Below are positions 1-38,473 of a DNA stretch of 38,473 nt, in pieces; position 1 is the first letter of the stretch, and the number at the start of each line of letters is the position of its first letter. Under the pieces are notes generated by a model, which did no database searches, was not told where the DNA came from, and saw only the letters and a list, made by a program, of their open reading frames with translations. The position numbers and the translations under genes are program-made. The stretch comes from Dehalococcoidia bacterium (GTDB lineage: Bacteria; Chloroflexota; Dehalococcoidia; Dehalococcoidales; BS750m-G39), in NCBI GenBank assembly GCA_030608005.1, contig JAUWIX010000012.1, positions 1 through 38,473 on the forward strand, given 5' to 3'.

Positions 1-31
1 GGCTACGCAGGTTCGAATCCTGCCCCCTCCA
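1..31 (+). tRNA. 3' end of a tRNA, probably tRNA-Tyr (cut by window edge)
   Basis: The visible part is a T-arm (GCAGG stem, TTCGAAT loop, CCTGC stem, 7-23), an acceptor 3' strand CCCCTCC (24-30) and discriminator A31. No CCA is encoded. The acceptor implies a 5' end GGAGGGG, and the preceding bases look like the end of a long variable arm, which fits tRNA-Tyr. The conserved Tyr-Thr-tuf order of many bacteria supports this. The anticodon lies outside the window, so the identity is inferred. Confidence 0.8.
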
Positions 32-53
32 CTTAAATATGATATGATGTAGA

Positions 54-84
54 TTAGACGCTATACAATAAAAACTGGTATAAT
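54..84 (+). promoter_or_regulatory. Native tRNA-Thr promoter, now upstream of the integrase
   Basis: A perfect -10 TATAAT (79-84) is preceded by TTAGAC (54-59) at 19 nt, or TAGACG at 18 nt. Transcription would begin near position 91, just before the tRNA-Thr 5' half at 93. Because the 3' half of that tRNA copy is replaced by element DNA, the promoter now appears to transcribe the integrase gene. Confidence 0.65.
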
Positions 85-92
85 GTTCTAGC

Positions 93-130
93 GCCCACAT
101 AGCTCAGTTGGTAGAGCACGTTCTTGGTAA
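93..130 (+). repeat. Left direct repeat (attL-like): 5' half of tRNA-Thr
   Basis: Identical over 38 bp to 1378-1415. It includes the acceptor 5' strand GCCCACA, the whole D-arm, the anticodon 5' stem CGTTC and the loop TTGGTAA. After the loop the expected GAACG is replaced by CAATG, so this copy cannot make a functional tRNA. The first in-frame TTG of the integrase reading frame (108) lies inside it. Confidence 0.9.
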
Positions 131-140
131 CAATGGGGCG

Positions 141-941
141 GTGCTCGGTGAGCTTGTTTTCGAGGACTTGGTAGCCCGGGGCAGGAAGGTGGAGACCGCT
201 AAGCGGTGGCTGTCTTGGGTGAACAGGTTTGAGGCTTGTAGCGGAACTAAGCGTAAGTATGACAGGAGCGATGTCGTGCGGTATTTAAGCTGGTTACGGC
301 AGCAAGGTTTTAAGGAAGATTCTATAGCTGTGATGTTGAGACCGGTAAAGCTTCTAGCTCAGGTTCAAGGATGGGAGTTTCCCCACCTGGCTATGCCGAA
401 GGTGAGGGATAGTGATATAAGCCGCCCAGCCTTTAGCTATGAGGAAGTTTGCCAGATTATTAGGAGAGGCAAGGAAGTTCTGTCTAGCAGGGAGCTTGCT
501 TACCTAGCATTGGCGACTACGTATGGTCTGAGGCGTAAAGAGCTAAGCTGTTTAGGTGCGATAGACGGCACGATGACTGTAGAGACAGTCAAAGGTGGGC
601 CGGTGACAACTCACCTGGTGCCTGAGGAGATTAAGCCGTATTTAGCAGGCTATAGGAGAGCTGAGGTTAGTTATATGAGCCTGGTATTCCGGAGAATAGC
701 TAGCAAGCTCGGTCTGGCTGATCGAGGGGAATATGGCTGGCACTCGATAAGGCGTGCTCTGGTCACTGAGTTGGTGACTAAAGAGGCTCCTTTGCTTAGT
801 ATTCTGCGTTTTATGCGCTGGTCTGATGCGAGTCTGAAAGGTCAGTTTGGAATGGTAGCAATCTATGCTGTCAATGACCAGGAGCAGATAGACAGGAGTA
901 TTTTTGCGGTGCACCCTTTTATACCGGTATGGCGTAACTAG
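141..941 (+). CDS. Tyrosine recombinase / site-specific integrase
   Basis: A phage-integrase-family recombinase expected to catalyse integration and excision of the element at tRNA-Thr. With the GTG at 141 as start it is 266 aa. An N-terminal SAM-like core-binding helical domain covers about residues 1-85, followed by the catalytic domain. Visible catalytic motifs are GLRRKEL (box I Arg, about R131), VKGG (beta-hairpin Lys, about K151), HSIR (H201/R204), MRWSD (Trp at the second His/Trp position) and AIY (Tyr, about Y242). The set looks complete, so the enzyme may be active. The start is uncertain. The frame is open from a TTG at 108 inside the tRNA repeat, and neither start has a good Shine-Dalgarno. 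The gene lies directly downstream of the tRNA promoter and reads in the same direction as the tRNA. Confidence 0.88.
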   Translation: MLGELVFEDLVARGRKVETAKRWLSWVNRFEACSGTKRKYDRSDVVRYLSWLRQQGFKEDSIAVMLRPVKLLAQVQGWEFPHLAMPKVRDSDISRPAFSYEEVCQIIRRGKEVLSSRELAYLALATTYGLRRKELSCLGAIDGTMTVETVKGGPVTTHLVPEEIKPYLAGYRRAEVSYMSLVFRRIASKLGLADRGEYGWHSIRRALVTELVTKEAPLLSILRFMRWSDASLKGQFGMVAIYAVNDQEQIDRSIFAVHPFIPVWRN

Positions 942-985
942 GTCAAGGGCGAACAAAGAGAGTCCGTAGGAACTAGTCCCTTGAC
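942..985 (+). repeat. Inverted repeat immediately after the integrase stop
   Basis: GTCAAGGG (942-949) pairs with CCCTTGAC (978-985), an 8-bp perfect stem with a 28-nt loop. It starts right at the integrase stop codon. It could be part of the integrase mRNA 3' end or a recombinase arm/accessory site. There is no T-run, so it is not a classic terminator. Confidence 0.5.
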
Positions 986-1017
986 TCGTGGAGAAGTAGT
1001 TACTACACTGGAGCCCC

Positions 1018-1050
1018 GGGGGGCAGCGGAACCAGCCCGAGCTGCCCCCC
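1018..1050 (+). terminator. Strong hairpin, possible terminator of the integrase transcript
   Basis: GGGGGGCAGC (1018-1027) pairs perfectly with GCTGCCCCCC (1041-1050) over 10 bp with a 13-nt loop, followed by TTAAT. The stem is very GC-rich and well placed to end the integrase transcript before tRNA-Thr/tuf. The T-tract is short, so the terminator call is moderate. Confidence 0.5.
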
Positions 1051-1129
1051 TTAATAGAAATTAGAGTCCAGATGAGAAGCTCTGTAATCAAAATCTAGGG
1101 TGTTTTGATGTTAGGTGAAGGATTTAACT

Positions 1130-1357
1130 ATGGTTAAGCCGTTAAGAGAAGCTGTAGCGTTAACGAGAGCGTGCTGTCGCGTGGTGGGGGCGGCAGCCCA
1201 CCACGCTTGGCTGCGAAAGCAGTCTAAGAATTCTATTCTAGTAAAGTACTTAATAGTCTTGACTATAATCCCGTTAATGGCGGTCTTAGTAAAAGGGAGT
1301 AATTGGTATGAGCGGTGGTCTAGTAGGCATCTTGACGGAAGGAGAGAAAAGTGTTAG
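1130..1357 (+). CDS. Small putative membrane protein of the tRNA-Thr element
   Basis: A 75-aa ORF starting at ATG 1130, with a GAAGGA Shine-Dalgarno about 7 nt upstream. The frame extends to GTG 1115, but the ATG is better placed. The N-terminal half is basic with a Cys-Cys pair. A hydrophobic stretch of about 17 residues (roughly 38-55, YLIVLTIIPLMAVLVKG) would form one membrane helix, followed by a charged tail rich in Arg. I recognise no family. A perfect 10-bp inverted repeat (1179-1206) lies inside the coding region, which is unusual and raises the alternative that this is a structured non-coding stretch. It is the only other gene candidate in the element. Confidence 0.45.
   Translation: MVKPLREAVALTRACCRVVGAAAHHAWLRKQSKNSILVKYLIVLTIIPLMAVLVKGSNWYERWSSRHLDGRREKC
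1179..1206 (+). repeat. Perfect 10-bp inverted repeat near the element's right end
   Basis: GCGTGGTGGG (1179-1188) and CCCACCACGC (1197-1206) pair perfectly across an 8-nt loop. The repeat lies within the small ORF of the tRNA-Thr element and has no following T-run. It may be a recombinase or regulator site, or an RNA hairpin. Confidence 0.55.
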
Positions 1358-1377
1358 CGTTCGGTAGAAAACGTAAT

Positions 1378-1450
1378 GCCCACATAGCTCAGTTGGTAGA
1401 GCACGTTCTTGGTAAGAACGGGGTCACCAGTTCGAATCTGGTTGTGGGCT
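1378..1450 (+). tRNA. tRNA-Thr(GGT)
   Basis: A full cloverleaf: acceptor GCCCACA/TGTGGGC, D-stem GCTC/GAGC, anticodon stem CGTTC/GAACG with loop TTGGTAA (anticodon GGT, threonine), T-arm ACCAG-TTCGAAT-CTGGT, discriminator T1450. CCA is not encoded. The first 38 bases duplicate 93-130. Its present upstream sequence is therefore element-derived, with no obvious consensus promoter close by. It lies 19 bp before tuf. Confidence 0.97.
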
Positions 1451-1469
1451 TTAAGTAAAGGGGGTTAAA

Positions 1470-2669
1470 ATGGCAAAGAAGAAATTTGAGCGGACTAAGC
1501 CTCATTGCAATGTGGGCACTATCGGTCATGTTGACCATGGGAAAACAGTTTTGACCTCAGCGATGACCAGGGTGTTATCAACAGCAGGTTCCACTGAATA
1601 CCGCGCCTTTGATAGCATTGATAATGCCCCTGAAGAGAAGGCACGGGGACTGACTATTGCTATTGCTCATGTTGAATATGAGACCGATAACCGCCATTAT
1701 GCCCATATTGATTGTCCAGGACACGCTGACTTTATCAAGAACATGATAACCGGGGCTGCCCAGATGGATGGTGCCATCCTAGTGGTTGCTGCCGATGATG
1801 GTCCTATGCCACAGACCAGAGAGCATGTCTTGTTGGCTCGCCAAGTGGAGGTTCCTTATATAGTAGTTGCCCTTAATAAAGTAGATTTGGTAGAGGATGA
1901 GGAGCTTCTGGATGTGGTGGAGATGGAGGTAAGGGAGCTGCTGACCAAGTATAATTTCCCCGGAGATGAGATACCGGTGGTAAGGGTGAGCGGGCTCAAG
2001 GCTGGGGAGTGCGGCTGCGGCAAGAGGGAGTGCCAGTGGTGTGGTGGCGTATGGAAATTGCTGGATGCTGTAGATAGCTATATTCCTATCCCAGTGCGAC
2101 CTAAAGACCAGCCCTTTTTGATGCCGGTAGAGGATGTTTTTAGTATCAAGGGTCGAGGCACTGTGCCTACGGGGAGGGTTGAGAGGGGTATCATTAGACC
2201 TGGGGATGAGGTTGAGATAGTTGGCTTAAAGGAGACGCGTAAGACGGTGGCTACCAGCCTGGAGATGTTTCATAAGACCTTAGATGATGCGGAGCCAGGA
2301 GATGCTGTTGGTGTTTTGCTTCGGGGCATAGAGCGGGATGAGATAGAGCGGGGTATGGTATTAGCTGCCCCTGGCTCTATTAAGCCACATGTCTACGCTG
2401 AGGCTGAGGTATATATTTTGAGTAAGGAGGAGGGGGGTAGGCATACCCCATTCTTTAGCGGATATAAGCCCCAATTTTATATTAGGACCACAGATGTCAC
2501 CGGAACCACTGAGCTGCCAGAAGGGGTGGAGATGGTTATGCCCGGTGATAATGTAAGAATGAAAATAAGACTTCTCTATCCTGTAGCCTTGGAGAAAGGT
2601 TTGCGTTTTGCTATTCGGGAGGGGGGTAAAACAGTAGGTGCTGGTACCTTTAGCAGCATCATTGAGTAG
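1470..2669 (+). CDS. tuf: Elongation factor Tu
   Basis: GTPase that delivers aminoacyl-tRNA to the ribosome; 399 aa, normal length. G-motifs are visible: GHVDHGKT (19-26), DCPGH (81-85), NKVD (136-139) and SGLK (G5, about 174-177). Domains 2 and 3 follow ([20 protein letters not shown] and the C-terminal GDNVRMKI region). The start ATG has an AAGGGGG Shine-Dalgarno. Where EF-Tu usually has an acidic linker before helix F of domain 1, this protein has C-x-C-x4-C-x2-C (C181, C183, C188, C191), a possible metal or redox knuckle. It is the first gene of the translation operon and is probably co-transcribed with tRNA-Thr. Confidence 0.98.
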
Positions 2670-2671
2670 AG

Positions 2672-2839
2672 ATGGCTAGAAAGGCTGAAGCCAGGGTTAT
2701 TATCCATCTTGCCTGCACCGATTGCAGGGAGAGGACTTATACTACTACTAAGAATAGAAGGAATGACCCCCAACGGTTAGAGCTTAGGAAGTATTGCCCT
2801 CGTTGTCGCACTTATACCCTCCATAGGGAAATAAAATAG
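2672..2839 (+). CDS. rpmG: 50S ribosomal protein L33
   Basis: A 55-aa protein starting MARKAEARV, two bases after the tuf stop codon. It has two CxxC pairs (C15/C18 and C42/C45) that would bind zinc, as in the Zn-containing form of L33, and the usual [12 protein letters not shown] and KYCPRC segments. The tuf/rpmG/secE/nusG order is standard. A GAG just before the start overlaps the end of tuf, so translation is probably coupled. Confidence 0.95.
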
Positions 2840-2874
2840 TGGAAGGCAACTGAGGGGTATGTGAGATTTCTTCG

Positions 2875-3084
2875 ATGACTCACCGTGTTATAATCAAGCG
2901 TTCGAGGTTTAGATTTATTGGTGAGACTATAGCCGAGCTAAAGAAGGTAGTCTGGCTCACCAAACGAGAGGCAGCTTATTTGACATTCCTGGTGCTGATT
3001 GTTGCCGTTACCGTGGGTCTAATTCTGGGAGCCTTTGATTATGGTTTTACTCACCTCGTCAGTGAATTCTTTTTGGGTAGATAG
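2875..3084 (+). CDS. secE: Preprotein translocase subunit SecE
   Basis: A 69-aa single-span SecE, the clamp of the SecYEG channel. The conserved amphipathic helix with the AELKKVVWLTKREA motif (about 20-33) precedes one transmembrane helix (about 36-56). The ATG at 2875 is the only sensible start in frame; GAGGGG lies upstream but rather far, so initiation is probably modest. It sits between rpmG and nusG as expected. No tRNA-Trp is present here, unlike many bacteria. Confidence 0.95.
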   Translation: MTHRVIIKRSRFRFIGETIAELKKVVWLTKREAAYLTFLVLIVAVTVGLILGAFDYGFTHLVSEFFLGR

Positions 3085-3177
3085 AAGTTTGGTTGGTTTC
3101 CAGATTGAGCTGAAACAGTTAGCCGAAAGGGATAGCCCTGTGTTTTTCCAACAATCTTCGTCTGAATGAGGTTATTG

Positions 3178-3711
3178 GTGGGAGAGAATCAAAAAAGTTG
3201 GTTTGTAATTCATACCTACTCCGGGTATGAAGAGCGGGTTAAGAAGAATTTAGAGCAGCGCATCAAGTTCATGGATAGCGCAGATGAGATCTCACAGATA
3301 ATTATACCTACTGAGGTGGAGATTGAGGTTAAGAATGGACAGAGGCGTAATGTGAGTAAGAAGATATTGCCTGGTTACGTCCTGGTTCAGATGAGGATGA
3401 GCGACCAGAGCTGGAATATAGTGCGTAATACCCCTGGTGTCACTGGTTTTGTTGGTAGCGGAAGCAAGCCAATTCCTTTGCAGGAGGAGGAGGTCAATCA
3501 GATTTTGAAACAGATGGCAGCCGAAGCACCCAAAGTTAAGGTTGGTTTCCGTAAGGGGCAGAGTGTGCGGGTGACTGATGGTCCTTTTATTGATTTTGTG
3601 GGAGTAGTGGATGATATAAACCTGAAAAAGGGCAAGGTCAAGGTGCTTCTCTCCCTTTTTGGGCGTGAAACACCGGTGGAGCTTGACTTCTTACAGGTGG
3701 AGAAGCTTTGA
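3178..3711 (+). CDS. nusG: Transcription termination/antitermination factor NusG
   Basis: A 177-aa NusG. The NGN domain starts [14 protein letters not shown] and includes [12 protein letters not shown] and [12 protein letters not shown]; the KOW domain follows from about [18 protein letters not shown]. It binds the RNA polymerase clamp and couples transcription to ribosomes or Rho. I prefer GTG 3178 because GAGG ends 6 nt before it. The in-frame ATG at 3166 has no Shine-Dalgarno and would add only four residues. Next in the operon is rplK. Confidence 0.96.
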
Positions 3712-3724
3712 GCTAGGAGACAAA

Positions 3725-4147
3725 GTGGCTAAAAAGGTTAAGGCAGTGATTAAATTACAGATTCCAGCCGGGAAGGCAAATCCTGCGCCACCGGTAGGTC
3801 CTGCCTTGGGACAGCACGGGATTAATATTATGGCCTTTTGTAAGGAGTATAATGAGCGTACTTCCAACCAGGTTGGCTCTATTATCCCCGCCGAAATAAC
3901 TGTCTTTACTGACGGCTCATTTACCTTTATTACCAAAACACCACCAGCTACTGATTTGCTGAAGAAGGCGTTAGGCATAGAAAAGGGCTCCGGTGCTTCT
4001 GGTCATGAAAAAGTGGGTAAGTTATCTCGAGTTCAGCTTCGCCAGATAGCTCAACTTAAGGCTAAGGATTTGAATGCTACCAGTATTGAAGAGGCGGAGC
4101 GAATTATTGAGGGCACAGCCCGAAGTATGGGGATTGAGTTGGAATAA
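3725..4147 (+). CDS. rplK: 50S ribosomal protein L11
   Basis: A 140-aa L11, which binds the GTPase centre of 23S rRNA and helps factor-dependent steps and RelA activation. The start is GTG 3725 with AGGAG 5 nt upstream, which gives the canonical [23 protein letters not shown]-terminus. The frame is open further upstream into nusG, but that extension is not L11. The proline-rich N-terminal switch and C-terminal rRNA-binding domain ([23 protein letters not shown]) are intact. It starts 13 bp after nusG. Confidence 0.97.
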
Positions 4148-4149
4148 CT

Positions 4150-4863
4150 ATGGCAAAACACGGCAAGAAATATCGTGAGGCGGTAAAACTATTAGATAGG
4201 ACAAAGGCTTATCATCCTCGGGAAGCTATTGAGTTAGCCAAGAAGACAGCTTATACCCGATTTGATGAGACTGTTGAGCTTCACCTTCGGATGGGTGTTG
4301 ACCCCCGAGATGCCAATCAGCAGGTGCGTGGTGTTGCTCTCCTACCCTATGGGCTGGGCAAGAAGGTGCGTGTCTTGGTTTTTGCTCAGGGTGAGGCGGT
4401 GAGAATTGCCGAGGCAGCCGGTGCGGATTTCGTTGGCGGCGATGAGTTGATTAAGAAGATTGAGGGTGGGTGGTTGGATTTTGATACTGCTGTTGCTACC
4501 CCTGATATGATGGGCAAGGTAAGCAGGCTGGGGAAAATCTTGGGGAGGAGGGGATTGATGCCTAATCCCAAGTCAGGAACAGTGGTGGTTGCCAATGACT
4601 TACCCAGGGTAATTGGTGAAGCCCGCCAGGGGCGGGTGGAATTTAGGCTGGACAGGACAGCTATCATTCATGTTCCTTTGGGTAAGGTTAGTTTTGAAGA
4701 TGATAAGTTGATGGGCAACCTAGCAGCAGTGGTGGAGGCAGTGGTGAGGGCTAAACCTAGCGGTGCCAAGGGTCAGTATGTTAGAACCGCCTCTTTAACT
4801 ACTACTATGGGAACTGGTATAAGGCTTGACCTTAAACCAACCTTATCTTTAAGCTCTAGTTAA
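4150..4863 (+). CDS. rplA: 50S ribosomal protein L1
   Basis: A 237-aa L1, the mobile L1-stalk protein and a known autoregulator of its operon in other bacteria. The conserved [12 protein letters not shown] segment and the N-terminal KHGKKYREA are present. It starts 2 bp after rplK, so translation is probably coupled. In most bacteria rplJ follows directly; here four acyl-CoA genes intervene, beginning 22 bp downstream with no visible terminator, so L1 and the cassette are probably on the same transcript. Confidence 0.97.
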
Positions 4864-4885
4864 TACTGTTGAAAGGGGATGCCTT

Positions 4886-6037
4886 ATGGAAGAAGTTGCT
4901 GTTGTGGGAGTTGGTCAAAGTGTTTTTTCTCGTAAGTGCGGTGTATCTATCAGGGAGTTGTGCTTTGAAGCTTTTAAGGAGGCGATGGAGGGTCTAGATA
5001 TTACCGGTAATGATATAGATGCCTCCATTATTTGTTCTGCTCCAGAATATGATAAACAACGCTCACCCGCAGGCTTAATATCGGAGTATTTGCAGTTAAC
5101 TCCCAAGCCGAGTTTCTATGTTGAGAGCGTGTGTTCCTCCAGTAGCACTGGGTTAAGAGTAGCCTGGTCTTTAATAAAAGCTGGTCTTCATAGGATAATA
5201 GCTGTAATCGGCTTTCAGAAGATGTCAGAGTTGACCTCTCGCGAGGCTGCGGAGAGGATGGGGAGGGGAGGAGATATAATCTGGGAGTCGCCCTTTGGCA
5301 TAACCATGCCTGCCGGCTATGCTATGTATGCCCGGGCTCATATGGCTAAGTATGGGACTACCGAGGAGCAGTTAGCCAAGGTGCGGGTTAAGAATTCACA
5401 CTATGGGGCTACCAATCCCAAGGCTACTTATCGCAAGGAGTTGAGCTTGGACGATATTTTGAACTCAGAGGTCATAACTAGTCCGCTGAAGAAGTTTGAT
5501 TGCTGCGCCAATGCTGATGGCTCTTCTTGTGTCATAGTAGCTAGAGGAGATGTAGCCAGAGGGATAACCCAAATCCCAATCTGGATTATGGGTCTGGGTG
5601 CGGCAACTGATACCATGACCATGTCAGGAAGAGAATCGCTCACCGGCTTGAGGTGTGCTCAGGAAGCAGCCAAGCAGGCTTATGGAATGGCTGGCATTGG
5701 ACCACAGGACATTGATGTAGCTGAGGTTCACGATTGCTTTACTATATCTGAGGTTTTGGCTTATGAAGACCTGGGCTTTGCCAAACCTGGGGAGGGGGTG
5801 AGGTTGATAGAGGAGAAGCAGACTTATGCGGATGGGAAGATGCCAGTAAATGTTGATGGAGGTTTGTTATCCAAAGGTCATCCTATTGGTGCTACCGGAG
5901 GCTCACAGATTAGAACCGTTGTCCGTCAGCTCAGAGAACAGGCTACTGAGGCTCAAGTGAAGGGAGCGGAAATAGGCTTGGTTCATAATATAGGTGGCAT
6001 CGGGCAATATGGCAATGTAACCATTCTGAGGAGGTAG
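4886..6037 (+). CDS. SCP2-type thiolase (acetyl-CoA acetyltransferase family)
   Basis: A 383-aa thiolase of the SCP-x/archaeal type, which makes or cleaves 3-oxoacyl-CoA. The acylated cysteine is C83 in SVCSSSSTGL. The family motifs VHDCF (about 279-283), GHPIGATGG (about 331-339) and the terminal HNIGGIGQYGN are all present, so it should be catalytic. The AAGGGG Shine-Dalgarno is close to the ATG. It is followed after 4 bp by a DUF35 protein, the usual partner of this thiolase class, which forms Zn-ribbon/OB-fold complexes that channel acetoacetyl-CoA in archaea. The substrate is unknown. The location inside the ribosomal-protein operon is the odd point. Confidence 0.9.
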   Translation: MEEVAVVGVGQSVFSRKCGVSIRELCFEAFKEAMEGLDITGNDIDASIICSAPEYDKQRSPAGLISEYLQLTPKPSFYVESVCSSSSTGLRVAWSLIKAGLHRIIAVIGFQKMSELTSREAAERMGRGGDIIWESPFGITMPAGYAMYARAHMAKYGTTEEQLAKVRVKNSHYGATNPKATYRKELSLDDILNSEVITSPLKKFDCCANADGSSCVIVARGDVARGITQIPIWIMGLGAATDTMTMSGRESLTGLRCAQEAAKQAYGMAGIGPQDIDVAEVHDCFTISEVLAYEDLGFAKPGEGVRLIEEKQTYADGKMPVNVDGGLLSKGHPIGATGGSQIRTVVRQLREQATEAQVKGAEIGLVHNIGGIGQYGNVTILRR

Positions 6038-6041
6038 CTGA

Positions 6042-6455
6042 ATGGGCTTTGAGAATTTTGGCACGGTTAGCTTTACTGCGGAAGCAAAAGCGGCAGATTT
6101 TATAGCCTATCTGGAGGCGGGTAAAGTAATGGCAACCAGGTGTCGCCAATGTGGGGCTAGTTACTTCCCACCAAAGATGGACTGCCCAAGGTGTCTGCTC
6201 AGTGATATGGAGTGGTTTGAAATTAAGGGGAATGGCAAGCTGAGTAGTTATACTGTAGTGAATTACGGTCCAGCCGGTTTTGAGGCAGATGCCCCATATA
6301 TTCTGGCTTTGGGTGAGTTTGGTGATGGCATTCAAATCTTTGGTCGTTTAAGCCGGGATATTGAGGAGAAGGATATCGAGCTTGGCATGAGTTTGATGGT
6401 GAGCCCAGTAAAATTGCCTGACGATAGGATTGCCTATGAATTTCGAAGAACCTAA
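6042..6455 (+). CDS. DUF35 (Zn-ribbon + OB-fold) acyl-CoA-binding protein
   Basis: A 137-aa protein with a rubredoxin-like zinc ribbon (C34, C37, C48, C51) and an OB-fold domain (about 60-137; typical GKLSSYTVV and PYILALGEF strands). DUF35 proteins bridge thiolase and HMG-CoA-synthase-like subunits and bind CoA; BbsA of the benzoylsuccinyl-CoA thiolase is another example. It lies 4 bp after the thiolase and 29 bp before the HMGS-like gene, so it is probably a subunit of a complex with them. It is not an enzyme by itself. Confidence 0.88.
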   Translation: MGFENFGTVSFTAEAKAADFIAYLEAGKVMATRCRQCGASYFPPKMDCPRCLLSDMEWFEIKGNGKLSSYTVVNYGPAGFEADAPYILALGEFGDGIQIFGRLSRDIEEKDIELGMSLMVSPVKLPDDRIAYEFRRT

Positions 6456-6484
6456 AAGAGAGCGCAGAAAGATAGGAGGATAGC

Positions 6485-7891
6485 ATGGTTGGTATTACCT
6501 CATACGGCGCTTATGTGCCTTTATATAGGTTAAGTCGGGAAGCAATAGCTAAAGGTGCCAGGGGTGAGAGGGCTATTTGTAGCTTTGATGAGGATAGTAT
6601 AACTATGGCGGTAGCTGCGGCTAATGATTGCTTAAACGGGATAGACCGTGGGACGGTAGATGGTCTATACCTTGCCACCACCACTTCCCCGTATAAGGAG
6701 AAGCTGGGGGCGACTACTGTGGCTATGGGGGTTGACCTCAGGCAAGACATCATTACCGCTGATTTTGCCCATTCCCTGCGAGCGGGGACTGCTGCCCTTA
6801 GGTCAGCTATAGATGCAGTTAAGGCTGGCTCAGCTAAGAGGGTGATGGTAGCCGCCGCCGATTGTCGTCTGGGAACACCGGGCTCAGCCTTGGAGCAGAA
6901 TTTTGGTGATGGTGCCGGCGCCCTCCTCATTGGGGATAGTGATGTTGCCGTTACCGTTGAAGCCAGCTACTCAGTTTATAGCGAGATATTGGATGTATGG
7001 CGGGCTGATGATGACACCTTTGTTCGCTCCTGGGAGGATAGGTTTGCTGCTACCCGTGGCTATTTGGAAGTGGTGCGTGAAGCGGTGTCGGGACTGATGA
7101 AGAAGTTCGGTTTTAGCCCGAGCGATTTCGCTAAGGTTGTCTTCTATACCCCTAATGCCAGGAGGGGCATGGATTTGGCTAGGAGCTTGGGCTTTGATGT
7201 TAAGACCCAACTTCAACCTTCCCTTTTTGATGTTCTGGGCAATACAGGAACTGCTTTCCCTTTAATGTTATTGGTAGCGGCGCTGGAAGAAGCTAAGGCT
7301 GGTGACCGCATCCTACTAGCTAGCTATGGCAATGGCAGTGATGCCTTTGTCTTGCAGGTAACCGAGCAAATAGAGAAAATCAGGGGCAGACGAGGCATGA
7401 AAGAGCACCTGGCGTCAAAAAAGGTGGTTGATGACTATAAGCAGTATCTTATCTGGCGGGGGCTTCTGCCGGTAGAGCCGCGCAAGGAAACTGTCTCATT
7501 TTTGTCAGCGCCAGCCGCTTGGAGGGAGCGTGATGCCAACATTCGCTTGCATGGGGTTAAGTGCAAGGCTTGTGGGACCGTCCAATATCCTCCACAACGG
7601 GTATGCACCAAGTGCCATGCTAAAGACCAGTTTGAACCATATAGGCTATCGGATAAAAAGGCTAGCATATTTACCTTTGCCATGGACTATATAACCTTCC
7701 CCCTCCTAGACCAGCCGGTAGTTACTACCACTATAGATTTTGAGGGTGGGGGCAGGATGCAGTGCTATATGACCGACCGAGAGCCTGAGCAGGTTAGGTG
7801 TGGCTTACCGGTGGAAATGAGCTTCAGAAAACTGCCGATGAAAGACGGGATTCACAATTATTTCTGGAAATCTATACCAGTAAGGACTTAG
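6485..7891 (+). CDS. HMG-CoA-synthase-like protein fused to a DUF35 domain; catalytic residues apparently lost
   Basis: A 468-aa fusion. Residues 1 to about 300 have the HMG-CoA synthase/KAS-III-type thiolase fold (QNFGDGAGALLIGD, LGNTGTAFPL). Residues about 345-468 are a second DUF35 unit with zinc ligands C360, C363, C374 and C377. By eye against bacterial and archaeal HMGS, the acylated Cys falls at L98 (HSLRAGT), the His at Y221 (VVFYTPN) and the Glu at T66 (LATTTSP). All three are replaced, while N253 is kept. It is therefore probably a non-catalytic partner or a different activity, not mevalonate-pathway HMGS. The Shine-Dalgarno is AGGAGG (6476-6481, close to the ATG). It lies between a DUF35 gene and a second thiolase gene. 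Confidence 0.85.
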   Translation: MVGITSYGAYVPLYRLSREAIAKGARGERAICSFDEDSITMAVAAANDCLNGIDRGTVDGLYLATTTSPYKEKLGATTVAMGVDLRQDIITADFAHSLRAGTAALRSAIDAVKAGSAKRVMVAAADCRLGTPGSALEQNFGDGAGALLIGDSDVAVTVEASYSVYSEILDVWRADDDTFVRSWEDRFAATRGYLEVVREAVSGLMKKFGFSPSDFAKVVFYTPNARRGMDLARSLGFDVKTQLQPSLFDVLGNTGTAFPLMLLVAALEEAKAGDRILLASYGNGSDAFVLQVTEQIEKIRGRRGMKEHLASKKVVDDYKQYLIWRGLLPVEPRKETVSFLSAPAAWRERDANIRLHGVKCKACGTVQYPPQRVCTKCHAKDQFEPYRLSDKKASIFTFAMDYITFPLLDQPVVTTTIDFEGGGRMQCYMTDREPEQVRCGLPVEMSFRKLPMKDGIHNYFWKSIPVRT

Positions 7892-7918
7892 GTGGTAGAA
7901 TAAGCAGGAGGTAACCGT

Positions 7919-9097
7919 ATGAAAGGCATTAAGGATAGAGTGGCTATAGTTGGTATGGGCTGCACTCAGTTTGGAGAACTGTGGGATAAAAACCATAGGG
8001 ATTTAGTGGTAGACGCCTGTTATGAGGCTTTTGAGGACGCTGGGATTGAGCCCAAGGATATTCAGATGGCATGGTATGGCAGCCGTGAGACGGGCTTTAC
8101 CGGCACCCAGTTGGCTAGCGCTCTAAAGTTGGAGTATATCCCTGTTAGTAGGGTGGAGAACTTCTGTGCCGGGGGAACGGATACCTTCAGGAATGCTTGC
8201 TACGCTGTAGCCTCAGGGGTTTGTGATATTGCCCTAGCTGTCGGTGTGGAAAAGTGCAAAGACCACAGCGGCGGTTTCAATCTGGACATTTTGGAGCCAT
8301 TTGACCGTAGCATGGTGGAATGGGATTTGCCTCCAGCAAGCCAGTTTGCTCAACTGGCAACTAGATATATGTATCACTATGGATGGAAGTATGAGGAGCT
8401 TAAGCGTATCTTTGCCATGATTGATGTTAAGAACCACCACAATGGCACTATGTCCCCCAACGCTCAGTTTCGCCGGGAGATAACAGTAGAACAAGCAATG
8501 AATGCGCCCATAATTTCCCATCCCCTTGGATTACTTGATGCCTGTGGGGTGAGTGATGGCTCAGCCGCCGCCATTGTTACTACCCCTGAGATAGCTAAAA
8601 GTATGAGAAAGGACTATATCTTGGTGAAGGCAATAGCGCTGACTAATGGCGCTGGTCAAGCGATACTCCAACCTGAATATGACTTTATTCACTTCCCGGA
8701 GACAGTAGCTGCTGCCCGGAACGCCTATAAGGAAGCAGAAATAACCAATCCCCGCCAGGAGATAGACTGCGCTGAGGTTCATGACTGTTTTGCTATTACC
8801 GAGCTTATAACCTATGAGGACTTGGGCTTTAGTCCCAGGGGCAAGGGTCCGGAGGATGTTGAAGCTGGTAGCTTTACCCTAACTGGCAACCTGCCGGTCA
8901 ATAGCGATGGTGGATTGAAGTGCTTTGGTCACCCCCTTTCTGCCAGCGGGCTAAGGATGATCTATGAAATCTACCATCAGTTGCAAGGTAAGGCTGGTCC
9001 CAGGCAGCTAAAGAAAGTAGATATTGGTTTGACTCACAATATAGGAGGTATTTGCGGTTTCTTTAATTGTACAGTGGCTGTATTTGGGAAGCCTTAA
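7919..9097 (+). CDS. SCP2-type thiolase, second copy
   Basis: A 392-aa thiolase, only distantly similar to the one at 4886. Motifs: the nucleophile in NFCAGGTDT (about residue 83), VHDCFAITE, FGHPLSASG and HNIGGICGFFN near the C-terminus. The start ATG has AGGAGG 7 nt upstream. It is the last gene of the cassette and is followed by the L10-leader-like element. Because the adjacent HMGS-like protein lacks its nucleophile, this thiolase may be the catalytic half of a heteromer, comparable to the thiolase/HMGS-like/DUF35 complexes known from archaea. The substrate is unknown. Confidence 0.9.
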   Translation: MKGIKDRVAIVGMGCTQFGELWDKNHRDLVVDACYEAFEDAGIEPKDIQMAWYGSRETGFTGTQLASALKLEYIPVSRVENFCAGGTDTFRNACYAVASGVCDIALAVGVEKCKDHSGGFNLDILEPFDRSMVEWDLPPASQFAQLATRYMYHYGWKYEELKRIFAMIDVKNHHNGTMSPNAQFRREITVEQAMNAPIISHPLGLLDACGVSDGSAAAIVTTPEIAKSMRKDYILVKAIALTNGAGQAILQPEYDFIHFPETVAAARNAYKEAEITNPRQEIDCAEVHDCFAITELITYEDLGFSPRGKGPEDVEAGSFTLTGNLPVNSDGGLKCFGHPLSASGLRMIYEIYHQLQGKAGPRQLKKVDIGLTHNIGGICGFFNCTVAVFGKP

Positions 9098-9114
9098 TTT
9101 ATAGATTAGCGGTT

Positions 9115-9180
9115 TCCTGAGACAGCGGGTGCTGATTAAGGCTTAATTAACTGCCTGCCGAGGAAAAAACAGGGCTTTAA
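9115..9180 (+). promoter_or_regulatory. L10-leader-like ribosomal protein regulatory RNA
   Basis: The gap before rplJ holds the two hallmark blocks of the bacterial L10 leader as I remember it: GAGACAGCGGGTG (9119-9131) and CTGCCTGCCGAGG (9151-9163), separated by CTTAATTAA. GCGGG (9125-9129) can pair with CCTGC (9154-9158). In other bacteria the L10(L12)4 complex binds this RNA and represses rplJL. Its position just upstream of rplJ means rplJL can be controlled separately from the acyl-CoA genes before it. Confidence 0.7.
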
Positions 9181-9184
9181 TGGT

Positions 9185-9220
9185 AAGTCCTTGTACGGTA
9201 GGTGCAAGGATTTGCTTTTT
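9185..9220 (+). terminator. Attenuator hairpin between L10 leader and rplJ
   Basis: AAGTCCTTG (9185-9193) pairs with CAAGGATTT (9205-9213; one G-U), followed by GCTTTTT. It is 40 nt before the rplJ start, as expected for a leader-controlled intrinsic terminator. The loop contains GGTAGG (9197-9202), which can also pair with CCTGCC (9154-9159) of the leader. This suggests a switch, but that is inference. Confidence 0.6.
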
Positions 9221-9260
9221 AGGGAAGAATATTTAACACTATTAGTTAGGGGTAAGAAGG

Positions 9261-9785
9261 ATGTATAGGGAAAAGAAGGTGCAGATTATTGATAGCCTGC
9301 AACGGGTTTTTTCTCGATGTAGCATTGGTATTTTAACCGATTATCGGGGGCTATCAGCCAATGAGATGACTGACCTGCGTCGGAGGTTGAAGGAATCGGA
9401 TATTGAGTATAAGGTGGTGAAGAATACATTGGCTCGGTTTGCTGCCGAGAGAGCAGGTAAGGAAGAACTGACCAGCTTCTTTGAGGGTCCAGTGGCGATT
9501 GCTTTTGGCTATGGTGATATAACTGAGCCAGCTAGAGCCTTAGCCGACTACATTCAAGCTTCCAAGGTGAGTATGAGTATAAAGGGAGGCTTTTTGTCTG
9601 ATAGGCTGCTTACTTCAGAAGATGTAATCACCTTATCTACATTACCATCAAGGGAGATATTATTAGCCAGGGTTTTAGGTGGGATGCAGAGTCCCATCTC
9701 GGCTCTGGTCAGCCAGCTTACCGCCCCTATGAGAGGGATTATAGGGGTGCTACAAGCAAGGATTCAACAATTGGAGGGAGAATAA
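9261..9785 (+). CDS. rplJ: 50S ribosomal protein L10
   Basis: A 174-aa L10, the base of the L7/L12 stalk. It starts [20 protein letters not shown]; the [17 protein letters not shown] and [11 protein letters not shown] segments are typical. The C-terminal helix that carries L12 dimers is present ([21 protein letters not shown]). The Shine-Dalgarno AAGAAGG ends right at the ATG region. It is separated from rplA by about 4.4 kb of acyl-CoA genes but keeps its own leader. Confidence 0.97.
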
Positions 9786-9786
9786 G

Positions 9787-10233
9787 ATGACACAAGATGA
9801 AGTGAAGAGTAAAAAGACGGCGAAAAAGCCCAGTGTCAAGGCAGAGGCGAAAAAGCCTACAGCCATTGATGAGATAATGGCTACTATAAAAAATATGACT
9901 GTGCTTGAGCTATCAGAGTTGGTTAAGGCTCTGGAGACTGAGTTTGGTGTTAGTGCTTCTGCCCCGGTGGCGGCAGCTACGGCGGCACCGGCTGAAGCAG
10001 CTGCTCCGGCGGCTGAAGAGAAAACAGAGTTCAACGTTATTCTCAAGGAGATAGGGGCTAATAAGATTAGTGTTATTAGAGCAGTGAGGGAACTAACTAC
10101 CTTAGGGCTGAAAGAGGCAAAGGATTTCGTGGAGAGTGCTCCTCAGACGATAAAGGAGGGGATTAGCAAAGACGAGGCAACGGCGGTAAAACAAAAACTG
10201 GAAACCGCTGGTGCTACTGCCGAGATTAAATAA
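9787..10233 (+). CDS. rplL: 50S ribosomal protein L7/L12 with a basic N-terminal extension
   Basis: A 148-aa L7/L12, about 25 residues longer than usual. The normal N-terminal dimerisation domain begins near residue 26 ([22 protein letters not shown]), followed by an Ala/Pro hinge (about 56-78) and the C-terminal factor-binding domain ([32 protein letters not shown]). The extra start is Lys-rich ([23 protein letters not shown]). GGAGGGAG immediately upstream of ATG 9787 supports this start rather than the internal ATG at 9877. rplJ ends one base earlier. Confidence 0.96.
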
Positions 10234-10249
10234 ACCCGAGGGGTTGACC

Positions 10250-10507
10250 ATGCCTCATAGCGATTGTTTTATAATGATGGGCATAGGTGGCTTTTTTATC
10301 CTCCTTGGCGTAATTTTGATTTTCTGGGGCAAGATTGAGAAGGGGGCTTATTATGATTCCCTGGCTAGTCGTACTGATGCCAGGGAGTTTCTGGAGCACT
10401 GGCCAGAGCGCCCCAGGGTGGGGTCATTAAAGATAGGTGGTTGGGTAGCTCTGGCTGTTGGCTTGGCTTTGGTGGCTGCCGGTGGTGCCTTTTGGTTTTG
10501 GGGTTGA
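10250..10507 (+). CDS. Small two-helix membrane protein
   Basis: An 85-aa protein starting at ATG 10250, with GAGGGG about 7 nt upstream. The frame is open back into rplL but without a better start. Two hydrophobic segments (about 7-26 and 60-84) flank a hydrophilic loop with many charged residues. I recognise no domain. It follows rplL by 16 bp and ends just before a palindromic repeat, so it is the last gene of the operon. rpoBC, which usually follow, are absent. Confidence 0.7.
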   Translation: MPHSDCFIMMGIGGFFILLGVILIFWGKIEKGAYYDSLASRTDAREFLEHWPERPRVGSLKIGGWVALAVGLALVAAGGAFWFWG

Positions 10508-10521
10508 GACTTTTTATCAAC

Positions 10522-10592
10522 CTTACCCCCTTAATCCCCCTCTCCTTCAAAGGAGAGGGGGAACGTTGTTTTTGAAGGGGCGAAGCCCCTTC
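10522..10592 (+). repeat. Dispersed two-hairpin repeat, copy A
   Basis: A head segment (CCTTACCCCCTTAAT) leads into hairpin 1, CCCCCTCTCCTT (10536-10547) with AAGGAGAGGGGG (10550-10561), then hairpin 2, GAAGGGGC-GAA-GCCCCTTC (10574-10592). It lies between the convergent small membrane gene and yifB, where it could act as a bidirectional terminator. Confidence 0.85.
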
Positions 10593-10607
10593 AATCTACC
10601 CTTGAAG

Positions 10608-12128
10608 CTACACTAGCGTTCTTGGTCTATACTGGATGGCTTCTGCTATGTGATGGGCTTTGATTATATCGGCATTTTCCAGGTCGGCAATAGTGCGACC
10701 TATTTTGAGAATGCGGTGGAAGGCACGGGCGGAAAGGTAGAGTTGCTTCATTGCTGCCTTGAGCAGGCTCTGGGCTGATTCCTCTACCTGGCAGAACTCC
10801 CTTACCTCGGTTGGTCCCATTTCAGCATTGCAGGCTAAATTTGTTCCCTTAAAGCGCCTGCGCTGTATGGAGCGGGCAGCCTCAATCCTGGCTTGAACCT
10901 TCTCTGATTTTTCTCCCAGTCTATCGTCAGCCAGCTTCTCATAGTCAATGTGGGGCACCTCAACAAAGATGTCAACCCGGTCAATGAACGGTCCGCTGAC
11001 ACGCTTCTGATACCGGGAGACCAGACTGGGGGAGCAGGTGCACTGCTTAAAGGGGTCTCCGTAGTAGCCGCAGGGGCAGGGGTTCATAGCTCCCACCAGC
11101 ATAAAGTTTGCCGGGAAGGTTACACTCCCTTGAGCCCGGCTGATGGTGATTACCCTATCTTCCAGGGGCTGGCGCAACACCTCAAGCACAGCATGTCCAA
11201 ATTCGGGAAGCTCATCAAGGAATAGCACCCCCCGATGGCTGAGGCTTATTTCACCCGGTCTAGGCCAATGCCCGCCACCCACCAGCCCGGCATTAGAGAT
11301 GGTGTAGTGGGGGGAGCGGAAAGGTCGCTGTCTAAGCAGGGGGGTGTTTGCCGGCAGCAGACCGGTTACACTGTATATCTTGGTAACCTCCAGGGCTTCC
11401 TCGGTAGTCATTGGCGGCAGTAATGAGGGGAGAGAACGAGCCAGTAATGTTTTACCACTGCCTGGAGGTCCCATCATCACCACATTATGCCCGCCAGCGG
11501 CAGCCACCTCCAGAGCTCGCTTGACATGCTCTTGCCCCTTGATGTAAGCCAGGTCGGTGATGAGCAAGGTGGATGGGGTATATTCCTCAGCTTCTTCAGG
11601 CTTATATTCAGGGGCTGGTATTTCTCCCCGAAAATAGCTGACCAACTGAGATAGGGAGGTAATAGGGATGATTTCGGTGCCTTCTATTAAGGACGCCTCT
11701 CTGGCATCGATGTCAGGCACAATAATGGTGGATATCTTTTCCTGGTGAGCCAGGGCGACCATGGGCAGGATGCCATTGGTATGGCGCAGGCTGCCATCCA
11801 GGGACAGTTCACCAAGGAGGATGGTTTGAGAAATATCGGCAGATACTTGCTCTGAGCTGAGGAGGATGCCAACAGCAATGGGTAAATCATAAGCCGGACC
11901 TGCCTTCTTGAGGTGAGCGGGAGCCAGATTAACCACAATGCGCTTCATAGGGAAAGCACAGCCGGAGTTTCGTATGGCGGCGCGCACCCGTTCCCTTGCT
12001 TCCTGGACTGCGGTATCAGGCAATCCGACGATGGTAAATGAGGGTAAGCCGGGGGAAATATCTACCTCAACCTCGACAATAACCCCCTCCAGCCCAACTA
12101 CAGCACAGGTTATTACTTTGGCTAGCAT
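10608..12128 (-). CDS. YifB/ComM family Mg-chelatase-like AAA+ ATPase
   Basis: A 506-aa protein of the ComM/YifB family, a hexameric helicase that promotes branch migration during natural transformation in some bacteria. An N-terminal Lon-C-like domain (about 1-170; LPSFTIVGLPDTAVQEARERV) is followed by the AAA+ module with Walker A GPPGSGKT, Walker B LFLDELPEF and the NPCPCGY signature, then a C-terminal ChlI-like helical domain (SARAFHRILKIGRTIADLE). I place the start at 12128 (MLAKVITCAVVGLEG), with AGGGA about 7 nt upstream. The frame extends 15 residues further, but these do not fit the family. Confidence 0.93.
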   Translation of the reverse strand: MLAKVITCAVVGLEGVIVEVEVDISPGLPSFTIVGLPDTAVQEARERVRAAIRNSGCAFPMKRIVVNLAPAHLKKAGPAYDLPIAVGILLSSEQVSADISQTILLGELSLDGSLRHTNGILPMVALAHQEKISTIIVPDIDAREASLIEGTEIIPITSLSQLVSYFRGEIPAPEYKPEEAEEYTPSTLLITDLAYIKGQEHVKRALEVAAAGGHNVVMMGPPGSGKTLLARSLPSLLPPMTTEEALEVTKIYSVTGLLPANTPLLRQRPFRSPHYTISNAGLVGGGHWPRPGEISLSHRGVLFLDELPEFGHAVLEVLRQPLEDRVITISRAQGSVTFPANFMLVGAMNPCPCGYYGDPFKQCTCSPSLVSRYQKRVSGPFIDRVDIFVEVPHIDYEKLADDRLGEKSEKVQARIEAARSIQRRRFKGTNLACNAEMGPTEVREFCQVEESAQSLLKAAMKQLYLSARAFHRILKIGRTIADLENADIIKAHHIAEAIQYRPRTLV

Positions 12129-12193
12129 CAGTTCCCTGTTGGCTATATTACAGCGGAGCCTTCTATGTGTCAACGGACTTGGGGCTTTTTACC

Positions 12194-12223
12194 TTGACAC
12201 CCCTCCTTTTAGCGCCTTATACT
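12194..12223 (+). promoter_or_regulatory. Sigma-70-type promoter for the CoA-transferase gene
   Basis: A consensus -35 TTGACA (12194-12199) and a near-consensus -10 TATACT (12218-12223) with an 18-nt spacer. The predicted start is near 12230, with the Shine-Dalgarno and ATG at 12260. It lies between divergent yifB and the CoA-transferase gene and is the clearest promoter in the window. Confidence 0.85.
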
Positions 12224-12259
12224 AAACTGGCTTAAATTTGATAGAGGGAGGGCAAGAAA

Positions 12260-13468
12260 ATGGCTGGACCTTTAGACGGGGTTAGGGTGGTGGAGATAAC
12301 CATGTTTCAGCAAGGACCTGTTTGTGGAACAAAGCTGGGGGACATGGGTGCTGATGTAATTAAGGTTGAACCTCCAACTGGAGACCCGGCAAGAGGATTC
12401 ATGAGGATTATCGGGACTCAGGTTGGCTTAAAGGGGCGAAATTACTACTTTGAGAATCAAAACCGTAATAAGAGAAGTATTGTTATGAATTTGAGAAAAG
12501 AGAAGGGGATGGAGGCGTTTTTAAAGCTAATTGATACCGCTGATGTCTTTATGAATAACATGAGTATAGAGGCTCCACAGAGGATGGGCATTGGTCCCGA
12601 GGCGCTATTGGCTAGGAATCCAAGGCTTATTTATGCTCAAGCCTCTGGTTGGGGGAGGAAGGGTCCCGATGCTAATGAGCTTTCCTTTGACTATACCGGC
12701 ATTGGTCGCTCAGGACTTATGATGTCTTGCGGTGAGCGAGGCACCCCCCCAGCCCAAATCTTGCCCGGACTTGGCGATGAACTTGGGGGGATGGTCTGTG
12801 CCTGGGCGGTATGTGCTGCCCTCTATGCCAGAGAAAAGACGGGAAAGGGGCAGGTGGTGGATACTTCCCTAATGGGCAGCCTGATGTGTATGGAGAGTCT
12901 TATTTTAGCCGCCCCTGCTATTCTGGGCCAGGAATTCCCCAGGGAGATTAGGGCTGAGGCAGGTAACCCAATCTATAACCACTATAGAGCCAAAGATGAC
13001 AAGTGGTTTATCATCGCTCACCTTCAACCAGATAGATATTGGCCTAATGTCTGCCGGGCTCTGGGTATGCCAGAGCTTGAGAATGACCCCAGGTTCAATA
13101 GTATTGAAGCCAGGGGAGAGAATCGGAAAGAGCTTATAGCTATTATAGATGAGAAGTTTGCCACCAAGACCAGAGACGAATGGTTTGGGATTTTTAAGAA
13201 GGAGGGTCTGATTTATACCCCTATCCAGACGTCCACCGAGGTGATTAATGACCCCCAGTCTTTAGCCAATAACTATGTTGTCTGGTTTGACCACCCAGTT
13301 TTGGGTAGGACAAAGATGGTTGGTTTCCCTTGGGACTTCAGTGAAACCCCTGCTTCAATAAGAAGGGAACCCCCAGAGTTTGGGCAGCACACTGAGGAGA
13401 TTTTATTGGAGCTGGGTTATACCTGGGATGATATTACTCACTTAAAGGATGAAGAGATAATACCCTAA
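12260..13468 (+). CDS. Class III (CaiB/BaiF) CoA-transferase
   Basis: A 402-aa family III CoA-transferase, which moves CoA between acyl donors and acceptors. The N-terminus GPLDGVRVVEITMFQQGPVCGTKLGDMGADVIKVE is characteristic. The catalytic Asp is in GQVVDTSLMG (about residue 200), and the second-domain regions follow (RYWPNVCRALGMPEL, GQHTEEILLELGY). The GAGGGAGG Shine-Dalgarno is strong and a consensus promoter precedes it. Downstream are two activase genes and a 2-hydroxyacid-dehydrogenase-like gene. That recalls pathways such as had in clostridia, where a class III transferase makes 2-hydroxyacyl-CoA. The substrate cannot be read from sequence. Confidence 0.93.
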   Translation: MAGPLDGVRVVEITMFQQGPVCGTKLGDMGADVIKVEPPTGDPARGFMRIIGTQVGLKGRNYYFENQNRNKRSIVMNLRKEKGMEAFLKLIDTADVFMNNMSIEAPQRMGIGPEALLARNPRLIYAQASGWGRKGPDANELSFDYTGIGRSGLMMSCGERGTPPAQILPGLGDELGGMVCAWAVCAALYAREKTGKGQVVDTSLMGSLMCMESLILAAPAILGQEFPREIRAEAGNPIYNHYRAKDDKWFIIAHLQPDRYWPNVCRALGMPELENDPRFNSIEARGENRKELIAIIDEKFATKTRDEWFGIFKKEGLIYTPIQTSTEVINDPQSLANNYVVWFDHPVLGRTKMVGFPWDFSETPASIRREPPEFGQHTEEILLELGYTWDDITHLKDEEIIP

Positions 13469-13554
13469 AGCTATGCCTTTTAGAGAAAGGGGCGACATTT
13501 GTTCCTTTTTGTTAACATTTTAGGGGAGGGTGAATTCTTAGAAAGCTGTTATGA

Positions 13555-13590
13555 TATAATTAAGGCGCTACTTCGCTGGTAGCGCTTTAA
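13555..13590 (+). promoter_or_regulatory. -10 element followed by a 12-bp inverted repeat at the transcript start
   Basis: TATAAT (13555-13560) lacks a good -35. It abuts an inverted repeat, TTAAGGCGCTAC (13560-13571) with GTAGCGCTTTAA (13579-13590), one G-U pair and a 7-nt loop. It could be an operator overlapping the start site, or a 5' mRNA hairpin upstream of the activase genes. Confidence 0.55.
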
Positions 13591-13625
13591 TTGCGAATGT
13601 TTTTCGGTAGCGGGTGGGAGTTACA

Positions 13626-14468
13626 TTGAGCCAATATTTTGCCGGGGTTGACATCGGTTCCACAATGACCAAGGTAGTGATTATGAACCAGACAATGCTT
13701 GTCTCGGTCATCGGTCCTACAGGCCCAGAGCACAGGAAATTAGCTAATCGGGTAATGGAGGAAGCCCTAGCTAAGGCAAAGCTACTTTTTGATGACATAA
13801 GTTATGTGGTGGCTACAGGCTATGGACGAATTAATGTCCCCTTTGCCGATAAGCAAATAACTGAGATATCCTGTCATGCCAGAGGAGTTGGTCACCTTCT
13901 GCCTGAGGCGAGGACAGTGATTGATATTGGTGGTCAGGACTGTAAGGGGATTAAGCTGAGCAATGGTCGGGTGGTGGACTTTGTCATGAATGATAAGTGC
14001 GCCGCTGGAACAGGCAGATTTCTTGAGGTGGCGGCTGAGGGGCTTGGCGTGAAGCTGGATGACATGGGAAGGCTTTCATTAACTGCCAAAAATGTGGCGA
14101 GAATAAGCAGTACCTGCACTGTGTTTTCCGCGCAGGAGGTGGTGGCTAAACTATCGGATGGGGTGCCATTGCCAGATATTATAGCTGGTCTGCATGAGGC
14201 TATTGCCAGCAGGATATACGGGATGGTAGGGCGCTTGAAGATAGAGAGGGAAGTAGCGCTAACCGGTGGTGGGGCTAAGAATATAGGCTTGGTCAAGGCT
14301 TTAGAAGCTAAATTAGGTTACTCGGTGTTGATACCTCCCGAGCCTTTGCTTACCGGAGCTATAGGTGCCGCTCTGTTGGGCGAGGATATTGTCAAACAGG
14401 CTACTGAAAGCGGGATGCCCTTGCTCAGAAGCAAGCGTCGCTTACAGGAGGCTACCTTTTTTACATAA
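13626..14468 (+). CDS. 2-hydroxyacyl-CoA dehydratase / BcrAD-type activase ATPase (copy 1)
   Basis: A 280-aa actin-fold ATPase of the BadF/BadG/BcrA/BcrD/HgdC family. Such archerases hydrolyse ATP to push a low-potential electron from a bridging [4Fe-4S] cluster to a dehydratase or benzoyl-CoA reductase. Phosphate-1 motif GVDIGSTMTK, IDIGGQDCKG, DKCAAGTGRF and SSTCTVFSAQE (the two cluster cysteines) and ALTGGGAKN are all present. I choose TTG 13626, because GGGAG lies 5 nt upstream and it gives the usual short N-terminus. GTG 13614 is the alternative. No dehydratase subunit genes (HgdAB type) occur in the window. Confidence 0.9.
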   Translation: MSQYFAGVDIGSTMTKVVIMNQTMLVSVIGPTGPEHRKLANRVMEEALAKAKLLFDDISYVVATGYGRINVPFADKQITEISCHARGVGHLLPEARTVIDIGGQDCKGIKLSNGRVVDFVMNDKCAAGTGRFLEVAAEGLGVKLDDMGRLSLTAKNVARISSTCTVFSAQEVVAKLSDGVPLPDIIAGLHEAIASRIYGMVGRLKIEREVALTGGGAKNIGLVKALEAKLGYSVLIPPEPLLTGAIGAALLGEDIVKQATESGMPLLRSKRRLQEATFFT

Positions 14469-14550
14469 TCCTAAAACACGGGTGAGGCTAAAGCCTTGCG
14501 CTACGGTTAAAAATTAGAGAGCTATATAAGTTATCCAAAAAGGGTAGCCC

Positions 14551-14626
14551 GAAGGGGCGAAGCCCCTTCACAATCAACTCTTCCCCCTCTCCTTGAAAAG
14601 GAGAGGGGGATAAAGGGGGTGAGGTT
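14551..14626 (-). repeat. Dispersed two-hairpin repeat, copy B (inverted)
   Basis: Hairpin 2 (14551-14569) is identical to that of copy A. It is followed by hairpin 1, CCCCCTCTCCTT (14583-14594) with AAGGAGAGGGGG (14598-14609), and the reverse complement of the head segment (14611-14626). The copy lies between the two activase genes and ends 20 bp before the second start codon. Confidence 0.85.
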
Positions 14627-14646
14627 CTTAGACAACCTCTATAGCA

Positions 14647-15441
14647 GTGGTTTATATTGCTGGGATTGATATAGGTTCCGCTTTTTCTAAAGCGGTAGTA
14701 ATGGCAAAAAGCGAAATTATATCATACCATGTAATGCCCTCGGGAGGGAATTATAAACTCGCTGCTGAGGAGGTAGTAGGGAAAGCTTTAACCAAAGCAA
14801 ACCTATCTTTTGAGGATATAGATTATACGGTAGCTACCGGTTATGGTGCATCCAATGTCTCCTTTTCCAATCAGGTGGTTACCGATATATCCTGTCAGGG
14901 TAGGGGTATATTTTATCTATTCCCCTCTGCCCGAACTGTGATTGATATTGGTGGGCAATTCACTAAGGTATTTAAGGTGGATGAAAGGGGGAGGGTTACT
15001 GCCTTTTTACTAAGTGAGAAATGTGCTGCCGGGAGCGGACGTTTCCTGCAGGTGATTGCTCGGGTGTTGCACATCGACCTGGAAGACATCGGTGAGCTAT
15101 CCCTAAAATCTCAAAGCAGGGTTGACTTCAATACTGGCTGTGCAGTATTCGCTGAATCAGAGGCGATATCCCGGATTGCTGAGGGTACCTCAAAGGAGGA
15201 TATTTTGGCCGGTCTTCATAGGACTTTAGCCGCTAAAATCCAAACAATGGTGCAGAGGATGGGAATTGAGCCTGATTACGCCCTAGTGGGCGGTGGGGCT
15301 AAGGATATCGGACTTGTCAGGAGCATAGAGGAAAGATTAGGTCGTAGCCTTCTGGTTCCTGAAGAGCCGCAAATTGTAGCTGCCTTGGGTGCAGCTTTAT
15401 TAGCCGAGGAAAAAGCTGCTTCAATCGAAGTTTACCACTAA
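14647..15441 (+). CDS. BcrAD/HgdC-type activase-like ATPase (copy 2)
   Basis: A 264-aa paralogue of the preceding gene, lacking its C-terminal tail. GIDIGSAFSK, EKCAAGSGRF, NTGCAVFAESE (second cluster Cys) and ALVGGGAKD are present. The usually conserved GGQD motif reads GGQFTK, so the Asp is lost, which may change nucleotide or cluster chemistry. Two different activase-like subunits side by side also recall the BcrA/BcrD pair. The start is GTG 14647. No Shine-Dalgarno is visible within 15 nt, because a palindromic repeat ends just upstream, so expression may depend on read-through from copy 1. Confidence 0.87.
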   Translation: MVYIAGIDIGSAFSKAVVMAKSEIISYHVMPSGGNYKLAAEEVVGKALTKANLSFEDIDYTVATGYGASNVSFSNQVVTDISCQGRGIFYLFPSARTVIDIGGQFTKVFKVDERGRVTAFLLSEKCAAGSGRFLQVIARVLHIDLEDIGELSLKSQSRVDFNTGCAVFAESEAISRIAEGTSKEDILAGLHRTLAAKIQTMVQRMGIEPDYALVGGGAKDIGLVRSIEERLGRSLLVPEEPQIVAALGAALLAEEKAASIEVYH

Positions 15442-15458
15442 TTAGAAAGGGGGCTAAT

Positions 15459-16850
15459 ATGTTGGAAACCAAGCTTATATCACAACTACAGAAGATTGTT
15501 GGTAAGGAGGCTGTTTTAACTGCTAAGGAGGACTTGACTGCATATTCCTATGACGGCACAACCACTTGGGCTCATATGCCCGATGTAGTAGTGCTGCCCA
15601 CGACCGCTGAGCAGGTGTCTCAGATTCTGAAGCTGGCTAATGAGAATAGGATTCCGGTTACCCCAAGGGGCGCTGGCACTAATTTAAGCGGTGGCTCAAT
15701 CCCGATAAAAGGTGGGATTGTATTATGCACCGCCAAGATGAACAAAATCTTGGACATAAATAAGACCAACCTGACGGCTATTGTTGAGCCTGGCGTAGTG
15801 CTTCAGGATTTCAATATAGCCTTGGCTAAACAGGGGCTATTTTACCCCCCTGACCCGCAAAGCTTCCTTGGTTGCACCTTGGGTGGTACTGTAGCTGAGA
15901 ATGCTGGTGGTCCCTATTGCGTGAAGTATGGTGTAACCAAGCAATATCTTCTCGGGCTGGAGGTGGTTTTAGCCGATGGCTATATTATGAAGCTTGGCGG
16001 TGTGACGGTTAAAAATCGGACAGGCTATGAGCTGATAATGCTGTTCACCGGCTCGGAGGGGACCCTGGGAGTAATAACCAGAATAACCCTGAGACTGCTG
16101 CCTATGCCGCCAGCAAGTAAAACGATGATGGCTGTTTTTGAGGATATGGCGGTGAGTGGTCAGGCGGTATCTGATATTCTGGCTAGCGGGGTAGTGCCAG
16201 CAAAGATTGAGTTCGTTGACAATTTTGTTATCCGGCGGATTGAGGAAAAGACGCCTATGGGTCTGCCGATAGATGCCAATGCTCTACTTCTGTTGCAAAC
16301 CGATGGCTCATCGGCAGCGGTAGAGGCTGATGCCCAGCAGATTCTTGACATCCTGAAAAAGAGTGGAGCTAAAGAGGCTAGGATGGCTAAGGACGCCGAT
16401 GAGGCGGCTGTGTTCTGGAAGATGAGAAGTGCCGGCTTCGCCGCTGTTTTTGGCGCCGCTCACACCGTTATGGCTGAGGATGTTGCCGTGCCCCGCGATA
16501 GGCTTGCTGAGTTCATACGAAGGCTGGGCGAGATATCCAAGAAAACTGGTTTCTTCATCCAGTTTCTGGGTCATGCTGGGGATGGGAACCTTCACCCGGC
16601 TATATTTACTGATATGAGGAATAAAGAGGAGTTTGCCAGAGCCCAAGAAACGATGGGAGAAATATTTAGAGCGGCAATGGAATTAGGCGGGGTGCTTTCT
16701 GGAGAGCATGGCATTGGCTTGGAGAAGCAGCGCTTCCTAAAGGATGCTATGGACCCGGTAGCACTTGACATAATGAAAAAGATAAAGGCAATATTAGACC
16801 CCAACAATATCCTTAATCCGGGAAAGATTTGGGAACAGGAAGGGGCATGA
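15459..16850 (+). CDS. FAD-linked oxidase, GlcD / D-2-hydroxyacid dehydrogenase type
   Basis: A 463-aa flavoprotein of the PCMH/VAO family that oxidises 2-hydroxyacids such as glycolate or D-lactate. The FAD-binding domain has TPRGAGTNLSGG (about 68-79) and NAGGPYCVKYG. The C-terminal substrate domain has GHAGDGNLHP and GEHGIGLEKQRFL with the expected His residues. The Shine-Dalgarno AAAGGGGG precedes the ATG. It overlaps no neighbour but ends one base before the Fe-S partner gene, so the two are co-translated. Context with a CoA-transferase and activases suggests that it interconverts a 2-oxoacid and a 2-hydroxyacid. Confidence 0.92.
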   Translation: MLETKLISQLQKIVGKEAVLTAKEDLTAYSYDGTTTWAHMPDVVVLPTTAEQVSQILKLANENRIPVTPRGAGTNLSGGSIPIKGGIVLCTAKMNKILDINKTNLTAIVEPGVVLQDFNIALAKQGLFYPPDPQSFLGCTLGGTVAENAGGPYCVKYGVTKQYLLGLEVVLADGYIMKLGGVTVKNRTGYELIMLFTGSEGTLGVITRITLRLLPMPPASKTMMAVFEDMAVSGQAVSDILASGVVPAKIEFVDNFVIRRIEEKTPMGLPIDANALLLLQTDGSSAAVEADAQQILDILKKSGAKEARMAKDADEAAVFWKMRSAGFAAVFGAAHTVMAEDVAVPRDRLAEFIRRLGEISKKTGFFIQFLGHAGDGNLHPAIFTDMRNKEEFARAQETMGEIFRAAMELGGVLSGEHGIGLEKQRFLKDAMDPVALDIMKKIKAILDPNNILNPGKIWEQEGA

Positions 16851-16851
16851 C

Positions 16852-18141
16852 ATGGCAGTAACTACCAAGGACAGATATGAGCAGATAAAGAGGTTTGAAG
16901 GTGACCTAAGCCAGTGCATGAAGTGTGGCTTTTGCACCTTCTGGTGCCCGGTTTATCAGGAGGAGTGGATAGAATCGTCTGTTGCCAGGGGCAAAAATAT
17001 GATGATAAGGGGATTGCTGGCTGGCGAGCTGGATTATACCAAAGAGTATGCTGAGCGTCTTAATAAGTGTACTCTATGCATGGCCTGCACTGCTAATTGC
17101 CCAGCCAAAGCCAACATTCCCAATGTTATTGTCGCTGCCAGGGCAGATGCGGTCAAGGCTAGGGGATTAAAGTTTCCCTATAATATTGTTTACCGGTGGC
17201 TCCTGCCGCGGCGGACGCTTTTTGGCAATGTAGTCCGCTTTGCTTCCTGGTTTCAGGGCATCTTTCTGCCCAAGACTGAGGGCACAATCAGGCATTTATC
17301 CCTCTTTCTATCGGCTCTTGGTAAGGGTAGAAATATACCTCAAATTGCCCCCAAGTTTTTAAGGCAGATGGTTCCAGTGGTGAATAAGCCGCCGGCCGGT
17401 GTTGAGACCAAGGTGAGGGTGGGCTATTTTACCGGCTGTATGACTGACTTTGTCTTGCCAGACTTAGGTAAACATATAATTGATTTCCTAAATAGAAATG
17501 GGGTGGAGGTGGTGGTGCCCAAGGAGCAGGGCTGCTGTGGAGCACCGGTATTTCTTGGGGCTGGCGATTTTGACACCGCCAGAAAGATGGCTGATACCAA
17601 TGTCAGGGCATTTGAAGGTCTGGATTATATTATTTCTGACTGTGCTACCTGTACCTCATCACTTAAGGACTACTCCAAGTTTCTCGCCGATACCCCGGAG
17701 AGAAAGGAGATTTATACCAAGTTTGGCGACAAGGTGAAAGATATCTCTCAATTCCTGGTTGATGTGCTAAAACTGCCAGCATCAGCTTACCAACCTTCGG
17801 CTGAGGCTAGGGGTAAGAAGGTTACCTGGCATGACCCATGTCATCTCGTTCGTCATCTAGAGATAAGCAGCCAGCCAAGGCAGATTATAAGGTCAATACC
17901 CGATGTGGAATACATCGAAATGCCAAATGCAGACCGTTGCTGTGGCATGGCAGGGGCATTTAGTCTATATTATTACGACCTGTCTAAGAAGATTGCTGAC
18001 AAGAAGATGGAGGCCATTAAGGCTACCGGGGCTGATATTGTGGTTAGTAGCTGCCCTGGCTGTGAGATTCAACTGCTTGACGGTGTCATCAGGAATAAAA
18101 TGCCGGTAAAGGTGATGCATATCATGGAGCTTCTGGAATAA
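16852..18141 (+). CDS. Fe-S oxidoreductase, GlcF/HdrD type (two 4Fe-4S + two CCG domains)
   Basis: A 429-aa electron-transfer subunit. Two classical ferredoxin motifs (CMKCGFCTFWCP, about residues 20-31, and CTLCMACTANCP, about 70-81) are followed by two cysteine-rich CCG domains: GCMTDF...GCCGAP...CATC, and CHLVRH...CCGMAG...CPGC. CCG domains bind non-cubane or 4Fe-4S clusters, as in HdrB/HdrD and GlcF. With the GlcD-type protein encoded immediately upstream it probably forms a membrane-peripheral dehydrogenase that feeds quinone, ferredoxin or a heterodisulfide-like acceptor. It is the last gene of this operon. Confidence 0.92.
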   Translation: MAVTTKDRYEQIKRFEGDLSQCMKCGFCTFWCPVYQEEWIESSVARGKNMMIRGLLAGELDYTKEYAERLNKCTLCMACTANCPAKANIPNVIVAARADAVKARGLKFPYNIVYRWLLPRRTLFGNVVRFASWFQGIFLPKTEGTIRHLSLFLSALGKGRNIPQIAPKFLRQMVPVVNKPPAGVETKVRVGYFTGCMTDFVLPDLGKHIIDFLNRNGVEVVVPKEQGCCGAPVFLGAGDFDTARKMADTNVRAFEGLDYIISDCATCTSSLKDYSKFLADTPERKEIYTKFGDKVKDISQFLVDVLKLPASAYQPSAEARGKKVTWHDPCHLVRHLEISSQPRQIIRSIPDVEYIEMPNADRCCGMAGAFSLYYYDLSKKIADKKMEAIKATGADIVVSSCPGCEIQLLDGVIRNKMPVKVMHIMELLE

Positions 18142-18280
18142 TGCCTATTTAAGAGCATGGTAACCCAACTTGGTGCTTTAATATGGAGCTTGACAGATGG
18201 CTCTAGTTTCTCTATTACTAATATCTCCCCCAAACTGCTTAATAATCTTACTACTATTACTGCCGCTAACTTTTGTGCCC

Positions 18281-18309
18281 TTGTTGTGTTATAGGTCTAG
18301 TGCTACAAT
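18281..18309 (+). promoter_or_regulatory. Predicted promoter of uvrA
   Basis: TTGTTG (18281-18286), a 17-nt spacer and TACAAT (18304-18309) place the start near 18316, 24 nt before the uvrA ATG. The remaining gap (18142-18280) shows no ORF, repeat or RNA that I can recognise. Confidence 0.6.
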
Positions 18310-18339
18310 AAAATTCGACTATAGAAAGGTTATAAGGGC

Positions 18340-21192
18340 ATGCCGCTAGACGCTATAGTTGTTAAAGGGGCTCGGGAGCATAATCTCAAAAATATAGATG
18401 TAGTTATCCCCCGTGATAAGCTGGTGGTTATCACCGGCGTCTCCGGCTCAGGTAAGAGTTCATTGGCGTTTGATACCATCTATGCTGAGGGGCAGCGCCG
18501 CTATGTGGAATCTCTTTCCGCCTATGCCCGCCAGTTTCTGGGCAGGATGGAAAAGCCCGAGGTTGATTATATTGAAGGGCTGAGCCCAGCCATCTCTATT
18601 GACCAGAAGGGTCCAAGTAAGAATCCGCGCTCAACAGTGGGCACCGTAACTGAGACCTATGATTACCTGAGGCTGCTTTTTGCCCGGGTTGGACACCCAC
18701 ATTGCCCCAAATGCGGGCGAGAGATAACTGTGCAGACAGTGCAGCAGATTGTTGATGCTATTCAAAATATCCCCGGTGGTAGCCGCATTATGATTTTGGC
18801 GCCACTGATAAGGAGCCGTAAGGGTGAGTATCAAAGGGTATTTGATGATTTGCGCAAGGCAGGGTATGTCAGGGTTCGGGTTGATGGGCATATCTATGAC
18901 CTGTCTGAGGAACTCCAACTGGATAAGAACAGAAAGCATTCTATCGAGGTGGTGGTGGACAGATTGGTAATCGGGCAATCTGGGAGCCAGAGTCGCATTG
19001 CTGACTCGGTGGAAACTGCCCTCAAGCTTGGGGCTGGGGTGGTGCTGATGTCTATTGTTGACGGTGAGGAATTGTTGTTCTCGGAGCACTTTGCCTGCGT
19101 GCACTGTGGGATTAGCCTAGGTGAGATTGCCCCTCGAACCTTTAGCTTTAATTCACCTCATGGTGCCTGTCCTGCTTGCACTGGCTTAGGGGTCAAGCTG
19201 GAGATAGACCCTGAGCTGGTTATCCCCAATAGGGAACTCTCCATAGCTCAAGGGGCAATTCATCCTGGGTGGTGGTTCTCCTGGCATGCCGGGGAGATGG
19301 AAGTGCTAGCCCGACGCTATGGTTTTTCCACTCATACCCCAATTAAGGAGCTAAGTGAACGCCATCTTAAACTTATACTTTATGGTGAAGAAGGGGAAAT
19401 GGTAAGGTATCGAAATCGCTATGGTCGGGTCAGAGGATATTTTACCGGCTACGAGGGGGTGATTACATATCTGGAGCGACTCTACCGAGATACAGAGTCC
19501 GAGCACTCGCGGGCTGAGATTGAACGCTATATGCTCTCCCGACCGTGTCCTGTTTGTCGGGGCAAGAGGCTTAAGCCAGAGTCATTAGCTGTGACCATTA
19601 GTGGTAAAAATATTGTTGAGGTTAGCTCAATGTCAGTTACTCAGGCATTGGAGTGGATGGCTACCATTGGTGGTGATGGTAAGAAAGCCATACTTACTGA
19701 GCGTGAGCAGATGATAGCTCGCCAAATTCTCAAAGAGATCCAAGCCCGCTTGGGCTTCCTCAAGGATGTTGGCTTGGATTATCTTACCCTTGACCGTCCC
19801 TCGGCTACCCTTTCTGCTGGTGAGGCACAGCGCATTCGGCTGGCAACCCAGATTGGCAGCGGGCTTATGGGTGTGCTTTATATCTGTGATGAACCGACAA
19901 TAGGTCTGCACCCAGCCGACGACTTCCGTTTGATTGAGACCCTGAAGCGGCTAAGGGACCTGGGTAATACCATACTGGTTGTTGAGCATGATGAAGCCAT
20001 GATGAGGGCAGCTGACCATATTATTGATATGGGACCTGGGGCTGGGGAGCATGGGGGCTGGATTGTAACCGAAGGAAATCTAACCGATATTATGAGTTGC
20101 AAGGAATCAATAACTGGTCAGTATCTCAGTGGTGCCAAGCAGATTCCTCTACCCCCTAAGCGCCGCCTAGGCTCAGGCGAGGAGATAGTAATAAAGGGGG
20201 CTAGAGAGAATAACCTGAAGAATATAGATGTCCATATTCCTCTGGGCAAGTTTGTTTGTATCACCGGGGTTTCAGGCAGTGGTAAGAGCACCCTTATTGA
20301 TGAGATTTTGTATAAGAAGCTGGCGCAGCTCTTCTATCGGTCGAGAGAAAGGGCGGGCGACTGTGATGGTATCATTGGTGTTGAGCATATTGATAAGGTA
20401 GTCAATATTGACCAGTCTCCTATTGGGCGCACCCCTCGCAGTAATCCAGCCACCTATACTGGAACCTTTACTCCTATCCGTGAACTCTTTGCCACTGTTC
20501 CTGAGGCTCGGATGAGAGGCTATGCTCCAGGTCGGTTCTCGTTTAATGTTAAGGGTGGGCGCTGCGAAGCCTGCCGTGGGGAGGGGTTTATCCAGATTGA
20601 GATGCAGTTCCTGCCTGATGTAACTGTTCCCTGTGAGGTGTGCAAGGGGAAACGCTATAACCGTGAGGCTCTGGAGATTAGATTTAGGGGCAAGAACATC
20701 GCTGAGGTATTAGATATGACTGTGGAGCAAGCCCTTTCCTTCTTTGAGCATTTCCCCAGAGTTAAGAGTAAGCTGGAGACATTGCGGGATGTGGGGCTGG
20801 GCTATATTCGTCTCGGTCAGCCAGCGCCCACCCTCTCCGGCGGTGAGGCGCAGCGGGTGAAGCTGTCCACTGAGCTATCGCGGCGGTCTACCGGCAGGAC
20901 ACTTTATATCCTTGATGAACCGACTACTGGTCTCTCCTTTGAGGATGTGGCAGCTCTACTACGGGTGCTGCAACGTCTGGTTGATGCTGCTAATACGGTG
21001 GTGGTCATTGAGCATCACCTGGATGTGATTAAGAATGCCGACCATACCATTGACCTCGGACCTGGGGCTGGTGACCGGGGTGGCTATATTGTAGCCACTG
21101 GTACACCTGAGGAGATAGCTCGGGAGAAATCTTCAGCCACTGGTCAGTATTTGTGCCGGGTGTTAGATATTGAGTATGCATTGACCAGTTGA
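18340..21192 (+). CDS. uvrA: Excinuclease ABC subunit A
   Basis: A 950-aa UvrA, the damage-recognition ATPase of nucleotide excision repair; full length. It has two ABC modules, each with a Walker A ([14 protein letters not shown] near residue 33 and [13 protein letters not shown] near 645) and signature/Walker B regions ([16 protein letters not shown] with [24 protein letters not shown] with LDEPTTGLS). Zinc-finger cysteines are present (CVHC...CPAC about 255-285; CEACRGEG...CEVCKGK about 745-770), plus an N-terminal CPKCG. No uvrB or uvrC is nearby. Confidence 0.98.
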
Positions 21193-21297
21193 TTATTGGC
21201 TGGGCTAACATCTCTCTATTTCAATGGTATTTGATGGGGGTATATAGCCGGTCTCTATTGTCTTTTCGTGCTGAATACATCGTAGCAGGAGTTTGTT

Positions 21298-22578
21298 TTG
21301 CCTGAACAGGAAGTTTCGAATTTAAGTGCAAGCGAGAAACCAAGGCTTTTCTATGGCTGGTTTGTGGTCTTAGTTGCTTGGTTTATCATGGTAATACTGG
21401 ACGGCACATTCTACTCTTTTGGCGTCTTTTTTGAGCCAGTGTTAACCGAGTTTGGCTGGACGAGGGCGATGACCTCAGGCGCTTTCTCACTATGCGCCAT
21501 TCTAATTGGTTTGATTAGCATTATCACGGGAAGGCTAAATGATAAATTTGGTCCCAGGATTGCTTTGTCAACCTGCGGTTTCTTTCTAGGATTGGGTTAT
21601 TTGTTGATGTCGCAGCTCAGTGCTATTTGGCAGCTATATCTGTTCTATGGGGTGATGATAGCTATTGGCATGAGTGCTGGCATCGTCCCCTTGTTATCTA
21701 CAGTAGCTAGGTGGTTTGTCAAGAGAAGGGGGACGATGACCGGTATTGTTTTAACTGGTGTAGGTATAGGTACTATTATTGTGCCGCCGCTGGCTAGTAG
21801 GCTTGTTTCTTCCTATGGCTGGCACACCAGCTATATTATAGTAGGCGGCATAGCTTTAGTACTTATTATCTCAGCAGCGCAGTTTATGAAGCGTGACCCA
21901 CGGCAGATTGGGCAGTTGCCATACGGTGGGATCCATCCGGAAGAGCAGAGATTAAATCTGAATGCTGAGGATTTCTCTCTTAAAGAGGCAATTCACACCA
22001 TGCAATTTTGGATAATTTGTATGTTGAGCTTCTGTTTTCTTTTCTGTGTGTTTACTGTGATGGTTCATATTGCTGCCCATGCGGTGAAGCTTGGAGTTTC
22101 AGCGGTAGCTGCGGCCAATACTTTAGCTGTTATTGGTGGAGCCAGTATCATTGGCAGGCTAGCAATGGGCGTTTTTGCTGATAGGGTCGGGGGTAAATGG
22201 GCAGTAATTATTTGTTTTACTCTTTTTGCAGCCGGTTTTCTCTGGCTAGCAGTCTCCGAGGAAGTATGGGTGCTTTACTCGTTTGCTGCTATCTTTGGTT
22301 TTGCTTATGGGGGTCTAACAGTGTTGTTTTCACCAATGATGGCTGAACTATTTGGGCTGGGTTCACACGGTGTAATCTTTGGTATTTCTATTTTCTGTGC
22401 CCACATTGGGGGCAGCATCGGTCCCCTTATAGCCGGTCACATATTTGATATAACTGGTAGTTACCAGATAGCTTTCCTGATTTGCGTTGCAGTTGGTATT
22501 TTAGGTATTATACTGGCGTCGCTGTTAAAACCGCGTGTTAGTAAAGGAGGTGAAGGTGACTCGAGAAGAAGCACTTGA
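21298..22578 (+). CDS. MFS transporter (oxalate/formate antiporter-like, monocarboxylate type)
   Basis: A 426-aa major facilitator with about 12 hydrophobic helices. GWFVVLVAWFIMVILDGTFYSFGVFF begins helix 1, and the loop 2-3 motif is seen as GRLNDKFGPR, with a second GVFADRVGGK in the C-terminal half. The pattern is that of the OFA/monocarboxylate carrier branch; the substrate is unknown. The start is TTG 21298, with AGGAG 6 nt upstream. The 3' end overlaps the next gene by 23 bp, so the two are probably translationally coupled. Confidence 0.88.
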   Translation: MPEQEVSNLSASEKPRLFYGWFVVLVAWFIMVILDGTFYSFGVFFEPVLTEFGWTRAMTSGAFSLCAILIGLISIITGRLNDKFGPRIALSTCGFFLGLGYLLMSQLSAIWQLYLFYGVMIAIGMSAGIVPLLSTVARWFVKRRGTMTGIVLTGVGIGTIIVPPLASRLVSSYGWHTSYIIVGGIALVLIISAAQFMKRDPRQIGQLPYGGIHPEEQRLNLNAEDFSLKEAIHTMQFWIICMLSFCFLFCVFTVMVHIAAHAVKLGVSAVAAANTLAVIGGASIIGRLAMGVFADRVGGKWAVIICFTLFAAGFLWLAVSEEVWVLYSFAAIFGFAYGGLTVLFSPMMAELFGLGSHGVIFGISIFCAHIGGSIGPLIAGHIFDITGSYQIAFLICVAVGILGIILASLLKPRVSKGGEGDSRRST

Positions 22579-23107
22579 CTCTATCAAGGCTAATATTGAG
22601 AATGAAAATCTAATCAAGCACATGCTGGCTACCGAGGCTATTCTGCTGGCTCTAGCCAGGCGCCTTGGCGAGGATGAGGAGGAGTGGGGGCTTACCGGGC
22701 TGCTACATGATATAGACATGGAGCTCACCGGAGGAGATATGAACACCCATAGTAAGCTGGGGGCTGACCTGGCTAGGGAACTAGGAGCTAGTGAGGCTAT
22801 AGCTCATGCCATACTATGCCATAACCCAGCCCACGGTATTCTCCTGGAGACAAAGCTGGACAAAGCCCTATTTTGTGCTGACCCGCTAACTGGCTTAATA
22901 ATTGCTGTTGCCCTGGTTCGCCCGGATAAAAAATTGGCTGGGGTTGAGGCTAGGTCGGTGAGGAAGAAGTTTAAGGAGAAGAGCTTTGCTGCTGGGGCAA
23001 ATAGAGAGCAAATCTCTCAATGCACTGAAATTGGGCTTGAGCTTGACGAATTTCTCGAGCTGGGGCTGGGGGCAATGAAGGGGATTGCCGCCGACCTGGG
23101 TCTGTAA
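22556..23107 (+). CDS. HD-domain phosphohydrolase-like protein
   Basis: A 183-aa HD-superfamily protein. Metal-binding residues are visible: H22 (KHMLATE), H51-D52 in LLHDIDMEL, H65, H84 and H89. The family hydrolyses phosphoesters of nucleotides or acts on small phosphorylated substrates; the specific substrate is unknown. The start is GTG 22556, with the strong AGGAGG 5 nt upstream, inside the end of the MFS gene. The frame stays open slightly further, but without support. The gene ends 1 bp before the convergent SbcC-like gene. Confidence 0.85.
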   Translation: MTREEALDSIKANIENENLIKHMLATEAILLALARRLGEDEEEWGLTGLLHDIDMELTGGDMNTHSKLGADLARELGASEAIAHAILCHNPAHGILLETKLDKALFCADPLTGLIIAVALVRPDKKLAGVEARSVRKKFKEKSFAAGANREQISQCTEIGLELDEFLELGLGAMKGIAADLGL

Positions 23108-23108
23108 G

Positions 23109-25679
23109 TTAACTCACTTCAAGCGTTGAGCCTTCAGCGGTTTTGATAACATCAATCCGGGTGGGGAAGGCGTCTCTAAGCTCCTCAATATGGGTGATGA
23201 CTAGTATCTTGTCAAAGTCGTCCTGAATAGAGTTTATCGCCTCTTTAAGCTTTTCTATGCCGGTGCTATCTTGAGTGCCAAAGCCTTCATCAATGACTAG
23301 AGTGGGTAGTGGTGCCCCGGCTCGTCTGGCTAATAGCTTGGACAGAGCAATGCGAACGGCAAAGTCGATGCGAAAGGCTTCACCACCACTGAACATCTCA
23401 TAATTTCGTGTTCCTAGCTCGTCAGCAATATTGATATCCAAGGTTTCAATAACATCTCCCTTCTTTGTTTCCCTCTGGGTTTCAATTTTCACATGCATTC
23501 TATTATCCGTCATCCGTCCCAGCAGTCTATTGGCTTCGGCTTCAATTTCGGGAAGTGCTATCTCAATGAGTAAGGCTTGTATCCCCTTTTTGCCAAAGGC
23601 TTGAGCTAGGTCTCTATAGATTTTCTCCTCCCTTGATGCTTGACCCAGTAGCTTTCCCCTTTCCCTCCTTTTTATCTCCAGCTCAGAGCAGCGCTCCAGT
23701 TTTGACTTCACGCTCCACATTAGCTCCTGGGCTTGCTTTTGTCGGGCGGCTAGCGCCTGGTAATCAGTTTCGGCCTGGGTTAAATCACCTATTAGCTGGG
23801 GGAGTGCCTGGAGTTCTTCACTTAGGTCTTGCCTTTTTTGATTATCAACCTCTACCCTCAGGCGCAGCTCTTGGCTAGCCTCCTCAGCTTTATGAACAGA
23901 CTCTTTCTCTTGATTGATAAGCCTATCGGCTTGTTCAAGTTTTAGCTTGGGGCTTTCATATTGTTGTAATTCGGTCAGCCAATGCCGGACCTGTTCATGC
24001 TGCTGGGAATCGTAATCAAGTTTGGCTAATTCCTCCTCAAGCTTGACTAACGCTTGTTGCTCTATAGCGGCAAAATCCTTCTTGGCTAGGTGCTGTTCAA
24101 TCTCGGTCAGTCCTTTCTCTTCCTCGTTTAGCTGGTTATCTGCCGCTTGGGCTTCTCTGATGTCTTTGCCGAGGACACTGACTTTGCTCTGTGCCGAGGC
24201 TTTATCTTGATTTAGCTTTGCTTCTAGCTGTGATATTTCGCTTTCCAGCGACTCAAGTTCTATTTTCTTGCCGGCTAGCTCAGCTTGATTTGACTTTAGG
24301 GAGTCAGCCTTGCTGTCCCTCTCAGCCGCGTATTTCGCTTCAATCCGTCTTAAACCATCTCTACCCACTTCAGTTTCACATAGGGGGCATGTAGCCCCAT
24401 CCTGAGTTAACAGCAGGTTGAGCTTTTCCTGTATTTCCTCTATTTCCCGTTCTAGGCGGGTTTTGTTAGATTCTAGATAGTTGAACTGCATTCTTAGCTC
24501 TTGGCTGGTTTGCTTTTTTCTGCTTAGCATCTTTTCCTGTTCAGCCAACTGCTGCCATTGAGCTTCCGCCTGCTGTAGCTCATTTTTGAGTTGGGGCAGT
24601 TTCTGGGAGATGGCTTCTAGCTCGGTGATTTTGCTTTGAGCTAATTTATGTTCTGTAATTAAGGCTGCCTGTGCCCGCTCTATGCTCATCTCTAACTGGC
24701 TCTTCCTGTCTCTTAATTTAACCAGTAGCCCTAGCTTTTGGTTTAGTTCATCACTTTGTCTTCGGGCTTCGGTTAATTGGGCATAGCCTTCTTCTATGGT
24801 GGAACGCTGGGCTATTATCTCTTCATACTCTTTGAGCCGGGAGCGATGCTGCTCAAGCTGGTCATCCCAGCGCTCCAGCTCTCTTTTAGTGGCTGTTATG
24901 TGCTCCTCTAGCTGGGTTAGTTGCTGCTTCTTGTTTTCCAGGACCTCCTTTTTCTGTCTGAGACTATTGAGCCTGGATTCTTGCTCTGTTATTACTTTTT
25001 CTATTTGGGTAAGCCCGGTCTGTGCTTGTTCCAGCTCAGCCTCATAGATTGGCTTTTGGGCTAATTCATCGTTGATATCTTTGATAGCGCTCTCAAGTTG
25101 CGCCCTTTCTGTTTCCTGTTGTTTAGCCAGGTCTTTAGCCTGTTCCTCAAGTTCATCGTAGAAGGAAAGCCCCAGAATATCAGCTAAAACCTCTTTCCTT
25201 TCCGTAGCCTTTTTGAGGGTAAACTCATCGGCATGACCCTGGCGGAGATAGGCACTGTTCTTAAAGGTTTCATAATCCATGTGTAGGACATCTCTAATTT
25301 TCTGCTGGGTCTGGGTTACACTGTCGCCAGTAATTGACCTGAATCCGTCCCCGGTGGCTATCTGGAACTCCAGGATGGTTTGTCCTGAGCGTCCTCGCCG
25401 CTTGGGTTTAGAATGCTTGCGTAAGATGCGATACGGCTGCTCGGTTACAGCGAATTCAAACTCTACCTCCAATTCCGTCTGCCCCGAGTGAATGAGGTCA
25501 TCATCGCTCTTAGCCCTGGTTCGTCCCCACAGTGCCCAGGTCATAGCATCAATTAAAGCCGATTTGCCATTGCCATTATTGCCACTGATGCAGGCGATAT
25601 GGATACCATCAAAATGAAGTGGTGGCACATTATCCCGGTAGCACATAAAATTGCGCAGTGCTAGTTTAATGGGAATCAT
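23109..25679 (-). CDS. SbcC/Rad50-type DNA repair ATPase
   Basis: An 856-aa SMC-like protein. The N-terminal ATPase half has Walker A GNNGNGKSALIDAMTWALWG (about 33-52). Two long coiled-coil arms rich in Glu, Gln and Lys (about 180-425 and 450-690) meet at a zinc hook CPLC (about residue 430). The C-terminal half has the signature FSGGEAFRIDFAVRIALSKLL and Walker B LVIDEGFG. It would bind and process DNA ends with an Mre11/SbcD nuclease. Neither neighbour is an SbcD, so the partner is elsewhere in the genome or missing. Upstream there is no clear promoter. Confidence 0.92.
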   Translation of the reverse strand: MIPIKLALRNFMCYRDNVPPLHFDGIHIACISGNNGNGKSALIDAMTWALWGRTRAKSDDDLIHSGQTELEVEFEFAVTEQPYRILRKHSKPKRRGRSGQTILEFQIATGDGFRSITGDSVTQTQQKIRDVLHMDYETFKNSAYLRQGHADEFTLKKATERKEVLADILGLSFYDELEEQAKDLAKQQETERAQLESAIKDINDELAQKPIYEAELEQAQTGLTQIEKVITEQESRLNSLRQKKEVLENKKQQLTQLEEHITATKRELERWDDQLEQHRSRLKEYEEIIAQRSTIEEGYAQLTEARRQSDELNQKLGLLVKLRDRKSQLEMSIERAQAALITEHKLAQSKITELEAISQKLPQLKNELQQAEAQWQQLAEQEKMLSRKKQTSQELRMQFNYLESNKTRLEREIEEIQEKLNLLLTQDGATCPLCETEVGRDGLRRIEAKYAAERDSKADSLKSNQAELAGKKIELESLESEISQLEAKLNQDKASAQSKVSVLGKDIREAQAADNQLNEEEKGLTEIEQHLAKKDFAAIEQQALVKLEEELAKLDYDSQQHEQVRHWLTELQQYESPKLKLEQADRLINQEKESVHKAEEASQELRLRVEVDNQKRQDLSEELQALPQLIGDLTQAETDYQALAARQKQAQELMWSVKSKLERCSELEIKRRERGKLLGQASREEKIYRDLAQAFGKKGIQALLIEIALPEIEAEANRLLGRMTDNRMHVKIETQRETKKGDVIETLDINIADELGTRNYEMFSGGEAFRIDFAVRIALSKLLARRAGAPLPTLVIDEGFGTQDSTGIEKLKEAINSIQDDFDKILVITHIEELRDAFPTRIDVIKTAEGSTLEVS

Positions 25680-25755
25680 TTATCAAACTCCGTTTCGCTT
25701 ATTTTAGCATAATTAAGGGATTATTTATCAACTTTCTTCCCACCCTCCCACCCTC

Positions 25756-25770
25756 GGGGGCTTTGCCCCC
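25756..25770. repeat. Hairpin-2-like remnant of the dispersed repeat (copy F)
   Basis: GGGGGC-TTT-GCCCCC (25756-25770) is the second module of the repeat family in reversed form. It has C-rich flanks (CACCCTCCCACCC, CCACCCCCCCCC) but no intact hairpin 1. It lies between the SbcC-like gene and the CAP gene. Confidence 0.5.
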
Positions 25771-25836
25771 AATTCCCCTCTTGACGGTTAAGCCACCCCC
25801 CCCCATTAGAATGAAACCGATAACGCGGGAGAATAA

Positions 25837-26322
25837 ATGGACTGGCTATGGTTCTGGATCATAATTGCGGGCATAATATTCTTTCTTATAATCCGTAGGC
25901 CAAGGATACTACGCACCCAGTTCAGCCGCTTGAGAGAACGAAGGAGAAGTCGACAGCTCAAAATAATTAATCATTATAGGAGGAAACACGGTCTGCAGCC
26001 ATTGAAGACTTATTATGCACTGGACAAAATAGCGAGAGCTCATAGTTCTTATATGGCAAAACATCGAACTTGTAATCATGCCGGGTTCCAACATAGAACT
26101 GCCAAAGTACGAAAACTTACGGGTAGTGGTTATGTAGGCGAGAATTGTTTTAAGTATCCTGCCCATGGGTACAGCACACGGATTGCAATTAAGCTAGTTA
26201 AAGGATGGATGAAATCACCTGGACATAGGGCTAACTTAATGAACCCCAACTATACTAAGATAGGCATAGGTATTGTTACAAAGAGAGGATATGTTTATGC
26301 AACGCAGATTTTTACCAATTAG
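25837..26322 (+). CDS. Membrane-anchored CAP/SCP-domain protein
   Basis: A 161-aa protein. An N-terminal helix (about 3-20, WLWFWIIIAGIIFFLIIR) is followed by basic residues and a CAP domain (about 42-160). Family marks: HSSYMAKH, GENCF, the segment GWMKSPGHRANLMNPNYTKIG, and a final YATQIF strand. Bacterial CAP proteins (YkwD type) are extracellular and of uncertain function; some bind lipids or calcium. The positive residues after the helix suggest that the bulk is cytoplasmic, unless the helix is a signal anchor, so the topology is unclear. GGGAG upstream supports the ATG. Confidence 0.83.
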   Translation: MDWLWFWIIIAGIIFFLIIRRPRILRTQFSRLRERRRSRQLKIINHYRRKHGLQPLKTYYALDKIARAHSSYMAKHRTCNHAGFQHRTAKVRKLTGSGYVGENCFKYPAHGYSTRIAIKLVKGWMKSPGHRANLMNPNYTKIGIGIVTKRGYVYATQIFTN

Positions 26323-26359
26323 CTTGATGGTCAGACCGATTCCGTAGAATGGAATTGCT

Positions 26360-26701
26360 ATGTTTGAGATTCTCAGTGGCAAGTTAGCTAAGGTATTTCG
26401 CCTGCTGAGCGGCAAAGGCAGACTGGGAGAGAAAGATATAGATGATGCCCTGCGCCAGATGCGCTTAGTCCTTCTGGAAGCCGATGTAAATTTTAAGGTG
26501 GTCAAGGATTTTACCGCCAGGGTTGGGGAGCGCTCCCTTGGTGCTCAAGTATTGCAAAGCCTAACTCCAGCCCAGCAGATGATTAAAATCGTCAATGAGG
26601 GGCTCATTGCCATTGTCACCAACCCCGGGGATAAAGCCCTCATTGCCCTTCTAGCAAAAAGTGTTCCCATTCAGCCGCCAACCGCGTTAGCAACTGGCTG
26701 A
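26360..26701 (+). pseudogene. Truncated ffh: SRP54 N-domain fragment only
   Basis: 113 codons, of which the first 88 or so match the N-terminal four-helix domain of Ffh closely (MFEILSGKLAKVFRLLSGKG, ALRQMRLVLLEADVNFKVV, VLQSLTPAQQMIKIVNE). The frame then drifts (IVTNPGDKALIALLAKS) and stops just where the P-loop GLQGSGKT of the GTPase domain should begin. The GTPase and M domains, which bind GTP and signal peptides, are missing, so it cannot act as SRP54. No good Shine-Dalgarno is seen. It overlaps the start of a decayed recombinase fragment, so it looks like a breakpoint scar. A free-standing N-domain protein is the less likely alternative. Confidence 0.75.
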
Positions 26702-26918
26702 GAAGCTTGGCAGCCGTATAGGCATAAGGGGGCTTCATCCCCACAGTCTACATCATTTGCTTGCTACAACATGGGTAGGCAAAGGTCTTGATGTGAAGAA
26801 ACTCCAGGTGCTACTTTGTCATGCAAGCATAGCCACTACCATGGAATATGTCGATTCTAATTTTGAGCAACTGAGGTCTGAATACGAAAAATTATGGAAA
26901 AGCAAAGAAGATGAGTAA
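26691..26918 (+). pseudogene. C-terminal fragment of a tyrosine recombinase
   Basis: A 75-codon open stretch that starts at CAA 26691 after a stop and has no start codon in its N-terminal part. Translated, it matches the end of the phage-integrase catalytic domain: GLHPHSLHHLLATTWVGKG, then VLLCHASIATTMEYVDSN, with the catalytic Tyr and the LGH-like LCH. The HxxR motif reads HSLH, so the essential Arg is replaced. The first two-thirds of the enzyme are absent. It is a relic of a mobile element joined directly to the ffh fragment. Confidence 0.75.
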
Positions 26919-27014
26919 GGATTAAAAAGACAAGAAAGCCAACCCGGGAGAGGAAACTCAAGAATCCTCCGCAGATAACCATCCCCTGGGGAAGAGGCGC
27001 TCAGTGAGTACTAT

Positions 27015-27143
27015 ATGCTAACCCAAGAAGAGATGGCAGCGCTGGTCAGTGGAGACATAAAGAAAATAGAGAGTTGGCTGGGGGGCAAGCTAGACCAGCG
27101 GTATGCAACCTGGCTGTGGTGTCGCTTAAGCCAGGAGAAGTAG
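27015..27143 (+). CDS. 42-aa ORF downstream of the recombinase relic
   Basis: ATG 27015 to TAG 27143. The predicted protein starts MLTQEEMAALVSGDIKKIES, is amphipathic and ends in a Trp-rich, basic tail (WLWCRLSQEK). No strong Shine-Dalgarno lies upstream. I recall no characterised family. Its place right after a recombinase remnant suggests leftover cargo of the same element. It may be expressed or simply a relic. Confidence 0.45.
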   Translation: MLTQEEMAALVSGDIKKIESWLGGKLDQRYATWLWCRLSQEK

Positions 27144-27234
27144 TGAGCGTCTAGTTAGTAGTGGATAAAATGTACCTCTAGCTGGCTGGAAAAATTATGA
27201 TGAATAGTGTAGAATAGGCTTTTGGGCAGTGAGC

Positions 27235-27240
27235 TATAAT
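27235..27240 (+). promoter_or_regulatory. Possible -10 element for acetyl-CoA synthetase
   Basis: TATAAT at 27235-27240 lies 26 nt before the start codon, leaving room for a short 5' leader with GGAGG. No recognisable -35 sits at the proper distance, so the promoter may be weak or activator-dependent. Confidence 0.35.
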
Positions 27241-27266
27241 GCACAAAAAATTTTGGAGGTAAGTTA

Positions 27267-29231
27267 ATGGCAGAGTCAGTTAGGTGGGTTGTTGAGGATG
27301 CTAAGGAAAGAGAAATATTTTGGCCTAACGAGGAGATGAAGAAGAAAGCGTGGGTAAGTGATGAATCAATATATGAAGAGGCGGATAAGGACCCAGTGGC
27401 ATTCTGGGCAGAGCGAGCCCGTGAGGGGCTTGATTGGTATAAGGAGTGGGACAAAGCTTATGAGGAAAACCCGCCATATTTTAAGTGGTTTGTTGGTGGT
27501 AAGCTAAATGTCTGCTATAACTGTGTGGATAGGCACATCAAAACCTGGAGAAGAAACAAAGTAGCCATAATAGGGGTACGGGAGCCTATAGATGAACCAC
27601 CTAAAATGCTGACCTATTATGACCTTTACCGTGAGGTTAACAAGTTTGCCAATGTGTTGAAAGGTCTTGGCATTAAAAAAGGAGACAGGGTTAGTATCTA
27701 TCTGCCGATGATTCCCGAGGCTCAGATAGCAATGCTGGCTTGTGCTCGCATTGGGGCACCACATAGCGTTATCTTCTCTGCCTTTAGTGCTGAATCGCTT
27801 AAAGACAGAATAATTGATGCCGACTCCAAGACTTTGGTCACCTGCGATGGTTACTACCGCCGTGGGCGCCCAGTAAATTTGAAAAATAATGCCGATGAGG
27901 CGGTGAAGGGAACAAGTATAAAGGATGTGGTGGTGTTTAAGCGAACTGGGCAGGAGGTGAATTGGGTTGAGGGCAGAGACCACTGGTGGCATGAGCTGAT
28001 GGCAAAGGCTGACCTTTACTGCGAACCTGAGGTTATGGATAGTGAAGATGTCTTATATCTCCTTTATACCAGTGGCACTACAGGCAAGCCAAAGGGAGTC
28101 ATCCACACCACTGGTGGTTATATGACTCAAGCCTATTGGACGACGAAGTGGGACTTTGACCTCCATGACGAGGATGTATTTTGGTGCACTTCTGACATTG
28201 GTTGGGTTACAGGCCACACCTACAATGTTTATGGTCCACTGTCTGTGGGTGCTACTCAGATATTCTATGAAGGAGCTCCTGATTACCCCGACCGGGGTAG
28301 AGTGTGGGAGATAGTAGAAAAGCACGGCGTGACCGTGTTTTATACCGCGCCAACACTGATAAGGATGTTTATGGGTTGGGGGGAGGAATGGCTAAAGAAG
28401 TACGACCTGAGCACCCTCCGTCTGTTAGCCACTGTGGGTGAACCAATCAACCGGGATGCCTGGATGTGGTATTTTGAGAAGGTTGGTGGTGGGCGATGCC
28501 CCATAATTGATACCTGGTGGCAGACGGAAACCGGAGGCACTTTGATTAATGCCCTGCCCGGCATAGGCCCCTTTATCCCTACTGTCGCCGGCAGGAGCTT
28601 CCCCGGAACCCGACATGAAATCCTTGATGAGGCAGGCAAGTCCCTGGGCATAGACGAGGGGGGCTATCTGGTTCAGAGGGGTCCATTTGGTCCGGGCATG
28701 CTCAGGGGTATTTACAAGAACCCCGATATGTATCAGGAGAACTATTGGAGTCAATACGGTAACGAAGCCTACTTCACCAGTGACGGGGCGAGGTTGGTCA
28801 GGAAAGATAACTTCCGCCTTACTGGCCGGGTAGATGATGTAATGAAGGTCGCCGGTCATAGGCTTTCCACTGCTGAGGTGGAGAATGCCATAGGCGGGCA
28901 CGGGGCTGTGGCTGAGTGCGCTGTGGTGGCAGCTCCCCATGAGATTAAAGGTGAGGTGCCATGGGCTTTTGTCAGGCTTAAGAATGAACAGGCATCAGAT
29001 AAGCTCACCAAAGAGCTCATGGACCAAGTGGTTAAAGTGCTTGGTCCTACTTGCCGTCCAGATAGGATTATATTTGCCGAGGCAGTCCCCAGGACGAGGA
29101 GCGGCAAGATTATGCGCCGGATTTTGAAGAGCTTGGCCAAAAATGAGCCAATAGGAAACATTACCACTATTGAGAATCCGGAGTGTGTGGAGGAGCTTAA
29201 AAAGCTGGTCGGCTATAAGGGAGCAGGCTAG
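27267..29231 (+). CDS. acsA: Acetyl-CoA synthetase (AMP-forming)
   Basis: A 654-aa adenylate-forming enzyme, acetate + ATP + CoA to acetyl-CoA + AMP + PPi. Motifs: YTSGTTGKPKGV (P-loop, about 268-279), the acetate-pocket Trp in DTWWQTETGG, GRVDDVMKVAGHR (hinge), and the C-terminal acetylatable Lys in PRTRSGKIMRR. The N-terminal linker with FWAERAREGLDWYKEWDKAYE is typical of Acs. The length is normal. GGAGG lies 7 nt before the ATG. It stands alone between the mobile-element scar and a repeat. It could use propionate too; the Trp pocket favours acetate. Confidence 0.95.
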   Translation: MAESVRWVVEDAKEREIFWPNEEMKKKAWVSDESIYEEADKDPVAFWAERAREGLDWYKEWDKAYEENPPYFKWFVGGKLNVCYNCVDRHIKTWRRNKVAIIGVREPIDEPPKMLTYYDLYREVNKFANVLKGLGIKKGDRVSIYLPMIPEAQIAMLACARIGAPHSVIFSAFSAESLKDRIIDADSKTLVTCDGYYRRGRPVNLKNNADEAVKGTSIKDVVVFKRTGQEVNWVEGRDHWWHELMAKADLYCEPEVMDSEDVLYLLYTSGTTGKPKGVIHTTGGYMTQAYWTTKWDFDLHDEDVFWCTSDIGWVTGHTYNVYGPLSVGATQIFYEGAPDYPDRGRVWEIVEKHGVTVFYTAPTLIRMFMGWGEEWLKKYDLSTLRLLATVGEPINRDAWMWYFEKVGGGRCPIIDTWWQTETGGTLINALPGIGPFIPTVAGRSFPGTRHEILDEAGKSLGIDEGGYLVQRGPFGPGMLRGIYKNPDMYQENYWSQYGNEAYFTSDGARLVRKDNFRLTGRVDDVMKVAGHRLSTAEVENAIGGHGAVAECAVVAAPHEIKGEVPWAFVRLKNEQASDKLTKELMDQVVKVLGPTCRPDRIIFAEAVPRTRSGKIMRRILKSLAKNEPIGNITTIENPECVEELKKLVGYKGAG

Positions 29232-29340
29232 AGCAATTTAAATTTCAAGAGGTTTCCCCCATCAGTCGGTGGCTGGTGCTGTTCGTGGCTGGGAATGGCA
29301 TGACTTTCCATTAACAGGACATCTAGGTTTTTAATTAGGT

Positions 29341-29417
29341 AACCCTATCCCCTGTATCCCCTTCCCCTTATCAAGGGGAAGGGGAAGATATTTTATTAGA
29401 GGGGCGAAGCCCCTCTT
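29341..29417 (+). repeat. Dispersed two-hairpin repeat, copy C
   Basis: A variant hairpin 1, CCCCTTCCCCTT (29358-29369) with AAGGGGAAGGGG (29373-29384), is followed by hairpin 2, AGAGGGGC-GAA-GCCCCTCT (29398-29416). Both stems keep pairing although their sequence differs from copy A. It lies between convergent acs and the HEPN-like gene. Confidence 0.85.
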
Positions 29418-29449
29418 AACGCCCCGTGACAAGACACGTATCTCTGGAA

Positions 29450-30145
29450 TTATTCGTGCGCATTGGTTTGCTTCCGCTGCAATTCATAGACTTTCAAGAC
29501 ATTGCCCAAGAACGCCCACATCGTCTTGGTGACTTCTTTACAGAACTGCTCTGTCAGTGCGATTTGAGGCCGTGCACGAATTGAGAGCCCAACCAACGAG
29601 TCTTCTACAATGTTTTTTCTACTGGCGTAAGCATGCAATTCCTTTTCTTGTCTAAATTCCTCAATCAGACCTCTATTGTGGACAATGCAGTTTCGCACCC
29701 TCGAGTAATGTTGGACCTCTTGCCAAGTTTTGCTATTGTATGAAAGCTCTAAGCTTGCTGTTTTACAATAAAGCTTGAATTGGTCTAGTGCATCGCCTTT
29801 TAAATCACTCCAACTAATCGGTATCTGTTTGTCTTTCTTAAGCTGTCTGCAGATGATAGCCATTTTGTGTTCCAATAAGGAGTACGCAGCTACAAAAAAC
29901 GAGCTACGAAAGATTCTAGGAAATGTCTCAGCGCAATCCCAATGTTTTTCCTGATAGAATTCATTAATTTCATCAAGTTCTTCGGGAGGGAGGTCCGCGG
30001 TTGAGAGTCTCTTTGCTTGTTCCTGAATGTGGGTTTCAAAATCGTTCTTTGCCTTTTGAAGGTATTCTTCGGTTATCTTTAGGTAATTTTCAAGCTCACT
30101 AAACCCAGTGTGTAACTCTATAGCAAATATACCTCTTAGTATCAT
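29450..30145 (-). CDS. HEPN-like protein (RNCIVH motif), unknown function
   Basis: A 231-aa, mostly helical protein with no signal peptide or membrane segment. The strongest clue is RNCIVHNRG (R151 to H156), an R-x4-H motif as in HEPN-fold RNases and HEPN nucleotide-binding proteins. It sits after a helix-rich region (SFFVAAYSLLEHKMAIICRQL) that matches the usual HEPN layout. A minimal nucleotidyltransferase antitoxin would be expected next door if this were a classical HEPN/MNT toxin pair, but none is seen; the neighbour is an unrelated unknown. It may be a solitary HEPN effector or a structural protein. Confidence 0.6.
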   Translation of the reverse strand: MILRGIFAIELHTGFSELENYLKITEEYLQKAKNDFETHIQEQAKRLSTADLPPEELDEINEFYQEKHWDCAETFPRIFRSSFFVAAYSLLEHKMAIICRQLKKDKQIPISWSDLKGDALDQFKLYCKTASLELSYNSKTWQEVQHYSRVRNCIVHNRGLIEEFRQEKELHAYASRKNIVEDSLVGLSIRARPQIALTEQFCKEVTKTMWAFLGNVLKVYELQRKQTNAHE

Positions 30146-30267
30146 ATTCCCATCCTATTTGTAATCCCTTTTAAGTTCTTACGAGTAATTTATTTTTTGG
30201 TAATTATCCCCTTAAAGCAAGTAAAGAAATGCTTATTTGATGTGTTAGTTTTGCTCAGTAAGATTGT

Positions 30268-30759
30268 TCATGGATAATCTTGACCTACATATTTCTCCGC
30301 AAACTCTTCAGTAAATTTCCAGAGCAAATCTAATTTATCTTCCCAACTACCGGGTTTATATTTATTGATGAGCGTTTCAGTTTCGCTGATTTCGCCGATG
30401 TTTAACCTATTTCTATAATCATTCTCCCTTTGTTTTGCTCTTTCGTCGTAATCAGGAGCCATAATATCAAGTCCATCATAAATCTCGTAAGGATACTCAA
30501 GCGGTGGGTCTTTAGTGACCTCGGTAAATATTAAGTTTGGGATAAATTTGCCACCTGCCATATAAACAGTTTTAGAAGTAGTTGGTTGATATTTATCCTT
30601 CATCTCGCCATATGTGTCCTTACTCTGAACATAAACACCAAATTTATTGAATTCGCCTCTATATGCTAGGCTCACCATAGACTTGTAGTAAGCTATCCAC
30701 CGAATTTTATCAAGTAATTCCTCTGATGGGTGCGGTTGGTTAGGCTTGATTTCTTTCAC
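30268..30759 (-). CDS. Hypothetical protein downstream of metK
   Basis: A 163-aa soluble protein, not recognised. The start is GTG 30759, with GGAGGT 7 nt upstream. It has many charged and aromatic residues, no transmembrane segment and no cysteine cluster. Segments such as GSWEDKLDLLWKFTEEFAEKY suggest a helical C-terminus. It starts 20 bp after the metK stop, so it is probably read from the same transcript. Its base use looks more AT-rich than the surrounding genes, like the HEPN-like gene beside it, which may indicate later acquisition. Confidence 0.65.
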   Translation of the reverse strand: MKEIKPNQPHPSEELLDKIRWIAYYKSMVSLAYRGEFNKFGVYVQSKDTYGEMKDKYQPTTSKTVYMAGGKFIPNLIFTEVTKDPPLEYPYEIYDGLDIMAPDYDERAKQRENDYRNRLNIGEISETETLINKYKPGSWEDKLDLLWKFTEEFAEKYVGQDYP

Positions 30760-30779
30760 AATTACTACCTCCGAGTAGC

Positions 30780-31991
30780 TTATCCCCTGCCTAATGCCTC
30801 CGCCCTGAGAATCTCGGCTTTGTCCGTCTTTTCCCAGGGGAGGTCAAGGTCGTCCCGCCCGAAGTGCCCGTAACAAGCAGTTTGTCGGTAGATGGGGCGG
30901 CGCAGGTCAAGGGCTCGGATAATAGCTTCCGGTCTCAGGTCAAAGTGCTTGTTAATCAGGTCAAGTATAACCCCTTGTTCAACCTTACCTGTGCCGAAGG
31001 TTTCAACAGAGATGGAAAGTGGATGGGCGACACCAATAGAATACGAAATCTGGATTTCTATACGCTCAGCCAGACCGGCAGCCACAATATTCTTGGCTAT
31101 GTAGCGAGCCATATAAGTCGCTGAGCGGTCGACTTTGGTGGGGTCTTTGCCAGAGAAGCAGCCACCGCCATGCCGAGCGATGCCACCATAACTATCAACC
31201 AGAATCTTGCGACCGGTGAAGCCAGTATCGGATACCGGACCCCCAATTACAAATCGGCCAGTGGAGTTGACATAAAATTTGGTTTTATCGTCTAATAGTG
31301 ATGCCGGGATGACCACTCTAATTACTTGCTCGATGATGTCCTGCTCAATCTGAGCCTGGTTGACATCGGGGTTATGCTGGGCTCCCAGCACTACACTATC
31401 CACTCGCCGGGGAATGCCATTATGATATTCTACGGTTACCTGCGATTTTCCATCGGGACGAAGGTAGGGCAGGGTATTATCCTTTCTCACTTGAGCCAGG
31501 CGCCGGCATAGCTTGTGTGCCAGCGAAATAGGTAGCGGCATAAGCTCAGGCGTCTCATTGCAGGCAAAGCCAACCATCATCCCCTGGTCGCCAGCACCAA
31601 TCCTATCAAGGTCATTAGCTGAAGCTGTTTTGGCTTCCAGTGATTTATCCACTCCCATAGCAATATCGCTGGATTGCTCATTAATGGAGACCATCACTCC
31701 ACAGGATTGATACTCAAAGCCATACTCGGGATGGGTATAGCCTACATCACGAACTACTTCCCGTACCACATGAGGAATCTCAACATAGCAGTCGGTGGTA
31801 ATCTCTCCAAGAACAATTATCAACCCATTGGCTACCGCTGTCTCACAGGCTACTCTGGCATAGGGGTCTTGCGCCAGAATGGTGTCAAGGATAGCATCTG
31901 ATATCTGGTCGCATAGCTTATCAGGGTGCCCTTCAGTAACCGACTCTGAAGTGAGCATATAGGCTGGTGAACTACTAAAGCTACTTGGCAT
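30780..31991 (-). CDS. metK: S-adenosylmethionine synthetase
   Basis: A 403-aa MetK, ATP + methionine to S-adenosylmethionine. Motifs: [16 protein letters not shown] (about 20-35), [12 protein letters not shown] (about 130-141), and the P-loop-like [18 protein letters not shown], where the usual Ala of GGGAFSGKD is Cys. GGAGAAAAA just upstream of ATG supports the start. It lies 15 bp after ahcY, forming a SAM-cycle operon that makes SAM and recycles its product. Confidence 0.97.
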
Positions 31992-32006
31992 TTTTTCTCC
32001 TTCTAT

Positions 32007-34819
<2,813 letters not shown>

Positions 34820-34860
34820 CAGAGCTTATTTCCTTCAAACTTTGTTGTGAGATTTTTTAT

Positions 34861-34937
34861 CAACCTCACCCCCTTAGTCCCCCTCTCCACTCTTGGAGAG
34901 GGGGACTTTACTTAAAGAGGGGCGTCAGCCCCTCTTA
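34861..34937 (+). repeat. Dispersed two-hairpin repeat, copy D
   Basis: Head CACCCCCTTAGT, hairpin 1 CCCCCTCTCCA (34879-34889) with TGGAGAGGGGG (34894-34904), and hairpin 2 AAGAGGGGC (34915-34923), loop GTCA, GCCCCTCTT (34928-34936). It lies between two genes on the minus strand, downstream of the mannosidase and upstream of the kinase. Confidence 0.85.
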
Positions 34938-34961
34938 GATGCCCCCATTGAACAACCCCTC

Positions 34962-37364
34962 CTAAAACTCAAGCTTGAGGGTTACTATCTCAAAGGGTTT
35001 CACCTCAAATCCAAATCTGTTTCTTTCAAATGGCAGTTCACGCTCTTCTCTCTCAAGTAAATCTACCAGTGTCAATCTTTTAATTGCTCTAAATAGCTCC
35101 ACCTTAGCCTCTGTGGCCTCCCCCTTGGTCTCAAAGAACCGCAGGATTACCTCATCGCTGTCTTCGGCTTTCTTCAGGGCGGAGAGGATGAGGTTATTGG
35201 GTGAAAGCTTTAGGAAGGAGTATTCTTGGGGTAAATCTCCCTTGGCATCAACTTGGATGGCAAGGGGCGAGTAGTGAAATTCTTGTGCCTGCTTATATAT
35301 CTCAGCTTGCCGCCAATCTCCATGGTGAGGTTGCACAGCGTATTCAAAGGTATAAGGCTTCAGCTCTAAGGCATCTGGGGTAGGGACTAAAGGTCCGGCT
35401 GTGCCGTCGGCGGAGAGTCCGCCTACGCTCCTGAAGAGGGTGATATAAAGGGAATCCTCTATTATTTCTACTGCTGGTAATCCCTTATTCATAAAGGTTA
35501 TCCCCCTTACCCCATCGCTTACATCAAACCAGTACCCAAAATTAGGTATTCTAGAGGGTTCGCTTCCCCAGTGCTCGCCTGCCTTACTAAAATACTCGGT
35601 AGGCTCAGAGATAACCCCGAATTGTGTCTGCCGAAAGTAGAGCTTTCTCTCTATCCCGGTATTAAATTTAACCCTCAGTCTTATATTGGGGTATTTATTA
35701 TCAATTCTGGTAATAAATTCAATGCGCGGGATGTCGCTATAAATCACAACCTCTTTGCTGATATCCAGCGTTTTGTACTTGTAAAGCATGGGAGGAAACC
35801 TTTTCTTTAGCCTATAGGGCCAGGTGAGGCAGTAATATTCCGTCTCAAAAATTACCCTTACCCTTAAGCCTTCCTCCTCTATCCGAAAGCCTTTAGGCTT
35901 GAAGCTTCCATATTGGAAGCCTTCCCCTGATTCGCTCTTTATCAACTCAGGAGAGAATCTACTGCGATGATAGTAAAGGTCACCGACCTCATCTTCAATG
36001 ACAATTTCGTTTCCCTTTAGTAAAAGTTTTCCAGCTTTATTAAAGACCTCAACTATCCCTGTCTTGTCATCTACCTTTAATCGGTAAAAGGCTGTTTCAA
36101 TCTGATTCCCGTCAACCGCTATCTTATTTACCGGCTCCGGCTGGGGCGGCTTATATACCTTGTAGCCTAGCGGGGGAACATTAGCAATGAAACCGCTCTT
36201 TGCTGATTCAATCCAATTCTTTGTCTCCCAGGGGAGGGGGTTAAAAACTACAGTCCTTTTACCATTGGTGTTTATCTTTTCAGTTATGTAGGTTAAGGAT
36301 TTGTCCCGGATTTGGGTAAGCCTACTTTTAAGAGAAGCAAAAATCTCCCTTACCTCTTCATAAATCTCATCCACACCGCAGCCGGTGATTATATCATGGA
36401 AGGCAACGAATAGGATCTTTTCCCAAGCCTCCCGGAATTCATTGGTTGGATATTCAGCGCCGAGAAGCCAGGCAATGGTGGCAAATTCCTCAGCGGTGGT
36501 AAGTAGAACTTCACATTCCCTGGAGCCCTGAACTATCCATATTCGGCTGGAGCATACCTGAGGGAATACATTTATTAGTTCGTCATCGTATAACTCGCCT
36601 TCTATTGTTTCCAGTTTCTTTGAGGAAGTCTCTAAGGCTTGGAAGAATTCTCTCGGGGTAGCTATCTTCATTTCAACGCTGGGTTGGTTTTGGTTCCAAT
36701 TCTTTACCGATGGGACGATTTCAGGCTGAGGGGGCATGGAGCCGCTACCGCAGGGCATCAGGATATAAGGGGTAGAGGCAAATTTATTAAGCTCAAGAAA
36801 TGATTGCTCCCATTTATCAATATCCAGCCCTGCCCGGTAACCGAGGGGGAACCAGTGAGCCAGGATGGTTGTTCCATCCAGCCCCTTCCACAGGAACTCG
36901 CTCTCCTTGATGTCTGTCCGGGCACCCCTTCTGAAAGCAAGCCATTTGTATCCTGCTTTCTTATAAATTTGGGGAAGCTGAGCATTCATGCCAAAGCTAT
37001 CGGCTGCCCAGGCAACAGGAACCTCAATGCCAAATTTCTGCTGGCAATACTTTTTACCAAAGAGGATTTCCCTTACTAACACCTCACCGGCGGGGAGCAT
37101 GGTATCGGGCATAAGGTATTGCCCATCGACTATCTCCAGTTTGCCCGCCTTTATCATTTGCTTAAGCCCTTTGAAAAGACTGGGTTTCCTCTTCTCTATC
37201 TCTTTTAGCAAAAAGGTTTGCTCTATGCAGAACTTAAATTCCGAGGTCTTCATCAGCCTTAAAGCTTCATCAAGAATTGCCTCATTTATCTTGAGATACT
37301 CTTCTTTGGTGAAAGCCCAGGCTACATCGTAATGGGTGTGAGGGACAAGATAAATCGTTGGCAT
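34962..37364 (-). CDS. Glycoside hydrolase family 38 alpha-mannosidase
   Basis: An 800-aa GH38 enzyme. Zinc ligands are in HTHYDVAW (H9, H11/D13). The nucleophile Asp is probably D122 in WAADSFGMNAQLPQI. A further His is in FHDIITGCGVDEIYEE, near residue 320. The large C-terminal beta-sandwich domains carry the family's GRK/KRFPP-like region. No signal peptide is visible, so it is probably cytoplasmic. It would remove alpha-mannose from oligosaccharides or act on mannosylglycerate-like compatible solutes. The neighbours (THEP1 NTPase, kinase) give no sugar-pathway context. Confidence 0.93.
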   Translation of the reverse strand: MPTIYLVPHTHYDVAWAFTKEEYLKINEAILDEALRLMKTSEFKFCIEQTFLLKEIEKRKPSLFKGLKQMIKAGKLEIVDGQYLMPDTMLPAGEVLVREILFGKKYCQQKFGIEVPVAWAADSFGMNAQLPQIYKKAGYKWLAFRRGARTDIKESEFLWKGLDGTTILAHWFPLGYRAGLDIDKWEQSFLELNKFASTPYILMPCGSGSMPPQPEIVPSVKNWNQNQPSVEMKIATPREFFQALETSSKKLETIEGELYDDELINVFPQVCSSRIWIVQGSRECEVLLTTAEEFATIAWLLGAEYPTNEFREAWEKILFVAFHDIITGCGVDEIYEEVREIFASLKSRLTQIRDKSLTYITEKINTNGKRTVVFNPLPWETKNWIESAKSGFIANVPPLGYKVYKPPQPEPVNKIAVDGNQIETAFYRLKVDDKTGIVEVFNKAGKLLLKGNEIVIEDEVGDLYYHRSRFSPELIKSESGEGFQYGSFKPKGFRIEEEGLRVRVIFETEYYCLTWPYRLKKRFPPMLYKYKTLDISKEVVIYSDIPRIEFITRIDNKYPNIRLRVKFNTGIERKLYFRQTQFGVISEPTEYFSKAGEHWGSEPSRIPNFGYWFDVSDGVRGITFMNKGLPAVEIIEDSLYITLFRSVGGLSADGTAGPLVPTPDALELKPYTFEYAVQPHHGDWRQAEIYKQAQEFHYSPLAIQVDAKGDLPQEYSFLKLSPNNLILSALKKAEDSDEVILRFFETKGEATEAKVELFRAIKRLTLVDLLEREERELPFERNRFGFEVKPFEIVTLKLEF

Positions 37365-37390
37365 TTTGACCTCCAGTCGGGGAAATTATA

Positions 37391-37924
37391 CTATAATTTG
37401 AGTGATTCTGTGGCATTTAGCCAGTTTTGCAGCTCCTCCAGCACTTGATGGTGGTTGGTTCTGGTTACGGTTACCAGATTTACTTGAGGCTGGCGCTTGA
37501 TAGCATCGGCATATGGGTTGGGGCTGAGCATAATAGCTCCTAGGAGCCTTTTCCCGCTGTTAAGTATGTTTAACACGGCTTCCCTGAATTTAGCCGAGAA
37601 TAGCTCCATCTTGCCAATTTCATCAATGACTACTAAGTCGCACTCTTGGGTTGCCTGATTAAGGGCAGAAACACCTACCTTGTCCAGGCTTTCAACATCC
37701 ACGCCATATTTGCTTACCCGATACGGGCTGTGGAAATAGATGTGAGCCAGTACGGCAGTTTGTCCATCGAGGGTAACCAGCCTGAAGCCCTGTCTTACCC
37801 CCTGGCTTCGTATTTCCTCGGTGTAAAATCCACCAGCTTTGCCTTTCATCCCGGCTATGGCTTGTTTTATAAGGCTAGTTTTGCCTGTTCCCGGCTGCCC
37901 GGTGAGCAGATAGACTTGCTTCAT
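37391..37924 (-). CDS. THEP1-family nucleoside triphosphatase
   Basis: A 177-aa P-loop NTPase of the NTPase_1/THEP1 family. Walker A GQPGTGKTSLI (about 9-19), GGFYTEEIR (the family's GFYTxE motif) and Walker B LVVIDEIGKMELFS are present. Members hydrolyse NTPs with broad specificity and have an unclear cell role. It lies 26 bp upstream of the mannosidase in the same direction and 14 bp after a 29-aa basic ORF, so the three may be co-transcribed. Confidence 0.92.
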   Translation of the reverse strand: MKQVYLLTGQPGTGKTSLIKQAIAGMKGKAGGFYTEEIRSQGVRQGFRLVTLDGQTAVLAHIYFHSPYRVSKYGVDVESLDKVGVSALNQATQECDLVVIDEIGKMELFSAKFREAVLNILNSGKRLLGAIMLSPNPYADAIKRQPQVNLVTVTRTNHHQVLEELQNWLNATESLKL

Positions 37925-37938
37925 GGGCTTTTACCAAT

Positions 37939-38028
37939 TTAGAGTTCTGCCTTAGCCTTCCTTCTTTCCTTTAGCTTCTTTCTCTTGTGCCGATGCTTGA
38001 GGGCAGCTACCTTTTTTCCTTTGTTCAT
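37939..38028 (-). CDS. 29-aa very basic protein
   Basis: ATG 38028 to TAA 37939. About half of the 29 residues are Lys or Arg (MNKGKKVAALKHRHKRKKL and onward), with an alternating pattern that would form a positively charged helix. Its size and composition resemble small ribosome- or RNA-associated proteins. I recall similar tiny lysine/arginine-rich proteins but cannot name a family with confidence. The Shine-Dalgarno is weak. It lies between the DUF6485-like gene and the NTPase gene, in the same direction. Confidence 0.55.
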   Translation of the reverse strand: MNKGKKVAALKHRHKRKKLKERRKAKAEL

Positions 38029-38048
38029 GGTTAATAATATAACCTAAA

Positions 38049-38267
38049 TTAGCTTTTGTTGCCACTTTTGGCTTTATGAGAGAAGACCTGGACAAACTTG
38101 GCAAAAGAGCGGTCGTAGGTCTTCTCCACCTCAGGCGGGAACACGCAAGCGGGAAGCTCATCAAATTGCAGATGGTAGGCGATGCAATCACAGCACTTGC
38201 CTTTTCTGGGGCACGACTCATAGGTGCAGGGGCATTTGGCTTTGTTGACCTCAATCTGACATTCCAT
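38049..38267 (-). CDS. Cysteine-rich protein, DUF6485-like
   Basis: A 72-aa protein rich in Cys in the first half (MECQIEVNKAKCPCTYESC, then CCDCIAYH). The N-terminal C-x-C and CC-x-C spacing plus the ELPACVFPPEVEKTYDRS segment match the small family DUF6485 as I remember it. At least seven Cys (C3, C12, C14, C19, C25, C26, C28, with C41) suggest a metal- or Fe-S-binding fold. The function is unknown. It is possibly the first gene of a minus-strand run with the basic peptide and the NTPase. It starts just inside the repeat-rich window end. Confidence 0.75.
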   Translation of the reverse strand: MECQIEVNKAKCPCTYESCPRKGKCCDCIAYHLQFDELPACVFPPEVEKTYDRSFAKFVQVFSHKAKSGNKS

Positions 38268-38295
38268 CGAAACCTCTCCTCCCTTGATTTTGGAA

Positions 38296-38428
38296 ACCTA
38301 TCCCCCTGACCCCCTTCCCTTGGTAATTGGTTAAGGGAAGGGGAAGTGTGATGAGAGGGGGCTTCGCCCCTGCGCTGGAATCTCTGCCCCCTCTCCTTTG
38401 AAGGAGAGGGGGATAAAGGGGGTGAGGA
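38296..38428. repeat. Compound copy E: two hairpin-1 modules around one hairpin 2
   Basis: A forward head and hairpin 1, CCCCTTCCCTT (38311-38321) with AAGGGAAGGGG (38333-38343), is followed by a reversed hairpin 2, GGGGC-TTC-GCCCC (38358-38370). Then comes an inverted hairpin 1, CCCCCTCTCCTT (38387-38398) with AAGGAGAGGGGG (38401-38412), and a reversed head (38413-38428). It looks like two copies fused head-out. Confidence 0.85.
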
Positions 38429-38473
38429 TGATTAATAGTCTTATTACACATAGCGTTTTCTTATCTTTGCTGA

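Follow-up and report, generated by a model that had tools for sequence, protein, structure and literature searches.

A small mobile element of about 1.3 kb stands integrated in an essential tRNA-Thr(GGT) gene of a Dehalococcoidia bacterium, and I consider it fairly likely that this integration split the element's own tyrosine integrase gene at its 5' end, parting the gene from its ribosome-binding site (RBS) and start codon, because a Shine-Dalgarno sequence (SD) and an in-frame GTG lie across the att site and no SD-preceded start is present in the integrated form. Self-splitting integrase arrangements are known so far mainly from archaeal viruses and plasmids (SSV, pTN3). All coordinates refer to the window, by which I mean the entire 38,473-nucleotide stretch analysed (GenBank assembly GCA_030608005.1, contig JAUWIX010000012.1, positions 1 to 38,473), and the features described lie on its forward strand. 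The split is visible with both of its ends in this one element, and the integrase at locus L021 is its one incomplete parallel.

The tRNA-Thr locus and its empty site

The contig starts within a chromosomal tRNA-Tyr gene, whose 3' end (1..32) was recognized by its match to the tRNA-Tyr of L028 in the empty-site alignment, and this is followed by the native tRNA-Thr promoter (55..84; TAGACG-18-TATAAT with an extended -10, 10/12 in the promoter scan), which is kept upstream of tRNA-Thr in relatives and now lies 5' of the integrase. A 38-bp direct repeat is perfect, reaches 46 bp at 96% when extended, and consists of the 5' half of tRNA-Thr, with the chromosomal copy at 93..130 forming the attL core and the element-borne copy at 1378..1415 forming the attR core. 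ARAGORN finds a complete tRNA-Thr(GGT), here the restored gene, at 1378..1450 with tuf following at 1470, and none at 93. The original prediction, that a perfect repeat of the 5' half precedes a complete tRNA gene, is therefore confirmed by the repeat search and ARAGORN in agreement, and its further statements that the repeat ends in the anticodon loop and that a minimal element is integrated in tRNA-Thr hold as well.

The prediction also proposed that relatives be searched for an empty tRNA-Thr-tuf site, and this site is present: the genes run Thr(TGT)-Tyr-Thr(GGT)-tuf, with 56 to 79 bp between Tyr and Thr(GGT). Among the loci of 19 relatives this gap is 56-79 bp in most and 136-329 bp in five, and the five longer gaps are probable remnants of earlier elements. 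When window positions 1-92 are joined to 1378-1490, the product aligns with the uninterrupted G002 locus over nearly every base, differing from it by one 9-bp gap and a few single bases, and the tRNA-tuf locus of this genome matches the loci of its relatives. The window is one end of a MAG contig and the left junction is known from one assembly. As 92 bp of contig, starting within tRNA-Tyr, precede the repeat, one might suspect an assembly error, either across the 38-bp repeat or where the contig ends; however, the left flank is the empty-site flank of the relatives in both order and spacing, and the same class of insertion is found with both junctions in relatives from other assemblies, which makes an artefact extremely improbable. 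Because relatives have the empty site and other Dehalococcoidia carry related integrases at this tRNA-Thr, the element is integrated in tRNA-Thr(GGT), and it possesses the complete recombinase, the tRNA direct repeat with a fragment at the other end and the empty site of a tRNA-targeting tyrosine-integrase element. The refuting outcome named in the original prediction was not encountered, since there are empty sites and the related integrases at this tRNA-Thr have other contents. As had been proposed, and as now follows from the anatomy, the restored 5' half leaves tRNA-Thr-tuf cut off from its native promoter and in need of element sequence for a new one, so that the operon would be transcribed from within the element, where the promoter itself is a candidate only.

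An integrase whose probable start lies across the att site

Between the repeats there are, as originally described, a catalytically complete tyrosine recombinase and a small hydrophobic ORF. The recombinase ORF (108-941) matches the PHROG 216 integrase (E 1.4e-4) and is weak in Pfam, where PF00589 is found at E 0.008 next to otherwise weak SAM-like matches, and PF16795 (Phage_integr_3) is absent among the matches up to E 1; on account of this absence the integrase falls, as judged by sequence, outside the archaeal SSV/pTN3/pT26-2 family. Its catalytic residues R142, K162, H212, R215, W238 and Y253 do not vary across the alignment of 13 family members, and the predicted model (mean pLDDT 77.5) superimposes on XerA, the Brujita integrase, XerH, Tn1549 Int, lambda Int and Cre with Z of 10-13 over ~225 residues, with no arm-binding domain in the protein; that other folds are missing from the PDB list was given no weight. 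The nearest named relatives are from Dehalococcoidia/Chloroflexota MAGs, and a maximum-likelihood tree places the window integrase beside the L088/L017-L019 group, at a node of modest support (84/94). Compared with L088, dN is 0.20 and dS is 1.43, values which show that the integrase has evolved under purifying selection.

The conserved integrase portion, int(C), spans 131..941 with its catalytic residues intact, and the conserved start of the family corresponds to the codon at 135. In the integrated form the in-frame starts are TTG108, which sits within the tRNA repeat, and GTG141, two codons downstream of the conserved start, and an SD is found at neither. An SD and a start near the conserved first residue are present in 11 of 13 close family members; the two exceptions, the window and L021, both adjoin a tRNA. 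At the right end of the element, AAGGAG (1339..1344), the putative SD for a circle-form integrase, stands six bases 5' of GTG1351, and from this GTG a frame (VLAFGRKRNAHIAQLVEHVLG-NNGAVLGELVFEDL...) runs through eight more codons of the element's own and remains open through the tRNA 5' half. This int(N) segment (1351..1415) would meet position 131 in the circle, and joining the sequence at the repeat carries the frame into the integrase to give 291 aa. The int reading frame thus contains attP and is divided by integration, although the use of GTG1351 is predicted. The N-terminal extension of the circle form has no alignment to anything and is predicted to be disordered in the part that was modelled. 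In a shuffle test devised after the pattern had been seen, with att and integrase kept constant and the right end shuffled, an in-frame start preceded by an SD of comparable strength arose in 0.64% of 20,000 dinucleotide shuffles.

GTG1351 also overlaps the stop codon of the small ORF (1130..1357; 75 aa with one hydrophobic segment) by 7 nt, and overlap of a start with a stop is the usual sign of a translationally coupled operon. The ORF itself had no homologue that could be found and its codon signal is weak. Upstream of it, the stretch at 941..1056 contains an inverted repeat (TCAAGGG...CCCTTGA) and then a G+C-rich hairpin at 1018-1050 (fold z -2.4), and the best promoter-like site of the right part, TTGACT-17-TACACT at 981..1009, scores just over the 95% level of shuffles and may function as the element's promoter. 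A TTAATAGAA-like sequence comes after the hairpin, and L003 and L021 show comparable features 3' of their integrases. An Rfam SAM-III match at 1053-1132 was set aside as far under the gathering score.

A simpler account would have the promoters swapped and nothing more, with the native tRNA-Thr promoter driving an integrase that starts at GTG141 or TTG108 and with the upstream SD-GTG as a coincidence. A strong native promoter does lie directly 5' of the integrase, GTG141 is close to the conserved start, and in-frame starts are common in pTN3-related int(C) fragments (PMC8371274), but the lack of an SD at either codon sets this integrase apart from 11 of 13 relatives and the chance of an in-frame SD-GTG across att is ~0.006, and I find this account unlikely. 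The original prediction had itself proposed that the native tRNA promoter drives the integrase, which is plausible for transcription, but translation would lack an RBS-preceded start in the integrated form; similarly, its promoter-swap switch was right in that promoters are exchanged, yet incomplete, because the right end also carries an RBS and an in-frame start, so that the gene is probably split. If the gene is split in this way, the conserved domain stays complete within int(C), so the effect would fall on expression and not on the integrity of the domain.

Related elements in other Dehalococcoidia

Integrases 53-70% identical to that of the window occupy the same tRNA-Thr at L003/L063 (G102, an element of 2.37 kb), L088/L097 (G297, 4.66 kb) and L017-L019, and these related integrases travel with other contents, which is what the proposed search for further copies with different contents was to find. 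A complete tRNA always stands at one side of these elements, and a 5'-half copy is found wherever the far end is present. Restoration of the 5' half had been called unusual; however, it occurs also in L003/L063, L017, L018, L019 and L088/L097, and is hence group-wide. The two 5' halves in G297 differ at one base (CAGCAGG vs CAGTAGG), suggesting a tRNA 5' half that is supplied by the element itself. In these other tRNA-Thr elements the integrase faces away from the tRNA and has a good SD and a start 149-194 bp from the core, and with the core so far upstream of the start their integrase gene is not split; the window integrase has the opposite orientation and abuts the core. Close relatives in the same orientation as the window were absent from all genomes covered (156 in the order, 393 in the class, 52 in the G297 family and 390 in the phylum); no relatives were found in phages, plasmids or viral contigs, and the att pattern of the integrase side was absent from viral contigs.

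The G297 element encodes an ORF2/G2P-like rolling-circle Rep (scoring over the cut-off of PF23343; PHROG 3584 and 3419), and at L097:14808-18098 this Rep and a Band_7/SPFH gene lie together inside the 4.66-kb element. In G005 and G010, the first ~61 integrase codons are left between Tyr and Thr, and the element promoter region is still before tRNA-Thr. Elements of this group thus replace the tRNA-Thr-tuf promoter, and the new promoter can persist after the element has decayed. The N-terminal codons in question are found antisense between tRNA-Tyr and tRNA-Thr, at L010:98-567 and L015:1282-1751. As a separate observation, the last stretch of the long gaps upstream of tRNA-Thr in L043, L045 and L049 (ACAATTAGCTTTGA...) resembles the L003 element-type promoter.

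With a rolling-circle rep gene and cargo in a larger relative, decayed remnants at this very locus in G005 and G010, and no rep gene in the window element, one could regard the latter as a remnant too, in which a deletion removed the rep genes together with the integrase promoter and start and left a dead integrase by tRNA-Thr. Nevertheless, the ORF is intact with all catalytic residues present, both att copies are identical over 38 bp, dN/dS is low, and an in-frame SD-start beyond att would not be expected of such a remnant, so I judge decay to be quite improbable, and the split of the gene by integration remains the reading that I prefer.

At L021:5906-6840 an integrase continues without a break from the 3' end of tRNA-Ile(GAT) and has no SD-bearing in-frame start, which makes it a possible second split integrase. 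The far (right) end of L021 is absent from its MAG, where a search for the core returned the known copy only. L084 was considered as this right end and rejected, since its core differs (GTTCTAACAAGACC vs GTCCTGATAAGACT) and the sequence preceding it looks antisense to a response regulator. In G138, 11.6 kb (L057:1993-13640) with hydantoinase-, CoA-transferase- and thiolase-like ORFs, named by eye, lie between two tRNA-Thr 5'-half copies; given these catabolic-looking genes and no integrase of the window's family, this stretch was not used. The integrase at L024:5935-7640 is preceded at a distance of 20 bp by a core resembling the tRNA-Thr anticodon arm; a tRNA-Val(CAC) is carried along with it, another tRNA-Val 3' half lies close by, and the arrangement may be similar to tRNA-dependent lysogeny (PMC10865867).

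The predicted circle and comparison with known self-disrupting genes

What the split would mean for expression, excision and regulation I infer as follows. Insertion in the tRNA-Thr(GGT) anticodon loop would be carried out by the element's own tyrosine integrase, through an att site that the 5' end of its gene contains. In the circle, with the predicted junction ...AACGTAATGCCCACATAGC...GGTAACAATGGGG, a promoter (perhaps 981-1009), the small ORF and the coupled integrase would form one overlapping operon, in which the AAGGAG at 1339 and GTG1351 start the integrase and translation proceeds through the 38-bp att into the conserved domain. Crossover in the anticodon loop would then insert the circle and restore tRNA-Thr at the right end, shifting the RBS, the start codon and ~21 codons, that is int(N), to the tRNA-Thr side; int(C), now preceded by the native tRNA promoter, would lack a good start. 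Production of the full integrase would cease or drop after integration, and an enzyme made well only from the circle would favour stable integration; excision might require either some weak initiation at TTG108 or GTG141 or the help of a related integrase acting in trans.

This plan closely resembles that of the archaeal suicidal integrases. The plasmid pTN3 of Thermococcus nautili shares 41 bp with tRNA-Leu, and its int is disrupted and the tRNA restored away from its promoter (PMC5495485); in pTN3-type elements attB is the tRNA 5' half, with int(N) left behind the integrase promoter and int(C) behind the tRNA promoter (PMC8371274). Like pTN3 and TKV4, the window element combines a tyrosine integrase, attP within int and ~40 bp of tRNA 5' half up to the anticodon, and its integration would split int and part the restored tRNA from its promoter (PMC5495485, PMC8371274), but its host is bacterial, PF16795 is absent, the element is only ~1.3 kb and what int(C) loses is mainly its start, the conserved domain being retained in full. 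A 2021 review described integrases that disrupt their own gene as exclusively archaeal (PMC8371274). The elements at L003/L063, L017-L019 and L088/L097 share with the window the same tRNA-Thr(GGT), the restored 5' half and a homologous integrase, but are larger and have their own SD and start. Among bacterial elements, Myxococcus phage Mx8 also carries attP in int and integration alters int, but there the start and RBS stay and only the 3' end is exchanged (PMC6070905). In mycobacteriophage BPs, attP lies within the repressor gene and immunity is integration-dependent (PMC4557955), which is alike in that the product of a regulatory gene depends on the integration state and different in that the cut falls at the 3' end of the repressor instead of in int.

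Taken further, a bacterial lineage may have independently evolved 5'-split self-disrupting integrases that are translated from their proper start only in the circle, with the same sequence serving alternately as leader of the integrase and of the essential tRNA-Thr-tuf operon, and with L021 at tRNA-Ile as a second, separate case; I see this broader proposal as evenly poised between right and wrong. If true, the pTN3 plan would have a bacterial counterpart at the 5' end, so that control by disruption of an element's own gene would have arisen more than once, and a ~1.3-kb version without an arm-binding domain would be available for study. The Dehalococcoidia elements as a group also take over the promoter of an essential tRNA-tuf operon and, when they decay, leave theirs in its place.
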